Assembly: GCA_020686985.1 (NCBI GenBank)
Contig: JAJEPU010000002.1
Location: forward strand, 62,001 to 126,000
Reading direction: 5' to 3'
From: Brotaphodocola catenula
GTDB lineage: Bacteria > Bacillota > Clostridia > Lachnospirales > Lachnospiraceae
Length of the DNA stretch: 64,000 nt
Both the position numbers and the translations under genes were made by a program. The notes under the pieces were generated by a model that worked only from the letters and a program-made list of their open reading frames with translations, was not told where the DNA came from and did not search any database. How positions within the stretch are numbered: position 1 is the stretch's first letter; every line of letters begins with the position of its first letter. Below are positions 1 to 64,000 of this stretch, piece after piece.

Positions 1-816
1 AACTTCGGTGTTGAAACCTTCCTGAAGCATTTCTTAAAGATGACGACATCCCCGCTTCCGAGAAGGACGACAACCGGAATAATTGACCCGTTTGAGGAAA
101 AGTTCTCCGCTTTCGTCTTCAAGATTCAGGCAAACATGAACAAGGCACACCGTGACCGTATCGCATTCATGAGAATCGTATCCGGCAAGTTTGAGGCTGG
201 AATGGAGGTCAACCATGTTCAGGGCGGAAAGAAGTTGAGACTGACTCAGCCACAGCAGATGATGGCTCAGGACAGAAAGATTGTCGATGAGGCTTATGCC
301 GGAGATATCATCGGTGTCTTCGATCCGGGCATTTTCTCAATCGGTGATACGCTCTGTCTGTCAAATGAAAAATTCCAGTTTGAAGGTATCCCGACATTTG
401 CACCGGAGCATTTCGCTCGTGTGCGCCAGATCGATACGATGAAGCGCAAGCAGTTCTTGAAGGGTGTTTCCCAGATTGCACAGGAAGGTGCGATCCAGAT
501 CTTCCAGGAGTTCAACACCGGTATGGAGGAGATTATTGTCGGTGTAGTCGGAGAGCTTCAGTTTGAGGTTTTGACATATCGTCTGGAAAATGAGTACAAC
601 GTAGAGGTTAAGCTCGAGAAACTGCCTTACGAGTACATCCGCTGGATTGAGAACAAGGAAGAGATCGATGTTTCCCGAATTCAGGGTACGTCCGACATGA
701 AGCGCATCAAGGATCTCAAGGACAACCCGCTTCTGCTGTTTGTCAACAGCTGGAGTGTCGGCATGGTTGAGGAGAGAAATCCGGGTCTGAAACTCAGCGA
801 GTTTGGACGGGATTAA
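1..816 (+). CDS. prfC: Peptide chain release factor 3 (RF3), C-terminal part
   Basis: The gene is open from the first base of the window, so the N-terminal GTPase domain lies outside. The visible 271 residues carry the RF3 middle and C-terminal domains, with recognisable stretches such as DPFEEKFSAFVFKIQANM and the region around VVGELQFEVL. RF3 is a cytosolic translational GTPase that recycles RF1 and RF2 from the ribosome after peptide release. The stop is TAA at 814-816. The following gene is on the same strand about 70 bases downstream. Family assignment is firm; only the 5' part is missing. Confidence 0.93.
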   Translation, partial: NFGVETFLKHFLKMTTSPLPRRTTTGIIDPFEEKFSAFVFKIQANMNKAHRDRIAFMRIVSGKFEAGMEVNHVQGGKKLRLTQPQQMMAQDRKIVDEAYAGDIIGVFDPGIFSIGDTLCLSNEKFQFEGIPTFAPEHFARVRQIDTMKRKQFLKGVSQIAQEGAIQIFQEFNTGMEEIIVGVVGELQFEVLTYRLENEYNVEVKLEKLPYEYIRWIENKEEIDVSRIQGTSDMKRIKDLKDNPLLLFVNSWSVGMVEERNPGLKLSEFGRD

Positions 817-843
817 TAAGAAATTAATAGATTGCTTATTAAT
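812..843. repeat. AT-rich inverted repeat after prfC
   Basis: ATTAATAAG (812-820) and CTTATTAAT (835-843) are perfect 9-base inverted repeats around a 14-base loop, starting at the prfC stop. The stem is A+T only apart from two G-C pairs and lacks a following T tract, so it is a weak candidate for a terminator or mRNA-end hairpin. Confidence 0.35.
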
Positions 844-884
844 TGTTAAAACAGAAAAATAAACATAAGAGAGGAGAATGTGTC

Positions 885-1331
885 ATGAGCAAGATTGATG
901 TAGTAAGAAAAGCAATGGTAGAGGCAATGAAGGCAAAAGATAAGGCGAGAAAGGATTCCCTTTCCATGCTTCTGTCCGCATTGAAGAATGCGGAGATTGA
1001 CAAGCGCGAACCGCTGACTGAAGAGGAAGAGAATGCGATCGTGAAGAAAGAGATCCGTCAGACTCAGGAGACTTACGATCTTGCTCCGGCAGACCGCACA
1101 GACATCAAGGAAGAGGCTCTGGCAAGAATGACCGTTTACAAGGAGTTCGCTCCGGAGGACATGAGCGCAGAGCAGATCGCAGAGGTTATCAGGGGCGTTC
1201 TCGCAGAGCTTGGAATTGAGAAGCCTACCGGTGCAGACAAGGGTAAGATCATGAAGGTTCTGATGCCGAAGGTAAAGGGCAAGGCAGATGGCAAGCTCGT
1301 TAACCAGACCCTGTCTGAGATGATGAAATAA
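885..1331 (+). CDS. yqeY: GatB/YqeY domain-containing protein
   Basis: This 148-residue cytosolic protein matches the YqeY family, a stand-alone relative of the C-terminal tRNA-binding domain of GatB, the amidotransferase that makes Gln-tRNA and Asn-tRNA. The role of the stand-alone form is not settled. The family pattern is visible in the lysine/glutamate-rich N-terminal half and in the C-terminal stretch GADKGKIMKVLMPKVKGKADG. The ATG at 885 is preceded by AGAGGAG at 869-875. An in-frame TTG at 843 would add 14 residues but has no ribosome binding site and is less likely. Confidence 0.88.
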   Translation: MSKIDVVRKAMVEAMKAKDKARKDSLSMLLSALKNAEIDKREPLTEEEENAIVKKEIRQTQETYDLAPADRTDIKEEALARMTVYKEFAPEDMSAEQIAEVIRGVLAELGIEKPTGADKGKIMKVLMPKVKGKADGKLVNQTLSEMMK

Positions 1332-1403
1332 TCCGAGTAGTAAGAAGAATAGAAATTAGAAAAAAGAAGAGTGCAAAGCAATTTGCAGAAAGTGAGCGAC
1401 ATC

Positions 1404-2810
1404 ATGTACAAGGACAAAATTGACAAATATATTGAAGCACACAAGCAGGAGATGATTGAGGATATCTTTGAACTCTGCCGAATCAACAGCGAGAAGATGC
1501 CGGCAGAGGAGGACATGCCGTTCGGACCGGGACCGGCGGAGTGTCTTGACACGGCTCTGGATATGGCAGAGGGATACGGCTTTGAGACCCTCGATTATGA
1601 CGGTTATGTTGGCTGTGTGGATATGAGCGAGGAACTGCCGAAACATCTCGACATTCTGGCTCATCTGGACGTTGTTCCGGCAGGCGAGGGCTGGACTGTG
1701 ACTCAGCCGTTTGATCCGATCGAGAAGGATGGACGCCTGTACGGACGTGGAACCGCAGATGATAAGGGACCGGCAGTTGCAGCTCTCTACGCAATGCGTG
1801 CAGTCAAGGAACTTGGAATCCCGTTAAAGAAGAATGTCCGCCTGATTCTCGGAACCGATGAGGAGTGCGGAAGCTCTGACATCAGGCACTATTACAGCAT
1901 CGAGAAGGAAGCTCCGATGACATTCTCACCGGATGCCTCCTACCCGCTTGTAAATGTGGAGAAGGGACGTTTCCCGGGGCATTTTACAAAGGAGTTTGAA
2001 GCATCCGAGGCACTGCCGAAGATCGTGAAGATCAACGCGGGAACAAAGATCAACGTCGTTCCGGGCAAGGCAAAAGCTGTTGTGAAGGGAATTGAGAAAT
2101 CCGTTCTTGAGAGTGCGGAGGCAGAGACGACTCAGGCAATCGGCGTGAAGTTTGAGAATGACTGGAACGGAGACGAGGCAGAGATCACCGCTGTCGGTGC
2201 AGGTGCTCATGCTTCCACCCCGGAGGACGGAAATAACGCGCTGACCGGTCTTGTGAATCTGCTGTGCCGTCTGCCGTTTGCACAGAGCGCTCAGTTTGAC
2301 TCTCTGAAGGCAGTTGCCGAGCTTTTCCCGCACGGCGACATGAACGGTACGACGATCGGTGTCGACATGCAGGATGAGATTTCCGGACGCATCACGCTCT
2401 CCCTCAACATGCTGACTGTGACTGACACGACGTTTGACGCTGAGGTTGACGGAAGAATCCCGGTTTGCGGAACAGATGAGAACGTGCTGGAAGTTGTGAG
2501 AAAGAGACTTGGCGAGCATGGATTTACTCTGCACAACAAGGCACTGATCGCTCCGCATCATGTGAGCGAGGATTCTGATTTTGTTCGGACTCTGCTCAAG
2601 GCATATGAGGCATATACGGGTGAGAAGGGAACCTGCCAGTCTATGGGTGGCGGTACCTATGTGCACCACTTAAAGAACGGTGTCGCTTTCGGCGCTTCAA
2701 TGCCGGGTGTGGACAATCGGATGCACGGAGCAGATGAGTTTGCAAATGTCTATGATCTTGTGACGAGTGCGAAGATCTTTGCTCTGGCGATTGTGGAGCT
2801 CTGTGGCTGA
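1404..2810 (+). CDS. pepV: Dipeptidase PepV (M20 metallopeptidase)
   Basis: This 468-residue cytosolic zinc aminopeptidase of the M20 family hydrolyses Xaa-His and other dipeptides. Metal-binding elements are visible in order: HLDVVPAGEGW (about residues 87-97, with the HxD ligand pair), GTADDKGP (about 117-123, bridging Asp), GTDEECGS with the catalytic Glu pair, and a C-terminal MGGGTYVHHLKN region. The PepV-type N-terminus (DMPFGPGP near 40) separates it from other M20 enzymes. The start at ATG 1404 fits PepV proteins; GTG 1371 would add 11 residues. It reads with yqeY and may be cotranscribed, but no direct operon partner is evident. Confidence 0.9.
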   Translation: MYKDKIDKYIEAHKQEMIEDIFELCRINSEKMPAEEDMPFGPGPAECLDTALDMAEGYGFETLDYDGYVGCVDMSEELPKHLDILAHLDVVPAGEGWTVTQPFDPIEKDGRLYGRGTADDKGPAVAALYAMRAVKELGIPLKKNVRLILGTDEECGSSDIRHYYSIEKEAPMTFSPDASYPLVNVEKGRFPGHFTKEFEASEALPKIVKINAGTKINVVPGKAKAVVKGIEKSVLESAEAETTQAIGVKFENDWNGDEAEITAVGAGAHASTPEDGNNALTGLVNLLCRLPFAQSAQFDSLKAVAELFPHGDMNGTTIGVDMQDEISGRITLSLNMLTVTDTTFDAEVDGRIPVCGTDENVLEVVRKRLGEHGFTLHNKALIAPHHVSEDSDFVRTLLKAYEAYTGEKGTCQSMGGGTYVHHLKNGVAFGASMPGVDNRMHGADEFANVYDLVTSAKIFALAIVELCG

Positions 2811-2825
2811 TCGTTGACGAATCGA

Positions 2826-2890
2826 AGGAATCTCTGAGAAGTATTCGATAACAAACGAATCGAACGATTGGATATTCATTGGAGATTCCT
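2826..2890. repeat. Inverted repeat between pepV and the zinc-ribbon gene
   Basis: AGGAATCTC (2826-2834) pairs perfectly with GAGATTCCT (2882-2890). The 47-base interval contains a second small stem (ATTCG / CGAAT). It may be a structured leader of the downstream gene, whose ribosome binding site follows directly. There is no T tract, so it is not a convincing terminator. Confidence 0.35.
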
Positions 2891-2910
2891 CGCTTCGGAA
2901 AGGAGGAGCG

Positions 2911-3453
2911 ATGATTCGGAGAGTTTGTCCGATCTGTGATCAGGTCATGACAGGAAGACATTACTGTCGGATCTGCCACAGCTTGGTGCGCCATCCGAGA
3001 ATTCAGGATGTGACGTACTATCTGAATGAGCGCCATCCGCAGAATGAGACTGCTTGCAGTTATCATGATTCTTACCATGATTCGGTACATAGGCAGGAGG
3101 ATTCTGCCGGTTCTAAGATGAAGAAGAGCGGGAAGAAGGATGGCAAAAAAGGTGACAAAAAGAAGACAGAAAAGACGGTGACTGTTTGGAGGATGGGAAA
3201 TCCGTCTCAGCCAGGCAAGAAAAACAACCAGAAATCCTCCAAACCCTCTAACCCCGTCCCTGCTTCGGGTGGAAATTACCGCAGTGGAAGTGGGAACGAC
3301 TGGGAAGAGACATTTGGAAATCGGACAGACAAATCCAAGAAGGAGGGGAGCGGTCGCACGATCGGCGCTTTTTCCCTCTTTCTGATTCTGATTGTGTTCT
3401 GGAGACTTTTTCTTGCGATCTGGAGTGTCATTCAGGCATTTTTAGTCTGGTAA
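2911..3453 (+). CDS. Zinc-ribbon protein with C-terminal membrane anchor, function unknown
   Basis: The N-terminus holds four cysteines, CPIC (residues 6-9) and CRIC (19-22), spaced as a treble-clef or rubredoxin-type zinc ribbon. A long Lys/Ser/Gly-rich disordered linker follows (about residues 70-145). A hydrophobic segment of about 25 residues at the extreme C-terminus (AFSLFLILIVFWRLFLAIW) looks like a tail anchor. The ATG at 2911 has a strong AAAGGAGG ribosome binding site. I recognise no named family. The layout resembles small bacterial zinc-ribbon membrane proteins, with the ribbon in the cytosol. It precedes metF by about 140 bases. Confidence 0.7.
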   Translation: MIRRVCPICDQVMTGRHYCRICHSLVRHPRIQDVTYYLNERHPQNETACSYHDSYHDSVHRQEDSAGSKMKKSGKKDGKKGDKKKTEKTVTVWRMGNPSQPGKKNNQKSSKPSNPVPASGGNYRSGSGNDWEETFGNRTDKSKKEGSGRTIGAFSLFLILIVFWRLFLAIWSVIQAFLVW

Positions 3454-3594
3454 AAAAAGTTCTGACTCCTGATCTTTCTGGTCTTTTATTTTTCTGTGGA
3501 AAAGGTATCAGGAAGGCTACTGAAAAACAGAAGACAGGAAATAGGAAGATTGAAGAGAAAAATGGAAATGGAACGGAGAGACGAGGAAAATAAC

Positions 3595-4452
3595 ATGAAA
3601 ATCAGAGATATTCTGGCAGAGGGAAAACCGACTCTGTCATTTGAGGTATTTCCGCCGAAGACGGAGGATAAATTTGATTCTGTGGAGAAGGCAGCACTTG
3701 AGATTGCAGAGCTGAATCCTGCTTTCATGAGCGTTACTTACGGTGCAGGTGGTGGGACGAGTGATTACACCGTGGATATTGCTTCTGCAATTCAGGCTCA
3801 CGGCGTAACTCCGCTTGCTCATCTGACCTGCGTCTCTTCCACCCGGGAGAAGGTTCATTCCGTTCTTGGAAAGCTCAAGGAGCACGGAATCGAGAATGTG
3901 CTTGCACTTCGCGGAGACATTCCGAAAGATGGAAAAGTGGAGCACGATTATCAGTATGCTTCCCAGCTGATTCGTGAGATCAAGGAATCCGGAGATTTCT
4001 GCATCGGTGCAGCCTGCTATCCGGAGGGTCATGTCGAGTCTGCAAATAAGTCTGAGGATATTCAGCACCTGAAAGAGAAGGTTGAGGCGGGCTGTGATTT
4101 TGTGACGACCCAGATGTTCTTTGACAATAACATTCTCTACAACTATCTCTACCGCATCCGCGAGAAGGGAATCACGGTTCCGGTGATCGCAGGTATTATG
4201 CCGGTGACGAATGCCGCTCAGATCAAGCGAATTCTCTCGATGTCCGGAACGTATATGCCGACTCGCTTTAAGGCGATTGTGGACCGTTTTGGCGACAATC
4301 CGTCTGCAATGAAGCAGGCAGGTATCGCTTATGCGACGGAGCAGATCATTGACCTTCTCGCAAACCATGTGAATGGAATTCATGTCTACTCGATGAATAA
4401 GCCGGATGTGGCACAGCAGATTCAGACGAGTCTGTCTGAGATCCTGAAATAG
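3595..4452 (+). CDS. metF: 5,10-methylenetetrahydrofolate reductase
   Basis: This 285-residue TIM-barrel flavoenzyme reduces 5,10-methylene-THF to 5-methyl-THF, the methyl donor used by MetH two genes downstream. Family signatures include SFEVFPPK near the N-terminus, MSVTYGAGG, LALRGDIP (folate/FAD contact) and QMFFDN. The ATG at 3595 follows ACGAGGA and matches the usual MetF N-terminus; an upstream in-frame start at 3496 would add 33 lysine-rich residues and is unlikely. The gene begins the block metF - reactivation-domain protein - metH, with gaps of 11 and 55 bases, so coexpression for methionine regeneration is expected. No S-box, cobalamin riboswitch or T-box is seen in the upstream 140 bases. 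Confidence 0.94.
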   Translation: MKIRDILAEGKPTLSFEVFPPKTEDKFDSVEKAALEIAELNPAFMSVTYGAGGGTSDYTVDIASAIQAHGVTPLAHLTCVSSTREKVHSVLGKLKEHGIENVLALRGDIPKDGKVEHDYQYASQLIREIKESGDFCIGAACYPEGHVESANKSEDIQHLKEKVEAGCDFVTTQMFFDNNILYNYLYRIREKGITVPVIAGIMPVTNAAQIKRILSMSGTYMPTRFKAIVDRFGDNPSAMKQAGIAYATEQIIDLLANHVNGIHVYSMNKPDVAQQIQTSLSEILK

Positions 4453-4463
4453 GGTCAAAAGCA

Positions 4464-5102
4464 ATGGAGTGGAATGAGCGGGAGATCCTGCGCTATCTAG
4501 GGCATCGGGGGCAGGAGATTCCGGAAAATGTAGAAGAATTGATCAAGGAGTGCGAGCGGGAGTTGGAGCAGATGGCATCTCCACGGGCAATGTGGAAGGA
4601 ATATCCGCTCTCGATTCACGATCACGTCCTGGACATGGGATTTTTGCAGACAAAGAGCAAGAGTCTGGAGCGAAATCTCAGGGACTGTGAGAGAGTCATT
4701 CTGTTTGCGGCGACACTTGGAAGCAGGGTGGATGTCCTTCTGCACCGCTACAATATGATTCAGATGAGCAAGGCGGTTGTGATGCAGGCGGCGTCAGTCG
4801 CAATGCTTGAGACGTTTTGCGATGAAAAAAATCAGGAACTTAAGAGTTCTTACGAGGCGAAGGGCTGGTATCTTCGCCCGCGTTTCAGCCCCGGATACGG
4901 GGATTTTCCGCTTGGGTGTCAGCGTGAGATCGCACCGGCGCTTGAGATGGGAAAGCGAATCGGAATCAATCTGACAGATACGCTTCTGATGATGCCGTCT
5001 AAATCTGTGACGGCGGTGATCGGAGCGAGCCGTCTGCCTAGAAACTGTACCGTGCAGGGCTGTGAGGTCTGTGCGAAGCGGGACTGTGCATATCGCAGAT
5101 AA
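4464..5102 (+). CDS. Stand-alone methionine synthase reactivation-domain protein
   Basis: This 212-residue protein corresponds to the S-adenosylmethionine-binding activation domain that forms the C-terminus of long MetH enzymes. Visible landmarks are the RPRFSPGYGDFPL segment, where the family has RxxPGYxxxP for SAM/B12 contacts, and the downstream LTDTLLMMPSKSVTAVIG strand. A cysteine cluster CEVCAKRDCAY ends the protein. It would remethylate oxidised cob(II)alamin on MetH using SAM and a reductant. It lies 11 bases after metF and just before metH, which lacks this domain, so together they make one split cobalamin-dependent methionine synthase. Confidence 0.85.
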   Translation: MEWNEREILRYLGHRGQEIPENVEELIKECERELEQMASPRAMWKEYPLSIHDHVLDMGFLQTKSKSLERNLRDCERVILFAATLGSRVDVLLHRYNMIQMSKAVVMQAASVAMLETFCDEKNQELKSSYEAKGWYLRPRFSPGYGDFPLGCQREIAPALEMGKRIGINLTDTLLMMPSKSVTAVIGASRLPRNCTVQGCEVCAKRDCAYRR

Positions 5103-5157
5103 ATGAGATGTGGGATGCGAGTGTCGACTTGAAATGAGAGAAGGGAAAACAGAGCGC

Positions 5158-7614
5158 ATGGATATTTTACAGGAGATACAGAAGCGGATCTGCTTCTTTG
5201 ATGGTGGAATGGGAAGCCTGCTTCAGGCAGCGGGACTGAAACCGGGAGAACTTCCGGGAATCTGGAATATCACACATCCGGAGGAGCTGGTGAAGATCCA
5301 CCGCGCCTATCTGGATGCAGGTGCAGACATCATGACGACAAATACGTTCGGTGTCGATGCACTCAAATACAATGAGAATACGGAGTATCAGCTTGATCCG
5401 GTCATTACTTCGGCTGTCCGCAATGTAAAGAAAGCAGTGGAACTGAGCGGAAGAGATGCCTGTGTTGCCCTTGATATGGGACCGACCGGAAAACTGCTCA
5501 AACCGCTTGGCGATCTCGCATTTGAGGACGCCTACGAGCTTTACAGTCAGGTTGTTCGGATCGGTGCGCGCGAGGGTGTGGATCTCGTGATCATTGAGAC
5601 GATGAGCGACAGCTACGAGACAAAGGCGGCTGTCCTTGCGGCAAAGGAGAATTGTGATCTCCCGGTGTTTGTGACGGTGACGTTTGATGAGAAGGGAAAA
5701 CTGCTGACAGGCGGAACTACGGCTTCGATCGTCGCAATGCTTGAGGGACTCGGTGTTGATGCAATCGGTATGAACTGTGGTCTCGGTCCGATTCAGATGA
5801 AGGAGATCCTCAAAGACATGCTCGCAGTCACCTCAGTTCCGGTCATCGTGAACCCGAATGCAGGTCTTCCGAGAAGTGAGAACGGCGAGACCGTCTACGA
5901 CATCAATGCGGAGCAGTTTGCGGATGCTCTCTCCGAGATCGTCGATATGGGCGCACGCGTTGTCGGAGGATGTTGTGGCACGACACCGGATCACATTCGT
6001 CGGGTTGTCGGGCTGTGCAAGGACAAGGTTCCGGTTCCGGTAGTGAAAAAGCACCGCAGTGTGATTTCCTCGTTCTGCAAGGCGGTTGAGATCGGAAAGA
6101 GTCCGGTGCTGATCGGAGAGCGCATCAACCCGACCGGAAAGTCGAAGTTCAAGCAGGCGCTTCGCGATCACAATCTCGAGTACATTTTGCGCGAGGGTGT
6201 GACACAGCAGGATCACGGAGCCCATGTTCTCGATGTCAATGTCGGTCTTCCGGAGATCGATGAGAAGGCGATGCTCGTCGAGGTCGTTCGCGAACTTCAG
6301 AGTATTGTCGAGCTTCCGCTTCAGATGGATACGACAAACATCGAGGCGATGGAGGCGGCACTCCGCGTCTACAACGGAAAAGCTCTGATCAACTCCGTAA
6401 ACGGAAAGCAGGAGTCGATGCATGCGATTTTCCCGCTTGTGAAGAAATACGGCGGTGTGGTTGTCGCGCTTGCGCTTGATGAGAGCGGAATCCCGGAGAC
6501 TGCGGAGGGACGAATCCAGGTCGCAAAGAAGATCTACAAAACGGCTTCGGAGTACGGAATTGAGCCGGAGGACATCATCATTGATGCCCTGTGTCTGACG
6601 GTCAGCTCCGACAGCCAGGGTGCAATCACGACGCTTGAGACTCTGCGCCGAGTTCGCGATGAGCTTCATGGATACACGGTTCTCGGTGTCTCAAACATCT
6701 CGTTCGGTCTCCCGCAGAGAGAGATTATCAACTCGGCATTCTTCACGATGGCGATGCAGAATGGACTTTCTGCGGCGATCATCAACCCGAATTCCGAGGC
6801 GATGATGCGCGCTTATTACAGCTTCAAGGCACTGATGGATCTCGATCCTCAGTGCGGAGAGTACATCAGCATTTACGGTAACCAGCCGGCAGTCAGTCTC
6901 GGTCAGAGTGTTGTCCGCTCGTCGGACGGCAAGACGGCAAAGAGCGGGGCAGAGGGATCTGGAAATGCCGGTGGTTCCGGTGATTTGGAAGAAGTTCTTG
7001 GAAACAGCATCATCCGTGGACTCAGAGATCAGGCGGGTATGGCAGTCAAGGAGCTTCTTGAGACAAAAGATCCGCTCGATGTCATCAACGGATGCATGAT
7101 CCCGGCTCTCGATGTAGTCGGAAAAGGATTTGAGAAGGGAACACTTTTCCTGCCTCAGCTTCTGATGAGTGCGGAAGCTGCAAAGACTGCATTTGAGGTC
7201 ATCAAGGACAAGATGGCAAAGAGCGGACAACAGCAGGAGAAGAAGGGAACGATCATCCTTGCAACCGTAAAGGGCGATATTCACGACATCGGAAAAAATA
7301 TCGTCAAGGTTCTGCTTGAGAATTACAGTTACGATGTTCTCGATCTCGGAAAGGACGTTCCGCCGGAGCTGATCGTGGAGACGGCAGTAGAAAAACATGT
7401 GATGCTCGTCGGTCTCAGCGCACTGATGACGACGACGGTTCCGAGCATGGAGGAGACGATCCGCCAGCTTCGCATTTCCGCGCCGTGGGCGAAAGTCATG
7501 GTCGGCGGAGCTGTCCTGACGCAGGAGTATGCGGATACGATGGGCGCGGATCAGTACTGCCGGGATGCGATGGCTTCGGTCAACTATGCGGAGAGTGTGT
7601 TTGGAATCAACTAG
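5158..7614 (+). CDS. metH: Cobalamin-dependent methionine synthase lacking the reactivation domain
   Basis: This 818-residue cytosolic enzyme transfers the methyl of 5-methyl-THF to homocysteine through cobalamin. Domains in order: homocysteine S-methyltransferase (about 1-300, zinc cysteines in GMNCGLGP and VGGCCGTTPDH), pterin-binding domain (about 315-580), a Gly/Ser-rich linker, cobalamin cap (about 615-690) and Rossmann B12 domain with the DIHDIGKN ligand motif, where the histidine is the lower axial ligand. The protein ends after the B12 domain, whereas E. coli MetH runs to about 1,230 residues with a reactivation domain. That domain is the separate gene just upstream. The start at ATG 5158 fits the family; an in-frame ATG at 5110 adds 16 residues. 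Confidence 0.95.
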   Translation: MDILQEIQKRICFFDGGMGSLLQAAGLKPGELPGIWNITHPEELVKIHRAYLDAGADIMTTNTFGVDALKYNENTEYQLDPVITSAVRNVKKAVELSGRDACVALDMGPTGKLLKPLGDLAFEDAYELYSQVVRIGAREGVDLVIIETMSDSYETKAAVLAAKENCDLPVFVTVTFDEKGKLLTGGTTASIVAMLEGLGVDAIGMNCGLGPIQMKEILKDMLAVTSVPVIVNPNAGLPRSENGETVYDINAEQFADALSEIVDMGARVVGGCCGTTPDHIRRVVGLCKDKVPVPVVKKHRSVISSFCKAVEIGKSPVLIGERINPTGKSKFKQALRDHNLEYILREGVTQQDHGAHVLDVNVGLPEIDEKAMLVEVVRELQSIVELPLQMDTTNIEAMEAALRVYNGKALINSVNGKQESMHAIFPLVKKYGGVVVALALDESGIPETAEGRIQVAKKIYKTASEYGIEPEDIIIDALCLTVSSDSQGAITTLETLRRVRDELHGYTVLGVSNISFGLPQREIINSAFFTMAMQNGLSAAIINPNSEAMMRAYYSFKALMDLDPQCGEYISIYGNQPAVSLGQSVVRSSDGKTAKSGAEGSGNAGGSGDLEEVLGNSIIRGLRDQAGMAVKELLETKDPLDVINGCMIPALDVVGKGFEKGTLFLPQLLMSAEAAKTAFEVIKDKMAKSGQQQEKKGTIILATVKGDIHDIGKNIVKVLLENYSYDVLDLGKDVPPELIVETAVEKHVMLVGLSALMTTTVPSMEETIRQLRISAPWAKVMVGGAVLTQEYADTMGADQYCRDAMASVNYAESVFGIN

Positions 7615-7780
7615 AGCTCAGGCAAAATGATGGAGAGTTTCATAAAGAATTTATTTATGAAAATCCCTGAGATGAGAGAGAAAAGGGAAAGAGATGGAAA
7701 CGCAGAGAAGAGCGATCAGATCTGCATTTCTGTCTCTTTTTGCTTTGCGAGAGGGGAATCGGGGATGTTTGTTTCTTCGA

Positions 7781-7802
7781 TTTGAAATTGGTTTGAAATT
7801 GG
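7781..7802. repeat. Two-copy 11-base tandem repeat
   Basis: TTTGAAATTGG occurs twice in perfect tandem, at 7781-7791 and 7792-7802. It is a short duplication of the kind produced by replication slippage. Confidence 0.8.
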
Positions 7803-7876
7803 TGGCGGTATCTCTTTATGCAAAGGTGGCGGAATTTTCTAAAGGGAAACTCAAGAATTTCGTTAGGAATTTCGGC

Positions 7877-7905
7877 TTGTAATTCCTGATTTCTTTCGGT
7901 AGAAT
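7877..7905 (+). promoter_or_regulatory. Sigma-A-type promoter for the comEA-like gene
   Basis: TTGTAA (7877-7882) and TAGAAT (7900-7905) are separated by 17 bases. The distance from the -10 to the start codon at 7952 is 46 bases. The elements match 4 of 6 and 5 of 6 consensus positions. Confidence 0.5.
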
Positions 7906-7951
7906 AGAGCTAGGCTGAATCTGGAATTCTCTCGGAAAAGGAGAGGATTTT

Positions 7952-8809
7952 ATGAATCAAAAAGAATCAAAACCGATGGGCGTATCTGGAATCTTAAAAT
8001 GGGTGGTTCTGGCAGTGTTTCTGCTCGTCGCAGGATGCCTGTTCAGTTGTGGGGCGTCGGAGGTGTCGATGGAGATCGAGTTGTCCTCGACGGACGCAGA
8101 TGCGTCGGATAATGTGTCGGATGACAAAGAAGCAGAGGATGGGCAGAATGTGGGAGAGAAAGCCCTCACGGAAGCTCCGAAGAAGGCAGGAAGCGAAGCA
8201 TTCACAAAGGCCGGAAAAGAAAATCCGACAGGAAATGCGACGGCGACTGTAACCGGAGAGAATGAGACTGCGATCGAAGAGGGAAAAGAGGTAAAATCAG
8301 AGTGCTTTGTCTATGTGTGTGGCGAAGTCAGAAGTCCGGGAGTCTATTGCATGGAGGAGGGACAGCGGATCTTTGAGGCAGTCGAGCAGGCGGGCGGTTT
8401 TACTGATAAGGCGGTGCGCGAGTATTTGAATCTGGCAGATGAGATCTGCGATGGGATGAAGATTTTTGTCCCGAACAGGGAACAGGTGCAGTCCGGGCAG
8501 ATTCCACCGGAGGGGCTTGTCTCTTACGGCTTTGGTGATGGAAGTGGAGTGAATGCCGGGAACATAGCAAGTACCATCGGTGCCGGAAAGACGGGATCAG
8601 GATCGGCATCAGCCTCAGCAAGGATCAATCTCAACACTGCGTCAAAGGAAGAACTGATGACGCTTAGAGGGGTCGGATCAGCGCGGGCGGAAGATATCAT
8701 CCGTTACCGGGAGAAGCATGGTGGATTCCAGAAGATTGAGGAGATCAAGAAAGTCTCCGGCATCAAGGAGACAACCTTTGAAAAGATCAAAGATCAGATC
8801 ACTGTCTGA
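7952..8809 (+). CDS. comEA: ComEA-like DNA-binding lipoprotein (SLBB plus helix-hairpin-helix)
   Basis: This 285-residue exported protein starts with a hydrophobic segment and possible lipobox cysteines at residue 29 (LVAGC) or 33 (LFSC). An acidic, Thr/Glu-rich linker (about 35-110) follows, then an SLBB domain (CFVYVCGEVRSPGVYCM, about 112-170) and a C-terminal tandem helix-hairpin-helix (RINLNTASKEELMTLRGVG, about 222-285). ComEA is the surface receptor that binds double-stranded DNA during transformation. No comEB, comEC or comF genes are nearby, so a competence role is inferred from the family only. It has its own ribosome binding site (AAAAGGAGAGG). Confidence 0.85.
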   Translation: MNQKESKPMGVSGILKWVVLAVFLLVAGCLFSCGASEVSMEIELSSTDADASDNVSDDKEAEDGQNVGEKALTEAPKKAGSEAFTKAGKENPTGNATATVTGENETAIEEGKEVKSECFVYVCGEVRSPGVYCMEEGQRIFEAVEQAGGFTDKAVREYLNLADEICDGMKIFVPNREQVQSGQIPPEGLVSYGFGDGSGVNAGNIASTIGAGKTGSGSASASARINLNTASKEELMTLRGVGSARAEDIIRYREKHGGFQKIEEIKKVSGIKETTFEKIKDQITV

Positions 8810-8918
8810 GGAATAGATTGAGATTCGATCATCGAAGGATAGGAAATGGCAGGAAACGTTGATTTGCTGATTTAGAGATTTAGAAAGTGAATGAAGAGCA
8901 AGAGTAGAGGAAATTATT

Positions 8919-9617
8919 ATGGCAAAGATCTTGGTAGTGGATGATGAAAAACTGATTGTGAAAGGAATCCGTTTCAGTCTGGAGCATGAGGGCTGGGAAG
9001 TGGATTGTGCTTACGATGGAGAGGAAGCGATCAATCTGGCAAAGCAGACCGAATACGATGTGGTTCTGCTCGATGTGATGCTTCCGAAGTTTGATGGATT
9101 TGAGGTGTGTCAGGCGATTCGCGAGTTCTCAGAGATGCCGATCATCATGCTGACTGCCAAGGGGGGAGACATGGATAAGATCCTTGGTCTGGAATATGGC
9201 GCCGATGATTATATCACAAAGCCGTTCAACATTCTTGAGGTGAAGGCACGCATCAAGGCGATCATGCGCCGAAATGCGAAAAAGACAAGAGTGGCAAACG
9301 AGCCGGAGAACAAGATGATCAGTGCCGGAGATCTGAAACTTGACCGGGAGGGACGCAGAGTCTTTATCGGGGAGAAGGAGATCAATCTGACTGCGAAGGA
9401 GTTTGATCTCCTTGAGCTTCTCGTGTGCAATCCGAACAAGGTGTACAGCAGAGAAAATCTGCTTGCGCTCGTATGGGGAAATAAGGCATCCGAGTCAGGT
9501 GACGTGAGAACCGTCGATGTCCATGTGCGCCGTCTGAGAGAGAAGATTGAGCCGAGTCCGAGTGATCCGCGATATGTGCACACGAAATGGGGCGTGGGAT
9601 ATTATTTTCGTGCCTAG
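8919..9617 (+). CDS. OmpR/PhoB-family response regulator without an adjacent kinase
   Basis: This 232-residue cytosolic transcription factor has an N-terminal receiver domain with acidic pocket D8/D9, phosphoacceptor D52 (LLDVMLPK), the Thr of MLTAK and the Lys of TKPFN, so it is competent for phosphorylation. A C-terminal winged helix follows (about 130-232), with LTAKEFDLLELL and VDVHVRRLREKIEP. It most resembles the WalR/VicR/PhoP branch. No histidine kinase gene lies on either side; the neighbours are comEA and an acyltransferase-like gene. The kinase must be encoded elsewhere. The start has the weak ribosome binding site AGAGGAAA. Confidence 0.92.
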   Translation: MAKILVVDDEKLIVKGIRFSLEHEGWEVDCAYDGEEAINLAKQTEYDVVLLDVMLPKFDGFEVCQAIREFSEMPIIMLTAKGGDMDKILGLEYGADDYITKPFNILEVKARIKAIMRRNAKKTRVANEPENKMISAGDLKLDREGRRVFIGEKEINLTAKEFDLLELLVCNPNKVYSRENLLALVWGNKASESGDVRTVDVHVRRLREKIEPSPSDPRYVHTKWGVGYYFRA

Positions 9618-9639
9618 TCCTCAATTTCCCATCACAAAT

Positions 9640-9669
9640 CTGACATGGGAGATCGGATCATAGTAGAAT
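9640..9669 (+). promoter_or_regulatory. Possible promoter for the condensation-fold gene
   Basis: CTGACA (9640-9645) and TAGAAT (9664-9669) are spaced by 18 bases, just downstream of the response regulator stop. About 100 bases of leader with two hairpins would follow before the start codon at 9773. Confidence 0.4.
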
Positions 9670-9686
9670 AATAGGGTGTGAGAAAC

Positions 9687-9741
9687 AATTCAAGTCGACG
9701 CTCGCGGAGCGTATAACTCAGAGGGGGAATCCACTCTGAGT
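9687..9741. repeat. Intergenic element with two hairpins, copy 1
   Basis: ACGCTC/GAGCGT (9698-9703 and 9707-9712) forms a tight stem. ACTCAGAG/CTCTGAGT (9716-9723 and 9734-9741) forms a second stem. The segment AATTCAAGTCGA recurs at 39821 and TATAACTCAGAGGGG recurs at 13827, so parts of it are dispersed in the window. There is no convincing T tract. Confidence 0.55.
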
Positions 9742-9772
9742 TTATAAAACTGAGAAAGAAGGGACTCCTGAG

Positions 9773-11242
9773 ATGGCAGAGAAAGGGCATAGATGGAGAA
9801 GATTGGATAATACAGCGAAGATTTTTCCGGTGATTGCAAATGAGGGAATGAGTCAGGTGTTTCGCATTTCCGCAGTCATGAAGGAGGAGGTTCAGCCGGA
9901 GCTTCTTCAAAAAGCATTGGAGGATATTCTTCCTCATATTCGGGAGTTTCGTGTAAAATTGCGCCGGGGACTTTTCTGGTATTATTTTGAGGAGAATGAC
10001 CGGATTCCGCAGGTACAGCGCGAGAGCACTTATCCGTGTCGCTATTTAGATCCTCATGGAAGCCAGAGATTTCTGTTTCGCGTGACGTATTTCAAGTGCA
10101 GAATCAATCTGGAGGTCTTTCACGCGCTGACAGATGGACTCGGATGTGCGAGATTTTTGAGAAGTCTGGTGGCGCGCTACTTAGAGCTTGTCAAGGAGGA
10201 GCCGGGAGTCTGGATGCCGGAGGACGAGGAAAAGCCGGATGAGCAGATTTTTGAGACCGTGGACAGTTATTTGGAGAATTACCGTGAGATGGAGCACAGA
10301 AGTTACAGCTCCAAACCGGCATTTCGGATGGAGGGACATTTCCTTCCGCTTGGAAGTGGACAGGTGCTCCACGGTTATCTGAAAGTCGCAGAGGTCAAGG
10401 CAGTGGCGAAGAAGCACGGCGTGACGGTGACAAAGTATCTGGCTTCTGCTCTGCTCTGGTCGATCTGGCAGGAATACCTCGATGGAAAAGCGGATCGAAG
10501 ACCGGTGGTTTTGAATATTCCGATCAATTTGAGGGCATTTTTTCAATCAGATACGATGGCGAACTTTTTTGCGGTCAGCAGTATCGGATGGCTGTTTCGC
10601 GATCCGGATATGACATTTGATCAGCTTGTTCAAAAGATCAGTCGTCAGATGGATCGGAAAATCACGAAGGAACGTCTTGAGGAGAGCATTTCTTATAATG
10701 TGTCGAACGAGAAGAAATGGTATCTGCGGATCATTCCTCTTGTGATCAAACGCCTCGCACTTGGATTTATTTTCAGTCTCAAGGATCGGGCATACACAAT
10801 GACGCTCTCAAACATCGGACCGATCCGAATGGACCCTGAATTTGCCAAGTTTGCGGATGATGTGGAGCGTTTTCAGGTGATGATCGGAGTCTCGAGAAAA
10901 CAGCCGTGTAAGTGCAGTGTCTGTGCGTATGGGGATGAGATGACGGTGACGTTTACCTCCGTGTTTGCGGACAGCCGGATTCAGAGGCGTTTCTTCCGAA
11001 AGATGAAGGAGGACGGAATTGCAGTACGCCTTGAGGGAAATGAGCTCAGCGGGGCGAGAAAGCGGGACAATTATCCGAGAATCCGCAGAGTCTGGGTGAT
11101 CCAGAAGGGCGGAGAGAAGCGCGCAACGCGGATGGCAAAGAAAGTTGGTCATACCGGGGAGCATGTCGCAAAAGGTCTTTGGGATTATCTCAGAGGAAAA
11201 GAAAACTGGAAGGAAGAACTTCGACGGAGATTTCATGTTTAG
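9773..11242 (+). CDS. Condensation-domain / alcohol-acetyltransferase-like protein
   Basis: This 489-residue cytosolic protein has the fold signature of the CoA-dependent acyltransferase superfamily that includes NRPS condensation domains and yeast-type alcohol acetyltransferases. The active-site motif FHALTDG is at residues 116-122 and provides the HxxxDG catalytic His and structural Asp. A second family-like stretch, DTMANFFAVSS, lies near 260, and the C-terminus is basic. No carrier-protein or adenylation domain is nearby, so it probably acts on small CoA- or carrier-bound acyl donors; substrates are unknown. It is followed 78 bases later by an HSL-type esterase on the same strand, which suggests an acyl-ester or lipid-modifying pair. 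Confidence 0.72.
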   Translation: MAEKGHRWRRLDNTAKIFPVIANEGMSQVFRISAVMKEEVQPELLQKALEDILPHIREFRVKLRRGLFWYYFEENDRIPQVQRESTYPCRYLDPHGSQRFLFRVTYFKCRINLEVFHALTDGLGCARFLRSLVARYLELVKEEPGVWMPEDEEKPDEQIFETVDSYLENYREMEHRSYSSKPAFRMEGHFLPLGSGQVLHGYLKVAEVKAVAKKHGVTVTKYLASALLWSIWQEYLDGKADRRPVVLNIPINLRAFFQSDTMANFFAVSSIGWLFRDPDMTFDQLVQKISRQMDRKITKERLEESISYNVSNEKKWYLRIIPLVIKRLALGFIFSLKDRAYTMTLSNIGPIRMDPEFAKFADDVERFQVMIGVSRKQPCKCSVCAYGDEMTVTFTSVFADSRIQRRFFRKMKEDGIAVRLEGNELSGARKRDNYPRIRRVWVIQKGGEKRATRMAKKVGHTGEHVAKGLWDYLRGKENWKEELRRRFHV

Positions 11243-11320
11243 GGGGGAAAGAGTACAAAACGTTTCAGTAGAATTTGAGAGAGCAGGAAAAGTTTACTGT
11301 ACACAGGGAAGAGAGACAGC

Positions 11321-12301
11321 ATGAGAGAAGAACGAGTAAGCCTGCGCGGGAAACTGGTGCGGGATATGATGAAAAATATGATGGATTCCGCAATGGGACA
11401 TAAGTTTCAGACTGGTGAGTATCGGATGAATCCCGTAGAGCCGGCGTGGATCTGCCCGTCGGAGTACGAGTATGAGATCGTGGAGATGGAAAAATTTCAG
11501 ATGGAATTTTTGCGCCCAACGGGAGTCTGCACGGGTCGCGTTGTGCTCCAGCTTCACGGGGGCGGTTACATCGGACCGATGAAAAATATCTATCGCGATT
11601 TTGCCGTACAGTATTCCCAGCGGAGCAGGGGAGCAGATGTGTTGACGATCGATTATCGTGTTGCACCGAAGCACCCGTTTCCCTGTGCTCTTGAGGACGC
11701 AGTCACCGCGTATCAGTGGCTGATGAAAGAGAAGAATTACCGGGTGAGTGATATTGTGGTTGCCGGAGATTCTGCGGGCGGGGGACTTGCGCTTGCGCTT
11801 GTGATGTATCTAAGGGATCACGCGCTTCCTCTTCCGGCGGGGGTTCTTGTGATGTCGCCGTGGGCGGATCTGACGTGCAGTGGAGAGAGCCACGAGACGA
11901 ATTTTCACAGAGATCCGCAGTTTGGCGGGACGACCGACAATATGTTGCACAACAGCAGTTACATCGGGGATGCAGATCCACATGCTCCGTATCTCTCTCC
12001 AATGTTTGGAGATTTCACAGACTTTCCGCCGACACTGATTCAAGTCGGAAGCGAGGAAGTTTTGTTGAGTGATTCGCTGACAGTCGCCCGGAAACTCAGG
12101 GAGGCGCACCGAAAACTTCGGATTTCTGTCTATGACGGAATGTTTCATGTCTTTCAGATGGCGCTTCGCCTGATCCCGGAAAGCCGTGAGGCGTGGGAGG
12201 AGGCAGGGCGCTTTCTTGAGATCGTTTACGGAGTCGAGAGGACGGAAGAAGGACGAAAGGTGCGGTTGGTGCGTTCCAATCGCAAACGGAAAAAAAGATG
12301 A
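11321..12301 (+). CDS. Alpha/beta hydrolase, hormone-sensitive-lipase (HSL) family
   Basis: This 326-residue cytosolic esterase has the HSL oxyanion motif HGGG at residues 79-82 and the nucleophile elbow GDSAGG with Ser151. The [16 protein letters not shown] segment (about 111-126) is diagnostic of this lipase/esterase class. The catalytic His is likely in DGMFHVFQM (about residue 282). There is no signal peptide. It should hydrolyse short or medium acyl esters. It lies between a condensation-fold acyltransferase-like gene and rlmH, whose start codon overlaps its stop by four bases (ATGA), so translation of rlmH is coupled to it. Confidence 0.88.
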
Positions 12302-12777
12302 AAATTACAGTAATTGCAGTTGGAAAAATCAAGGAGAAATTCTTCTCGGAGGCGATTGCAGAGTACCAGAAGCGTCTGAGCCGTTACTGCAAGCTTGAGA
12401 TTGTTCAGGTCGCAGATGAGAAGACACCGGACAAGGCGAGCGATCTGCAAAATGAGCAGATCAAGAAGAAGGAGGGCGAGCGGATTTTGGCGCATATCAA
12501 GGATGGCGCCTATGTGATTGCACTTGCGATCAACGGAAAAATGCTCAGCTCCGAACAGCTCTCGGCAGAACTCGAGCGCCTTGGAAATCAGGGGCAGAGC
12601 CAGATCGTGATGATCATCGGCGGTTCGCTTGGACTCTCGAAAGAGGTGCTCGACCGCGCAGATTATAAGCTGAGCTTTTCTCCGATGACATTTCCGCATC
12701 AGCTGATGCGTGTGGTATTGTTGGAGCAGGTGTACCGCGGATTTAAGATCATGGCGGGAGAACCATACCACAAGTAA
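12298..12777 (+). CDS. rlmH: 23S rRNA (pseudouridine1915-N3)-methyltransferase
   Basis: This 159-residue SPOUT-fold methyltransferase methylates pseudouridine 1915 in helix 69 of 23S rRNA using SAM on assembled 70S ribosomes. The knot motifs [13 protein letters not shown] and [20 protein letters not shown], and the conserved C-terminus EPYHK, are all present at the normal length. The start overlaps the stop of the upstream esterase by ATGA, an unusual partner for this housekeeping gene. Confidence 0.96.
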
Positions 12778-12854
12778 AGTTTGTGGAGAACGAGAACAGG
12801 CAATAAAATGTCAGAAAAATGAAAGATTTTTATCACAAATACTTTGCAGCTTTA

Positions 12855-12863
12855 TGGTATGAT
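12855..12863 (+). promoter_or_regulatory. Extended -10 promoter candidate and long leader
   Basis: TGGTATGAT (12855-12863) fits an extended -10 element; no good -35 is present. A leader of about 190 bases to the start at 13056 contains AATCCC (12932-12937) complementary to GGGATT (12985-12990), so some RNA structure is possible. It matches no riboswitch class that I can recognise. Confidence 0.3.
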
Positions 12864-13055
12864 GAAAAAATACAAAAGTAAAATGATAAAGTTAGAATAA
12901 AACTAGATCGAGGATGCGTGAAACCAGAAATAATCCCTAAAAGGAGCACCAACGTGTGCCAACATGTGACCGGAATATGTAATCGGGATTAAAGTATAAG
13001 GGGAATAGAGACGATAAATGGGGATACGCAGACGAAGATGGAGGAGGAATTTGTG

Positions 13056-13802
13056 ATGATCAAAATGAAGGCTCTGGGAAAACGATTGGTGACGGCGGTC
13101 GCTGTGGGACTCTTGTCCGTAGCGATGGGAGTGAGCGCATTTGCGGCAACGCGTCTCGATAAGGTGAGCGATGCGTACTGGGATGACACGAACATCACGG
13201 TGGCGCGCTGGGATGAGGTTGAGGATGCAACCCAGTACGAAATTTATCTTTACCGCAATGAGAGCAAGGTCGGTGAGGCAAAGACAAAGAAGACTTATCT
13301 GAACCTGGAAAAGAAGATGACGACATCTGGTGAGTACACATTTAAGGTTCGTGCGCTCGGAAAAGGACGGTCGACATCGAACGGATACTGGTCAGCCGAG
13401 TCGGATGTGACCTATATCAGCGAAGATTATGCAGAGCTGATTAAGAATGGTGGATACATTGACACCGAACATTCCGGTCCGGGAGCAAAGACCGGCGGGA
13501 GCACAACGCAGACCTCAAGCCAGGCAGGTGTTGTGCTGAGTGCAGGCTGGCAACAGGATGCAAACGGCTGGTGGTATCGCAATGAAGATGGCACTTATCC
13601 GTCAAACGGCTGGTGGCAGGATCCGTCCACAATCATCTGGTATTATCTGGATGAACAGGGATATATGAAGACTGGTTGGATCAATGACAATGAGAAGAGA
13701 TATTACTGCGATCTGTCTTCCGGCGCAATGCTGACTGGGGAGCAGACGATCGATGGAACGATCTTCGTGTTTGATGAGTCGGGTGTGCTTCTTGCAGAGT
13801 AA
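13056..13802 (+). CDS. Secreted protein with fibronectin-like region and cell-wall-binding repeats
   Basis: This 248-residue exported protein has a Sec signal peptide (basic start, hydrophobic core, AFA-A cleavage site near residue 29). A beta-rich domain follows that resembles fibronectin type III (about 35-125). The C-terminal part has Trp/Tyr/Gly-rich choline-binding-like repeats, with ANGWWYRNEDGTYPSNGWW and YYLDEQGYMKTGW as clear units. Such repeats bind teichoic acids or other wall polymers, so it is probably surface attached. The chosen ATG at 13056 has GGAGGA about 10 bases upstream; an ATG at 13038 would overlap that site. The gene stands alone with its own leader. Confidence 0.8.
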   Translation: MIKMKALGKRLVTAVAVGLLSVAMGVSAFAATRLDKVSDAYWDDTNITVARWDEVEDATQYEIYLYRNESKVGEAKTKKTYLNLEKKMTTSGEYTFKVRALGKGRSTSNGYWSAESDVTYISEDYAELIKNGGYIDTEHSGPGAKTGGSTTQTSSQAGVVLSAGWQQDANGWWYRNEDGTYPSNGWWQDPSTIIWYYLDEQGYMKTGWINDNEKRYYCDLSSGAMLTGEQTIDGTIFVFDESGVLLAE

Positions 13803-13832
13803 AGGCAAGATAAGTGAAGCTTAAATATAACT

Positions 13833-14029
13833 CAGAGGGGATCAGAGTCACGCGCCAGGTTTCTGCAAGTGTCGACCTGCTCCCCTATCACATCCACAGG
13901 CATATAGCCATGCCCTGTTATAATTTTGAGACGGGCTTCCAGCTATAATTTTCACATCCACGGTAGGATACTTTTCGGAAAACAGAGCGATAGCCTCTGA
14001 GAGTTCGTTTCCTTTTTCTTTTAAGCCTA
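13833..14029 (-). pseudogene. Decayed protein-coding remnant
   Basis: The reverse strand reads as open coding without a start codon, with GNELSEAIALFSEKYPTVDV followed by a second protein-like stretch (KIITGHGYMPVDV) in the next frame. It then returns to the first frame and ends NLARDSDPL at a TGA (13835-13833). The frame switches, the lack of a Met start and the repeat AAAATTATA inside point to a degraded gene. A metallo-beta-lactamase-fold C-terminus is one guess from the KIITGHG segment, but I cannot confirm it. It lies just downstream of the oxidoreductase on the same strand. Confidence 0.35.
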
Positions 14030-14050
14030 GTTATCCGAATACTAGTTATT

Positions 14051-15130
14051 TTAGTCCCAGTTCTCGCCCGGGTATTTCATTCCCCAGTCTTTTCTGAGTC
14101 TTGTCATGATCTCCATAACATCTCTGGTGTATGCAAGATGCATCTCATCCTGCTCGTTTTGCTCGTTCTGCTCATTCGATTCACTATTTTTATTAGTATC
14201 ATTTTTATCAGCGGAGTTTTTATCGATGCCATTTTTATTGGCGCAGGTTTTGTTTTTCACAGCCTGTTCCATGTCTGTCATCTCGTAGTACAGGGCATTG
14301 GCAGTGTCTCCGCAGTCAAGTTCCGTCTGCTTACCGGTCTCGGCATCGACGAGGATGGCCTTGCTCGCACGCGGATATTCCATGATCTCGATATAACCTT
14401 TTTCACAGCTGATCATCGCGCGTTTTGGCTGTTTGGAGTGCATAGAGAGTGCGACGGTTGCCATCTGTCCGAGACTGTTCTTTAAGAGGATCGTTGCCTG
14501 CTCGTCCGATCCGGTCGGAGACGGTTTCCACTGGCTTACGATCTCGTCAGGAGTCTCATCCATAAAACTTCTGACGATCGACAGCGCATAGACTCCGATG
14601 TCGAGCATCGCACCGCCGGCGAGATTCATGTTGAAGAAGCGGTTGTTCATGTCGTACTCTTTGAAACTTCCGAAATTCATCGTGATGATCTGAACCTTTC
14701 CGAGATCTTCGTTTTTCACGATTTCCCAGAGCTTCTTGTAAATTGGCATGTGCCAGATCGTCATTGCCTCGGCAAGAACCAGATTTTTCTCTTTCGCGAG
14801 ATCGATCATCTCCTGAAGCTCCCGGCTGTTCAGCGTGATGGATTTCTCGACGAGGAGGTGTTTGCCGTGCTCAAGTGCCTTTTTCATGAAGGCATAATGC
14901 GTGTTGTGCGGGCTTGTGAGGTAGATGATGTCCACCTTCTCATCCTCAAACATGTCATCGATCTGGTCGTAGACCTTTTCAATCTGATATTTTTCTGCAA
15001 AGTCAATTGCCTTTTGAGGCGTCCGGTTTGCGACCGCGTATAAAGACTTTCCCATTTTTTGTAGTGCCTGTGCCATCTCATTTGCGATAATGCCTGTTCC
15101 GAGCACTGCCCAGTTTAAATCGTCATGCAT
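14051..15130 (-). CDS. Gfo/Idh/MocA-family oxidoreductase with a low-complexity insert
   Basis: This 359-residue cytosolic NAD(P)-dependent dehydrogenase has an N-terminal Rossmann fold (AVLGTGIIANEMA near residue 10). The dinucleotide-domain end VEKSITLNSRE carries the catalytic Lys of the EKP/EKS motif, and a C-terminal alpha/beta domain follows. Substrates are probably sugars, inositols or trans-dihydrodiols, but cannot be told from sequence. The odd feature is about 37 residues rich in Asn, Lys, Gln and Glu (codons at 14144-14254), including NEQNEQNEQDE, inserted before the last helix. The ATG at 15130 is preceded by GGAGGA; an upstream in-frame start at 15226 has none. It is transcribed divergently from spoIIIAA. 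Confidence 0.88.
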   Translation of the reverse strand: MHDDLNWAVLGTGIIANEMAQALQKMGKSLYAVANRTPQKAIDFAEKYQIEKVYDQIDDMFEDEKVDIIYLTSPHNTHYAFMKKALEHGKHLLVEKSITLNSRELQEMIDLAKEKNLVLAEAMTIWHMPIYKKLWEIVKNEDLGKVQIITMNFGSFKEYDMNNRFFNMNLAGGAMLDIGVYALSIVRSFMDETPDEIVSQWKPSPTGSDEQATILLKNSLGQMATVALSMHSKQPKRAMISCEKGYIEIMEYPRASKAILVDAETGKQTELDCGDTANALYYEMTDMEQAVKNKTCANKNGIDKNSADKNDTNKNSESNEQNEQNEQDEMHLAYTRDVMEIMTRLRKDWGMKYPGENWD

Positions 15131-15184
15131 AAAGCCGTCCTCCACTCTAAATAGATTTTCTGATAAATTCTCTCTGTGCTTCTT

Positions 15185-15213
15185 ATTATAAAAAGTCGCG
15201 GATTTTCCGTCAA
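15185..15213 (-). promoter_or_regulatory. Sigma-A promoter for the oxidoreductase
   Basis: On the reverse strand TTGACG (15213-15208) and TATAAT (15190-15185) are spaced by exactly 17 bases and lie 55 bases upstream of the start codon. This is a near-consensus vegetative promoter. Confidence 0.75.
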
Positions 15214-15252
15214 TATTCCATTTCAAAACATTCGCTGTTTATGCAATGCGTG

Positions 15253-15279
15253 AATAACAACCATAATTGCGCATAATTC
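15253..15279 (+). promoter_or_regulatory. Sigma-E-like promoter candidate for the spoIIIA operon
   Basis: AATA (15253-15256) is followed after 15 bases by CATAATTC (15272-15279), loosely matching the mother-cell sigma-E pattern (ATA in the -35, CATA in the -10). A second CATATATT at 15293-15300 has ATAATT 14 bases upstream but would start RNA inside the ribosome binding site. spoIIIA is under sigma-E control in Bacillus subtilis; use here is inferred. Confidence 0.35.
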
Positions 15280-15319
15280 AGGAGCGTTGTCTCATATATT
15301 CTAGCAGGAGGAGATGGAC

Positions 15320-16315
15320 ATGGTAAAGCGGGAGGAGACGTTGCTGAAAATGTTTCCGGAGGAGATTCGGAAGAGGATTGTGCAGATTCCGGACTGGTTT
15401 GAGCAGGTTCAGGAGATTCGTCTGAGAGTCGGAGGTCCGCTTCTCATTCAGTATGGAAATCGCGAGTTTTTTGTCCGGTCTGATAGGGGCGGTCTTTGTA
15501 AAGATCAAAAAGAAGCATATCAGGTCTCGCCAAAGCAGATTCGAGAGACGCTCGAGCACATGGCTTCGTACTCGCTCTATGCATTTGAGGAGGAGATTCG
15601 TCAGGGGTATTTGACGATTCCCGGGGGACACCGCATTGGAATTGCAGGAAAAACGATTGTCCAAAGCGGAGAGATTCGGAGCATGAAGTTTCTCTCGTTT
15701 CTCAATATTCGTCTCGCCCACGAAGTTCTGGGATGCGCGGATGAGGTTCTGCCATATCTGTTTGATCAGGATCAGAAGAAGCTTTTCAATACGATGATTC
15801 TGTCCCCGCCCCGCGGTGGAAAGACGACTCTTCTGCGGGATCTCGTGCGACAGATTTCTGATGGGAGTTCGCAGATGGATGGGGTGACAGTCGGGCTTGT
15901 GGATGAACGCTCTGAGATTGCCGCCTGCTATCAGGGAGTCCCACAGAATGATGTGGGAATTCGCACCGATGTCCTGGATGCGTGCCCGAAGGCGCATGGG
16001 ATGATGATGTTGATCCGGACGATGGCCCCTCGGGTCGTGGCAGTGGATGAGATCGGAAGCCGGATGGATATGGAAGCTGTGGAGTATGCGATGAACTGCG
16101 GGTGCCTGGTGATTGCGACCGTGCACGGAAATGGGATGGAGGACATTCGCAAAAAGCCGGTACTCGATCGGATGATTCAGGAAAAATGGTTTGACCGCTA
16201 TCTGATTTTGAAACACACGATGACGGATGGAATGACGGCAACGGTGTGCGATGCAGAGGGAAATTCGATCGTGGTGGTGTCTCTTTCAGTCAGAGCAGGA
16301 GCTTTCAAAAAATAG
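15320..16315 (+). CDS. spoIIIAA: Stage III sporulation protein AA (secretion-type ATPase)
   Basis: This 331-residue protein is related to type II/IV secretion ATPases and powers the SpoIIIA-SpoIIQ channel between mother cell and forespore. Walker A is SPPRGGKTT (about 162-170). The region AHGMMMLIRTMAPRVVAVDEIG carries the Walker B acidic pair, and VIATVHGNGMEDI matches the His box. The start is taken at ATG 15320 because AGGAGGAG at 15306-15313 then has normal spacing; the ATG at 15314 is too close. It is the first gene of a seven-gene operon. Confidence 0.95.
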   Translation: MVKREETLLKMFPEEIRKRIVQIPDWFEQVQEIRLRVGGPLLIQYGNREFFVRSDRGGLCKDQKEAYQVSPKQIRETLEHMASYSLYAFEEEIRQGYLTIPGGHRIGIAGKTIVQSGEIRSMKFLSFLNIRLAHEVLGCADEVLPYLFDQDQKKLFNTMILSPPRGGKTTLLRDLVRQISDGSSQMDGVTVGLVDERSEIAACYQGVPQNDVGIRTDVLDACPKAHGMMMLIRTMAPRVVAVDEIGSRMDMEAVEYAMNCGCLVIATVHGNGMEDIRKKPVLDRMIQEKWFDRYLILKHTMTDGMTATVCDAEGNSIVVVSLSVRAGAFKK

Positions 16316-16348
16316 AGTGCTTCTTTGCGGAAAAGGAGGTAGGGGCAG

Positions 16349-16906
16349 TTGAGCAGTAAAGCCGTGATTTTTGGACTTCGATGTCTCGGTGCTGTGCTTG
16401 TGATTCTCGGCGCGTCCGGATTTGGGATCAGTATGGCAGTTCAGTATACAAAGCGACTCTCCCAGTTGGAACAGCTTCGCAGAATGATTTTTTTGCTCAA
16501 GGGTCAGATTGTCTATGCAAATGCCTCACTTCCGGAAGCCTTTGAGGCGGTCGGGAAACGGGAGAAGGGACCTCTTGGTGCACTGTTTTTGGCTGCCGCT
16601 AAACAGGCGGAGACTTTGGAAGAAGCGAATTTTTCTGCGGTCTGGGAGCAGGAGATCGGGAAGCTGGAAGAAAAAAATGGAAGGGAACAAAGCGCACTCA
16701 GCAGATCGGACAGGCAGTCGCTTGCCGGGCTGGGGCGTCATCTGGGATTTCTTGACCGCGAGATGCAGGAGAGAAATCTTCTTTTGTATCTGGAGGAACT
16801 TGATGAGCAGATCGCACAGCTCAGAGGGCATCGCCAGGAGACCTGTCGCCTGTATACAAGTCTTGGGGTGATGGGAGGAATCTTTCTTGCGGTGATTCTG
16901 ATTTAA
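16349..16906 (+). CDS. spoIIIAB: Stage III sporulation protein AB
   Basis: This 185-residue membrane protein, related to type II secretion GspF-like platform proteins, is part of the mother-cell channel complex. It has a hydrophobic N-terminal segment (about 7-30), a soluble helical middle, and a C-terminal membrane segment (LGVMGGIFLAVILI). Translation starts at TTG 16349, supported by an AAAGGAGGT ribosome binding site at 16332-16340; no ATG in frame offers a better start. It is the second gene of the operon, 33 bases after spoIIIAA. Confidence 0.93.
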   Translation: MSSKAVIFGLRCLGAVLVILGASGFGISMAVQYTKRLSQLEQLRRMIFLLKGQIVYANASLPEAFEAVGKREKGPLGALFLAAAKQAETLEEANFSAVWEQEIGKLEEKNGREQSALSRSDRQSLAGLGRHLGFLDREMQERNLLLYLEELDEQIAQLRGHRQETCRLYTSLGVMGGIFLAVILI

Positions 16907-16980
16907 GCCGGGGTAGTTCATAATTTGTGAGGTTTGCAGAGCATAAATATTTTATCTGGGGACGGGAGGCAGGATGCCAA

Positions 16981-17175
16981 ATGGGGGTAAATCTGATTTT
17001 TAAAATTGCAGCGGTTGGAATTCTTGTCTCCGTTGTCTGTCAGGTCTTAAAGCACAGCGGGCGGGAGGAACAGGCATTTCTGACGAGTCTTGCGGGATTG
17101 ATTCTGGTGCTGTTTTGGATGGTGCCATATATCTATGAATTGTTTGAAACGATCAAAGATCTGTTTGCACTATGA
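16981..17175 (+). CDS. spoIIIAC: Stage III sporulation protein AC
   Basis: This 64-residue membrane protein has two predicted transmembrane helices (about 5-22 and 33-53) separated by a short polar loop containing SGREEQA. Its length and its MGVNLIFKIA start match the family, in which SpoIIIAC and AD form the inner-membrane part of the channel. An upstream in-frame GTG at 16927 would add 18 residues not found in the family. GGGAGG lies upstream at 16963-16968, a rather long spacing. Confidence 0.93.
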   Translation: MGVNLIFKIAAVGILVSVVCQVLKHSGREEQAFLTSLAGLILVLFWMVPYIYELFETIKDLFAL

Positions 17176-17196
17176 TTTGGAAGGGGATGGGCAGGC

Positions 17197-17583
17197 ATGA
17201 CAATCATAACGATCGGGATTGCCGGAATCACAGCGGTATTGCTTGCGGTGCAGATGAAAGGTGTAAAAGGCGAGTATGCGACGTATCTGGCAGTTGCAAC
17301 CGGATGTTTCCTGTTTTTCTACGGGATTACAAAACTTCAGACCGTTCTTGATGCCCTGCGCCGGGTGCAGGATTTTATTCAGATCAGTCCGCTTTATCTG
17401 GCGACTCTGCTCAAGATGACGGGAATCAGCTATGTGGCAGAGTTCTCCTCGGGGATCTGTCGGGATGCCGGATACGGGGCGATCGGAAAGCAGATTGAGA
17501 TCTTCGGAAAATTGTCGATTCTGGCAGTCAGCATGCCGATTGTGCTCGCTCTTCTTGAGACGTTGGAGCGGTTTCTATCATGA
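17197..17583 (+). CDS. spoIIIAD: Stage III sporulation protein AD
   Basis: This 128-residue integral membrane protein has about four hydrophobic helices, and its middle portion (YVAEFSSGICRDAGYGAIG) is highly conserved in SpoIIIAD. It is an inner-membrane component of the SpoIIIA channel. The start ATG at 17197 is preceded by AAGGGG. Its stop overlaps the spoIIIAE start (ATGA at 17580-17583), so translation of the two is coupled. Confidence 0.95.
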   Translation: MTIITIGIAGITAVLLAVQMKGVKGEYATYLAVATGCFLFFYGITKLQTVLDALRRVQDFIQISPLYLATLLKMTGISYVAEFSSGICRDAGYGAIGKQIEIFGKLSILAVSMPIVLALLETLERFLS

Positions 17584-18896
17584 GAGAGTGGACGGCATTG
17601 ACAGGATTAGTATTAGGATTGCGGAAGATTTTTCTCTTTTTGAGTTGTTGTGTTTTGTTTGGAGCTTTTGTTGGGGTCAGTTCGGCGCAGGCAAAATGTT
17701 ATGGGACAGAAAATTATGGGATAAAGCGAATTTGTGAGATTGATGGCAGACAAAATATAAGCCCCCATATAAGTCTAAATGTATGCCAAAACGTCAATCC
17801 TAATAGAATCGGTCTTAATGGGATGAAAATCGATCAGAACACCGATTTGGCGGAGCAGTGGCAGGAGATCGACCAGTTTCTAAAGCGAGAAAAACTTACT
17901 GGAAATGGAGCGTTCAGCTTTTCGGAGCTGATGAAAACGATTCTTGCGGGGGATAGCAGAGCGACGGGAAAAATGTTGATTGATGCCTTAAAACAGGGAG
18001 TCACTGGAAATATCGGCGAGGATTGGCAACTTGCAGGACAGCTTCTGGGGATTGGAATTGTCGGAGCTGTGTTTGTCACATTTTCAAATATCTTTTCGGA
18101 GAGTCAGATTTCCGATACTGGATTTTTTATGACGTATCTGCTGATGTTTGCCCTGCTTGTGACGTCCTTTCTTGAGAGTGTGCGATTCACCGGGCAGGTC
18201 TTGGAACAACAGATTGAATTTATGAAGGTGCTGATGCCGGCGTGTCTGATGGCGACCGCCTGGGCGGGAAGCGGGCTTACGGCAGTCGCATGGTATGAGG
18301 TAGTGTTTTTTCTGATTGCGATCGTCTCATGGCTCTACAAACATTTCTTTCTGCCTCTTGTGCAGATGTATCTGTTGATTAAGTTAGCGGGAAATCTTGG
18401 GAAAGAAGCGATGGTTTCTAAAATGACTGAACTGATGAAATCAGGAGTCCATCTCGGGGTGACATCGCTGTTTGCGCTAGTCATTGGATTTCAGCTGATT
18501 CAGGGCATGGTTCTGCCCTATGCGGATGCCGTGAAATCTGCCGGGATGTGGAAGATGCTTCAGGTGCTTCCGGGGATTGGAAATGGAATAGAGACAACAG
18601 CGAAACTTGTGTTCGGATCGGGCGTTTTGATTAAAAATACGATGGGAGCCGTTGCGATTTTTCTGCTTATTTTATTTAGTTTAAGCCCGATTCTTCGCCT
18701 TGGAATTTTGCTGATTTTTTATCGCCTGATTTCGGCGGTCTTGGAGCCTGTGGCGGATGCTCGTCTGACCGGATGCATCAGCACAGCGGGGGATGCTCAG
18801 AAAATGTTGCTGGAAATGCTCTTATCTGCGGTAGTCCTTTTTATTCTCACGATTGCGCTGATCTGCACCGGGACAAATGCGACGTATCTTGCGTAG
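17580..18896 (+). CDS. spoIIIAE: Stage III sporulation protein AE
   Basis: This 438-residue polytopic membrane protein has an N-terminal signal-like segment (about 12-38), a soluble region (about 40-150) with GNGAFSFSELMKTILAGD, and then about seven hydrophobic helices. Conserved pieces such as KHFFLPLVQMYLLIKLAGNL and LPGIGNGIETTAKLVFGSG identify it. It is the largest membrane subunit of the SpoIIIA complex. The start overlaps spoIIIAD by four bases. An unusual 126-base gap with a long inverted repeat follows before spoIIIAF. Confidence 0.95.
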   Translation: MREWTALTGLVLGLRKIFLFLSCCVLFGAFVGVSSAQAKCYGTENYGIKRICEIDGRQNISPHISLNVCQNVNPNRIGLNGMKIDQNTDLAEQWQEIDQFLKREKLTGNGAFSFSELMKTILAGDSRATGKMLIDALKQGVTGNIGEDWQLAGQLLGIGIVGAVFVTFSNIFSESQISDTGFFMTYLLMFALLVTSFLESVRFTGQVLEQQIEFMKVLMPACLMATAWAGSGLTAVAWYEVVFFLIAIVSWLYKHFFLPLVQMYLLIKLAGNLGKEAMVSKMTELMKSGVHLGVTSLFALVIGFQLIQGMVLPYADAVKSAGMWKMLQVLPGIGNGIETTAKLVFGSGVLIKNTMGAVAIFLLILFSLSPILRLGILLIFYRLISAVLEPVADARLTGCISTAGDAQKMLLEMLLSAVVLFILTIALICTGTNATYLA

Positions 18897-18910
18897 CAAG
18901 TTTGAATAAA

Positions 18911-18959
18911 TGCACATCGCATTCTTGTTACTTTAGTGATGAGTTAAACTCGATGTGCA
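18911..18959. repeat. Inverted repeat inside the spoIIIA operon
   Basis: TGCACATCG (18911-18919) and CGATGTGCA (18951-18959) are perfect 9-base complements around a 31-base loop in the spoIIIAE-spoIIIAF gap, with AAA/TTT-rich flanks. It could be an mRNA stability or processing hairpin. No T tract follows directly. Confidence 0.55.
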
Positions 18960-19022
18960 AAATTTGATAGAAATAGCGTGTAATAAATAAAAAGACGGAT
19001 TTATGGGCAGGAAAAAGGGGGG

Positions 19023-19838
19023 ATGATCACGGAAGGGCTGATGCGGGCAGTTTTTGAGTGGATACGTAATCTGACCGGATTTTTTCTGTTTATGTCTGTG
19101 ATGGATCATCTGATGCCGGAAAAGGCATATGCGTCCTACATACGACTTTTTTCGGGTATGGTTTTTATTCTTCTTGTTTTACAACCGATCACGGGAAATC
19201 GCAAATTGGAAGAGCGGATCGCGCAGTATTATGAGAGCAATCTTTTTCGCTATGAGACGGGAGAGTTGAGAGAAAATCTTCTCGGAGTCGAAGAAAAGCG
19301 GAGAACCCAGATGGTAAATCAATACGAGAGTGTACTCAGTCAGGAAATTTTTAAGATTGCTCAGGCGGACGGATTTGAGGTCAGAAATTGTCGGGTGAAA
19401 ATCAATCAGGATATGGACTCAGAACAGTTTGGAGAGGTGACAGGAGTCAGGGTAGAGGTTTGTTCTGTTCAGCCGGAGCAGAGTGCAGAGATAGACACAG
19501 AGCTTTCAAAGAATATGACAAAAAATGATGGAGCAGATAAATCAGAAATTCAGATTTCAAAGATTACAGTAGAAAACATAGAACATGCGGAAAATGCGGA
19601 GAATGTAGATAAGAAAGAGCGTGCGGGAAGCAGTGAAAACCAAAATAAAAATTTGAATAAAACTCAAGAAGAAAATCAAAAAACCATGCGGGGGGAGACT
19701 CTGGCGGAGGACGACACAGCAAGAGTGGTCTCTGGTCCGGTTTATCAGAAGATCGGGGAGCTGAGAAGCAGAATATCATCGTATTGTGGGGTGGAGGAGC
19801 AGGATGTGGAAATCGGAATTGTGGAAGCGGAAAGATAA
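19023..19838 (+). CDS. spoIIIAF: Stage III sporulation protein AF with a low-complexity insert
   Basis: This 271-residue protein has two N-terminal transmembrane helices (about 15-33 and 40-58) and a ring-building-motif-type soluble domain facing the intermembrane space. Bacillus subtilis SpoIIIAF has about 206 residues. The excess lies mainly in a Lys/Asn/Glu-rich stretch at about residues 155-235, which includes NIEHAENAENVDKKER, placed before the final conserved helix and strand (QKIGELRSRISSYCGV). The ATG at 19023 has AGGGGGG upstream. It overlaps spoIIIAG by 35 bases. Confidence 0.9.
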   Translation: MITEGLMRAVFEWIRNLTGFFLFMSVMDHLMPEKAYASYIRLFSGMVFILLVLQPITGNRKLEERIAQYYESNLFRYETGELRENLLGVEEKRRTQMVNQYESVLSQEIFKIAQADGFEVRNCRVKINQDMDSEQFGEVTGVRVEVCSVQPEQSAEIDTELSKNMTKNDGADKSEIQISKITVENIEHAENAENVDKKERAGSSENQNKNLNKTQEENQKTMRGETLAEDDTARVVSGPVYQKIGELRSRISSYCGVEEQDVEIGIVEAER

Positions 19839-20484
19839 ATGGCTGTTTGTGCTGACGATCGGGACAATTCTCTGTATTCTCGCGATTTCATCCGGAAAGC
19901 AGACAGGCAAAATGCAAAGCCTTCCATCGGGAGATGTTGCAAAAAGTCTGTTTTTAAAGAGTGACTCTTCTGTAACATCAGGAGCTGGTGGAACTGGTAG
20001 AGATACAAATCTTGCAGGCAGTCCGGTAGGTGCAACGTCTGAGGACGATCTTACCGTGTCATCGGTCTCATCAGGTTCTGTTACGCGGACGTATGAGCAA
20101 CAACTTGAGACGAGAGTCAAAAATATTTTAAAAAATGTGGATGGAGTAGGAAAAGTCGATGTGATGATCGCGCTGTATTCCTCATCGGAGAAGGTGATTC
20201 GCAGTGATACGAACAGCAGTGGGTCGCTGACCGAGGAGGCGGATTCCTCCGGCGGGACGAGAAGAAGTGAGAGCAGTGCGTACAGCACGACAACCATCAT
20301 GGAGGACAGCAACGGGAATTCTACCCCTGTCATTGAAAAGGAGGTCTATCCGGAGATTTCAGGGATTGTGATCAGCGCTGAGGGTGGGGATGATCCGAAA
20401 GTCCGCTCGGAGATTTCAACGGCGATGGAAGCATTATTTGGACTGCCCGCCCACAAGATCAAAGTCTTGAAGCGAGCCGGGTAA
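19804..20484 (+). CDS. spoIIIAG: Stage III sporulation protein AG
   Basis: This 226-residue protein has one N-terminal membrane helix (about 10-30), a Ser/Gly-rich linker and a C-terminal ring-building domain (about 85-225, with LETRVKNILKNVDGVGKVDVMI). In Bacillus subtilis SpoIIIAG forms a 30-fold ring between the two sporangial membranes. The ATG at 19804 follows GGAGGAG at 19793-19799 and lies inside the end of spoIIIAF; a GTG at 19786 is possible. It ends the operon, since a strong terminator follows after eight bases. The usual next gene, spoIIIAH, is 8.3 kb away. Confidence 0.92.
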   Translation: MWKSELWKRKDKWLFVLTIGTILCILAISSGKQTGKMQSLPSGDVAKSLFLKSDSSVTSGAGGTGRDTNLAGSPVGATSEDDLTVSSVSSGSVTRTYEQQLETRVKNILKNVDGVGKVDVMIALYSSSEKVIRSDTNSSGSLTEEADSSGGTRRSESSAYSTTTIMEDSNGNSTPVIEKEVYPEISGIVISAEGGDDPKVRSEISTAMEALFGLPAHKIKVLKRAG

Positions 20485-20492
20485 AAGAATTT

Positions 20493-20539
20493 GCGAAAAA
20501 CCGCTTTCCGGAGGATTTTTCCGGAGAGCGGTTTTTCGC
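20493..20539. terminator. Strong bidirectional terminator after spoIIIAG
   Basis: A 19-base stem (20493-20511 with 20521-20539, one G-T wobble) has a 9-base loop, and runs of five A and five T lie inside the stem arms. It can serve spoIIIAG on the forward strand and the PTS operon on the reverse strand. Confidence 0.9.
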
Positions 20540-20605
20540 TATGGCTTTTTTATACAGAAAGGTTTTGGGATTGGTTAGTAGTTTGGTGAGATGAGGGTGA
20601 TAATT

Positions 20606-21013
20606 TTACTCATCCTCATCGTTTGCCACAGCATTGTACTCATTTACATAGATCAGATGACTTCTGGATTCTTCCACGATATTTCGCACGGTTTCAGCGG
20701 TCAGAGGCATGTCCTGAGGCTGTAAAACCAGGCTCAAAGCACAGGGAAGATTGATTCCGCAGATCAGATGACGATGATCGTTTGTGTACGGGCAGAACTG
20801 CTGGTTCACACTGCCACCTAACATATCCGTCATTATCACGACCTCATCCTCCGGGTCGAATGAGTCAAAGATTTCCTTGATCTGGGATGGGAGATCGGTG
20901 TCATCCATATAGGCGCTGATGTCAATGATGCCGTCCATGGAGGTAAGAAAATTTAAGGTGTCTTTCAGACCATGGGCCAGTAAATGATGGGAGGCGATAA
21001 TATATTTTCTCAT
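20606..21013 (-). CDS. PTS mannose-family EIIA component
   Basis: This 135-residue cytosolic phosphotransfer protein accepts phosphate from HPr on His9 (ASHHLLAHGL) and passes it to the IIB protein. The IIA-man fold is supported by the EVVIMTDMLGGSVNQQF segment (family: DLxGGSP/SxxN). It is the last gene of a reverse-strand operon, after the ceramidase-like gene, with IIB, IIC and IID further upstream. The C-terminus is acidic (NDEDE). It ends 66 bases from the bidirectional terminator at 20493-20539. Confidence 0.88.
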   Translation of the reverse strand: MRKYIIASHHLLAHGLKDTLNFLTSMDGIIDISAYMDDTDLPSQIKEIFDSFDPEDEVVIMTDMLGGSVNQQFCPYTNDHRHLICGINLPCALSLVLQPQDMPLTAETVRNIVEESRSHLIYVNEYNAVANDEDE

Positions 21014-21115
21014 AGCGCTTCTCCTTGTAATTCGTAATGATATTCAAATAATACTTATAATACTTAAAAACACACAATTACGTTTCACTGATATAACGGA
21101 AAAATGGGGAGATTA

Positions 21116-22339
21116 TTACAGAGATTGGATCAAATGATCCACATAAAGCTCTGCCTCTCCCTGTGGGAACGGGGTCTGCATGCTTTCATAGCCCTTTCCG
21201 AATTCCTCTTTCTCCACGATATAACCGGCACTGTAATTTGCGTAGCCCCAAACGATGCGCATAGGAGCCTCAAAATGTTTCTTGATTTCCATTCCGAATG
21301 TGGAGAACAGTTCTCCCGGAATCGTGATGATCTCCAGATCACCGAGATGGAAGATTACGGAGCGAAGCGTTACATTGACACCGCCAGATGCAATTTTTCT
21401 CTTTAAATGGCGGACACCGGACCAGAGAAGCTTCTTATCGTCCTCGGTCACTGCATTTGCCAGTTTCTCCTCGTCCTCTGCCAGCTGTGCCTTCATCGCA
21501 TCGAGATCGTAGGTCTGATGGATTGTGTACTCGGTTGTCTTGACGGAATCCACTTTTAATTCCATCGGAGTTTCGGTTTCTGCAAAGACATCTACCTGTT
21601 TCATGACCTCATCGCGGACACGCCACAGCTCATTCTCGTCGTTTCCTTTGCGGTACTGGCGGTTGCCCATATCTCCGCAGGCCCCCTGCATGGTGATGAA
21701 GATCGTGTTGTATTTTGCGTCGAGTGCTTTTCCGATATTACCGAGAAGGTCGGAGCTGATCTTCATGTTGTGGATGCCGAGAACGGTTGGATGGCAGGTG
21801 AACTGGAACATACCGGCAACGACATGGTTCTCGTTGCGGAAGAGGATCATGTTGATGTCCTTGTCGCTTGGCTTGTCGAGGTAATTGCGGTTTCCGTAGA
21901 CACCGTTTACTGTGCCTTTTACCATATAAGGGGTTACCTCCAAAAAGCCACGGTCAAAACATTCGTCCACAGCGTCGAAGAGCTGTTTCATCACGATTTC
22001 GCGGTAAACGGCCTTGCGGTGGTTTCTGTCCTCGCCCTCGTCCTCAAAACTGATGTCAGGACCTGAATGTGTGTGGATTGTTCCGATGATGATATTTTCC
22101 CTTGGAACGGAATATTTTCCGGCGAGAACCGTGCGGGCGTAGTCGGAAATCGGCTCCTCCAACCGGCACAGATCCAGAGTGGACCATATAAAAATCTCCC
22201 CGTCAATGCGCAGAACCAGAGTTCTGCAATAAAGCTCATCTAAAACCCCGATGGATTTCCCGGTTCTCATCGCGTAACCGCGCATGTACATGGGAAATGG
22301 AGGTGTAATGACGCGTTTGGCTGTACTTACTTCAACCAT
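21116..22339 (-). CDS. Cytosolic neutral/alkaline ceramidase-fold hydrolase
   Basis: This 407-residue protein matches the N-terminal catalytic domain of neutral/alkaline non-lysosomal ceramidases, which cleave amide bonds with one zinc ion. Likely zinc ligands are conserved: H89/H91 in IHTHSGPD, H183 in FTCHPTVLG, E343 in PGELFST, and a Tyr in the NYSAGYIVEKEE segment. The catalytic Ser of the family hexapeptide GDVSPN is absent; the matching place reads GDMGNR (about 222-227). It has no signal peptide and no C-terminal immunoglobulin-like domain, so it should act in the cytosol. Its place between PTS IID and IIA suggests action on a phosphorylated product of the transporter. The true substrate is unknown. 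Confidence 0.82.
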   Translation of the reverse strand: MVEVSTAKRVITPPFPMYMRGYAMRTGKSIGVLDELYCRTLVLRIDGEIFIWSTLDLCRLEEPISDYARTVLAGKYSVPRENIIIGTIHTHSGPDISFEDEGEDRNHRKAVYREIVMKQLFDAVDECFDRGFLEVTPYMVKGTVNGVYGNRNYLDKPSDKDINMILFRNENHVVAGMFQFTCHPTVLGIHNMKISSDLLGNIGKALDAKYNTIFITMQGACGDMGNRQYRKGNDENELWRVRDEVMKQVDVFAETETPMELKVDSVKTTEYTIHQTYDLDAMKAQLAEDEEKLANAVTEDDKKLLWSGVRHLKRKIASGGVNVTLRSVIFHLGDLEIITIPGELFSTFGMEIKKHFEAPMRIVWGYANYSAGYIVEKEEFGKGYESMQTPFPQGEAELYVDHLIQSL

Positions 22340-22444
22340 ATGATAAATCTCCCCTCAGTGCCTGAGTGATTGTTCAGGTCAAATTTGTTGATTGTTATGT
22401 GTGTATCCATTGATTTTTGAAATGTGATTTTCGATGAATGAAGA

Positions 22445-22482
22445 ACGGCTCTGCCTGCCGGATAAAGACAGGGCAGAACCGT
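22445..22482 (-). repeat. Intercistronic hairpin between IID and the ceramidase-like gene
   Basis: ACGGCTCTGCC (22445-22455) pairs with GGCAGAACCGT (22472-22482), with one mismatch. On the reverse strand no clean T tract follows, so it could act as an attenuator or an mRNA-processing hairpin that sets different levels for transporter and enzyme. Confidence 0.5.
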
Positions 22483-22519
22483 CATTTTGTCATTTATGGA
22501 TATTATCGGTTATGATCTG

Positions 22520-23353
22520 TTAAGCCAGAATTCCGAGTGCAGAGCAGATCATCGAGAAGACGATCACGATGAGGATCAGGGTGGTGATCTTCATGCCTTT
22601 CTTTCCGAGGAGCTTGTACAGAACAAGGACAGTGGCAACAGAGATCATCGAAGGCATGATCTTATCCAACAGATCTGCGACTGCCAGATTGACATCGCCC
22701 ATCTGGAATGCCAGAGGTGTCTTTGCCGTTACAACCGTAGCGGACAGAGCGCCGACAACAGTCAGACCGAGAACAGAAGCTGCATCTGTGATACGAGCCA
22801 GTTTTCCGCCGACCTTGGTGATCAGTTTGGTACCTTCGCGGTATCCGATCCACATCAGCTGAGTACGGATGCCGATGAAGATAAGGTTTACAATGAGCCA
22901 CAGGATGACGCCGATCGGGTTGCCCTCAAGAGCCATATATCCTGCGATCGAGCCCATGATCGTCGGAAGCAGTGTCCAGAACAGCGTATCACCGATACCT
23001 GCCAAGGGTCCCATCAGGCTGACCTTGATGTTCTGTACCGCATCGAGGGAGGAGATTCCCTCTTTATCCTCGAGAGCCAGAGTAGCACCGAGAACGATGT
23101 TTGCGAGCCACGGCATCGTGTTGAAGTACTTAAAGTGGTTGTTCAATGCCTCAACATACTCGTCATCATCCTTGTAGATCTTGCGCAGGAGAGGTCCGAT
23201 ACCGAAAACAACAGCGGGAGCGAGCTGGGTATCGTAGTTAAAGGTTGTTACTGCCATTAAGGACCAGCGAATAGCACCTTTCACACAGTCTTTTTTTGTT
23301 AAAACGGGAGCTTTCTCCATTCCTTCATTCTTTTCCATAATCTCATTATTCAT
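22520..23353 (-). CDS. PTS mannose-family EIID component
   Basis: This 277-residue membrane subunit is found only in mannose-family PTS permeases. Its conserved features are present: KGAIRWSLMAVTTFNYD near the N-terminus, FFNTMPWLA-like FKYFNTMPWLANIVLG, SLMGPLAGIGDTLFW in the middle, and C-terminal membrane helices. The start at ATG 23353 follows AGGAGG and lies inside the last codons of IIC (8-base overlap), so the two are translationally coupled. With IIC it forms the sugar channel. Confidence 0.94.
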   Translation of the reverse strand: MNNEIMEKNEGMEKAPVLTKKDCVKGAIRWSLMAVTTFNYDTQLAPAVVFGIGPLLRKIYKDDDEYVEALNNHFKYFNTMPWLANIVLGATLALEDKEGISSLDAVQNIKVSLMGPLAGIGDTLFWTLLPTIMGSIAGYMALEGNPIGVILWLIVNLIFIGIRTQLMWIGYREGTKLITKVGGKLARITDAASVLGLTVVGALSATVVTAKTPLAFQMGDVNLAVADLLDKIMPSMISVATVLVLYKLLGKKGMKITTLILIVIVFSMICSALGILA

Positions 23354-24116
23354 CTTCAAGTCCTCCTGCAAATCCTACATTTTCCTTTGCTTCCTCATCC
23401 ATATAGAACTTGTAAGCCAGTGCGACACCAAGGAATGCGATACCAAGAATCGGAACGCCCATGTATGCGCTGAGTACAAAACCGATCAGAATGTAGTTGA
23501 AATATTTCTTTGCCGGCATGTAGTGGAGCAACATTGCAATACCAAGACCCGGAAGGAGTTTTCCGGCTACGGACAGACCACCTGTTACCCAGGCCGGAAG
23601 GACATCGAGAATTGCCTGAACCAGAGGAGCACCGGCAGTCAGAGCAACTGCGGTCGGGAATGCCATGAAGACTGCTACCATGATCGGGCAGAGGTAGAGG
23701 ATCGCATACATTTTGCCAAACTGTTTCTCATTTGCATACTTCTGAGATTTCTGTGCGATGAAGGAGTTGCAGATCTTGTATAAAACGTCCATCTGCACGC
23801 CGAGCATACCAACAGGAAGACCAATCGTCATACCAACTTCCGGTCCCTGTCCGGTTGTCTTTGCGAACGCACAGGCGATAATCGTCGCAACGCCGTAATC
23901 CGGTACGGAAGAACCACCAAGAGCAGCAACACCCAAGGACATCAGTGTGAATGTACCACCGATGTAGAGACCACTGTTCATATCACCGAGGATCAGTCCA
24001 CACAGGAAACCGACGATAACTGGTCTTGCGTGTGTCAGTGACAATCCACGACGGTCAACGTTGATCTCAGCAGCCACCAGAACAAGCAGTATAATTTGTA
24101 AAGCGCTTAATTGCAT
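23346..24116 (-). CDS. PTS mannose/sorbose-family EIIC component
   Basis: This 256-residue polytopic membrane protein is the substrate-translocating subunit. Family marks include LTHARPVIVGFLCGLILGD, GLYIGGTFTLMSLGVAALGGSSVPDYGVAT (read as two adjacent conserved segments) and GLPVGMLGVQMDV. It lies 18 bases after IIB and overlaps IID. The sugar cannot be deduced from sequence. Mannose-family systems carry hexoses, amino sugars, uronic-acid disaccharides and also glycated amino acids (fructoselysine, glucoselysine). Confidence 0.94.
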   Translation of the reverse strand: MQLSALQIILLVLVAAEINVDRRGLSLTHARPVIVGFLCGLILGDMNSGLYIGGTFTLMSLGVAALGGSSVPDYGVATIIACAFAKTTGQGPEVGMTIGLPVGMLGVQMDVLYKICNSFIAQKSQKYANEKQFGKMYAILYLCPIMVAVFMAFPTAVALTAGAPLVQAILDVLPAWVTGGLSVAGKLLPGLGIAMLLHYMPAKKYFNYILIGFVLSAYMGVPILGIAFLGVALAYKFYMDEEAKENVGFAGGLEDE

Positions 24117-24134
24117 AACAATTCCCCCCTTTTG

Positions 24135-24620
24135 TTATTTCAGAAATTCATCCATCGAAATTTCTGCATCAGCAGGTACATACTGTGCATACATTTTGGT
24201 TCCACTTGCCTTTAACTTCTTGTAAGCCTCGATGTCATCCGGCTTTGCAAAGGCTCTCTGGGAAATCTTCACAGCTTCCTCGCCCTCCGCAGGCTTTACA
24301 GTTCCGCCGACTACCAGCTCCGGAACCCTTACACCGATCTCGGTAAGTTTAACCAGAGTTTCCGGCTTCTTGACCAGAACAAATACGGTGTGATCGTTGT
24401 ACTTTCCGGCCTTGAAGTTGTTCAGTGCGGTCTCTTCAGTGATGATGGAGATTGCCATGCCGGTAGGTCTGGCAAGCTTCATACTCGCTTTGGTCAGCTC
24501 ATTGTTGGCAACTGTGTCGTCGATGATCATGATGCGCTGTGCACCAGAACGACCAGCCCACTGTGTTGCCACAATGCCGTGAAGAAGACGGTTATCAATT
24601 CTTGCAAGTACAATACCCAT
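24135..24620 (-). CDS. PTS mannose/fructose/sorbose-family EIIB component
   Basis: This 161-residue cytosolic protein transfers phosphate from IIA to the incoming sugar. The phosphorylated His14 lies in RIDNRLLHGIVATQW, the family signature. The start ATG at 24620 is 9 bases after the stop of the LevR-like regulator gene, with an AGGAGG ribosome binding site. It therefore appears to be cotranscribed with the regulator, and no promoter space exists between them. Confidence 0.95.
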   Translation of the reverse strand: MGIVLARIDNRLLHGIVATQWAGRSGAQRIMIIDDTVANNELTKASMKLARPTGMAISIITEETALNNFKAGKYNDHTVFVLVKKPETLVKLTEIGVRVPELVVGGTVKPAEGEEAVKISQRAFAKPDDIEAYKKLKASGTKMYAQYVPADAEISMDEFLK

Positions 24621-24629
24621 ATTTACCTC

Positions 24630-27404
24630 CTACTCGTCCTCGCGGACGACCGGGCTTTCTGCCTGCCCGGAAAGCTTATTTTTTGAATTCAGATGTATGT
24701 AATCGTAAATGTAAGCGATCTCACTCACAGGGAGAGCCACCCGGTAATGGCGGGAGATATCCTGAAAGCTGTCTTTTACTTGTCCGATAAATTCAGCGTG
24801 TTTTTGTTCAAAATCTTCCAGATCCTGATAATTGTCGATCGGAGTTTTTGTGACCAGACGCTCTACCAGACAACACAGGTGGACGTAAAGCCCGATCATA
24901 ATCCGCCCCGCAATCTTTCTTCCGGTGATCTTCTGGAGCCGTCCAACCGCCTGTTCCACCTCGTCTAAGAGTTTGTCAGGATTTAAAATGGTGATGGACT
25001 CCACAACATTTTGAAGGGAGAAGTTTTTTACCAGGTTCTGATTGAAAACTTCCATCTGTTCTTCATTCAGGTACTCGGAAAAAATGTTGGTCAGTTTTTC
25101 CGCGGAATTCATCGAGATGATGTCCTCCAATGAGATGAAAGGAATTCCTTCGATCTCCGGATTAAAGACCCCGATGATGCATTTTACATGGTACTGCTGG
25201 AAGATCTCATCGCGACTGCCGTTTTTCACCAGTCGATAATAATCGTAAGCCACAAATTTTAGAGGAATCACAGCCTCGGAAGTTTTTAAGATCAGTTCTT
25301 TCAACTTCTCGGTTGTGTCGATGCCGTTTTCTCCGCTGAAGATTATGGCATCTTCCTTCTGCATATTGTGGATGATGCGATAGGTACAGATGTTGCTTTC
25401 ACTGGCACGTTTCAGAATGTCTTCCAACTTTTGATTTCCACAGATGCCGAGACCGATGTCAACGGCGAGGGCAGTGGAAATGTTGTTGATGATGCCGATG
25501 TTTAAGTTTCTCAGACCACGCATCTGGCTGTGGATCTGCTCTAAAGACCCCATATCGACCAGAAGGATTACGTCCTGACAGGTGATAAATCGTTCAATGT
25601 GTTTTTCCAACAGACCGGTGATCTCATTCATTTGCATGTCGAGAGGCATGTCGATTGCGTCGAATACCTTTCTGCCGATGATCTGGTTGGCGGCGTCTGC
25701 AATGCTTGAAGCGGTTGCATAGCCGTGGCTTAGAATGATGCCGGCAGCGGAAAGTCCCTGAATCTTCTGATTCTGGTTTTTGATGTCCAGAAGCAGGAAG
25801 AGTTGGTTTAAACTATCTGTCTCAATGTCCAGATTCAGTTTGATTAAATTTACGATCCGGGAACAGATGACTGCCTCTTTTTCGAGGACGGTGCTGACTG
25901 TCTGAAACATTTCTTCGATCTCATCTCGGTTTTGCTTCATCCAGTTGTCAATCAGATGGTCGCCATGAAGCTGAATGTAGAGGCAGCGGGCAAGCAGGTG
26001 ACTGTATTTTTTAGAAAGACTGATGCCATACATCTCGCCCACATTTTCAAAGATCTGGTTGATCAACTGCTCGTAAGTGGAGATCTTGATGTTTACAAGT
26101 TTCTGTCCGTAGATCAGATAATCGTAGTAGTCATTTAGTTGTTTCCGGAATTCACTCATCAGACCGTCAAAATTGATTGTGTCCTGACGGTAATCCTCAA
26201 AGACATCTAACATGATCTGGAAAAACTGTACGGTCTGTCCAAGTGAAGTATCTCGACTGTAACTGTTTAAGTGGATCATCCGTTTGTCCTTGTCCTTGAT
26301 TTCCAGCTTTAGGGAAGAGAGCATGTATTCCGGAAGGTGGTAGCTGTAAATAGCGATTCCATCGTTGCTTTTTTCCAGATAAGCTCCGGCGCAACTGCTG
26401 GTAACGCAGGTTTTTAACTCGTCGATGTTGTTCTCGTAGGAAAATTCCAGCATACAGTGGAAGGCGTTCTGGCTGATGCTGACGTCGACTCCCATGCGCC
26501 GTCCCTCTGCTCTCAAAAAGGAAATCAGCATTTCCTCTTTTTCATCGGCGGTGCGTTCGTGTAACGTGGGAACAGGGATCACAATGGGGATCATCCGTGC
26601 AAGCGGTTTATAGAGTGTTTCTCCGGATGCTTTTGTCGTGGAGAACACCAGTCTTGCGTTCGATTCAAAAATATGTTCTTCATCGTGATAACTCTTGTAC
26701 TGTCCCGAGATCAGGTAAAAATAAATCAGTTCCTGACCTGAAAATGGAAGGCGGTCAATCTCGTCAAAAAACAGGATACCGTCTTTGGCTTTTGCAAGCC
26801 AACCTTTTCCATCCGCTCCGCCACAGAGGGCAAGAGCAAATTTTTCTTCGTTCTGGGCGTATTCCGAGCAGTCTACGGAAATGTAGGGTGGAAGAGAGGT
26901 TGCCCCCGCTGTTCCAATGACCCGTTCGTTTACCGCGTATTCATACATCAGCCGGGAAAGAAAAGCCTTTCCAGTTCCGCCGGCGCCGTAAAACAGAGCC
27001 GGAAGACCGTTCGGCGGATATTTGATTGCCGCTTTGCACTGTTCGATACAAGAACTTAAACTCAGGTAATAGCCGATGGCTTTTTGAAAATCTCTTTTCT
27101 TTTCATCGCTTCGGCATTTACGCTGAAACTCGTCCATGCCGGAGAATACGCAGGTTTCCAGGGTGACCTGGGCTTCGCGTTCAACATTTTTTTTATGAAA
27201 AAAGTATACAGGGCGGGAGTTGACCTTGATGGCCCGCTCTTCTTTTACCAACTCATTCAGATACTGACTGGCTAAGTTACGGGAAATATTCAGAGATTCG
27301 CTGATGTGATTCGCCGTAAAATATTTCAGATCTTTCAGAGTAAAACCCCGACTTATTTTTTCCAAGTAAAGATATAATTCCTCTTTGGTGCTGAGCATGT
27401 ACAT
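24630..27404 (-). CDS. LevR-like PTS-operon regulator with degenerate sigma-54 activator core
   Basis: This 924-residue protein has an N-terminal winged helix (about 20-70), an AAA+ domain (about 95-340), a PRD near 440-500, an EIIA-man-like domain (about 560-690, with AAGIILSHGYATASSIADAAN) and a C-terminal PRD (about 800-910). This is the LevR/ManR layout. Two changes stand out. Walker A is GAGGTGKA (140-147), lacking the final Ser/Thr, and the GAFTGA loop expected at about 185-205 is absent. Walker B (ILFFDE, 210-215) is intact. PRDs and the EIIA-like domain let the PTS control activity through His phosphorylation. It heads the operon and probably regulates it. Sigma-54 dependence is doubtful. 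Confidence 0.87.
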   Translation of the reverse strand: MYMLSTKEELYLYLEKISRGFTLKDLKYFTANHISESLNISRNLASQYLNELVKEERAIKVNSRPVYFFHKKNVEREAQVTLETCVFSGMDEFQRKCRSDEKKRDFQKAIGYYLSLSSCIEQCKAAIKYPPNGLPALFYGAGGTGKAFLSRLMYEYAVNERVIGTAGATSLPPYISVDCSEYAQNEEKFALALCGGADGKGWLAKAKDGILFFDEIDRLPFSGQELIYFYLISGQYKSYHDEEHIFESNARLVFSTTKASGETLYKPLARMIPIVIPVPTLHERTADEKEEMLISFLRAEGRRMGVDVSISQNAFHCMLEFSYENNIDELKTCVTSSCAGAYLEKSNDGIAIYSYHLPEYMLSSLKLEIKDKDKRMIHLNSYSRDTSLGQTVQFFQIMLDVFEDYRQDTINFDGLMSEFRKQLNDYYDYLIYGQKLVNIKISTYEQLINQIFENVGEMYGISLSKKYSHLLARCLYIQLHGDHLIDNWMKQNRDEIEEMFQTVSTVLEKEAVICSRIVNLIKLNLDIETDSLNQLFLLLDIKNQNQKIQGLSAAGIILSHGYATASSIADAANQIIGRKVFDAIDMPLDMQMNEITGLLEKHIERFITCQDVILLVDMGSLEQIHSQMRGLRNLNIGIINNISTALAVDIGLGICGNQKLEDILKRASESNICTYRIIHNMQKEDAIIFSGENGIDTTEKLKELILKTSEAVIPLKFVAYDYYRLVKNGSRDEIFQQYHVKCIIGVFNPEIEGIPFISLEDIISMNSAEKLTNIFSEYLNEEQMEVFNQNLVKNFSLQNVVESITILNPDKLLDEVEQAVGRLQKITGRKIAGRIMIGLYVHLCCLVERLVTKTPIDNYQDLEDFEQKHAEFIGQVKDSFQDISRHYRVALPVSEIAYIYDYIHLNSKNKLSGQAESPVVREDE

Positions 27405-27472
27405 GATTCTCCTGTTTGTAAATTTGAGCTTGTCTCTTCGCGCGTTTTCTTGTCTACCTGATTACAAGCATT

Positions 27473-27501
27473 ATTATACAAAAAATCTTTTTTTAGGGAA
27501 T
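27473..27501 (-). promoter_or_regulatory. Promoter of the levR-PTS operon: good -10, poor -35
   Basis: On the reverse strand TATAAT (27478-27473) is preceded after 17 bases by ATTCCC (27501-27496), which does not resemble TTGACA. This pattern is typical of activator-dependent sigma-A promoters. I see no sigma-54 -24/-12 pair here. Confidence 0.5.
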
Positions 27502-27514
27502 AGGTTTTGGACGA

Positions 27515-27544
27515 TTTCGTCAGTTGAGAAAGGGTTTCGTCAGT
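27515..27544. promoter_or_regulatory. Two direct repeats 20 bases apart: candidate activator sites
   Basis: TTTCGTCAGT occurs at 27515-27524 and again at 27535-27544, a period of exactly 20 bases, so both face the same side of the helix. They lie 13 bases or more upstream of the -35 position of the levR-PTS operon, where an activator would bind. Confidence 0.6.
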
Positions 27545-27601
27545 AGAGGGGCAGAAAATGGGGGTGTGGGAGAAGAAAGCGAAGGGGGTTCGACACTAGG
27601 A

Positions 27602-27635
27602 TTGACACTTTTGTGAACAGGAAGTGTGGTATACT
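27602..27635 (+). promoter_or_regulatory. Possible promoter of the HAD gene
   Basis: TGGTATACT is an extended -10 with its hexamer at 27630-27635. A perfect TTGACA lies at 27602-27607, but the 22-base spacing is too long for normal use. Either the extended -10 works alone or a factor bends the spacer. Confidence 0.4.
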
Positions 27636-27741
27636 GGAACTATGAGAAGTGGGGAGTTGGAGAATTGGACAGAAGAATATGAAACAGAAAAGTAACGGAA
27701 AAAACGTATTAGCTAGTGTATGAAATGAGGAGGAAAGGATT

Positions 27742-28575
27742 ATGCAAAGTGAGAAACAAGAGATTCGTCTGGTAGCCGTAGATTTGGATGGAACGATTCT
27801 TCATGAAGACAAGAGCATATCGGATTATACATTAAAGGTATTGAGAAATATCGTGAAAAAAGGTGTGATCCTGGTGCCGGCGTCCGGTAGACCGCTCGAA
27901 GGAATGAAGAAGGCGGTGTTAAATCAGGTCGATGGCATCAAATATGCGATCTGCTCCAATGGTGCAATGCTGATGGATGTGCCCGAGGAGAGATGCATCT
28001 GTGAAGCTGGAATTCCGACTGAAAAAGCGGTAGAAGCGCTTGCGTTTCTGGAGCAGTTTCCAACCGCGGTGTATGCACATACAGATCAGGGAACATTTCG
28101 GGAAGTGGGCTGGGAAAAGACCGGCTTATCAGAAAAATATCCCTATATAAAGTTTAGCGAAGGAAATGTCGAGAATCTGAGAGAGTTCTTGAAAACCAGT
28201 GGGGTGAAAGTGCTGAAAATGGGGGCATTTGCATTGGAAGATGGACTGGCACAGAAGATTTTAGAGAAAGGAAGTCCGACTCCCGGAATTGTATTTTTGA
28301 GAACCGGAGACGGAATCGTGGAGGTGAATTCTGTCGATGCCTCGAAAGGAAATGCATTGTGTATACTTTGTAAAAAATTAAAAATAAGTATGGAAAATGT
28401 GCTCGCAATAGGCGATAATGAAAATGACATTTCGATGCTTCAGTCAGTCGGTGTTTCGGTTGCGATGGGAAATGCTGAGGAGGACGTGAAACAGGTCGCA
28501 AAGTATGTGACAGGCAACAATGAAGACGATGGAGCAGGGCATTTTCTGGAAGAGTGGGTGTTGAATCGAGATTGA
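27742..28575 (+). CDS. HAD-superfamily (Cof-type) sugar-phosphatase
   Basis: This 277-residue cytosolic phosphatase has the HAD motifs DLDGTIL (nucleophile Asp and acid/base Asp, about residues 14-20), ASGRPL (motif II region), the Lys of DASKGNAL (motif III) and GDNENDISML (motif IV). The C2B cap typical of Cof/YbiV-like enzymes fills the middle. Such enzymes dephosphorylate sugar phosphates, FMN-like or PLP-like compounds. Its position, divergent from a PTS operon and sharing its control region, suggests removal of phosphate from the imported sugar or relief of sugar-phosphate stress. This is inference. The start has GAGGAAAGG upstream. Confidence 0.9.
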   Translation: MQSEKQEIRLVAVDLDGTILHEDKSISDYTLKVLRNIVKKGVILVPASGRPLEGMKKAVLNQVDGIKYAICSNGAMLMDVPEERCICEAGIPTEKAVEALAFLEQFPTAVYAHTDQGTFREVGWEKTGLSEKYPYIKFSEGNVENLREFLKTSGVKVLKMGAFALEDGLAQKILEKGSPTPGIVFLRTGDGIVEVNSVDASKGNALCILCKKLKISMENVLAIGDNENDISMLQSVGVSVAMGNAEEDVKQVAKYVTGNNEDDGAGHFLEEWVLNRD

Positions 28576-28751
28576 CTGTGATAAAATAATCCTATAAAAA
28601 TTACGGTCACAAAGAATGGGAGTAGACAGGAGAAAGCCTTTACCTCTGGGTGGTTGCAGGCGGGGGGGGCTCCCGGATATGAAGGATTATGCGCCAAAGA
28701 AGAGCAAGAAAGATACAAAAAAATGAAAAATAGAAGAAAATAGGATTCGTC

Positions 28752-28777
28752 ATAAAATAAAATCAATCGCATAGAAT
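28752..28777 (+). promoter_or_regulatory. Sigma-E-like promoter candidate for spoIIIAH
   Basis: ATA (28752-28754), 15 bases, then CATAGAAT (28770-28777) resembles the mother-cell sigma-E pattern. It lies 38 bases upstream of the spoIIIAH start. A separate promoter would be needed because spoIIIAH is detached from the spoIIIA operon here. Confidence 0.4.
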
Positions 28778-28814
28778 AAAAGTGTCAAGGCGGGTGGAAT
28801 AAAGGAGTGGCGTC

Positions 28815-29645
28815 ATGAAGTTGAAAAAACCGGAAATACGTCCGCAGAAGGATGGGGACGGAAAAGTCAAACGAATGTTCCGCAGAAATCAGATGATTAT
28901 CACGACACTTGCGATTATGATTGCGGCAGCCGGATACTTAAACTATGCGGGAAAGAAGGAACTTGAGGCAAGCACAGACAAAGGAAATCAGATCTATCAG
29001 GCGGGAAGTCTTGATATTTCAGACGAAGATCTGCTTGCAGAGAATCAACTTGCGGAGAATCAGCTGGCGGGGGACAAGAACGGGCAGAATGGCGACAATC
29101 TGCAACCGCAGGCGGAGGGAAGTCTTCTTCAGGCGGAAGCAGGGGGAGAGCAGACTGACGGAAGCGGAAATTCGGGTGCAGATACTGATACTGCGGGAAC
29201 TCAGCTTGCCGAGATTGACAGCTGGGACGCGGAGGAGAGTGGACTTGAAAATCCCGGGGAAGCCGTGCTCACAAGCGGAATCACGGTGTCAGACTACATA
29301 GCCGGAGTGCAGATGAACCGCGAGCAGATCCGTGCGAAGAACAAAGAGACGCTCAACAGCATCATCAACAACGCCAATATCGCAGAATCGGCAAAGCAGG
29401 AAGCAATTCAGAATATGATTCAGATGACGGCGATTGCGGAGAAGGAAAATGCGACGGAGACGCTTCTTCAGGCGAGAGGTTTTGCTGACCCGGTTGTGAG
29501 CATCACGGACGGCAAGGTGGATGTTGTGATCAATGCGCCGTCGATCACCGACCAGCAGAGGGCGCAGATTGAGGACATTGTAAAGCGAAAGACGGAAGTT
29601 CCGGTTGATGGAATTGTGATTACGCTGATGAAGCTCGAAGAATAA
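28815..29645 (+). CDS. spoIIIAH: Stage III sporulation protein AH
   Basis: This 276-residue single-pass protein has a cytosolic basic start, one membrane helix (about 30-46), a long acidic Gln/Gly/Glu-rich linker (about 65-155, containing LAENQLAENQLAG repeats) and a C-terminal YscJ/FliF-like ring-building domain (about 165-276, with GFADPVVSITDGKVDVVI). It is the mother-cell partner of SpoIIQ. The linker is longer than in Bacillus subtilis SpoIIIAH (218 residues). It is separated from spoIIIAG by the PTS module but keeps its usual downstream neighbours, asp23 and nusB. The ribosome binding site is AAAGGAGTGG. Confidence 0.92.
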   Translation: MKLKKPEIRPQKDGDGKVKRMFRRNQMIITTLAIMIAAAGYLNYAGKKELEASTDKGNQIYQAGSLDISDEDLLAENQLAENQLAGDKNGQNGDNLQPQAEGSLLQAEAGGEQTDGSGNSGADTDTAGTQLAEIDSWDAEESGLENPGEAVLTSGITVSDYIAGVQMNREQIRAKNKETLNSIINNANIAESAKQEAIQNMIQMTAIAEKENATETLLQARGFADPVVSITDGKVDVVINAPSITDQQRAQIEDIVKRKTEVPVDGIVITLMKLEE

Positions 29646-29691
29646 GCTGCTGTACAACTGTAATGGAGTAGGAGTTACAAAAAACAGCCCT

Positions 29692-29719
29692 TTGCAAAAC
29701 TGCCGTCATTTGCTATAAT
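29692..29719 (+). promoter_or_regulatory. Sigma-A promoter for the Asp23-family gene
   Basis: TTGCAA (29692-29697) and TATAAT (29714-29719) are 16 bases apart, about 60 bases upstream of the GTG start at 29782. The -10 is perfect. It allows vegetative expression apart from spoIIIAH. Confidence 0.65.
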
Positions 29720-29781
29720 AACAGCAGAACGAAATGCAGAATATAGCTCTGAAATGGCGGAGCGATTGAGGAGGGATAACC

Positions 29782-30168
29782 GTGGCAGAAGTGGAAGGAA
29801 GAAATACTCACAAGGTATATGAGAAGGATAAAATCGGAGAGGTTCGCATCGCAGATGAGGTGGTTGCGATCATCGCAGGTCTGGCAGCGACAGAGGTAGA
29901 GGGTGTTGACTCGATGGCAGGCAACATCACGAATGAGCTTGTCGGAAAGCTCGGCATGAAGAACCTGTCAAAAGGTGTGAAGGTGGATGTGACTGAGGAG
30001 CATGTATCCGTAGACCTGTCCCTGAATCTGAAATATGGATACAACATTCCGGATGTCAGCGAGCGCGTGCAGGATCGTGTAAAGTCCGCGATTGAGAATA
30101 TGACCGGTCTGACTGTTCTGGATGTCAATATTCGAATTGCAGGTGTGAACTTGGCAGAGGAAAAGTAA
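29782..30168 (+). CDS. yqhY: Asp23/Gls24-family envelope stress protein (YqhY)
   Basis: This 128-residue cytosolic protein of the Asp23 family has characteristic strands IADEVVAIIAGLAATEVEGVDS and VSVDLSLNLKYGYNIPDV. In Bacillus subtilis YqhY is linked to acetyl-CoA carboxylase control and membrane lipid balance; function here is by family. Translation begins at GTG 29782 after GAGGAGG. The position between spoIIIAH and nusB is the usual Firmicutes order. A terminator follows 33 bases after the stop. Confidence 0.9.
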   Translation: MAEVEGRNTHKVYEKDKIGEVRIADEVVAIIAGLAATEVEGVDSMAGNITNELVGKLGMKNLSKGVKVDVTEEHVSVDLSLNLKYGYNIPDVSERVQDRVKSAIENMTGLTVLDVNIRIAGVNLAEEK

Positions 30169-30201
30169 GTTAAGAAAAAGTGAAAAAAGAGATTAAAAAA
30201 G

Positions 30202-30227
30202 AGGAGTCTGGCATTTATCAGGCTCCT
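30202..30227. terminator. Bidirectional terminator between yqhY and the YdcZ-like gene
   Basis: A 9-base stem (30202-30210 with 30219-30227, one G-T pair) has an 8-base loop. TTTT follows on the forward strand and TCTTTTTT on the reverse strand, so it can end both convergent genes. Confidence 0.85.
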
Positions 30228-30259
30228 TTTACAATGAATGAGATTGCCTCTCTTCTGAG

Positions 30260-30688
30260 CTATAAATGGAAAATCACAATCCCCGCGATTGCGATTCCGG
30301 CGCCGAGGAGTCTGCGCCATTCAAACGGAACCTTTTCCACGCCGAAAAGTCCAAAAAGTTCAATCCCGTAGGAGACGAGAATCTGAGTCACCACGATTGT
30401 GAGCGTTGCGCGGGCAGGACCGAGACGATCCATGCCTTTGACGACGCTCCAGGTGATAAATGCCCCGAGGACACCGCCGATCAGCAGGTACCAGGGGCGA
30501 ATCTGAAAAAGAGAAGAGAACGGAGCACGGTCTCCAAATAACCAGAACAGAGCGCAGGTCGCAAGCGCCGTCAGCTGAACCCAGACGGCACAGAGCCAGA
30601 CCCCGCTCTGTTTTGTCACTTCGGTGTTTAAGACACCCTGCAAGCTCATCAGTGCGCCAGAGAGAAGCGCAATCAAAAATCCCCACAT
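30260..30688 (-). CDS. YdcZ/DUF606-family (DMT superfamily) small membrane transporter
   Basis: This 142-residue integral membrane protein has about five hydrophobic helices and a start (MWGFLIALLSGALMSLQGVLN) that fits the YdcZ/DUF606 branch of the drug/metabolite transporters. These small proteins often work as homo- or heterodimers; their substrates are unknown. The ATG at 30688 has AGGAGG eight bases upstream; a GTG three bases earlier is also possible. It is the only reverse-strand gene in the yqhY-recN block, so it looks like an insertion into a conserved gene order. Confidence 0.82.
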   Translation of the reverse strand: MWGFLIALLSGALMSLQGVLNTEVTKQSGVWLCAVWVQLTALATCALFWLFGDRAPFSSLFQIRPWYLLIGGVLGAFITWSVVKGMDRLGPARATLTIVVTQILVSYGIELFGLFGVEKVPFEWRRLLGAGIAIAGIVIFHL

Positions 30689-30827
30689 CACAAAGACCTC
30701 CTAATGGACTCCCAAAATACAGGAAATTAAAAAATATTGGAAAAATTGCGTCATTTATTTGCCAAATCAGGGAAAGAAACAGTAACAGTATGCGAAAATC
30801 AGGAAAATTTTATGCGAAAACCACCCA

Positions 30828-30856
30828 TTGAGTATCTGAAAAAAATGTGATATGAT
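30828..30856 (+). promoter_or_regulatory. Sigma-A promoter for nusB
   Basis: TTGAGT (30828-30833) and TATGAT (30851-30856) have 17-base spacing and lie 43 bases upstream of the nusB start. It restarts transcription of the block after the reverse-strand YdcZ-like gene. Confidence 0.65.
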
Positions 30857-30899
30857 AATATCCAACTATGCAGATATTGTGCCAGGAGGAAAAGGAAGA

Positions 30900-31358
30900 A
30901 TGACCAGAAGAGAAATGCGGGAACACTGTTTTAAAATGTTATTTGGGGTAGATTTTTACCCGGCAGAGGAGACCGCAAAGCAGGTAGAACAGTATTTCGG
31001 TTCACCTGATGAGGATGATACAACAGCAGATGGAACCTTGGAGATCGTTCACCAGGTGGAGATGGCAGACAAGGACAGAGAGTTCCTGATTGCCCGCGTG
31101 GAGGAGATCGCACCGATGATTCCACAGCTTGATGAGGAGATCAATAAAGTAGCTCAGGGATGGAACACAAAGCGTATGGGTCATGTGGAGCTGACGATTC
31201 TGCGTCAGGCAGTCTACGAGATGCGCTATGACAGCGATGTGCCGGATAAGGTGGCAATCAATGAGGCAGTTGAGCTTGCAAAGAAGTTCGGCGGAAATGA
31301 TTCCCCGGCTTTCATCAATGGTGTGCTTGCAAGACTGGTGAAGGAACAGGCAAACTAA
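30900..31358 (+). CDS. nusB: Transcription antitermination factor NusB
   Basis: This 152-residue all-helical RNA-binding protein forms the NusB-S10 complex on boxA and suppresses premature termination of rRNA operons. Family marks are [14 protein letters not shown] at the start, then [20 protein letters not shown] and [18 protein letters not shown] in the C-terminal half. ATG 30900 is preceded by AGGAGGAAAAGGA; the reading frame extends upstream to 30852, but those residues are not family-like. It heads the nusB-xseA-xseB-ispA-dxs-tlyA-nadK-argR-recN run. Confidence 0.95.
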
Positions 31359-31380
31359 GCGAACATCGTAAGGATAGCAA

Positions 31381-31411
31381 GTTTCAAAATAGCAGTTAGC
31401 AGTTTTGAAAC
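31381..31411. repeat. Intercistronic hairpin between nusB and xseA
   Basis: GTTTCAAAA (31381-31389) and TTTTGAAAC (31403-31411) are perfect complements around a 13-base loop. The folD gene usual at this place in Bacillus is absent. Without a following T tract it is better read as a processing or stability hairpin. Confidence 0.55.
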
Positions 31412-31446
31412 TCTGAGACCGGAAGGAATAGCGAAGGGCGATTGAG

Positions 31447-32673
31447 ATGGCGAGTGTTTATTCGGTTGCACAGGTAAATTCTTATATCAAAAATATGTTC
31501 GCACAGGATTTTGTCATGAACAGAATCTCTGTTCGCGGAGAGATTTCCAACTGCAAATACCATCCGTCCGGACACATCTATTTCACGATGAAGGACGAGA
31601 GCGGGACTCTGAAAGCTGTGATGTTTGCCGGACAGCGCAGAGGGCTTTCTTTCCGGCTGGAGGAAGGGCAGAGCGTGGTTGTGACCGGAGTCGTGGATGT
31701 ATATGAGCGGGACGGGACGTATCAGCTGTATGCAAAGAAAATAGAACTCGATGGGCGGGGCGATCTCTATGAGCGCTTCTGTCGTTTGCGTGAGGAATTG
31801 GAAGAGATGGGGATGTTTGCTGAAGAGTACAAACGCCCCATTCCGCGTTACGCGCAGAAAATCGGGATTGTGACAGCGAGCACGGGTGCAGCGATTCGCG
31901 ATATCATGAATATCACGGCGCGCAGAAATCCGTTTGTTCAGTTGATTCTCTATCCGGCTCTCGTGCAGGGAGATGGTGCGGTCGCGAGCATCTGCGCTGG
32001 CATCCGAACGCTCGACGAGATGAGACTTGATGTTTTGATTGTCGGGCGTGGAGGTGGTTCGATCGAAGATCTATGGGCATTCAATGAGGAGGAGGTCGCG
32101 AGAGCGATCTTTGAGTGTCAGACACCGGTGATCTCGGCAGTCGGTCATGAGACGGATGTGACGATCGCGGACTTTGTGGCAGATCTTCGCGCACCGACCC
32201 CGTCGGCAGCAGCAGAGCTTGCCGTATTTGACTGGAACCGTTTTGTAAGTGACTGTCAGACATATGAGAAATCCCTGGTGCGAGCAATGAGTCAGCGGAT
32301 TCAGTACCGTCGAAATTATTTAAGTTGGTGTCAAACACGCCTTTTGGTGCAGGATCCGCACTTCAAACTTAGCGAAAAACGACGGAATCTTGCCGATATG
32401 GAAGGCAAATTAAACACGGCGATGGAAAAAAGACTCACTGAGGCGAAACATCACCTTGCGCTCGCAAGTGGACGTCTTCAGGGACTCTCTCCGCTTGAGA
32501 AGATCAGCAAGGGCTTTGGTTTTCTGACTAATCAAAATGAGCATCGGATTGAGAGCGTTTCTGATGTCAAAGTGGGTGATCCGATCACAATCCGAATTCT
32601 TGATGGACGAGTTAAGGCGGTTGTCACCGAGATTAGTGAGGCCGCTGATGTGAATGATGTCAGGGAAATATAA
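31447..32673 (+). CDS. xseA: Exodeoxyribonuclease VII large subunit
   Basis: This 408-residue catalytic subunit of the single-strand-specific exonuclease VII has an N-terminal OB-fold (about 1-100, with VRGEISNCKYHPSGHIYFTMKD, read as adjacent conserved parts). The catalytic domain contains GIVTASTGAAIRDI and GRGGGSIEDLWAFNEE, and a coiled-coil C-terminus binds XseB. It works in recombination and repair in the cytosol. xseB follows 76 bases later. Confidence 0.96.
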   Translation: MASVYSVAQVNSYIKNMFAQDFVMNRISVRGEISNCKYHPSGHIYFTMKDESGTLKAVMFAGQRRGLSFRLEEGQSVVVTGVVDVYERDGTYQLYAKKIELDGRGDLYERFCRLREELEEMGMFAEEYKRPIPRYAQKIGIVTASTGAAIRDIMNITARRNPFVQLILYPALVQGDGAVASICAGIRTLDEMRLDVLIVGRGGGSIEDLWAFNEEEVARAIFECQTPVISAVGHETDVTIADFVADLRAPTPSAAAELAVFDWNRFVSDCQTYEKSLVRAMSQRIQYRRNYLSWCQTRLLVQDPHFKLSEKRRNLADMEGKLNTAMEKRLTEAKHHLALASGRLQGLSPLEKISKGFGFLTNQNEHRIESVSDVKVGDPITIRILDGRVKAVVTEISEAADVNDVREI

Positions 32674-32749
32674 AAAGCTCGATCAATGAGTGGAGTGAGA
32701 CATGTGAGACACAGGTGATGAGGCAAGAAAGGGAGGCTTGGGAGGAAAG

Positions 32750-32980
32750 ATGGAGAAAAAATCGTCCGAGGAAGCATTCGAGGAGTTGACCGTGGAACAG
32801 GCATTTTCACAGCTTGAACAGGTTTTGCAGAAGATGGAAGCTCCAGATACATCGCTGGAGGAGTCATTTGCCTTCTATGAGGAGGGAATTCGGCTTTTGA
32901 AGGGCTGTACGGAGAAATTGGATCGCGTGGAAAAACAGATGATTGTTCTTCGGGGAGGAATGGAAGATGGAAATGAATGA
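32750..32980 (+). CDS. xseB: Exodeoxyribonuclease VII small subunit
   Basis: This 76-residue helical protein packs on the XseA coiled coil. The family core LEQVLQKMEAPDTSLEESFAFYEEGIRLL (read as adjacent segments) is clear. ATG 32750 follows GGGAGGA; an in-frame TTG at 32738 is less likely. Its end overlaps the ispA start by 14 bases. Confidence 0.93.
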   Translation: MEKKSSEEAFEELTVEQAFSQLEQVLQKMEAPDTSLEESFAFYEEGIRLLKGCTEKLDRVEKQMIVLRGGMEDGNE

Positions 32981-33872
32981 CAAAGAGATGCTAAAAGCAG
33001 AGCTTAAGAAGCGCACAGCTGAGGTAGAGGCAGTTGTGGAAGCGTTTCTTCCGGAAGAGACCGGGCATCAGAAAACGATTTTTGAGGCAATGAATTACAG
33101 TGTGCGCGCCGGTGGAAAGCGCCTGCGCCCGATGCTGATGGAGGAGACGTATCGCCTTTTTGGCGGAAACGGAGAGGAGATTCGTTCATTTATGGCAGCA
33201 ATGGAGATGATTCATACCTCCTCCCTGATTCATGACGATCTTCCATGTATGGATAACGATACGCTCAGAAGAGGTCTTCCGACGACGTGGGTGAAATTTG
33301 GATACGACATGGCAGTTCTCGCCGGAGATGCCCTGCTGATCTATGCGATTGAGACGGCTTCAAAGGCATTTGAGAAGACAACCCGCCCGGATCTTGTCGG
33401 ACGTGCGATCGGAATTCTTGCACAGAAGACCGGAATTTACGGAATGATTGGTGGTCAGGTGGTCGATGTCGAGCTGACCGGAAAGCCGATTCCACAGGAA
33501 AAACTGGATTTCATTTATCGCTTGAAGACAGGAGCTCTTCTCGAGGCATCGATGATGATCGGTGCTGTGCTTGCGGGAGCAGATGAGGAGGAGATCGCAC
33601 TCACGGAGCAGATTGCGTCGGCAGTAGGTCTGGCATTCCAGATCCAGGATGATATTCTGGATGTGACGAGCACGGCAGAACAGCTCGGAAAGCCAGTTCT
33701 CAGCGATGAGAAGAACAACAAGACGACGTATGTGACTCTTGTGGGAATTGAGCAGGCGCACAAGGATGTGCAGGAGATCTCGGAGCGTGCAGTACAGCTC
33801 CTTGAGAAACTGCCGGGTAAGAATCCATTCCTGGCAGGGTTGATTGAGATGCTTGTCACGAGAGAAAAGTAA
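32967..33872 (+). CDS. ispA: Polyprenyl (farnesyl) diphosphate synthase
   Basis: This 301-residue enzyme condenses IPP with allylic diphosphates to give FPP, feeding undecaprenyl and quinone synthesis. The first Asp-rich motif DDLPCMDND and the second DDILD are intact, with GGKRLRPML near the N-terminus. The residues before the first motif (SSLIHDD) fit a short-chain FPP/GPP synthase. The start ATG 32967 follows GGGGAGGA and lies inside xseB; an ATG at 32973 is an alternative. It is adjacent to dxs, as in many Firmicutes. Confidence 0.94.
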   Translation: MEMNDKEMLKAELKKRTAEVEAVVEAFLPEETGHQKTIFEAMNYSVRAGGKRLRPMLMEETYRLFGGNGEEIRSFMAAMEMIHTSSLIHDDLPCMDNDTLRRGLPTTWVKFGYDMAVLAGDALLIYAIETASKAFEKTTRPDLVGRAIGILAQKTGIYGMIGGQVVDVELTGKPIPQEKLDFIYRLKTGALLEASMMIGAVLAGADEEEIALTEQIASAVGLAFQIQDDILDVTSTAEQLGKPVLSDEKNNKTTYVTLVGIEQAHKDVQEISERAVQLLEKLPGKNPFLAGLIEMLVTREK

Positions 33873-33915
33873 TTAAGAGGAATTAAGAGATGTACGGAAG
33901 GGCACAGGAAGAGTT

Positions 33916-35793
33916 ATGATTCTGGAACGGATAGAAGGACCATGGGATGTGAAAAAACTGACTCCTGAGCAGATGAAGACGCTCGCAGCAGAGATTCGCC
34001 AGTTTTTGATCGAGAAGATCAGCGTGACGGGCGGACATCTGGCGTCGAATCTCGGAGTCGTGGAGCTGACCATTGCCCTGTATCGGGCTTTTGACCTGCC
34101 AAAGGATAAGGTAATCTGGGATGTGGGTCATCAGTCCTATACGCACAAGATTCTGAGCGGACGCAAGGAGATGTTTGATGAACTGCGCCAGTACGGCGGA
34201 ATGAGCGGATTTCCGAAACGTAAGGAGAGCCCGTATGATTCCTTTGATACAGGACACAGTTCGACTTCGATCTCAGCGGGTTTAGGAATTGCTCAGGGCC
34301 GTGATCTTCTGGGGGAAAATTACTCGGTCGTCTCTGTGATCGGAGATGGGGCACTCACCGGAGGAATGGCTTATGAGGCGCTGAACAATGCGGCGCATTT
34401 GAACAAGAATTTTATTATTGTACTGAACGACAATAACATGTCGATCTCGGAGAATGTCGGAGGAATGTCAAAGTACTTGAGCGGACTTCGCTCGGGAACC
34501 AGATACAACCGATTGAAGAAGAGAGTGTCGAACACGCTTCTGAAGGTTCCGGTTGTCGGAGAGGGGCTTGTCGACAAGATCAGCCGGACAAAGAACAGCA
34601 TCAAGCAGTTGATCATTCCGGGCATGCTCTTTGAGAATATGGGAATCACCTATCTCGGACCGGTCGATGGTCACGACATTCCCGAGATGACAAAGATTTT
34701 CAAGGAAGCAAAGAAGATGGACCACGCGGTTTTGGTTCATGTCCTGACGAAAAAGGGAAAGGGATATAAGCCGGCGGAGGAGAACCCATCGCGCTTTCAT
34801 GGAGTTGAGCCATTTGATATCAAGACCGGAAAGGCGCTTCGCACGAAGCAGTTTCCGACGTACACAGATGTGTTTTCTAAGGAGCTGTGTCAGCTTGCCG
34901 AGAAGAATCCGAAAATTGTCGCTGTGACGGCGGCGATGCCGGACGGAACGGGACTCACGGCATTTCGGAAGGCGTATCCGAAGCGGTTTTTTGATGTGGG
35001 AATCGCGGAGCAGCATGCGGTGACCTCTGCGGCCGGAATGGCGGCAGCGGGATTAAAGCCTGTCGTCGCAGTCTATTCGTCATTTATGCAACGTGCATTT
35101 GACCAGATTCTTCATGATGTGTGCATTCAGGATCTGCCGGTTGTCTTTGCACTTGACCGTGCAGGACTTGTCGGAAGCGACGGCGAGACGCATCAGGGAA
35201 TCTTTGATCTGTCTTACCTGACCTGTATCCCGAATATGAGTGTGCTTGCCCCGAAGAATCTGTGGGAGCTTGAGCGGGATCTTCAGTTTGCGATGACGTA
35301 TGACAGACCGATCGCAATCCGCTATCCGAGAGGACAGGCATACCGTGGACTTGAGGAATTTGACTCGCCGATTGAATATGGAAAGGGCGAGATTCTGATG
35401 CAGGGCGAGGAGATCGCACTTCTCGCAGTCGGAAGTATGGTCAGCACCGCAGAGCACATCAGAAATAAGCTCGGCGGGGAGGGCTGGAACTGCACACTCG
35501 CAAACGGCAGATTCATCAAGCCGATTGATAAGGAGCTGGTCTGCAATCTTGCCGACCACCACAAACTGATCGTCACGCTTGAGGAAAATGTGCTTCAGGG
35601 TGGTTTCGGTCTTGATGTCACAGCTCTGGTTCATGAGTATGCTCCGAATGTGAAGGTGCTCAACATTGCGCTTCCGGACGCGTATGTGGAGCATGGAAAT
35701 GTCTCCGTGCTCAGAGAAACCGTGAAGATTGACAGTGATTCGATTATCCGCACGATGCGCGATTTTTATCCGGTGCTTAAAGAAAAAGAATAG
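33916..35793 (+). CDS. dxs: 1-deoxy-D-xylulose-5-phosphate synthase
   Basis: This 625-residue thiamine-diphosphate enzyme condenses pyruvate and glyceraldehyde 3-phosphate, the first step of the MEP isoprenoid pathway. Present are the TPP motif GDGALTGGMAYEALNN, the N-terminal HQSYTHKILSGRK and FDTGHSSTSISAGLG, the middle-domain FFDVGIAEQHAVTSAAGMA, and the C-terminal transketolase domain. Length and order are normal. It lies 43 bases after ispA and supplies its substrate pathway. Confidence 0.97.
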   Translation: MILERIEGPWDVKKLTPEQMKTLAAEIRQFLIEKISVTGGHLASNLGVVELTIALYRAFDLPKDKVIWDVGHQSYTHKILSGRKEMFDELRQYGGMSGFPKRKESPYDSFDTGHSSTSISAGLGIAQGRDLLGENYSVVSVIGDGALTGGMAYEALNNAAHLNKNFIIVLNDNNMSISENVGGMSKYLSGLRSGTRYNRLKKRVSNTLLKVPVVGEGLVDKISRTKNSIKQLIIPGMLFENMGITYLGPVDGHDIPEMTKIFKEAKKMDHAVLVHVLTKKGKGYKPAEENPSRFHGVEPFDIKTGKALRTKQFPTYTDVFSKELCQLAEKNPKIVAVTAAMPDGTGLTAFRKAYPKRFFDVGIAEQHAVTSAAGMAAAGLKPVVAVYSSFMQRAFDQILHDVCIQDLPVVFALDRAGLVGSDGETHQGIFDLSYLTCIPNMSVLAPKNLWELERDLQFAMTYDRPIAIRYPRGQAYRGLEEFDSPIEYGKGEILMQGEEIALLAVGSMVSTAEHIRNKLGGEGWNCTLANGRFIKPIDKELVCNLADHHKLIVTLEENVLQGGFGLDVTALVHEYAPNVKVLNIALPDAYVEHGNVSVLRETVKIDSDSIIRTMRDFYPVLKEKE

Positions 35794-35873
35794 ACAAGTA
35801 TAATACAGAAGCGTAAATCATATAGAACAGAAAAACAGAATGGTGAAATAGAACAGAGAGGAACAAGATAGAG

Positions 35874-36683
35874 ATGAAAGAGAGACTCGACGTAATGCTT
35901 GTAAACCGGGGACTTGCAACTTCCCGGGAGAAGGCAAAGGCGATTATCATGTCCGGGATTGTCTATGTGGATGGACAGAAGGAAGATAAAGCCGGATCGA
36001 TGTTTGAAGAGAAGGTAAATGTGGAGGTGCGCGGAACAACGCTGAAGTATGTCAGCCGTGGTGGTCTGAAACTGGAGAAGGCAATGACGCATTTCGGCGT
36101 TCAGCCACAGGGAAAGGTCTGCATGGATGTGGGATCTTCGACGGGTGGATTTACGGACTGCATGCTTCAGAACGGCGCAGTCAAGGTCTATGCGGTTGAT
36201 GTCGGACATGGACAGCTCGACTGGAAGCTCCGCAACGATCCACGTGTTGTCTGCATGGAGAAGACAAACATCCGCTATGTGACTCCGGACGATATCGAGG
36301 ACAAGATTGGTCTCTCCTCGATCGATGTTTCCTTCATCTCTCTGACAAAGGTTCTCGGACCGGTCAAGGCACTTCTCACAGATGATGGACAGGTTGTCTG
36401 TCTGATTAAACCGCAGTTTGAGGCAGGACGTGAGAAAGTCGGAAAGAAGGGGGTTGTCCGTGAGAAGAATACCCATCTTGAGGTAATCCGCAAGGTTATG
36501 GAGTTTGCTTCTGAGATCGGATTTGAGATTCTGAATCTGGAGTTTTCTCCGATCAAGGGACCGGAGGGAAATATCGAGTACCTTCTGCATTTGCAGAATC
36601 ACACGGACGGACAGATCCGCGGAGAATTCCCGGTTGATGAGGAGGCAGTGGTAGAGTCGGCACATCAGACACTCGACAAATAA
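35874..36683 (+). CDS. tlyA: TlyA-family rRNA 2'-O-methyltransferase
   Basis: This 269-residue protein has an N-terminal S4 RNA-binding domain (about 1-60, RLDVMLVNRGLATSREKAK) and a FtsJ-like Rossmann methyltransferase domain with the SAM loop MDVGSSTGGFTDCML and Asp of YAVDVGHGQLDW. The Mycobacterium homologue methylates C1409 of 16S and C1920 of 23S rRNA. The name hemolysin A is historical. It reads with nadK 42 bases downstream. Confidence 0.94.
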   Translation: MKERLDVMLVNRGLATSREKAKAIIMSGIVYVDGQKEDKAGSMFEEKVNVEVRGTTLKYVSRGGLKLEKAMTHFGVQPQGKVCMDVGSSTGGFTDCMLQNGAVKVYAVDVGHGQLDWKLRNDPRVVCMEKTNIRYVTPDDIEDKIGLSSIDVSFISLTKVLGPVKALLTDDGQVVCLIKPQFEAGREKVGKKGVVREKNTHLEVIRKVMEFASEIGFEILNLEFSPIKGPEGNIEYLLHLQNHTDGQIRGEFPVDEEAVVESAHQTLDK

Positions 36684-36725
36684 AAATGCGTGAAAGCGCA
36701 GAAGAGCAGGAGAAAGTAGGCAGGA

Positions 36726-37589
36726 ATGAAGCATTTTTACTTGATCGCAAATCCCACCAAGGAAGGGGCGGTGGAGACCGCAATCCAAATTCGCGACTAT
36801 CTGATCTCACGAGGTGCAACCTGCACCGGAGGCGTGGAGGAGGATCCGGAGAAGTCCGGAAAAAAACACCGGAATGGCTACACCGATCCGAAAGATGTGC
36901 CTGAGGAGACGGAGTGCGTGATTACGCTTGGAGGGGATGGAACGCTGATTCAGGCATCGCGGGATCTTGTTGCGCGCCAACTTCCTCTGATTGGAATCAA
37001 TCTCGGCAACCTCGGTTATCTGACTCAGGTTTCGAGAGGAGAGGACATTCGTCCGATGCTTGAGGCCCTTCTCAACGATAATTATACGCTGGAGAACCGA
37101 ATGATGCTTGAGGGGCGGGTGACCGGGAAGGATGGAATTCGCACCGGAGTCGCACTCAATGACATTGTTCTCGCACGAAAAAATGTGCTTCAAATGTTGA
37201 AATTCCGCGTCTTTTTAAACGGCGAGTATCTGAATGAATATCTCGCGGACGGCATGATCGCCGCGACACCGACCGGTTCCACGGCATACAATCTCTCGGC
37301 CGGAGGACCTGTTGTGACGCCGGGGACAGAGCTGATTGTCCTGACTCCGATCTGCCCGCATACGCTCGGAGCACAGAGCATTGTCCTCTCCTCGGAGGAT
37401 CGGATCGAGATTCATCTGATGGAGTACCGCGACAAGGAGCAGACGGCTGTTTTTGATGGAGATCAGGTTGTGGATTTAAGGCCGGGAGATACGCTGGAAA
37501 TTTTCCGTTCCCGCAACCACACGGTGCTGATTAAGTTGAAGAACATCTCATTTTTGGAGACACTGAGAAATAAGATGGATCGGGTGTGA
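36726..37589 (+). CDS. nadK: NAD kinase
   Basis: This 287-residue cytosolic enzyme phosphorylates NAD to NADP. The GGDGTLIQASRD motif with the catalytic Asp, NLGNLGYLTQ, and TPTGSTAYNLSAGGPVV are present. About 25 polar residues (DPEKSGKKHRNGYTDPKDVP, about 39-58) form a loop before the GGDGT motif, longer than in Bacillus NadK. ATG 36726 follows AGTAGGCAGGA. It precedes argR, as in many Clostridia. Confidence 0.95.
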   Translation: MKHFYLIANPTKEGAVETAIQIRDYLISRGATCTGGVEEDPEKSGKKHRNGYTDPKDVPEETECVITLGGDGTLIQASRDLVARQLPLIGINLGNLGYLTQVSRGEDIRPMLEALLNDNYTLENRMMLEGRVTGKDGIRTGVALNDIVLARKNVLQMLKFRVFLNGEYLNEYLADGMIAATPTGSTAYNLSAGGPVVTPGTELIVLTPICPHTLGAQSIVLSSEDRIEIHLMEYRDKEQTAVFDGDQVVDLRPGDTLEIFRSRNHTVLIKLKNISFLETLRNKMDRV

Positions 37590-37656
37590 GTGTAATTTTG
37601 AAATCTGAGAAGATTCAGAAACTGGAATATTTTTAGACATTTTCTGGAGGGGAAAA

Positions 37657-38109
37657 ATGAAACTGGAACGTCACAGCAAGATTGTGGAATTGATTGGAAA
37701 ATATGAGATTGAGACGCAGGAGGAGCTTGCACAGAAGCTGCAGGAATCCGGGTATCGCGTGACGCAGGCGACGGTCTCGAGAGATATTCGGGAACTTCGG
37801 TTGACAAAGGTTCCGTCGGAGAGCGGACGTCAGCGCTATGTGGTGATGCAGAATCCGTCGACGACCTTCAGCGACAAGTATATCCGGATTTTGAAGGATG
37901 GGTATGTGTCGATGGATATGGCCCAGAATATTCTGGTAATCAAGACGGTGTCCGGCATGGCGATGGCAGTCGCAGCGGCTCTCGATGCGATTCATTTTCA
38001 TGAGATCGTCGGCTGTATTGCCGGGGATGATACGATCATGTGTGCGGTCCGCAGTGTGGACGACACGATTCTTGTGATGGATAAGATCAAGAAACTTGTA
38101 GCAGAATAG
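37657..38109 (+). CDS. argR: Arginine repressor
   Basis: This 150-residue ArgR/AhrC-family regulator has an N-terminal winged helix (about 1-70, with VTQATVSRDIRELRLTKVP) and a C-terminal arginine-binding hexamerisation domain (about 80-150, with the GDDTIMCAVRS loop that holds the ligand Asp pair). It represses arginine synthesis and activates catabolism in the presence of arginine. No arginine genes are in the window. The ribosome binding site is TGGAGGGG. It sits before recN, as is usual in Firmicutes. Confidence 0.95.
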   Translation: MKLERHSKIVELIGKYEIETQEELAQKLQESGYRVTQATVSRDIRELRLTKVPSESGRQRYVVMQNPSTTFSDKYIRILKDGYVSMDMAQNILVIKTVSGMAMAVAAALDAIHFHEIVGCIAGDDTIMCAVRSVDDTILVMDKIKKLVAE

Positions 38110-38145
38110 ATAGCGGAATAAATAGCAGAATAAGGGGGACACAGG

Positions 38146-39822
38146 ATGCTTCTGGAACTGCATGTGAAAAACCTTGCGCTGATTGAGCAGGCGGATGTGG
38201 AGTTCGGAGACGGACTGAACATTCTGACCGGTGAGACCGGAGCGGGAAAGTCGATTATCATTGGGTCAGTTAATCTGGCCCTTGGGCAGAAAGCGCCGAA
38301 GGAGATGATTCGCAGTGGCAGTGATTATGCCTATGTGGAACTGATTTTTTCGGTCGAGGAAGAAAAGAGGGAGCTTCTTGAACGGATGGATGTCTATCCG
38401 GACGACGACGGCACCCTGATTATTACAAGAAAGATTATGCCGACGCGCAGTGTCAGCAAGATCAATGATGAGACGGTGACAGTTACAAAGCTCAAGGAGG
38501 TTACCGGACTTCTGATTGATATTCATGGTCAGCACGAGCATCAGTCTCTGCTTCACGCATCGAAACATCTGGAAATTCTGGATACTTACGCCAAATCACA
38601 GATCAGTCCAATTAAAGAAAAAACAGTGAGCTTGTACAAAGAGTATGGGATGTGGAAGGTGCGCCTTGAGGAACTGTCCGGGGATGAGGAGAGCAGACGC
38701 AGAGAGTATGATTTCCTCCGGTTTGAGGTGGATGAGATAGAGCAGGCGGGACTTAAGGATGGCGAGGAGGAGGAGCTGACAGAGCGTTATCGCTTTTATT
38801 CCAACAGCCGAAAGATCGCGGAGAGCCTTTCTGACGCCTATGAGGCAGTGAATTCTGAGATGGTTGGGCGCGCAATCCACGAGGTCGGTGAGGTTGTGGA
38901 CTACGACCAGACGCTCAAGCCGATTCAGGATCAGCTCTATGATGCAGAGTCTCTGCTTGATGACGTGCACCATGCGATCGGAAGTTATCTCGAGGATATT
39001 TCCTTTAATGAGGAGGAGATGAGACAGATTGAGGAGCGCCTTGATCTGATTCACAATCTTCAGGCAAAGTACGGAAGCACGGTCGCAGAGATCTCCCGGA
39101 CTCTTGAGGAGAAGCAGAAGCGTCTCGAGGAGTTAGAGCACTTTGATGATTACCGCAGAGAAGCGGAGACGGGACTGAAAAAAGCGGAGAAACAGCTTGA
39201 GACTGCGTGTGAGGAGCTCTCAGAGGCGAGAAAGAAGGCATCGGTGGTTCTGACAGAGAAGATTCGAGAGAGACTTCTCGATCTGAATTTCCTCGATGTA
39301 AAATTCTCGATGAGTTTTTCACGCCTCTCCCATTACACTGCGAATGGTTTTGATGAGGCAGAGTTTGTGATCTCGACGAACCCCGGAGAGCCGGAGCGCT
39401 CACTCGGACTTGTCGCCTCGGGCGGTGAGCTCTCGCGAATTATGCTCGCAATCAAGACGGTGCTTGCAGATACGGATGAGATTCCGACGCTGATCTTTGA
39501 TGAGATTGATACGGGAATCAGTGGACGCACGGCGCAGAAAGTCTCAGAACAGCTCGCGATCATCTCAAAGAATCATCAGGTAATCTGTATCACCCATCTT
39601 CCACAGATTGCGTCGATGGCGGATGAGCATTTTGAGATTGCAAAGTCCGCGAAGGATGGAAAGACACGAACCGTCATCCATGAGCTCGATGAGACGCAGA
39701 TGATTGCGGAGCTTGCGCGTCTTCTCGGTGGTGTCGAGATCACCGGAGCGGTGCTTGAGAACGCAAAGGAGATGAAACGTCTTGCTCAGAAGACGAGGGA
39801 GGAGAAACGTCGCACGTTCTAA
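38146..39822 (+). CDS. recN: DNA repair protein RecN
   Basis: This 558-residue SMC-like ATPase acts early in double-strand-break repair. Walker A (GETGAGKSI, about residue 28-36) and Walker B (LIFDEIDTGISG) flank a long coiled coil (about 165-370), and the ABC signature is ASGGELSRIMLA. It is the last gene of the forward block. spoIVB, its usual downstream neighbour, is present but on the opposite strand, so the two genes converge with only 47 bases between the stops. Confidence 0.96.
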   Translation: MLLELHVKNLALIEQADVEFGDGLNILTGETGAGKSIIIGSVNLALGQKAPKEMIRSGSDYAYVELIFSVEEEKRELLERMDVYPDDDGTLIITRKIMPTRSVSKINDETVTVTKLKEVTGLLIDIHGQHEHQSLLHASKHLEILDTYAKSQISPIKEKTVSLYKEYGMWKVRLEELSGDEESRRREYDFLRFEVDEIEQAGLKDGEEEELTERYRFYSNSRKIAESLSDAYEAVNSEMVGRAIHEVGEVVDYDQTLKPIQDQLYDAESLLDDVHHAIGSYLEDISFNEEEMRQIEERLDLIHNLQAKYGSTVAEISRTLEEKQKRLEELEHFDDYRREAETGLKKAEKQLETACEELSEARKKASVVLTEKIRERLLDLNFLDVKFSMSFSRLSHYTANGFDEAEFVISTNPGEPERSLGLVASGGELSRIMLAIKTVLADTDEIPTLIFDEIDTGISGRTAQKVSEQLAIISKNHQVICITHLPQIASMADEHFEIAKSAKDGKTRTVIHELDETQMIAELARLLGGVEITGAVLENAKEMKRLAQKTREEKRRTF

Positions 39823-39852
39823 TTCAAGTCGATCAAGTTGACGCTTGCGGAG
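39821..39852. repeat. Intergenic element, copy at recN-spoIVB junction
   Basis: AATTCAAGTCGA (39821-39832) and ACGCTTGCGGAG (39841-39852) match the element at 9687-9709 (12/12 and 11/12), with eight extra bases between them. TCTGAGTTTTTATT follows and may aid termination of recN. The first two bases overlap the recN stop codon. Confidence 0.5.
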
Positions 39853-39869
39853 ATTTGTTTTCTGAGTTT

Positions 39870-41252
39870 TTATTGGGAGCCGGAATCATCGGCTTCCAGC
39901 ATTGTTTCGATAAATATTCCATATCCTCTTGTTGAATCTTGAACGAAGACATGAGTGACTGCTCCGATCAGCTTGCCGTTCTGGATGATCGGGCTTCCGC
40001 TCATGCCCTGCACGATTCCGCCGGTCAGCTTTAAAAGTTCCGGATCGGTGATGTGAATGACCATACTCTTATTTTTCTGGAGCGGCTTCAGCTCAATTTT
40101 CTGAATTTCAATCTCATAATCCCGGATCTGACCGGAGACATTGCTTCTAAGCAGGGCAGGACCCTTCTCAATATCCTGGCAATAGCCGACGGGAATTGCA
40201 CTCGAGAGCGTACGGGAGCGCAGAGCTTCATTGGCATTGCCGAAGATTCCAGTCTCTGTGTTCGCGTGGATTTCTCCGAGAAGACAGCCGGGACCATAGT
40301 AGATCACGCCTGCCATGATGCCGGGATTTCCGATACTGCCTTTTTCAATTCCAAGAATCTCTGTCTCATAGAGGGAGCCTTCATGGCTTTCCATCAAATG
40401 TCCGGTATCGGAGTCGCTGATGCCATGACCGAGAGCGCCGAAGCTGCCGTTTGGCTCAAGGTAGGTCATCGTGCCGATTCCCTGTGTGTCGTCGCGAACC
40501 CAGGCGCCGAGCATGCAGGTGCCATCGGAGGTTCGCACCGGACGTACGGAGACCTCAAGCTCCTTATCGTCACGCCGGATTTTTAGGAAAACGTTTTCTG
40601 CGCCTCCGACATGGCGAAGTTCAGTGATCAGGGCTTCCTTGCTTGTCAGGGGATGGCCGTTGATTGCTTCGATGTAGTCGCCGGATTCGAGGATGCCGAG
40701 AGCCGGTTCGATTTCTTTTCCGGTTTCGTCCGTGACGGTTCCGGTTCCGACGACGAGGATGCCGTCTGATTTGAGATAGATTCCGATTGGGAATCCGCAG
40801 GGGATCGCATAGCGCTGTTCAATGACGTTGAGTTGGATGTTTTTGAGGCGGATTGCACCGAAAAGTTTTAAGCCGAGCTGGTAGGTCCCTGATTTTGTCG
40901 CGGAGAGCGAGAGCGGGGAGTCGCTGGAAATTCGCACGGAATTTTCCGGAATATTGGAGGCATTTCGCAGGGAAACTTCGGAGGTGTCATCGAGAAGCGT
41001 TACCTCGAGCGGAAGCCCGCCGAATGAAAAGAAGCCGGTTTCGTTTCGCGTGAGACTGACGCGGTCGGGGATCTGGCGGTCGAAGGTGTACCAGATGAAG
41101 CCGATCGAGAAGAGAAGGCTGATCCAGAAGGTGCGGAAGAGAAGGTGGCGGAAGCGGGGGTTCGCTTTGCAGAGTTTTTGCGATGGCTGGCAATGAGGGC
41201 TTTTGATATTTTGAGTATTGTGGGTGTCAGGGGTGGATTTTTCTGAATTCAT
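39870..41252 (-). CDS. spoIVB: SpoIVB serine peptidase (S55), sporulation sigma-K checkpoint
   Basis: This 460-residue protein is made in the forespore, crosses its membrane through an N-terminal helix (about 38-58) and cleaves SpoIVFA to trigger pro-sigma-K processing. A PDZ domain (about 165-245, GILESGDYIEAINGHPL) is followed by the S55 domain with catalytic His in ALGHGISD and Ser in VQGMSGSPI. Length is near the Bacillus protein (about 425). The start is supported by GAGGAGG. In most Firmicutes it follows recN on the same strand and precedes spo0A. Here it is inverted and spo0A is not seen. Confidence 0.93.
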   Translation of the reverse strand: MNSEKSTPDTHNTQNIKSPHCQPSQKLCKANPRFRHLLFRTFWISLLFSIGFIWYTFDRQIPDRVSLTRNETGFFSFGGLPLEVTLLDDTSEVSLRNASNIPENSVRISSDSPLSLSATKSGTYQLGLKLFGAIRLKNIQLNVIEQRYAIPCGFPIGIYLKSDGILVVGTGTVTDETGKEIEPALGILESGDYIEAINGHPLTSKEALITELRHVGGAENVFLKIRRDDKELEVSVRPVRTSDGTCMLGAWVRDDTQGIGTMTYLEPNGSFGALGHGISDSDTGHLMESHEGSLYETEILGIEKGSIGNPGIMAGVIYYGPGCLLGEIHANTETGIFGNANEALRSRTLSSAIPVGYCQDIEKGPALLRSNVSGQIRDYEIEIQKIELKPLQKNKSMVIHITDPELLKLTGGIVQGMSGSPIIQNGKLIGAVTHVFVQDSTRGYGIFIETMLEADDSGSQ

Positions 41253-41323
41253 TTTGGTTGTTCCTCCTCAATTTTTCAGATGTGCGTTTGAATGGAATCG
41301 TGTGTCCGTGAGTTTTCTGATCT

Positions 41324-41349
41324 TAGTATGTGAAAGATTGGAGGATTCA
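41324..41349 (-). promoter_or_regulatory. Forespore (sigma-G/F-type) promoter candidate for spoIVB
   Basis: On the reverse strand CATACTA (41330-41324) is an exact match to the sigma-G -10 consensus. TGAATC (41349-41344) 13 bases upstream resembles the TGAATA -35, though the spacing is short. It lies about 70 bases before the start codon. spoIVB is forespore-expressed in Bacillus subtilis. Confidence 0.5.
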
Positions 41350-41464
41350 CACTGTCAGTTTTTTGGTTTCGCGCCAAATTTATGTTTGCATGTACTTTCC
41401 CGCCTTTCGTCGCTGAATATCGATTTGGGTAAGATTATTTTTATATGGAATTTGTAAAAATAGA

Positions 41465-42232
41465 TTAGTGTTCGGTCTGTAAATTTCCCCATACATCATT
41501 AAAATATCCGGCGAATTCGGGGGCGTTTCGGCGTTTGAGCGGAGTGTCGGCTTCTGGAGAAAAATGAATCGAGAGAGAAGCCTTAATTGTGCCGGGGCGG
41601 GGAGTGAGAATCAGGATTCGATCGGCAATGCTGATGGCTTCAGCGAGATCATGAGTGATTAAGAGGGCGGTCTTTCCGGCTGATCGCAAAATTGCGCTGA
41701 TGTCGTCACAGACAGAAAGGCGGGTCTGGTAGTCAAGGGCGGAAAATGGCTCATCGAGGAGCAAAAGATCCGGTTTCAGGGCGAGAGTGCGAATCAGTGC
41801 CGCGCGTTGGCGCATTCCGCCGGATAGCTCTGACGGATGGGCGGATTCAAAATCGGCAAGTCCATAGGTGTCGAGCATTTTTCTGAGTTCTCTCATCGTC
41901 TCGGAGGTTTTTTGTTTGCGGATTTCAAGTCCGAGGGCAACGTTGTCGAGGATTGTGCGCCATTCAAGCAGATGATCCCGTTGAAGCATATATCCGATTC
42001 GGATGTCGGGACCGGTAATGGGACTTCCTTTTAAGAGGATTTTTCCTTCCTCCGGAAATAGAAGACCGGAAATCAGGGAAAGAAGGGTGGACTTTCCACA
42101 GCCGGATGGTCCAACGATTGCGACAAATTCCCCTGTATTGATTTGAAAAGAAATGTTTGAGAGCGCTAATGTTGCGCCGTCCATGCTGTGATAGGAATAG
42201 CTGAGATTTTGAACATCAAGGATAGGAATCAT
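41465..42232 (-). CDS. ABC transporter ATP-binding protein, SsuB/TauB-like, orphan
   Basis: This 255-residue nucleotide-binding subunit resembles those of nitrate/sulfonate/taurine/thiamine-precursor importers. Walker A is GPSGCGKST (about 40-48), the Q-loop is YMLQRDHLLEW, the ABC signature is LSGGMRQRAALIRTL, Walker B is LLLLDEPFSALD and the switch His is in LITHDLAEA. No permease or binding protein lies beside it in the window, so its partners must be encoded elsewhere or were lost. It is on the same strand as spoIVB, 212 bases upstream. Confidence 0.9.
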   Translation of the reverse strand: MIPILDVQNLSYSYHSMDGATLALSNISFQINTGEFVAIVGPSGCGKSTLLSLISGLLFPEEGKILLKGSPITGPDIRIGYMLQRDHLLEWRTILDNVALGLEIRKQKTSETMRELRKMLDTYGLADFESAHPSELSGGMRQRAALIRTLALKPDLLLLDEPFSALDYQTRLSVCDDISAILRSAGKTALLITHDLAEAISIADRILILTPRPGTIKASLSIHFSPEADTPLKRRNAPEFAGYFNDVWGNLQTEH

Positions 42233-42290
42233 GATCTTTCACCAATCTGATATATACGGTAAGATATGCAGAAAATTTGGTATTTGACCC

Positions 42291-42319
42291 TTGCAATTCT
42301 AAACAAGGGGTGTTACAAT
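42291..42319 (+). promoter_or_regulatory. Sigma-A promoter of the rimP-nusA-infB operon
   Basis: TTGCAA (42291-42296) and TACAAT (42314-42319) are 17 bases apart. The predicted RNA start is about 170 bases before rimP and just upstream of the leader hairpin. Confidence 0.7.
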
Positions 42320-42348
42320 ACAAATGATAACATGATGAACTGACGTTG

Positions 42349-42373
42349 AAGAGTGGGCTTTTGGTCCACTCTT
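42349..42373 (+). terminator. Leader hairpin upstream of rimP (possible attenuator)
   Basis: AAGAGTGG (42349-42356) and CCACTCTT (42366-42373) form a perfect 8-base stem with a 9-base loop, followed by AATTTAT rather than a full T run. Placed in the leader about 120 bases before rimP, it may attenuate the operon or protect the 5' end. Confidence 0.5.
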
Positions 42374-42495
42374 AATTTATGCTTCAGTTACAGAGCGAAC
42401 AGAGAGAACATACGGCTGGGATCGCAATGGTATTACGATAAAAAGGATGAATGAATCAACGACAGCTGTGAAAAATGAGAAAAAGAGGTGACATC

Positions 42496-42960
42496 ATGAC
42501 AAGAAGGGAAGAATACGAGGCAAAGACCGAACAGTTCCTGCTCCCACTGCTTGCAGAGCATCAGTTTGAACTGGTGGATGTGGAGTATGTCAAGGAAGCC
42601 GGAAACTGGTATCTGAGATCGTACATCGATAAGCAGGGTGGAATCACCGTGGATGACTGCGAGGTGATCAGTCGACTCTTGAGTGACTGGCTTGATAAGG
42701 AAGACTTTATCGAGGACAGCTATATTATGGAGGTAAGTTCTCCGGGACTGGGACGTCCGCTGAAGAAGGATAAGGACTTTGAGCGCAGTCTGGGCGAGGA
42801 AGTTGAGCTTCGTCTTTACAAGCCACGCAACCGTCAGAAGGAATTTACCGGAATCCTGAAAGCATACGATAAGGATACGGTGACTCTGGAGATGGATGGA
42901 GCCGAGGAAGTCTTCGAGCGCGGAGAGATCGCTTTGATCCGTCTGGCATTTGATTTCTAA
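42496..42960 (+). CDS. rimP: Ribosome maturation factor RimP
   Basis: This 154-residue cytosolic factor assists 30S subunit assembly. The family core ELVDVEYVKEAGNWYLRSYI (about 27-46), the SPGLGRPLKKDKDF segment and the C-terminal Sm-like barrel are present. ATG 42496 follows AGAGGTGAC; a start at 42475 would add seven residues. It is the first gene of the rimP-nusA-ylxR-L7Ae-infB-rbfA-nrnA-truB-ribF operon, the standard Firmicutes order. Confidence 0.95.
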   Translation: MTRREEYEAKTEQFLLPLLAEHQFELVDVEYVKEAGNWYLRSYIDKQGGITVDDCEVISRLLSDWLDKEDFIEDSYIMEVSSPGLGRPLKKDKDFERSLGEEVELRLYKPRNRQKEFTGILKAYDKDTVTLEMDGAEEVFERGEIALIRLAFDF

Positions 42961-42977
42961 TCAGATACAGAAAAAGA

Positions 42978-43009
42978 AAGACAGCAAGACAGCAAGACAG
43001 CAAGACAGT
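42978..43009. repeat. Four-copy 8-base tandem repeat between rimP and nusA
   Basis: AAGACAGC is repeated three times, with a fourth copy ending in T (AAGACAGT). The rimP-nusA gap of 254 bases is long for this operon, and the repeat is prone to slippage. Confidence 0.85.
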
Positions 43010-43214
43010 AAAACAACAGATAGAATCCGTTGCTGGTTATAGGGGATAAAAACTGTGACGAGCAGGCAGATGAAAATAAAAAAATCGTTCCTGTATACGG
43101 GAAGACATTTTCTGAATGGAAATGCCGTAGGACACAATAAAGTGGCATAGTAACCTGATACAATAACGAAGAATCTGCACGAAAGGGAATTGAGTTTAGG
43201 AGGATAAACAAATC

Positions 43215-44393
43215 ATGAACAAAGAATTAATTGAAGCATTGGATTTGCTGGAAAAGGAAAAAAATATCAGCAAGGCCACTCTGCTGGAGGCGATTGAGAA
43301 TTCACTGCTCACTGCCTGCAAGAACCACTTTGGAAAAGCAGACAATGTGAAGGTAAACATCAATCCGGAGACCGGTGATTTCGCTGTATACGCATCAAAA
43401 GAGGTTGTTGAGACCGTGGAAGATCCGGTAACCCAGATCAGCCTTGCAGAGGCAAGAATCCGTGACCCGAAGTACTACCTTGGCGACACCGTTCATGTGC
43501 CGATTGAGTCCAAGTCTTTCGGAAGAATTGCGACTCAGAACGCGAAGAACGTGATCCTTCAGAAGATCCGCGAGGAGGAGCGCAGTCAGCAGTACAGCGA
43601 GTGGTATCAGAAAGAGAAGGATGTCGTTACCGGTATTGTTCAGCGTGATAACGGACGCAATATCAGCATCAATCTGGGCCGTGTGGACGCTGTCCTGAAC
43701 GAGACTGAGCAGGTAAAGGGCGAGGTATTCAAGCCGACCGAGAGAATTAAGGTATATGTTCTGGAAGTTAAGGATACGAATAAGGGACCGCGCATCACCG
43801 TTTCCCGTACCCATCCGGATCTCGTAAAGCGTCTCTTCGAGGAGGAGGTAACCGAGGTGAAGGACGGAACCGTTGAGATCAAGGCGATTGCCCGTGAGGC
43901 TGGTTCCCGTACAAAGATTGCTGTATGCTCCAATGATCCGAACGTAGATCCGGTAGGCGCATGTGTCGGCATCAACGGCGCGCGTGTAGGTTCTGTTGTA
44001 AACGAACTGCGCGGTGAGAAGATCGATATCATTACCTGGGATGACAACCCGGCAATTCTGATCGAGAATGCACTCAGCCCGGCAAAGGTTATCTGCGTTC
44101 TGGCAGATGAGGAAGCAAGAGAGGCTCAGGTAATCGTTCCGGATTATCAGCTGTCTCTGGCAATCGGAAAAGAGGGACAAAATGCAAGACTGGCAGCAAG
44201 ACTGACCGGTTACAAGATCGACATCAAGAGTGAGTCTCAGGCAAGAGAGCTTGGACTGTTCGAGGAAATGGGAATTGATTATCAGGAGGACGGCGTTTAC
44301 GACGACTTCGAGACCGATTATGAGGTTTCTGCTTCCGGCGAGGAGTACGATTCTGCTGATTTAGCCGATTTATCATCAGAAGAAGACAAATAA
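43215..44393 (+). CDS. nusA: Transcription termination/antitermination factor NusA
   Basis: This 392-residue protein binds RNA polymerase and nascent RNA to modulate pausing, termination and rRNA antitermination. Domains in order: an N-terminal RNAP-binding domain (about 1-125), S1 (about 135-200, GIVQRDNGRNISINLGRVDA), KH1 with DPVGACVGINGARV, and KH2 with LAIGKEGQNARLAARLTG. A short acidic tail follows, lacking the C-terminal acidic repeats of E. coli NusA, as is usual in Firmicutes. The start has AGGAGG upstream. Confidence 0.97.
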   Translation: MNKELIEALDLLEKEKNISKATLLEAIENSLLTACKNHFGKADNVKVNINPETGDFAVYASKEVVETVEDPVTQISLAEARIRDPKYYLGDTVHVPIESKSFGRIATQNAKNVILQKIREEERSQQYSEWYQKEKDVVTGIVQRDNGRNISINLGRVDAVLNETEQVKGEVFKPTERIKVYVLEVKDTNKGPRITVSRTHPDLVKRLFEEEVTEVKDGTVEIKAIAREAGSRTKIAVCSNDPNVDPVGACVGINGARVGSVVNELRGEKIDIITWDDNPAILIENALSPAKVICVLADEEAREAQVIVPDYQLSLAIGKEGQNARLAARLTGYKIDIKSESQARELGLFEEMGIDYQEDGVYDDFETDYEVSASGEEYDSADLADLSSEEDK

Positions 44394-44423
44394 TTACAGT
44401 TCACGGGTAAGAATTCTGAACAG

Positions 44424-44711
44424 ATGGGATGTGAAACGCGAGTGAGTACAAAGAAATTTCCCCAGCGTCAGTGTATCGGATGCGGGGAGCAGAAGAACAA
44501 GAAAGAGATGATTCGTATTCTGAGGACTCCGGAGGGAGAATTCACTCTGGACGCAACTGGAAGAAAGAACGGCAGAGGTGCTTATCTGTGCCCGTCTATG
44601 GAATGTCTGAAGAAGGCTGTGAAGGGAAAAGGACTGGAGCGCTCATTCAAGATGGCGATTCCGAAGGAAGTGTACGAGGCACTGGAAAAGGAGATGGAAA
44701 ATCTTGGATAA
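44424..44711 (+). CDS. ylxR: YlxR-family RNA-binding protein (RNase P modulator)
   Basis: This protein of up to 95 residues has the YlxR fold: RQCIGCGEQKNKKEMIRI at the N-terminus and DATGRKNGRGAYLC in the middle. In Bacillus subtilis YlxR/RnpM modulates RNase P. Start choice is uncertain: ATG 44424 gives 95 residues, GTG 44442 gives 89, and neither has a strong ribosome binding site. It overlaps the next gene by eight bases, consistent with the conserved nusA-ylxR-L7Ae-infB order. Confidence 0.9.
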   Translation: MGCETRVSTKKFPQRQCIGCGEQKNKKEMIRILRTPEGEFTLDATGRKNGRGAYLCPSMECLKKAVKGKGLERSFKMAIPKEVYEALEKEMENLG

Positions 44712-45024
44712 CAGGCAGAAAATTCTGAATCTGATCGGTCTTGCCACGAAAGCCGGAAAGACGGCGAGCGGTGAGTTTTCGACAGAGAAAGCGGTAAAGA
44801 CAGGAAAAGCACGGCTGGTTCTCGTCTCGGAGGAGGCATCCGACAATACGAAGAAAATGTTTTCCGACATGTGTACTTACTATAAAGTTCCAATCGGTTA
44901 CTTTGGCACAAAAGACGAACTGGGACACGCAATGGGAAAAGAAATGCGGGCATCTCTGGCTGTGACAGATACCGGTCTTGCCGGTGCAATTCAGAAGCAG
45001 ATGAATGGCAATGAAAATGCGTAA
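44704..45024 (+). CDS. L7Ae-family ribosomal protein (YlxQ-like)
   Basis: This 106-residue protein belongs to the L7Ae/L30e/S12e/Gadd45 family, whose members bind kink-turn RNA. The ATKAGKTASGEFSTEKAVKTG segment (read as two parts) and the ASDNTKKMF helix are typical of YlxQ. Translation starts at TTG 44704, inside the end of ylxR, with AAGGAG 11 bases upstream. It lies 29 bases before infB. Confidence 0.88.
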   Translation: MDNRQKILNLIGLATKAGKTASGEFSTEKAVKTGKARLVLVSEEASDNTKKMFSDMCTYYKVPIGYFGTKDELGHAMGKEMRASLAVTDTGLAGAIQKQMNGNENA

Positions 45025-45053
45025 TTCATGACACATAATCGGAGGTAGTAGGT

Positions 45054-47888
45054 ATGAATGTAAAGGAACTGGCAAAAGAATTAGGAAGGACGAACAGGGA
45101 TATATTGAATATTTTAAATTATAATCATCAGAATGTGGCAAATGAGACAGAGAACCTGAGCGCAGAGCAGGTGGAGATCGTAAAAAACACCTCTGCTTCT
45201 CAGGCAGGACGTGCGGTAGCAGCAGATGCTCCGAAGAAGAAGATTGCAGCAGTGTTCCGCACCCAGAATTCCCAGCAGAAGCCGGCACGCCCGAAGACCG
45301 CTGGAGAGAATGGCGAGCAGGCTTCCAAGCCGGCAAGCGCGCAGGAGAGCAAGCCGTCCGCAGACAGCAGTGAGCAGGCTTCCAAGCCGGCACAGGCTGG
45401 TGCATCCACTCAGGGAGGCTTTAACGGAAATCGTGACGGAGGAAATCGTCAGGGAGGCTTTGGAGGAAACCGTGATGGAGGAAATCGTCAGGGAGGCTTT
45501 GGAGGAAACCGTGACGGAGGAAACCGTCAGGGAGGCTTTGGAGGAAACCGTGACGGAGGAAACCGTCAGGGAGGCTTTGGAGGAAACCGTGATGGAGGAA
45601 ATCGTCAGGGAGGCTTTAACGGAAACCGTGACGGAGGAAACCGTCAGGGAGGCTTTGGAGGAAACCGTGACGGAGGAAACCGTCAGGGAAGCTTTGGAGG
45701 AAACCGCGACGGAGGAAATCGTCAGGGAGGCTTTGGAGGAAACCGTGACGGAGGAAATCGTCAGGGAGGCTTTGGAGGAAACCGTGACGGAGGAAATCGT
45801 CAGGGAGGCTTTAACGGAAACCGCGACGGAGGAAATCGTCAGGGAGGCTTTAGCGGAAACCGTGACGGAGGAAATCGTCAGGGAGGCTTTGGTGGAAACC
45901 GCGCAGGACAGGGAAGCCGTCCGGGTCAGAGAGATTCTGCAAAGAGCAGCAGCGGATTTGATACGCTTCAGACCAAGCCGACGAGCAACCGTCAGGCTAC
46001 GAAGAACAGCCACAAGAACGATCGTTATGACAAGAATCGCATGGTAGAGGACGGACCAAGAAACAAGAACGGCAAGGTATCGAAGCATCCGTTTATCATG
46101 CCTCAGAAGCCGGTTGAGGAGAAGGTTGAGGAGACGATCAAGGTTATCACGATTCCGGAGGTTCTGACCATTAAGGAACTCGCAGATAAGATGAAACTTC
46201 AGCCGTCCGCTATCGTTAAGAAGCTCTTCTTACAGGGCGAGATCGTAACTCTGAACTCTGAGATCAGCTTTGAGAAGGCTGAGGAGATCGCAATGGAGTA
46301 CGAGGTACTCTGCGAGAAGGAAGAGAAGATCGATGTGATTGCAGAGCTTCTGAAAGAGGATGAGGAGGATGAGAAGGATCTCGTTCCGAGACCGCCGGTA
46401 GTCTGCGTAATGGGTCACGTTGATCACGGTAAAACTTCCCTTCTGGATGCAATCCGTAAGACGAACGTAACTGCAAAAGAGGCAGGCGGAATCACCCAGC
46501 ACATCGGTGCATACACCGTTGATGTTAAGGGTCAGCAGATCACCTTCCTTGATACCCCGGGACATGAGGCATTTACCGCAATGCGTATGAGAGGTGCACA
46601 GTCCACCGATATCGCAATCCTTGTAGTCGCAGCAGATGATGGCGTTATGCCACAGACTGTTGAGGCAATCAACCATGCAAAGGCAGCAGAGGTCGAGATC
46701 ATTGTTGCAATCAACAAGATTGATAAGCCAAGCGCAAACATCGATCGCGTAAAGCAGGAGCTTGCTGAGTATGAGCTGATCCCAGAGGATTGGGGCGGAA
46801 GCACGATCTTCGTTCCGGTATCTGCACACACGAAGGAAGGTATCCCGGAGCTTCTTGAGATGATTCTTCTGGCATCTGAGGTGAAGGAGCTGAAGGCAAA
46901 CCCGAACCGCCGTGCAAGAGGTCTCGTCATTGAGGCAGAGCTGGATAAGGGAAGAGGTCCGGTTGCAACGATCCTCGTACAGAAGGGTACTCTTCGTATC
47001 GGTGACAACGTAACCGCAGGTCCGTGCTACGGTAAAGTCCGTGCAATGATGGATGATAAGGGTCGTCGTGTCAAAGAGGCTGGTCCGTCCATGCCGGTTG
47101 AGATCCTCGGTCTGAATGACGTTCCGGGTGCAGGCGATGTGCTGATGGCAACCGAGAACGAGAAGGAAGCAAGAGGAATGGCAGAGACCTTCGTTGCAGA
47201 GAGCAAGAACAAACTGCTTGAGGAGACGAAGTCCAAGATGTCCCTTGATGATCTGTTCAGCCAGATCAAGGCAGGTAACGTCAAGGAACTGCCGATCATC
47301 GTTAAGGCAGATGTACAGGGTTCTGTTGAGGCAGTGAAGCAGAGTCTTGTGAAGCTGTCCAACGAGGAGGTTGTTGTAAAGGTAATCCACGGCGGTGTTG
47401 GTGCGATCAACGAGTCCGATGTCAACCTTGCAGCAGCTTCGAGCGCAATCATCATCGGCTTCAACGTTCGCCTGGATGTAACTGCAAAGTCCATCGCAGA
47501 GCGTGAGAAGGTTGATGTACGTCTCTACAAGGTTATCTATCAGGCAATCGAGGATGTAGAGGCAGCAATGAAGGGTATGCTTGATCCGGTATTCGAGGAG
47601 AAGGTAATCGGTCACGCAGTTGTCCGCCAGACCTTCAAGGCTTCCGGTGTCGGCACAATCGCCGGTTCCTACGTAACCGACGGAAAGTTCCAGAGAGGAT
47701 GCTCCTGCCGTATTACGAGAGAGGGCGAACAGCTCTTCGACGGTGCATTGGCTTCTCTGAAGCGTTTCAAGGACGATGTGAAGGAAGTGGCAGCAGGCTA
47801 CGAGTGTGGTCTTGTATTTGAGAAGTTTAACGATCTGAAGGAAGACGATCAGGTCGAGGCATATATTATGGTTGAGGTACCGCGCTAG
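45054..47888 (+). CDS. infB: Translation initiation factor IF-2 with a long 13-residue repeat
   Basis: This 944-residue GTPase places fMet-tRNA on the 30S subunit. It has an IF2N domain (about 1-50), then an Ala/Lys/Pro-rich linker and 12 full copies plus one partial of a 13-residue unit ([13 protein letters not shown], about residues 121-286). A second IF2N domain (about 365-420) is followed by the G domain, with [18 protein letters not shown] and NKID, and domains II-IV. Typical Bacillus IF-2 has about 716 residues; the extra length is the repeat. The start has CGGAGGTAG upstream. The repeat region also leaves a long antisense frame open, which is an artefact. Confidence 0.97.
45414..45911 (+). 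repeat. 39-base tandem repeat array in infB
   Basis: Twelve full in-frame 39-base units run from 45414 to 45881, plus a partial thirteenth. Each encodes a variant of [13 protein letters not shown]; positions 2 and 4 vary (GGFNG, GSFGG, GGFSG). Units are nearly identical at DNA level, with mainly synonymous differences such as AAC/AAT and GAC/GAT, indicating recent expansion. Confidence 0.97.
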
Positions 47889-47981
47889 GGCGGATCGGGA
47901 AAGAGTCGAAAAGACGCTTTCTGCAGCCAGTGAGTCAGAGCTTTCAGGGCGCTGGCTCACAACCTGAAAGGAAAGAAAAGC

Positions 47982-48350
47982 ATGCGTAAAAACAGCATTA
48001 AAAACACAAGAATCAATGCAGAAGTTCAGAAGGAGCTCAGCGAGATCATCCGCTCTGAGATCAAAGATCCGCGTGTAAACGGAGCAATGACGAGCGTGGT
48101 TTCTGTTGAGGTAACTCCGGATCTGAAGTACTGCAAGGCATATATCAGTGTTCTTGCAGATGAGGAGCGCGCAAATGCAGTGCTTGCAGGTCTCAAGAGT
48201 GCAGAGGGATATATCCGCCGTGAACTGGCTCGCAGAGTCAACCTGCGCAACACCCCGGAGATCACGTTCAAGCTGGATCAGTCCATCGAGTATGGTGTAA
48301 ATATGTCCAGACTGATCGATGAGGTGACAAAGGATTTAAAAGAAGACTAA
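47982..48350 (+). CDS. rbfA: Ribosome-binding factor A
   Basis: This 122-residue KH-type protein binds helix 1 of 16S rRNA during late 30S assembly and cold adaptation. RINAEVQKELSEIIRSEIKDPRV at the N-terminus (two adjacent conserved parts) and the C-terminal LRNTPEITFKLDQSIEYG are diagnostic. The start has GAAAGGAAAG upstream. It follows infB after 93 bases that include a small CTGACTCACTGG-type stem. Confidence 0.95.
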   Translation: MRKNSIKNTRINAEVQKELSEIIRSEIKDPRVNGAMTSVVSVEVTPDLKYCKAYISVLADEERANAVLAGLKSAEGYIRRELARRVNLRNTPEITFKLDQSIEYGVNMSRLIDEVTKDLKED

Positions 48351-48407
48351 AAACGGATGATTACAAAAATAAATATGATTAATTACGAAGACAAAGGGGG
48401 ACCACAG

Positions 48408-49367
48408 ATGAGCAGACTTATAGAAATGATTGAGACGGCTGAGACAATTGCAGTTCTGGGACATATCCATCCGGATGGTGATTGCGTTGGGTCCTGCCTT
48501 GCCGTTTGCAATTACATCAGGGAGCAGTATCCAGAGAAGGTTGTGCAGGTCTATCTGGAGAAGCCTCCTGTAAAGTTTAATTATCTGAAATATTTTGATG
48601 AGATCTGTCAGGATGCACATACCGGAAAGACGTATGATCTGTGCATCTGTCTCGACAGTGCGGCGCTTGATCGTCTGGGTGAGTTTGCGGCATATCTTGA
48701 CAGTGCACAGGCGAGCATCTGTCTCGATCACCATGTGACGAATTCCGGATACGCGCAGGAGAACTTCGTGCTTGAGGCGAGCTCTGCGAGTGAGGTGGTC
48801 TATGGCTTCCTCGATCTGGATAAGATCAGCAAGGAGACCGCAGAGTGCATTTACACCGGTATTCTGCATGACACCAATGTATTCAAGAACAGCAACACAA
48901 CAGAGCACACGATGGAGGTTGCCGGAAAGATGATGAGCAAGGGCATCAACTTTGCAAAGATCATCGACGAGAGCTTCTATCGCAAGACTTATGTGCAGAA
49001 TCAGATTCTCGGAAGAGCACTTCTCGAGAGCGTGGTTTTCCTTCATGGAACCTGCATTTTCAGTGTCGTGCGCCGGAGAGATATGGAGTTCTACGGAGTG
49101 GAATCCACCGATCTCGATGGAATTGTTGACCAGATGCGAATCACCGAGGGCGTGGAGGTTGCGATTTTCCTCTATGAGATCGAGAATCATGTGTTCAAGG
49201 TGAGCATGCGCTCGAACAATTACGTCAATGTGAGCAAGGTTGCTGCCTACTTTGGTGGTGGCGGTCACATTCGTGCATCCGGATGCACAATGAACGGAAG
49301 CGTTCATGACGTGATCAACAACCTCTCCGGACAGATTGAAGCACAGATGAAGGAACACAAATCATGA
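48408..49367 (+). CDS. nrnA: DHH-family nanoRNase / pAp phosphatase
   Basis: This 319-residue cytosolic phosphoesterase degrades 2-5-nucleotide RNAs and 3'-phosphoadenosine 5'-phosphate. The DHH domain shows HIHPDGDCVGS (about 16-26), CLDSAALDR and LDHHVTN; the DHHA1 domain ends with YFGGGGHIRASG. ATG 48408 follows AGGGGG; the frame extends upstream to 48357. Its stop overlaps the truB start (ATGATG), so translation is coupled. Confidence 0.94.
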   Translation: MSRLIEMIETAETIAVLGHIHPDGDCVGSCLAVCNYIREQYPEKVVQVYLEKPPVKFNYLKYFDEICQDAHTGKTYDLCICLDSAALDRLGEFAAYLDSAQASICLDHHVTNSGYAQENFVLEASSASEVVYGFLDLDKISKETAECIYTGILHDTNVFKNSNTTEHTMEVAGKMMSKGINFAKIIDESFYRKTYVQNQILGRALLESVVFLHGTCIFSVVRRRDMEFYGVESTDLDGIVDQMRITEGVEVAIFLYEIENHVFKVSMRSNNYVNVSKVAAYFGGGGHIRASGCTMNGSVHDVINNLSGQIEAQMKEHKS

Positions 49368-50368
49368 TGGATGGCATCATAAATGTATACAAAGAAAAGG
49401 GATATACCTCTCACGATGTGGTCGCAAAGCTGAGAGGTATTCTCCGAATGAAAAAAATCGGTCACACCGGGACGCTTGATCCGGATGCAGAGGGCGTACT
49501 TCCGGTATGTCTTGGAAAAGCGACAAAGCTGTGCGATCTTTTGACAGACAAGACGAAGACGTATCAGGCAGTTATGCTTCTCGGACAGGAGACCGATACG
49601 CAGGACACGACGGGGGAGGTTCTTGCACAGTATCCGGTTAATGCGACGGAGGAAGAGGTCAGAGAGGCAGTTGAGAGTTTTCTCGGACCTTATATGCAGG
49701 TCCCGCCGATGTACTCTGCACTCAAGGTCAACGGAAAAAAGCTCTATGAACTTGCGCGCGCGGGTAAAGAGGTTGAGCGGGAAGCTCGTCCGGTTGAGAT
49801 TTTTGAGATTCATGTCGATTCGATCGAGCTTCCGCGTGTGACGATGACCGTGACCTGCTCAAAGGGAACCTACATTCGCACGCTCTGCTATGACATCGGA
49901 CGAAAGCTCGGCTGTGGAGGCTGTATGGAACACCTTCTGCGCACTCGCGTGGATCGGTTTGAACTTGCGGACAGTCTGAAACTTTCACAGATCGAGGAAC
50001 TTCGCGATCGCGGTGAAGTGGAGAACCATGTGATCGCAGTTGATGAGGTCTTTGCGGGGCTTCCGGCTTACACGGCAGTGCCGGGGGATGGGGACAAGCT
50101 CGTCCACAATGGAAATCCGCTTCCGATCGAGCTTGCGACTAGCTGTGAGGACGGAGAGTCAAGCTCTCAGGATCAGGGAGCTAAGCAGAGCGCAAACCAT
50201 TCACATCGGTTGAGTTCGCGTATCGAAGAGGGAGAGTTGGGAAAAGCGTTGTTTGATCCGCAGAAGAATATCCGCGTTTATGACAGCGAAGGAAGATTCA
50301 TCGGAGTTTACGGGTATGAGAAGAGCAAGAGGCGCTATAAGCCTCTGAAAGTATTTCTGGGAGGTTAA
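49364..50368 (+). CDS. truB: tRNA pseudouridine(55) synthase with polar insert
   Basis: This 334-residue enzyme forms pseudouridine 55 in the T-loop of tRNAs. The catalytic Asp39 lies in HTGTLDPDAEGVLPV; QVPPMYSALKVNGKKLYELARAG and SKGTYIRTLCYDIG are also conserved. About 35 polar residues (around 260-295, with GESSSQDQGAKQSANH) interrupt the C-terminal PUA-like region and are absent from Bacillus TruB. The start codon overlaps nrnA. Confidence 0.95.
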   Translation: MMDGIINVYKEKGYTSHDVVAKLRGILRMKKIGHTGTLDPDAEGVLPVCLGKATKLCDLLTDKTKTYQAVMLLGQETDTQDTTGEVLAQYPVNATEEEVREAVESFLGPYMQVPPMYSALKVNGKKLYELARAGKEVEREARPVEIFEIHVDSIELPRVTMTVTCSKGTYIRTLCYDIGRKLGCGGCMEHLLRTRVDRFELADSLKLSQIEELRDRGEVENHVIAVDEVFAGLPAYTAVPGDGDKLVHNGNPLPIELATSCEDGESSSQDQGAKQSANHSHRLSSRIEEGELGKALFDPQKNIRVYDSEGRFIGVYGYEKSKRRYKPLKVFLGG

Positions 50369-50373
50369 GCAAG

Positions 50374-51351
50374 ATGCAGGTTATCACCGGAACGAGAGAG
50401 TTTCAGATCAGCGAACCGACGGTTGTGACAATCGGAAAATTTGACGGACGCCATAAAGGGCACCAGAAACTTCTGCGAAAGATGCAGGAGCTCAAGGAAA
50501 GCATGGGGCTTCGTATCGCAGTGTTTACGTTTGATATGGCGCCGATGGGAGTTGTGACGGGCCATCCGGTGACGGTGATTACAACGAACGAGGAACGTCG
50601 TCGGAAATTGGAGCGCATGGGTGTCGATTACCTTGTGGAATACCCGTTTGATCGGGAGATCGCCCATATGGACCCGGAGACTTTTGTGAAAAAGATTCTT
50701 GTTAGTCAGATGCATGCGAAGGCGATCACCGTGGGACCAGATTGCAGTTTCGGCTACATGGGTGCCGGAAATGTGGAATTGCTTCGGATTCTCTCAGACC
50801 AGTGCGGGTTTGAGGCAGTGATCATCGAGAAAGAGCAGGATGAGCACCGCGACATCAGCAGTACCTATGTGCGCGAGGAGCTTACGCTTGGCAACATCGA
50901 GAAGGCAAATGAGCTTCTCGGGGAGCCTTACACGATCGGCGGGACGGTTGTGCATGGCAATCATCTCGGCGGTCCGGTTCTCGGATTTCCGACCGTCAAC
51001 CTGCTTCCACCGCCAGAGAAACATCTTCCTCCGTTTGGGGTCTATGTGACTCGCATTCTGATTGATGAGAAGGAGCAGACTGTGGGAAGTCATCAGAGAG
51101 TTTTCGGCGGAATCAGCAACATCGGCAGAAAACCGACGATCAGCGGGGATAATCCGGTGAGTGTGGAGACCTACATCATGGGATTTGACGGAGATTTGTA
51201 CGGAAAACAGATCGAGGTTCAATTCCTGAATTTTGAGCGCCCGGAGATGAAGTTTGATTCGCTTGAGGCACTCAAGGAACGAATCGGAAAAGACCGGAAT
51301 TACGGGGAAATGTATTTTCGGGAACATCCGGAATTTTTGCGGGAGATTTAA
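50374..51351 (+). CDS. ribF: Bifunctional riboflavin kinase / FAD synthetase
   Basis: This 325-residue cytosolic enzyme makes FMN and FAD from riboflavin. The N-terminal adenylyltransferase domain has TIGKFDGRHKGHQKLL (nucleotide-binding HxGH) and a DISSTYVREEL motif. The C-terminal kinase domain has GTVVHGNHLGGPVLGFPTVNL and a KPTISG segment. Pro-Thr-Val-Asn replaces the usual PTAN, a mild change. It lies six bases after truB, ending the operon; a strong terminator follows about 75 bases later. Confidence 0.95.
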   Translation: MQVITGTREFQISEPTVVTIGKFDGRHKGHQKLLRKMQELKESMGLRIAVFTFDMAPMGVVTGHPVTVITTNEERRRKLERMGVDYLVEYPFDREIAHMDPETFVKKILVSQMHAKAITVGPDCSFGYMGAGNVELLRILSDQCGFEAVIIEKEQDEHRDISSTYVREELTLGNIEKANELLGEPYTIGGTVVHGNHLGGPVLGFPTVNLLPPPEKHLPPFGVYVTRILIDEKEQTVGSHQRVFGGISNIGRKPTISGDNPVSVETYIMGFDGDLYGKQIEVQFLNFERPEMKFDSLEALKERIGKDRNYGEMYFREHPEFLREI

Positions 51352-51425
51352 GTCGGGATAGTTCACAAAGAGAGTTTGTTTTGCGTCAGTGTTGAGATGA
51401 ATTTCAATAAAATGAGTGATTAGGG

Positions 51426-51464
51426 AGGAGTTTGACGTGCGCAGAGCATGTCGGACTCCTTTTT
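51426..51464 (+). terminator. Terminator after ribF
   Basis: A 15-base stem (51426-51440 with 51446-51460, including a few G-T pairs) has a 5-base loop and is followed by TTTT (51461-51464). It is a classical intrinsic terminator closing the rimP-ribF operon. Confidence 0.88.
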
Positions 51465-51549
51465 GTGATCTTCCCTGTGATACAGTTTGTGCAACACATG
51501 AATGGGAGTCAATTCTGCCAGAAAGGACATATAATAGGGTACGGACAGA

Positions 51550-51578
51550 TTGAAACTCGATCACTCAAATGCTATAAT
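51550..51578 (+). promoter_or_regulatory. Sigma-A promoter of the cysteine desulfurase gene
   Basis: TTGAAA (51550-51555) and TATAAT (51573-51578) are spaced by 17 bases. About 90 bases of leader precede the start at 51673. Confidence 0.75.
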
Positions 51579-51672
51579 AAAAAAATGAGTGTATATTTAG
51601 TACTGTAAAGTGAAAAACAGTTAGAGGATAAATGACAGAAAGTTTGAAGATTTTCCGGAAAGGAGGAGAAAA

Positions 51673-52854
51673 ATGGAAAAGAAAAATATTTATCTGGATC
51701 ATGCGGCGACGACGAGAACAAGACCGGAAGTCGTGGAAGCCATGTTGCCGTATTTTACAGAATTATATGGAAATCCTTCGTCTGTGTATGATTTCTCAGC
51801 GCCGTGTAAGCAGGCGGTTGCAAAGGCGAGGGAGATAATCGCAAAATCGATCGGGGCAAAGCCATCCGAGATCTATTTTACAGCGGGTGGAAGCGAGTCG
51901 GACAACTGGGCACTCGAGGCGACCGCAGATGCACTTAAGGACAAAGGTCGCCATATCATTACGAGTAAGATTGAGCACCATGCGATTCTTCACACCTGCG
52001 AGTATCTCGAGGGGCATGGATTTGAGGTGACCTATCTCGACGTGGATGAGAACGGAGTTGTGAAACTCGACGAGCTTCGTAAGGCGATCCGCCCGGACAC
52101 GATCCTGATCTCTGTGATGTATGCGAACAATGAGATCGGCACGATTCAGCCGATTGCAGAGATTGGAGCGATCGCGAAGGAACATGGAATCTGGTTCCAC
52201 ACAGATGCTGTGCAGGCTTATGCTCATGTCCCGATCGATGTCAATGAGAGCGGGATCGACATGATGAGTGCGAGCGGACATAAATTTGGCGGACCGAAGG
52301 GAATCGGTTTCCTCTATATCCGGAGCAACGTGAGAATCCGCGCGTTTATTCACGGGGGAGCGCAGGAGCGTGGACGCCGTGCAGGAACGGAGAATGTTCC
52401 GGGAATCGTCGGCATGGGAAAAGCGTCTGAGCTTGCGATGGAGACGATCAGGGAGCGCGCAGAGCGTGAGGTGGAGCTTCGCGAGTACCTGATTGAGCGT
52501 GTGATGGAGAGAATTCCTTACACCCGTGTCAATGGTCACCGGACGCTCCGTCTGCCGAACAACGTGAGCTTTGCATTCCAGTTTATTGAGGGGGAATCTT
52601 TGCTGATTGTCCTTGACAGCAAAGGAATCTGTGCCTCAAGTGGCTCGGCATGCAGTTCCGGTTCCCTCGAGCCGTCCCATGTGCTGATGGCGACGGGACT
52701 TCCGAAGGATATTGCCCACGGCTCCCTCCGCCTGACATTAGGAGAGGAAAATACGAAGGAAGAGCTTGACTATGTGGTTGACTGCATGGAGGAGACCGTG
52801 AAGCGCCTTCGCAAAATGTCTCCGAAATATGAGGCATTTGTAGCTGGTCAGTAG
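51673..52854 (+). CDS. nifS: Cysteine desulfurase (NifS/IscS class)
   Basis: This 393-residue PLP enzyme takes sulfur from cysteine as an enzyme persulfide. The PLP-Lys is in SASGHKFGGPKG and the catalytic Cys is in SSGSACSSGSLEPSHVL, whose loop length is of the class I (NifS/IscS) type. YLDHAATTRTRPEVVEAM at the N-terminus is diagnostic. The next gene is mnmA, for which it is the likely sulfur donor. In many Clostridia a nifU/iscU scaffold gene lies between them; none is present here, and the gap holds only a hairpin. Confidence 0.95.
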   Translation: MEKKNIYLDHAATTRTRPEVVEAMLPYFTELYGNPSSVYDFSAPCKQAVAKAREIIAKSIGAKPSEIYFTAGGSESDNWALEATADALKDKGRHIITSKIEHHAILHTCEYLEGHGFEVTYLDVDENGVVKLDELRKAIRPDTILISVMYANNEIGTIQPIAEIGAIAKEHGIWFHTDAVQAYAHVPIDVNESGIDMMSASGHKFGGPKGIGFLYIRSNVRIRAFIHGGAQERGRRAGTENVPGIVGMGKASELAMETIRERAEREVELREYLIERVMERIPYTRVNGHRTLRLPNNVSFAFQFIEGESLLIVLDSKGICASSGSACSSGSLEPSHVLMATGLPKDIAHGSLRLTLGEENTKEELDYVVDCMEETVKRLRKMSPKYEAFVAGQ

Positions 52855-52900
52855 GTCTGCGCACTTGTTGCGCTGACCGTAAGAAAACATAGGCTAGAAG

Positions 52901-52943
52901 GCAAAAATCCCATCGGCGTAGCCGATCGGAAATGGATTTTTGC
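52901..52943 (+). terminator. Hairpin between the cysteine desulfurase gene and mnmA
   Basis: The outer stem GCAAAAATCC/GGATTTTTGC (52901-52910 with 52934-52943) encloses ATCGGC-GTA-GCCGAT. The T run is inside the 3' arm, as in bidirectional A/T-tract terminators. It may cause partial termination before mnmA. Confidence 0.5.
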
Positions 52944-53047
52944 TCATAACTATGAATAGAGGAATGTGTGGATGGACTGTATGAGAATTCGACAGACCAG
53001 ATTCTTTGTTAGAAATTTTGTGACTGTGAAGGCTGATAAGGGATGAA

Positions 53048-54172
53048 ATGAAACAGTTACGAACAGGTGGAAGAGGAAAAGAAAGGAAGACACGATTGGC
53101 GAAGAAAGTAGTAGTAGGAATGTCGGGCGGAGTGGACTCCTCCGTCGCAGCATGGCTTTTAAAACAACAGGGGTATGACGTGGTTGGCGTGACGATGCAG
53201 ATCTGGCAGGATGAGGACAGCAGTGTCGTTCAGGAGAACGGTGGATGCTGTGGTCTCTCGGCTGTGGATGATGCGAGACGGGTTGCATGGGAGATCGGAA
53301 TCCCCTATTATGTAATGAATTTCCGTGATGAGTTCAAGGAACATGTGATGGATTATTTCGTGGCAGAGTATTTAAGAGGTCACACTCCGAATCCGTGTAT
53401 TGCGTGCAACCGCTATGTGAAGTGGGAGTCTCTGCTTCACCGCAGTCTTGCGATCGGAGCAGATTATATTGCGACAGGTCATTATGCGCGCGTGGACAAA
53501 TTGCCAAATGGCAGATATGCGCTGAAAAAATCAGTGACTTCTGCAAAGGATCAGACGTATGCGCTCTACAACCTGACTCAGGATCAGCTTGCGCGGACTC
53601 TGATGCCGGTCGGAGATTACACGAAGGATGAGATCCGGAGCATTGCCGATGAGGCGGGACTTCCGGTTGCGCATAAGGCGGACAGTCAGGAGATTTGCTT
53701 TATCCCGGATCACGACTATGCGAAGTTTATTGAGGAGAATGCACAGAATGTGCCGGGACCGGGCAATTTTGTGGATAAGAACGGAGTAATTCTCGGTCGT
53801 CATGAGGGCATCACGCACTATACGATCGGTCAGAGAAAGGGACTCAATCTTGCGATGGGGCGTCCGGTGTTTGTGACGGAGATCCGCCCGGAGACGAACG
53901 AGGTTGTGATCGGAGATGGAACCGATGTTTTCACCGATTATCTTGTCTGTGACCGCATCAACTGGATGAGTGTTGATGGACTGCATGGAGAGGAGCGGGA
54001 GATTGTTGCAAAGATTCGTTACAGCCACAAAGGTGCGCCGTGTATGATCCGCGAGATTGGGGAGGATCGCGTGGAGTGCCGGTTCCTTGAGCCGGTGCGC
54101 GCTGTGACACCGGGACAGGCGGTTGTGTTCTATGATGGAGATTATGTAATGGGGGGAGGTACTATTTTATGA
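53048..54172 (+). CDS. mnmA: tRNA-specific 2-thiouridylase
   Basis: This enzyme thiolates the wobble uridine (s2U34) of Lys, Glu and Gln tRNAs, using ATP and a persulfide from a cysteine desulfurase. The PP-loop [12 protein letters not shown], the catalytic [12 protein letters not shown] cysteine and the second Cys in [13 protein letters not shown] are intact. The start is uncertain: ATG 53048 gives 374 residues, whereas TTG 53096 (after AAAGGAAG) gives 358 and fits the usual N-terminus better. Its stop overlaps the amidase gene start by ATGA. Confidence 0.95.
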
Positions 54173-55446
54173 GAAAGAGAGTGATGTGTGCGGTTGCAGT
54201 GATGACGGTTGCAGTGATGGCGAGCGGATGTCAGAAGCAGGAACAAGCTGGCGATGGCAGTGTTTCGGCAGTTTCGACAGTTTCAGCAGAGACTTCTTCG
54301 GCGGAAACTTTGGTTTCTCAGTTTCAGGGGACAGAAACGCCGGAACTTGTGCAGACGACCACGGCTACACTTGAAATGCAGAAGAGCGCACATGAGACGG
54401 AGCGAACGATGATGCCGATGGAGACGAGAAATGAGACGGTCTATGTCAATGCGGATCAGCTCAATGTGCGCAAAGAGCCTGGAACAACGGCAAAAATTGC
54501 CGGGAGAGTCAACCGCGGAGATACGCTTACGAGAATCGGATACAGCGATGAGTGGAGTCAGGTGATGTACAACGGCTCTGTGTGCTATGTTGCGACGACC
54601 TATCTGAGCACAGAAAAGGTGGAACCGACTGTGACGAAGACGGTTTCTGTTGATTCCACAATTTCTACAACGTCTCAGAGTGTTCCGGAAAATGCAGTTG
54701 TCGTCTCTCTGAATCCGCAGTGGACGTATGCGGGATTTGCGAAGATTACGTCGGGTTCTGCCCTGCTGTATCAGTCAACTTCTGCCTCAAGAAATGGAAA
54801 AGTGGTCTGCGTGAATGCGGGACACGGAACGAAGGGTGGATCTTCCGTCAAGACCCAGTGTCATCCGGACGGAACGCCGAAGGTGACCGGAGGAACTACG
54901 GGAGCCGGTGCAACCTCGGCAGTCGCAGTTTCCGGCGGAACTACCTTTCAGGATGGAACACCGGAGGCGAAGGTAACGCTTCAGGCGGCCCAGAAACTCA
55001 GAGACAAACTTCTCGATAAGGGATATGATGTGTTGATGATCCGCGACAGCGATGATGTTCAGCTCGACAACATTGCAAGAACCGTGATTGCGAACAACAT
55101 GGCAGATTGTCATATCGCTCTGCACTGGGATTCCACGAAGAATGACAAGGGCGCATTTTATATGAGTGTTCCTGATGTCGCATCCTACCGTGCGATGGAG
55201 CCGGTTGCCTCGAACTGGCAGAAACATCATGCACTCGGTGACAGCCTGATCACGGGTCTGAGAAGTGCCGGAGTCAAGATTTTCTCAAGCGGAACAATGG
55301 CAATGGATCTGACGCAGACCTCCTACTCCACGATTCCGTCTGTGGATATTGAGCTTGGAGACACGGCATCTGATCACTCCTCGGCAACGCTGAACACACT
55401 TGCAGACGGACTCGCGGAGGGCATTGACCAGTTCTTTGAGAGATAA
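54169..55446 (+). CDS. N-acetylmuramoyl-L-alanine amidase lipoprotein with SH3 domain
   Basis: This 425-residue exported lipoprotein has lipobox VMASGC with Cys21. A Ser/Thr-rich linker precedes a bacterial SH3 domain (about 88-145, with [19 protein letters not shown]) and a C-terminal Amidase_3 domain (about 205-425). Zinc-ligand candidates are the His of [10 protein letters not shown], the Glu of TPEAKVTL and the His of IALHWDST, with the catalytic Glu in VDIELGD. It should cut the MurNAc-L-Ala bond in peptidoglycan, for growth, separation or spore morphogenesis. It is translationally coupled to mnmA through the ATGA overlap, an unrelated partner. Confidence 0.88.
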
Positions 55447-55558
55447 TCCAATCCATTTAATTTGTTTTTTGAGAAGTTGTCGAAAATAAGAGGAAATCGA
55501 AAGAGAATCATAGGAAAGCTCAAGAAAAATAATTAAGAGAAATCTAAATTCTATTAAT

Positions 55559-55587
55559 TTTACTTATGATTCCTCCTGTGATATGAT
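55559..55587 (+). promoter_or_regulatory. Sigma-A promoter of the glucarate dehydratase gene
   Basis: TTTACT (55559-55564) and TATGAT (55582-55587) are 17 bases apart, about 75 bases upstream of the start at 55664. Confidence 0.55.
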
Positions 55588-55663
55588 GGTGTCAGTGAGA
55601 GATACAAACACTTATGCAAAACAGAAAAACAAACAGGCATTCAAATATAAGGAGGGTATTCAC

Positions 55664-56998
55664 ATGATTCCAACAATCACAAAAATGGAAGTTTTCCCGG
55701 TAGCAGGTCATGACTGCATGGAGCTGAACTTGAGCGGTGCTCATGCTCCGTACTTCACCCGTAACATTGTTATCCTGACTGACAGCGAGGGCAATGAGGG
55801 TATCGGTGAGGTTCCGGGCGGTGAGAAGATTACCGATGCTTTAGAGAAGATCAAGGATATCGTGATCGGAACGAGCATTGCAGATTACAAGCAGACCCTG
55901 AACAAGATTCGTGCATGGCTGTCTTCCAATGTAAAGGATGACAAGCGTGGTCTTCAGACCTTCGATCTGCGTGTCGGTGTACATGTAGTGACCGCAGTAG
56001 AGGCTCCGCTTCTCGACCTTCTCGGCAAGTTCTTAAACGTTCCGGCAGCCGCTCTGATGGGTGACGGCATTCAGCGTGACAAGGTACGTTTCCTGTCCTA
56101 CCTCTTCTATGTTGGAGATCGCAAGAAGACGGATCTGGAGTATGAGGAAGAGCCGGATTCCGATTGCGATTGGTATCGTCTGCGTCATGAGGAGGCTGTA
56201 ACTCCGGAGGCAATCGTTGCTTTAGCAAAGGCAACCAACGAGAAGTACGGTTTCGAGGACTTCAAGTTAAAGGGTGGCGTTTTCACTCCTCAGGAGGAGT
56301 TACAGGCTGTAACCGCAATCAAGGAAGCATTCCCGAATGCGCGTGTAGACCTTGACCCGAACGGTTGCTGGAGCTTAAAAGAGGCTCTGGAAGTTGCACC
56401 GGGACTGAAGAAGGTTCTGGCTTACTGTGAGGATCCGTGTGGTGCTGAGGATGGTTTCTCTGGCCGTGAGGTTATGGCAGAGTTCAGAAAGGCAACGATG
56501 ATGCCGACCGCAACCAACATGATCAACACCGACTGGAGACAGATGTGCCATGCAATCGCTCTTCAGAGTGTTGATATTCCGTTAGCAGATCCGCACTTCT
56601 GGACGATGGAAGGTTCCGTTCGTGTTGGTCAGCTCTGCAACGACTTCGGTCTGATGTGGGGATGCCATTCCAACAACCACTTCGATATTTCTCTGGCTAT
56701 GGTTGTACAGTGTGCAGCAGCAATCCCGGGCAAGATGAACGGTATTGATACCCACTGGATCTGGCAGGAGGGCCGTGAGCGCCTGACCAAGGAGCCGTTA
56801 CAGATCGTTGGCGGATGCATCGACCTGCCGAAGAAGCCGGGTCTCGGTGTTGAAGTAGATCGTGATCAGATCATGAAGGCTCATCAGCTGTACATGGACA
56901 AGTGCTATGGCAAGGGTGCTCGTAACGATGCTGTTGGTATGCAGTACCTGATCCCGGGCTGGAAGTTCGACAACAAGAAGCCGTGTATGGTTCGATAA
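55664..56998 (+). CDS. gudD: Glucarate dehydratase (enolase superfamily)
   Basis: This 444-residue cytosolic enzyme dehydrates D-glucarate or L-idarate to 5-keto-4-deoxy-glucarate. Enolase-superfamily features are the catalytic KxK-like segment FKLKGGVF, metal ligand Asp in [10 protein letters not shown], Glu in YCEDPCG, and the His base in CHSNNHFD. Length and the C-terminal [16 protein letters not shown] match GudD. The start has AAGGAGGG upstream. No glucarate permease, aldolase or garK/garR gene is nearby, so the pathway partners must be elsewhere. Codon use is highly biased (GGT, AAG, CCG), suggesting strong expression. Confidence 0.93.
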
Positions 56999-57069
56999 GC
57001 GAGACTGGCGAGCTTGATACAACTGCTGTGAACTCAAAAATCCCATAAAAATCCTGTATAGATAAAGAG

Positions 57070-57109
57070 GGCTGTCGCATTGGTAAATGTATTTTACTGT
57101 GCGACAGCC
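57070..57109. terminator. Bidirectional terminator between gudD and fic
   Basis: GGCTGTCGCA (57070-57079) and TGCGACAGCC (57100-57109) are perfect complements, with an inner GTAAA/TTTAC stem. TATTTTC follows on the forward strand and CTCTTTATC on the reverse strand. The two convergent genes share it. Confidence 0.8.
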
Positions 57110-57117
57110 TATTTTCA

Positions 57118-58164
57118 TTAAATACGGACGTAACCAGTAGCAGGTCCTGAACCTACCTTCGCAATATATCCACTTTTGACTAAATCTGTTAAAGTTCTTT
57201 CTACTGTAACTTTACTTATATCAGGACAAAGTTCCATGATTTCTTTTTTTGTGATTTTTCCCACTTTTTTATCAATTATCGTTTTTATTCTTTCAGACTT
57301 AGAAAGTTTACGATACTTTAAATGTTCAACGCGATTTTCAAATTCATTATAGGCTTTTATTATTATGCCCAAATAATATTTTACAAATGGCTCATAACTG
57401 TTTTCATTTTCATGCCAGCCAATAGAGCTTGTTTGTAGAGCTTCATAATAAGTTTCTTTTGTTTTTTCAATCAGCATTTCCATACTGACATATTTTCCAA
57501 CAATATACCCTGCTTTATAAAAAAGCAAGAGTGTCAACAATCGACTCATACGACCATTGCCATCATTAAATGGATGGATACACAGAAAATCCAGAATAAA
57601 CATAGGAATGAGGATTAATTTATCAATGCGATCGGCATCCCATGCTTCTAAAAAACGGGTACAAAGTTCATCCATTACATCTGCGGTTTGAAATGCAGGG
57701 ACAGGAATAAAGCGTATTTTCTGATGACCGTCAGCATCTGTTTCAGCAATTACGTTATCTGAATTCTTATAGTTACCGCCAGTGCTCCCTTGAGAATATG
57801 AGTATAAATCACGATGTAACTGCAAAATAATAGTTTGCCTTGGAGTGATATATTCATAGCTCTCATGAATTGTGGCAAGAACCTCGCGGTAACCAGCAAT
57901 TTCCTGTTCAGAACGATTTCGGGGCTCAGCCTTTTGGCTTACCAGTTCCTCCAGTCGTTTGTCGCTTGTAAAAATGCCTTCAATTCTGTTAGACGCACCA
58001 GTACTTTGAATAAGTGCAACTTCCAGCAAGGTTTTTAGTTCATCAATATTAGCCTCTAAAAATAATTCCTGCTTACCTTTATGTTCATGGATACTTCCAA
58101 TCATCTGAACAATTTCGGGAGTCAACAGTTTTTCTGGATTTGTAATATAGTCAAATGCTCTCAT
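57118..58164 (-). CDS. fic: Fic-family protein (AMPylase type) with C-terminal winged helix
   Basis: This 348-residue protein has an N-terminal Fic_N-type helical region with an inhibitory-helix motif SNRIEG (about 60-65), the Fic core with HPFNDGNGRMSRL (about 203-215), and a C-terminal winged helix (about 280-348). Fic enzymes transfer AMP or other nucleotide parts to proteins. The intact motif suggests activity held in check by the inhibitory Glu. The gene is clearly more A+T-rich than its neighbours, which points to transfer. ATG 58164 follows AAGGAG. Its promoter is covered by repeated operator-like sites, and the winged helix may bind them. Confidence 0.88.
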   Translation of the reverse strand: MRAFDYITNPEKLLTPEIVQMIGSIHEHKGKQELFLEANIDELKTLLEVALIQSTGASNRIEGIFTSDKRLEELVSQKAEPRNRSEQEIAGYREVLATIHESYEYITPRQTIILQLHRDLYSYSQGSTGGNYKNSDNVIAETDADGHQKIRFIPVPAFQTADVMDELCTRFLEAWDADRIDKLILIPMFILDFLCIHPFNDGNGRMSRLLTLLLFYKAGYIVGKYVSMEMLIEKTKETYYEALQTSSIGWHENENSYEPFVKYYLGIIIKAYNEFENRVEHLKYRKLSKSERIKTIIDKKVGKITKKEIMELCPDISKVTVERTLTDLVKSGYIAKVGSGPATGYVRI

Positions 58165-58185
58165 ATACATCTCCTTCATTTCATC

Positions 58186-58245
58186 ATTATCTCCATCATT
58201 TTATCATAATATGATGGAGATTCCAATATAGATGATGGAGATAAT
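58186..58245 (-). promoter_or_regulatory. fic promoter with three operator-like repeats
   Basis: ATTATCTCCATCAT (58186-58199) is perfectly inverted at 58232-58245 (ATGATGGAGATAAT), and a third copy, ATGATGGAGAT, is at 58211-58221. On the reverse strand a promoter TTGGAA (58226-58221), 17 bases, TAAAAT (58203-58198) is embedded among them, so a bound protein would block RNA polymerase. Confidence 0.7.
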
Positions 58246-58496
58246 ATCTTTTTATCATTTTAATCTAAATGATGTTGCTACATATTAGCATGAAAGTTTC
58301 TTTTTTATTTTATGGAAATATTCCCTACTTTGTCCCAATAAATTTTTGGTAAAATGGGGATTTTTTTCTTAAAAGAGCTTCCTGTATAATTCAAAGTGTG
58401 GAGAGTAAATGATTTTACAAAAATAGATACCTAAGTTAAACTGTTATTGCTGACCGGCCAGCTAGCAAATGAGCAGAATAAGGAAGGTATCTACAA
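58246..58496. other. AT-rich gap upstream of the IS110 remnant
   Basis: This 251-base A+T-rich stretch has poly-T runs and a TATAAT at about 58384 without a good -35. The last 60 bases resemble the 5' leader of IS110-family elements. No gene is seen. Confidence 0.5.
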
Positions 58497-58652
58497 ATGA
58501 ATTCTACACAAAATAAGAAGATTGAGCAAGTAAAAGAAACAACAATGATTGTTGGCAGTGAAAAGCATTATTTCAGAGCTTTTAACTGGAGAGGCATCGA
58601 GCTTACCAGAAAGCCTGTAGCGTTTTCAAACTCTATTGGAAACCACGCCTGA
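58497..58652 (+). pseudogene. IS110-family transposase, N-terminal remnant
   Basis: A 51-codon frame starts with ATG at 58497 after AAGGAAGG. Its product (MNSTQNKKIEQVKETTMIVG, then HYFRAFNWRGIELTRKPVAFSN) resembles the N-terminus of IS110-family DEDD transposases. The segment with the first catalytic Asp, normally just after the VVG strand, is missing, and the frame ends in TGA after about 50 of roughly 400 residues. It is a non-functional scar. Confidence 0.65.
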
Positions 58653-58665
58653 TGGCGTAGGAAAC

Positions 58666-58914
58666 GGAGACTTCAGACGTGGTAATTCATGGAGGATTTG
58701 AGCAGGCGAGGCGAAGATGAATGAGGGAGATCAGTTCTACGCAAAGGCTCATGAAGTACATACCTCAATGATTCAGAAGGAAGCTGGCGGAGAAAAGACC
58801 GAATTTTCCCTGATTCTGATGCATGCGGAAGACCAGATGGCAGGCACGGAGATGGCAAAGGTGCTTGCGACCGAGGTCATTGACGTTTACAAAAAATTAC
58901 TTCTTGAAAAGTAA
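58666..58914 (+). pseudogene. PTS lactose/cellobiose-family IIA, truncated remnant
   Basis: From the ATG at 58717 the frame encodes 65 residues matching the C-terminal half of lactose/cellobiose IIA proteins: AKAHEVHTSMIQKEAGGEKT, then LILMHAEDQM containing the phosphorylatable His, then the final helix. Upstream codons in the same frame (from about 58666) continue weakly but contain a TGA at 58699. The first helices of the three-helix bundle are absent, and no IIB or IIC gene is near. It is fused to the IS110 scar, so the deletion may be IS-mediated. Confidence 0.75.
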
Positions 58915-58927
58915 ATTCTGATTTTGC

Positions 58928-58956
58928 TTTACAATTTTCCTAAGATCGTATATAAT
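58928..58956 (+). promoter_or_regulatory. Promoter of tRNA-Ser
   Basis: TTTACA (58928-58933) and TATAAT (58951-58956) have 17-base spacing, 25 bases before the tRNA. It is near consensus. Confidence 0.8.
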
Positions 58957-58981
58957 GGAAAAGCTGGCAGGTGCCAGCTAC

Positions 58982-59069
58982 GGAGATGTACCCAAGTGGC
59001 TGAAGGGTCCGCACTCGAAATGCGGTAGGTCGGGTAACCGGCGCGAGGGTTCAAATCCCTCCATCTCCG
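58982..59069 (+). tRNA. tRNA-Ser (anticodon CGA)
   Basis: This 88-base class II tRNA has acceptor GGAGATG (58982-58988) pairing with CATCTCC (59062-59068), discriminator G at 59069, and anticodon stem CCGCA/TGCGG with anticodon CGA at 59016-59018. It has a long variable arm and T-loop GTTCAAAT. The 3' CCA is not encoded. It reads UCG codons. tRNA genes of this kind are common integration sites; the flank upstream carries decayed mobile DNA. Confidence 0.96.
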
Positions 59070-59072
59070 TTG

Positions 59073-59107
59073 AAAACCGGACTCGGGCGACTGAGACCGG
59101 TTTTTTT
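59073..59107 (+). terminator. Terminator after tRNA-Ser
   Basis: AAAACCGG (59073-59080) pairs with CCGGTTTT (59097-59104), with a T run of seven from 59101. It ends the tRNA transcript just upstream of the HAD gene. Confidence 0.85.
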
Positions 59108-59161
59108 CGTATTATGATAAAAAAACAGGCAGGTATTTTCAGGGAAAAGAGGAGGCGCGGA

Positions 59162-59944
59162 ATGATCAAATTAGTAGTGTCGGATATTGACGGAACCCTT
59201 TTGCCGGACGGCGGACATGACATGAATCCGGAACTGTACGAGGTTATTTTAAAACTGCGCAAGGCGGGGATGCAGTTTGCGGCGGCGAGTGGCAGACAGT
59301 GGGCGAGCATTGAGCAGGTATTTGATCCGATCAAGGAAAAGATTTTTTATCTGTCGGACAATGGCGCTTATGTGGGATGCTGTGGTCGTCGCCTTATCGT
59401 AAATCCGATTGATCGTCATCTCGTTGTCGATATGATTCAGGATATCCGTTCTGCTGGTTTGATTGCGATGTACAGTGGACCTGATATGGTCTACTTGGAC
59501 GATCCTGATGAGGATTTTTATGACTGGCTGGTCAACGGATACAAGTTTCGTGTCCAGAGGGTCGAGGATGTGCTCAAGGTGGATGATCCGTGTATCAAGA
59601 TTTCCGCATATAAAAAGTTCGGGATTGAACCGGCGACAACGGCGATCCGCGAGAAGTATAACGATAAAATGAAGATCACGATCTCCGGCGACATGTGGAT
59701 GGATTGTATGAAGACCGGCGTCAACAAGGGTGCAGCAGTCAAACTGCTTCAGGACAGCCTGTCGATCAAGCCGGAGGAGACGATGACGTTCGGAGATCAG
59801 CTCAACGATATTGAGATGTTAAAGCAGGCATATTACAGTTTTGCAGTCGCAAATGCACGTCCGGAGGTGAAGGAAGCCGCGCGGTTTGAGACGGATTCCA
59901 ATGTGCAGGATGGCGTTCTCAAAATCTTGAAATTTCTTGTATAG
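59162..59944 (+). CDS. HAD-superfamily (Cof-type) phosphatase
   Basis: This 260-residue cytosolic hydrolase has motif I SDIDGTLLPDG (Asp8/Asp10), motif II AAASGRQWASI, the Lys in KTGVNKGAAVKLL and motif IV FGDQLNDIEML. The C2-type cap lies between. Substrates are probably phosphorylated sugars or small metabolites. ATG 59162 follows GAGGAGG. The frame is open back through the tRNA gene, but starting there would be wrong. It is distinct from the HAD enzyme beside the PTS operon. Confidence 0.9.
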   Translation: MIKLVVSDIDGTLLPDGGHDMNPELYEVILKLRKAGMQFAAASGRQWASIEQVFDPIKEKIFYLSDNGAYVGCCGRRLIVNPIDRHLVVDMIQDIRSAGLIAMYSGPDMVYLDDPDEDFYDWLVNGYKFRVQRVEDVLKVDDPCIKISAYKKFGIEPATTAIREKYNDKMKITISGDMWMDCMKTGVNKGAAVKLLQDSLSIKPEETMTFGDQLNDIEMLKQAYYSFAVANARPEVKEAARFETDSNVQDGVLKILKFLV

Positions 59945-59953
59945 ATGGATTAT

Positions 59954-59979
59954 AGATTATATAGATAGATTATATAGAT
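59954..59979. repeat. Two-copy 13-base tandem repeat
   Basis: AGATTATATAGAT occurs at 59954-59966 and 59967-59979, with a degenerate third copy after it, in the gap before the PrsA-like gene. Confidence 0.85.
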
Positions 59980-60080
59980 GGATTATGTAAATAGATGTGA
60001 TGTATTTTGTGCAGGCAGATAGACAGTAGACATTTGTTTTGCGTAGACGGGTAGAGAGGAGACCGGAGAGAAAGAAAAGA

Positions 60081-61070
60081 ATGAGAAGAGCAGGAACAAG
60101 AAAGCGGATTCTTCTGGCAGTGGCGGTGGCAGTGATGCTGGCGGGAGGTGTGTCGGGATGCAACGGAAAGATTTCTTCTATTGTCTCAGAGAGTATGGGA
60201 ACGGAGGGATTTTCCGATGCGCAGATGATGCTGATTGTGGCATCGGAGCGGAACCGTTGTCAGAAGATTTATACCGATCAGATCTGGGACACCGTGGTGG
60301 ATGATGCGGGGACGACCTTTCAGACGTATCTGTTAGAAGAGATCCAGAAGTTTTTGAGAGAACTGAAGGTCATGAATCTGCTTGCAGATGAGCGTCAGAT
60401 CGCACTCTCTGCGCGGGAGAAAGAGGAGCTGAATGCGCTTGCAGATTCCTACTACGAGTCGATGAGCGACGCGGATCGTGCTTACACAGGTGCGACGCGG
60501 GATGATGTCTACACGATGTATGAGGCGTACCATCGCGCCAATCGTCTCGTTGATGCATTGACTCAGAATGTCAATCTCGAGGTCAGTGACAGCGAGGCGA
60601 GAGTGATTACGGTTAGTGAGGCTTCGTTTTCTCAGGAGAGTGAGGCGCAGGCGTTTTTAAATCGCGTGACGGAGGATGGCGTGGATTTTGCGACAGCAGT
60701 CAAGGAGAACAGTTTAGAGGGAAGTGCCGAGAAATCGGTCGGACGTGGAGAACGCTCGAAGGCGTATGAGGATGCAGTATTTGCGCTTGAGAGTGGGCAG
60801 ATCAGTCCAGTCTTTCAGGACGGTGACCTCTGGTATGTCGTGAAATGCGTCAACGACTATGATGAGAATGCGACACTTGATCGGAAGCAGAAGATGGCAC
60901 TTGATCGGAAGAATCAGGCATTTCGCCAGATTTATGACAGTTTTGCTAAGGAGCATCAGGTAGAGTCAAATGGAAGTTTCTGGGAGAAACTCTCTTTGAA
61001 GGAGGGAACGGATTCACAGACGGACAATTTCTTTGAGCAATACCGTCAGATGATGGATGGAGAAAACTAG
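60081..61070 (+). CDS. PrsA/SurA-like peptidyl-prolyl isomerase lipoprotein
   Basis: This 329-residue lipoprotein has a basic start, a hydrophobic segment and lipobox VSGC with Cys27. A helical SurA_N-like chaperone region follows (about 45-185), then a parvulin-like domain (about 185-275, with FATAVKENSLEGSAEKSVG and FALESGQISPVFQDGDLWYVVK). It would fold exported proteins at the outer face of the membrane. The rotamase domain is divergent, so isomerase activity is uncertain. ATG 60081 is chosen because it gives a proper signal peptide; GGAGAG lies 13 bases upstream. Confidence 0.82.
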   Translation: MRRAGTRKRILLAVAVAVMLAGGVSGCNGKISSIVSESMGTEGFSDAQMMLIVASERNRCQKIYTDQIWDTVVDDAGTTFQTYLLEEIQKFLRELKVMNLLADERQIALSAREKEELNALADSYYESMSDADRAYTGATRDDVYTMYEAYHRANRLVDALTQNVNLEVSDSEARVITVSEASFSQESEAQAFLNRVTEDGVDFATAVKENSLEGSAEKSVGRGERSKAYEDAVFALESGQISPVFQDGDLWYVVKCVNDYDENATLDRKQKMALDRKNQAFRQIYDSFAKEHQVESNGSFWEKLSLKEGTDSQTDNFFEQYRQMMDGEN

Positions 61071-61185
61071 AAGACGAAGATATCAAAAGCCAGAGCTTTG
61101 AACAACGAGAAATATGGGAAACGACAAGGGATAGCAGGGATAACAAGGATAGCAGGAGAAAGACGAGGAGAAGGGAGCGGGAGAT

Positions 61186-61686
61186 ATGATTGCACTGAAG
61201 ATAGAGGATCTCAAACATTTTACCGGTCAGCTCTTTGCCGGGGAGGCATTTGATCACTGGCAGGTTCGTGATGTCTCGATTGTGACGTTTAACACGTTCA
61301 CGATCGACGGGCGGATTCGTCCCGCATACTACTCGGAGGAGGAGCGCAGGGAGCAAAAGATCAGGTCATACTCGCTCTGGAGCAGTCTGCGCCCGTTCTG
61401 CTATTCGTTGATTCGCGGGAAGCGTCTGCCGGAGAGTTTTCGGATCACACTTCAGCTTGCGCCGGATCAGACGGAAGATTTCTTAAAGAGTTCCGGAATT
61501 GGATTTACCGCAGATCAGATCGGAAGTCTCTGCTTAAACATCCGCTATGAGAACCGCGAGCTTGTCTGTGTGACAGGGCTTTCGATGAATATTTTTACGT
61601 TGGATAAGCAGGCGGAGTATGCGTGGGATGAGGCAGTGCGCCGTTATCTTAAGGCGAAGCAGATTCCGTTTACGGAAGAGAATTGA
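61186..61686 (+). CDS. DUF5721-family protein
   Basis: This 166-residue cytosolic protein of unknown function appears to belong to DUF5721, a family found mainly in Lachnospiraceae. It opens with MIALKIEDLKHFTGQLFAGE and has a beta-rich middle (VTFNTFTIDGRIRPAYYSEEE) and a helical C-terminus (AEYAWDEAVRRYLKAKQIPF). No catalytic motif or membrane segment is seen. The start has GGGAGCGGGAG upstream. It lies between the PrsA-like gene and htpG and may be part of a protein-quality group, but this is only positional. Confidence 0.72.
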   Translation: MIALKIEDLKHFTGQLFAGEAFDHWQVRDVSIVTFNTFTIDGRIRPAYYSEEERREQKIRSYSLWSSLRPFCYSLIRGKRLPESFRITLQLAPDQTEDFLKSSGIGFTADQIGSLCLNIRYENRELVCVTGLSMNIFTLDKQAEYAWDEAVRRYLKAKQIPFTEEN

Positions 61687-61719
61687 GAATGATAAATTTT
61701 TTTGAACTGCGATATTTTA

Positions 61720-61746
61720 TTAGCACTCATTTGAAATGAGTGCTAA
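61720..61746. promoter_or_regulatory. CIRCE element (HrcA operator) upstream of htpG
   Basis: TTAGCACTC (61720-61728), 9 bases, GAGTGCTAA (61738-61746) is a perfect CIRCE inverted repeat. It ends 7 bases before the -35 of the htpG promoter. Classical CIRCE sites overlap the transcription start of groESL or dnaK operons. Confidence 0.95.
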
Positions 61747-61753
61747 TTTTTTA

Positions 61754-61782
61754 TTGACATTTGAATTCTGCTGTATTAAAAT
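61754..61782 (+). promoter_or_regulatory. Sigma-A promoter of htpG
   Basis: TTGACA (61754-61759, perfect) and TAAAAT (61777-61782) are 17 bases apart, about 50 bases upstream of the htpG start and directly downstream of CIRCE. Confidence 0.85.
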
Positions 61783-61832
61783 ACCCTTTAGTGGCTTATT
61801 AAAGAATGAAAATTCGATAAGGAGTGAGATTG

Positions 61833-63833
61833 ATGAGCAGTAAGAGTGGCAATTTATCCATTAACAGTGAGAACATATTCCCGATTATCAAGAAATGGCT
61901 GTATTCCGACCATGATATTTTCTATCGTGAGCTGGTTTCCAACGGCTGCGATGCAATTACAAAACTGAAAAAACTGGAGCTGATGGGAGAGTACACGAAG
62001 CCGGAGGATCTTGAGTACAAGGTTCAGGTCAGTGTGAACCCGGATGACAAGACGATCACCGTGACCGATAATGGTCTTGGTATGACTGCTGATGAGGTTG
62101 AGGAGTATATCAACCAGATCGCATTTTCCGGCGCACAGGATTTCCTCCAGAAGTATAAGGACAAGGCAAATGAGGATCAGATCATCGGTCATTTCGGACT
62201 GGGATTCTACTCCGCATTCATGGTAGCTGACAAGGTGACGATCGATACCCGCTCCTACAAGGAGGGAAGCACCCCGGTACACTGGGAGTCTGAGGGCGGT
62301 CTGACGTTTGAGATGAAGGATGGCGACAAAGCAGAGCAGGGAACTTCGATCACGCTGTATTTAAACGAGGATAGCTATGAGTTCTCCAACGAGTATCGCG
62401 CAAGAGAGGTGCTTGAGAAGTATTGTTCGTTCATGCCGGTTCCGATTTATTTAAAGAATGAGAAGGCAGAGCCGGAGTACGACACGATCGACAAGGACCA
62501 GCTGACGGACAAGGATACCGTGGTTGAGACAGTGCTCGAGCCGGCAAAGACCGAGGAGAAGAAAAATGAGAACGGCGAGAAGGAGACAGTTGAGGTAGAG
62601 CCGGCAAAGGAGCGCTACAAGATTCTGAGACGTCCGGTTCCGGTCAACGACACGAATCCGCTGTGGAACAAGCATCCGAACGAGTGCAAGGATGATGACT
62701 ACTGTGACTTCTACCGCAGGGTCTTCCACGATTACAAGGAACCGCTGTTCTGGATTCATCTGAACATGGATTACCCGTTCAACTTAAAGGGAATCCTGTA
62801 CTTCCCGAAGATCAACACGGAGTACGATTCCATTGAGGGAACGATCAAACTGTACAACAACCAGGTATTTATCGCAGATAACATCAAGGAAGTTATTCCG
62901 GAGTTTTTGATGCTGTTGAAGGGCGTCATTGATTGCCCGGATCTGCCGTTGAACGTATCGAGAAGTGCACTTCAGAACGATGGATTCGTCAAGAAGATTT
63001 CGGATTACATCACGAAGAAGGTTGCCGACAAGCTGACCGGTATGTGTAAGACGGACCGTGAGAATTATGAGAAATACTGGGATGACATCGCTCCGTTCAT
63101 CAAGTTCGGTTGCCTGAAGGATGAGAAGTTTGCCGAGAAGATGAACGATTACATCCTGTTCAAGAATCTTGATGGCAAGTACCTGACCCTGAAGGATTGC
63201 CTTGAGGAGAATAAGGAGAAGCATGAGAACAAGGTCTTCTATGTAACCGACGAGAAGGAGCAGAGTCAGTACATCAACATGTTCAAGGAGGCTGGTCTGG
63301 ACGCAGTGATTCTTCCGCACAGCATTGATTCTCCGTTTATCGGACATCTTGAGCAGAAGAATGAGGGACTCAAGTTCCTGCGTATCGATGCAGATCTGAA
63401 TGACACCTTCAAGGAAGAAGTGAAGGAAGATGATGAGGTATTCAAGAAGAATGCGGAGACTCTGACCGCTGTCTTTAAGAAGGCACTTGGAAATGACAAG
63501 CTTGAGATCAAGGTTGAGAAGCTCAAGAATGAGGGGATTGCCTCGATGCTGACGGTATCTGAGGAGAGCCGTCGTATGCAGGATATGATGAAGATGTACA
63601 ACATGTACGGAATGGACCCGTCGATGTTCGGCGGTGCCGGTGAGACGCTTGTGCTCAATGCGAACAACAAGCTGGTTCAGTATGTGATGGAGCACGGCGA
63701 TGAGGAGAATACCTCAAAGATCTGCGAACAGCTCTATGATCTGGCACTTTTAAGCCACGGAACTCTGTCTCCGGAGCGTATGACAAACTTCATCAGTCGA
63801 AGCAATGAGATTATGATGATGCTTGCAAAATAA
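61833..63833 (+). CDS. htpG: Molecular chaperone HtpG (bacterial Hsp90)
   Basis: This 666-residue ATP-dependent dimeric chaperone has the GHKL ATPase domain (about 1-215, with ELVSNGCDAI, DNGLGMT and HFGLGFYSAFMV), a middle domain with RGVLYFP-like LKGILYFPKI and the catalytic Arg in NVSRSALQND, and a C-terminal dimerisation domain. A charged linker (about 215-260, Glu/Lys-rich) is longer than in E. coli HtpG. ATG 61833 follows AAGGAGTGA. Control by HrcA through CIRCE is expected from the upstream element; in Bacillus subtilis htpG is not in the HrcA regulon. Confidence 0.96.
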   Translation: MSSKSGNLSINSENIFPIIKKWLYSDHDIFYRELVSNGCDAITKLKKLELMGEYTKPEDLEYKVQVSVNPDDKTITVTDNGLGMTADEVEEYINQIAFSGAQDFLQKYKDKANEDQIIGHFGLGFYSAFMVADKVTIDTRSYKEGSTPVHWESEGGLTFEMKDGDKAEQGTSITLYLNEDSYEFSNEYRAREVLEKYCSFMPVPIYLKNEKAEPEYDTIDKDQLTDKDTVVETVLEPAKTEEKKNENGEKETVEVEPAKERYKILRRPVPVNDTNPLWNKHPNECKDDDYCDFYRRVFHDYKEPLFWIHLNMDYPFNLKGILYFPKINTEYDSIEGTIKLYNNQVFIADNIKEVIPEFLMLLKGVIDCPDLPLNVSRSALQNDGFVKKISDYITKKVADKLTGMCKTDRENYEKYWDDIAPFIKFGCLKDEKFAEKMNDYILFKNLDGKYLTLKDCLEENKEKHENKVFYVTDEKEQSQYINMFKEAGLDAVILPHSIDSPFIGHLEQKNEGLKFLRIDADLNDTFKEEVKEDDEVFKKNAETLTAVFKKALGNDKLEIKVEKLKNEGIASMLTVSEESRRMQDMMKMYNMYGMDPSMFGGAGETLVLNANNKLVQYVMEHGDEENTSKICEQLYDLALLSHGTLSPERMTNFISRSNEIMMMLAK

Positions 63834-64000
63834 CCTGCAGATAAAGTGGAATAAGTGGAATAAAGTGTTTGCAGGACAACGCAGGATAGGCTACAATAAA
63901 ATAAAGCGAAAACGAGATTATAAAATTAGATTATTAAGGATTAGATTATTAAGATAGTAATTTAAGTTATTAATCAAATCAAAGGATCTCGGGATCGATT
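63834..64000. other. Window end after htpG with short tandem repeats
   Basis: There is no gene. Two perfect tandem duplications are present: GTGGAATAA at 63846-63854 and 63855-63863, and ATTAGATTATTAAG at 63925-63938 and 63940-63953 (15-base period). The A+T-rich tail shows no terminator. Confidence 0.7.

Follow-up and report, generated by a model that had tools for sequence, protein, structure and literature searches.

Gene content and setting of the locus

The window, by which the whole stretch of 64,000 nucleotides that was analysed is meant, carries a block of seven genes at 20606-28575, which sits between spoIIIAG and spoIIIAH, a point missed by the first-pass annotation. The minus strand reads regulator, IIB, IIC, IID, hydrolase and IIA, with a HAD phosphatase gene divergent from it. 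Each of the seven is an open frame with the coordinates given below, and open frames and Pfam agree with the gene content, order, strands and divergent phosphatase originally described.

20493..20539, no strand: terminator-like pattern, an inverted repeat with 20 pairs counted that separates spoIIIAG from IIA
20606..21013, minus: PTS mannose-family IIA, 135 aa (open frame and Pfam)
21116..22339, minus: ceramidase-fold hydrolase, 407 aa (open frame and Pfam)
22340..22519, minus: gap between IID and hydrolase, 180 nt, with a stable hairpin (folding energy)
22520..23371, minus: PTS mannose-family IID, 283 aa (open frame and Pfam)
23346..24116, minus: PTS mannose-family IIC, 256 aa (open frame and Pfam)
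24135..24620, minus: PTS mannose-family IIB, 161 aa (open frame and Pfam)
24630..27404, minus: LevR/DgaR-like regulator with PRD and EIIA domains, 924 aa (Pfam; AAA+ domain without a GAFTGA loop)
27588..27609, minus: candidate operator, direct repeat AGTGTC-N6-AGTGTCGA, conserved (comparison with relatives)
27742..28575, plus: divergent Cof-type HAD-IIB phosphatase, 277 aa (open frame and Pfam)

All four subunits of a mannose-family PTS are recognized by Pfam (EIIA-man, 4.4e-9; PTSIIB_sorb, 1.3e-42; EII-Sor, 2e-70; EIID-AGA, 4.2e-84), and the phosphatase matches Hydrolase_3 (2.5e-54). The SHHxxAxG motif of IIA and the RLLHG motif of IIB, which we take to be the usual phospho-His sites of the family, are present here and in five relatives. 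A search of the window with Rfam at gathering scores returned nothing but one tRNA at 58982-59069. A phage origin of the block was considered and rejected, as phage records gave no match.

Conservation of the pairing

The six minus-strand genes recur in the same order, between unrelated flanks, in five other Lachnospiraceae, whose hydrolases are 71-78% identical to that of the window, and a divergent HAD homologue accompanies them in four of the five. Ten distant loci (L058, L068, L139, L141-L146 and L150) also pair the hydrolase with a PTS, which in one of them belongs to another, beta-glucoside-type family, and an Enterococcus plasmid carries a similar PTS operon with two ceramidase-fold genes. 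The genome search proposed in the first-pass annotation thus finds the hydrolase together with mannose-family PTS genes both in close relatives and at distant loci, and the objection raised there, that no other genome might keep the pair, falls away.

In the phylum sample, whose profile was built from PTS-linked sequences alone and so favours their kin, hydrolases of 25-29% identity adjoin mannose-family PTS genes in seven of the 14 loci, with 0.08 expected. A mannose IIC lies within 6.5 kb of the hydrolase in these seven, which gives P ~3e-12 when loci are counted and ~7e-5 when three clades are; in an eighth locus it is 16.6 kb away. Fifteen genomes other than our own were matched in this sample, and 14 loci were taken, G1480 being omitted as of the same genus as G1229. 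In the sample of the class Clostridia, PTS linkage was found in none of the 40 loci (the best 40 of 83 non-own places; six of them shorter than 6 kb). Overall, 15 of the 77 loci fetched for the wider family are PTS-linked and most members are not, a count obtained with the window IIA-IID and eight further seeds (the G019 PTS plus seven PF02378 proteins encoded in the window genome), so that other PTS families would escape it.

In a tree of the window hydrolase and 82 of the 83 family rows (L153, a cut sequence of 252 aa, was omitted), a single well-supported clade contains both mannose- and beta-glucoside-type PTS operons. Grouping of all PTS-linked sequences in one clade, as a single inherited event would have it, was rejected by the AU test (p 0.0006, run without the second L068 paralogue), a result in which long branches may mislead the model. 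Among the papers listed by a literature search none was seen to report the pairing; judging from their titles, the three that contain both 'ceramidase' and 'phosphotransferase system' seem to deal with other subjects.

The ceramidase-fold hydrolase

The Pfam family Ceramidase_alk matches the hydrolase at 7.5e-13 (48.4 bits against a curated cut-off of 32.1), over 82 N-terminal residues only (14-95), and profile comparison with the neutral ceramidase structures 2zws and 4wgk gives 4e-21 to 4e-23. By homology, the zinc ligands are H89, H183, E343 and Y373, the counterparts of H97, H204, E411 and Y448 of 2zws, which are presumably the zinc ligands of neutral ceramidase. They are kept in all 16 primary PTS-linked rows, and the window protein also retains H91, R151 and Y384 of the active site. 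The ceramidase serine (human Ser354; chain position 250 of 2zws) is replaced by Gly225 throughout the window clade (6/6). Nearby lie R227 and R230, a speculative phosphate site, which occur together in 16/16 primary PTS-linked rows, 3/14 SIS-only rows and 12/52 others, an association with PTS linkage that is confounded with ancestry.

At 407 residues the protein is shorter than neutral ceramidases (646-688 residues here, 640 or more in general), which are secreted or membrane-anchored, and a crude scan of relatives found no hydrophobic leader. On the loss of the serine, the length and the missing leader, a true ceramidase was rejected. An AlphaFold2 model built from seven sequences reached a pLDDT of 73.7 and a pTM of 0.79; since its active-site loops (149-156, 185-194, 220-233 and 369-391) score below 50, no claim is made on pocket geometry.

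The gene is set apart from its neighbours in the window strain by gaps of 180 bp on the IID side and 102 bp on the IIA side; the corresponding gaps of the five relatives measure 13-66 bp and -4 to 10 bp. The hairpin in the 180-bp gap (-42.8 kcal/mol, z -4.2), lying 5' of the hydrolase gene, could uncouple its expression in this strain. A repeated element was discarded as the origin of this gap, 22345-22515 having no second copy in the window genome.

Regulator and control region

The regulator matches PRD, Sigma54_activat and EIIA-man in Pfam. The GAFTGA loop is absent from the regulators of the window clade (6/6), while it is kept at L142 and L144 and appears as GTFTGA at L147, and no sigma-54 gene (PF04552) was matched in the window genome, which is 98.8% complete. 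The designation 'LevR-type' in the first-pass annotation is therefore retained for the AAA+, PRD and EIIA domain make-up alone, the loop that contacts sigma-54 being absent. A search of the control region upstream of the regulator gave no sigma-54 promoter with up to two mismatches; the whole window gave 61 such matches (46.8 expected; as many in 4 of 100 shuffles), and those inside the block all fall within genes. The control regions of all six clade members share the direct repeat listed above, which starts 205 bases upstream of the regulator start.

Amino-sugar genes near distant relatives

Genes for NagA, NanE-like, NagK-like, NagB-like and NagS-family SIS proteins lie close to distant relatives of the hydrolase, in several distant PTS-linked loci as well as in alphaproteobacterial ones, and genes annotated 'neutral/alkaline non-lysosomal ceramidase' occur inside amino-sugar operons. 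In the best 40 of 83 places of the Clostridia sample, SIS, NagA-type and NagK-type genes each appear at three loci. No NagA, NagB, SIS or peptidase gene was found among the seven proteins of the block; the window genome has a NagA gene elsewhere, away from the block, and no match to the SIS family NF002805, for which G166, home of the closest relative, has none above cut-off. The argument for an amino sugar thus comes from relatives of at most 25-29% identity. As several of their operons already hold NagA, plain N-deacetylation by the hydrolase would be redundant there.

Proposed function and alternatives

As the pairing recurs elsewhere among bacteria, repeatedly next to genes for amino-sugar breakdown, the probable role of the hydrolase is to cleave an amide bond of a sugar compound that has just been imported and phosphorylated. 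In the model that we favour, with a probability of about 0.5, the block is a catabolic unit for an N-acyl or amide-linked amino-sugar compound. The mannose-family PTS would bring in and phosphorylate a small sugar compound, most likely an amino sugar of this kind, and the ceramidase-fold zinc amidase would cleave its amide-type bond in the cytosol, the products passing into amino-sugar metabolism. The regulator may read PTS phosphorylation and work without sigma-54, perhaps via the direct repeat that the six control regions have in common, with the HAD phosphatase as a putative accessory; the unit appears complete and may have moved between genomic sites. The pathway first suggested is supported in part: retention of the zinc and amidase residues, and the occurrence of a branch of the family in amino-sugar operons, make an imported, phosphorylated sugar with an amide-type bond the best reading. 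A sigma-54-dependent LevR mechanism finds no support.

Reuse of the fold for another hydrolysis, for example that of a sugar-phosphate lactone or ester, is suggested by the loss of the ceramidase serine, with Gly225 clade-wide, and by a pocket that may be polar, and would suit the varied neighbours of the wider family, oxidoreductases among them; it is nevertheless unlikely, as the zinc ligands and H91, R151 and Y384 are kept, and counterparts of human H196, R257, Y579 and Y591, described in published work as critical for ceramide hydrolysis, are present.

Distinctly doubtful is a muropeptide-type amidase, in which the PTS would import an amide-amino-acid conjugate of N-acetylmuramyl or GlcNAc and the hydrolase would split the phosphorylated sugar from its amino acid or peptide; the next steps, in relatives, would be removal of the C3 substituent by elimination through an SIS protein and completion by NagA and NagB. 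The SIS partner at L141 matches the NagS structure 9eol (1.7e-51) and, at 1.7e-57, a putative phosphoheptose isomerase (3cvj), and NagA, NagB-like and, at L147, M20 peptidase genes lie near relatives. PMC12680351 relates NagS to MurQ and reports tests of three more distant homologues on GlcNAc-6P, in which one was negligible and the other two failed; another substrate is therefore likely. Against this stands the window operon, which has neither peptidase nor SIS gene, together with the results for the SIS family in the window genome and G166.

That the hydrolase is a passenger, or works on something other than the PTS substrate, is very improbable: wide gaps and a hairpin flank it in the window strain and most of the wider family is unlinked, but the gene lies between IID and IIA with short gaps in the five relatives, and PTS linkage recurs in separate clades.

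Returning to the catabolic unit, we tentatively extend it to an unnamed cytosolic branch of the ceramidase fold, whose members might be zinc amidases acting on phosphorylated amino-sugar conjugates supplied through either a PTS or an ABC importer with a kinase, the window operon being its minimal mobile form with a regulator freed from sigma-54. If so, a fold known from sphingolipid breakdown would have a cytosolic role in sugar metabolism, the substrate of an orphan PTS would become directly testable, and genes named 'neutral/alkaline non-lysosomal ceramidase' in amino-sugar operons need not act on ceramide.

Comparison with known systems

Operons of the lev/gfr/dga type combine a PRD-type regulator, mannose-family IIA-IIB-IIC-IID and an enzyme acting on the substrate, and those for fructoselysine and glucoselysine contain an SIS-type deglycase. 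The window operon shares the regulator, IIA-IID and enzyme, but has a ceramidase-fold zinc hydrolase where the known operons have an SIS deglycase, ammonia-lyase or exo-enzyme, none of its seven proteins matches SIS, and its regulator lacks GAFTGA in a genome where no sigma-54 gene was found. Examples given in PMC6615313 are the mannose-PTS operons levDEFG-sacC and gfrABCDEF. Compared with the aga (GalNAc/GalN) operons, the best NCBIfam models are AgaW for IIC and AgaF for IIA, all below cut-off, whereas AgaA, AgaS and AgaI are without match in the window operon. The Streptomyces NagS/NagA branch of GlcNAc-6P metabolism (PMC12680351, from whose main text the word ceramidase is absent) resembles the surroundings of the distant relatives, where NagS-family SIS and NagA genes adjoin the hydrolase, but differs from the window, where no NagS-family gene was found in operon or genome. 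Finally, the hydrolase resembles neutral ceramidase (2zws, 4wgk; PF04734) in its zinc ligands and in the counterparts of the four human residues, and differs from it in lacking the active-site serine and any visible leader, in its Arg pair and in its place within a PTS operon.

Gene Content and Location

The pairing of a ceramidase-fold hydrolase with phosphotransferase (PTS) genes is real and conserved, and the two are very probably functionally coupled. All seven genes listed in the first-pass annotation were found as frames exactly where it had placed them.

Features of the block and its surroundings
17580-20484: spoIIIAE, AF and AG (the last by TIGR02830, under the NCBIfam cut-off)
20606-28575: PTS block; regulator, IIB, IIC, IID, hydrolase and IIA (-), divergent phosphatase (+)
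21116-22339 (-): 407-aa hydrolase
24630-27404 (-): regulator
27588-27609: direct repeat, AGTGTC-N6-AGTGTCGA
28815-29645: spoIIIAH (PF12685)

Pfam and NCBIfam name the mannose-family IIA, IID, IIC and IIB subunits, assign AAA+, EIIA and PRD matches to the regulator, and identify the phosphatase as a Cof-type HAD protein; the 407-aa protein has Ceramidase_alk as its sole match (7.5e-13, residues 14-95) and no NCBIfam family. Because the PTS subunits score under the cut-off for every NCBIfam model listed, with Aga models among the best, the transported sugar is not nameable from them. Bacillota spoIIIA genes usually form one operon and are here separated between AG and AH, so that the block, judged from gene order, looks inserted and seems to split this sporulation operon.

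Conservation of the Pairing

The hydrolase is rare, with matches at E 1e-10 in 11 of the 397 genomes of the family, window included, one of the others being close (78%). Scanning genome contigs with two short peptide patterns, which makes the count a lower bound, revealed at least five close relatives, all assigned to Lachnospiraceae (Enterocloster alcoholdehydrogenati, [Clostridium] asparagiforme, two Hungatella MAGs and one Lachnospiraceae MAG), with hydrolases 71-78% identical, and one extra distant match (23%). The order regulator-IIB-IIC-IID-hydrolase-IIA is kept in all five and the divergent HAD gene in four (37-50% identical); the flanks, in which Pfam named two genes, appear to vary when compared by eye.

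Altogether, 77 hydrolase-family loci, some sharing one genome, were examined in batches of 6 (the peptide-pattern scan), 15, 40 (the Clostridia class sample) and 16 (2 new order-sample and 14 phylum-sample loci). PTS genes of the kinds sought occur in 15 of the 77, namely the five close relatives and L058 (mannose IIB-IID-IIC plus a metallo-beta-lactamase-fold gene), L068 (Glc/Bgl-type IIABC), L139, L141-L146 and L150, the hydrolases of these ten distant loci being 25-29% identical to the window protein. Such linkage was seen in 2/15 loci of the 15-locus batch, 1/2 new order-sample loci, 7/14 phylum-sample loci and 0/40 class-sample loci, the last being the best 40 of 83 places. The phylum sample comprised 398 genomes, 16 of them with a match, window included; within it, a mannose IIC gene lies at most 6.5 kb from the hydrolase in 7 of 14 fetched loci versus 0.08 expected from IIC genes per genome, a figure to be read with the bias of a profile built from PTS-linked sequences alone, which favors their kin. 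In an 83-row tree, the window clade (six members) groups with L058 and L068 (support 100/99), every member being PTS-linked. A single clade of all 16 primary PTS-linked rows was rejected (AU p 0.00065).

A second operon type, combining an amidohydrolase, two ceramidase-fold genes and a beta-glucoside-type PTS, occupies 5813-11251 of L068, a locus from another member of the genus to which the window belongs. A similar operon on an Enterococcus raffinosus megaplasmid (L161, 4757-11225) consists of LysR, amidohydrolase, two hydrolase-family genes and beta-glucoside PTS IIABC; its second hydrolase-family gene is 39% identical to that of L068, and its first is under the Pfam cut-off.

The Enzyme

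A five-sequence hydrolase profile matched two neutral ceramidases, presumably those of human (4e-23) and Pseudomonas (4e-21). Window H89, H183, E343 and Y373 align with H97, H204, E411 and Y448 of 2zws, which we take to be zinc ligands. The predicted model has a pLDDT of 73.7 and a pTM of 0.79, with poor active-site loops. In the review PMC6952831, human ceramidase residues H196, R257, Y579 and Y591 are described as critical and R257 as stabilized by Ser354. Counted on profile alignments, the former four correspond to window H91, R151, Y373 and Y384, Y384 being absent from two PTS-linked rows (L058, L068); the Ser354 counterpart is Gly225 throughout the six-member window clade, with 10 of the 11 PTS-linked rows outside it having Ser. 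R227 and R230 occur together in 16/17 PTS-linked rows, 3/14 SIS-only rows and 12/52 others. The one PTS-linked row without both is the second paralogue of L068, in which H91 and H183 are missing as well. As a guess confounded with descent, this arginine pair may bind phosphate.

Regulation

The first-pass annotation had called the operon LevR-type. The regulator does not fit a LevR mode of action, because its AAA+ domain lacks a nine-residue stretch (6/6 of the window clade) and the sigma-54 DNA-binding domain has no match in the window genome. In L142 and L144 the motif within that stretch reads GAFTGA, in L147 GTFTGA. The sigma-54 domain likewise had no match in genome G112, was confined to one 71-aa frame in G166, and was matched whole in G1312, G1476 (L142) and G1479 (L147).

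Each of the six control regions has a single copy of the direct repeat. The pattern AGTGTC-N6-AGTGTC is absent elsewhere in the six loci and in the window, and arose in 0/2000 shuffles of each control region; looser words resembling the repeat sit closer to the regulator. The IID-hydrolase gap measures 13-66 bp in the relatives versus 180 bp in the window, and the gap 3' of the hydrolase -4 to 10 bp versus 102 bp. Since the 180-nt gap folds well (z -4.2) with no U-run 3' of the hairpin, this predicted element may tune transcription into the hydrolase gene rather than stop it.

Comparison with Amino-Sugar Pathways

Distant PTS loci, the ABC locus L147 and four alphaproteobacterial plasmid loci each carry some of the neighbors listed below.

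Neighbors of distant hydrolase relatives
NagA (TIGR00221): L141, twice above cut-off; L163, below cut-off
NanE-like (NF002231): L144
NagK-like (NF046058, below cut-off): L147
NagB-like (below cut-off): L162, L163
Others in these loci: DeoC; Gfo/Idh; "sugar isomerase domain" SIS proteins (NF002805)

The NagB-like gene is labelled 6-phosphogluconolactonase in 3 of 4 alphaproteobacterial records. The plasmid module (L162, L163, L164, L166) comprises NagB-like, SIS, amidohydrolase (NagA-like in L163), ceramidase-like and ABC importer genes, which mostly overlap or abut. Such neighbors are few in the class sample (SIS, NagA-type and NagK-type in 3/40 loci each), and haloarchaeal L165 has sulfatase-like and Gfo/Idh genes in their place. 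The odds that the hydrolase performs amide chemistry, with a phosphorylated amino-sugar compound as its substrate, are put at about even.

One L141 SIS protein matches Streptomyces NagS (9eol, 1.7e-51) as well as 3cvj (1.7e-57), a putative phosphoheptose isomerase. PMC12680351 describes dehydration of GlcNAc-6P by NagS; the three more distantly related homologues reported there had no meaningful activity of this kind. The window genome contains NagA and has no match to NF002805; therefore, a different route downstream of the hydrolase step may serve the window operon.
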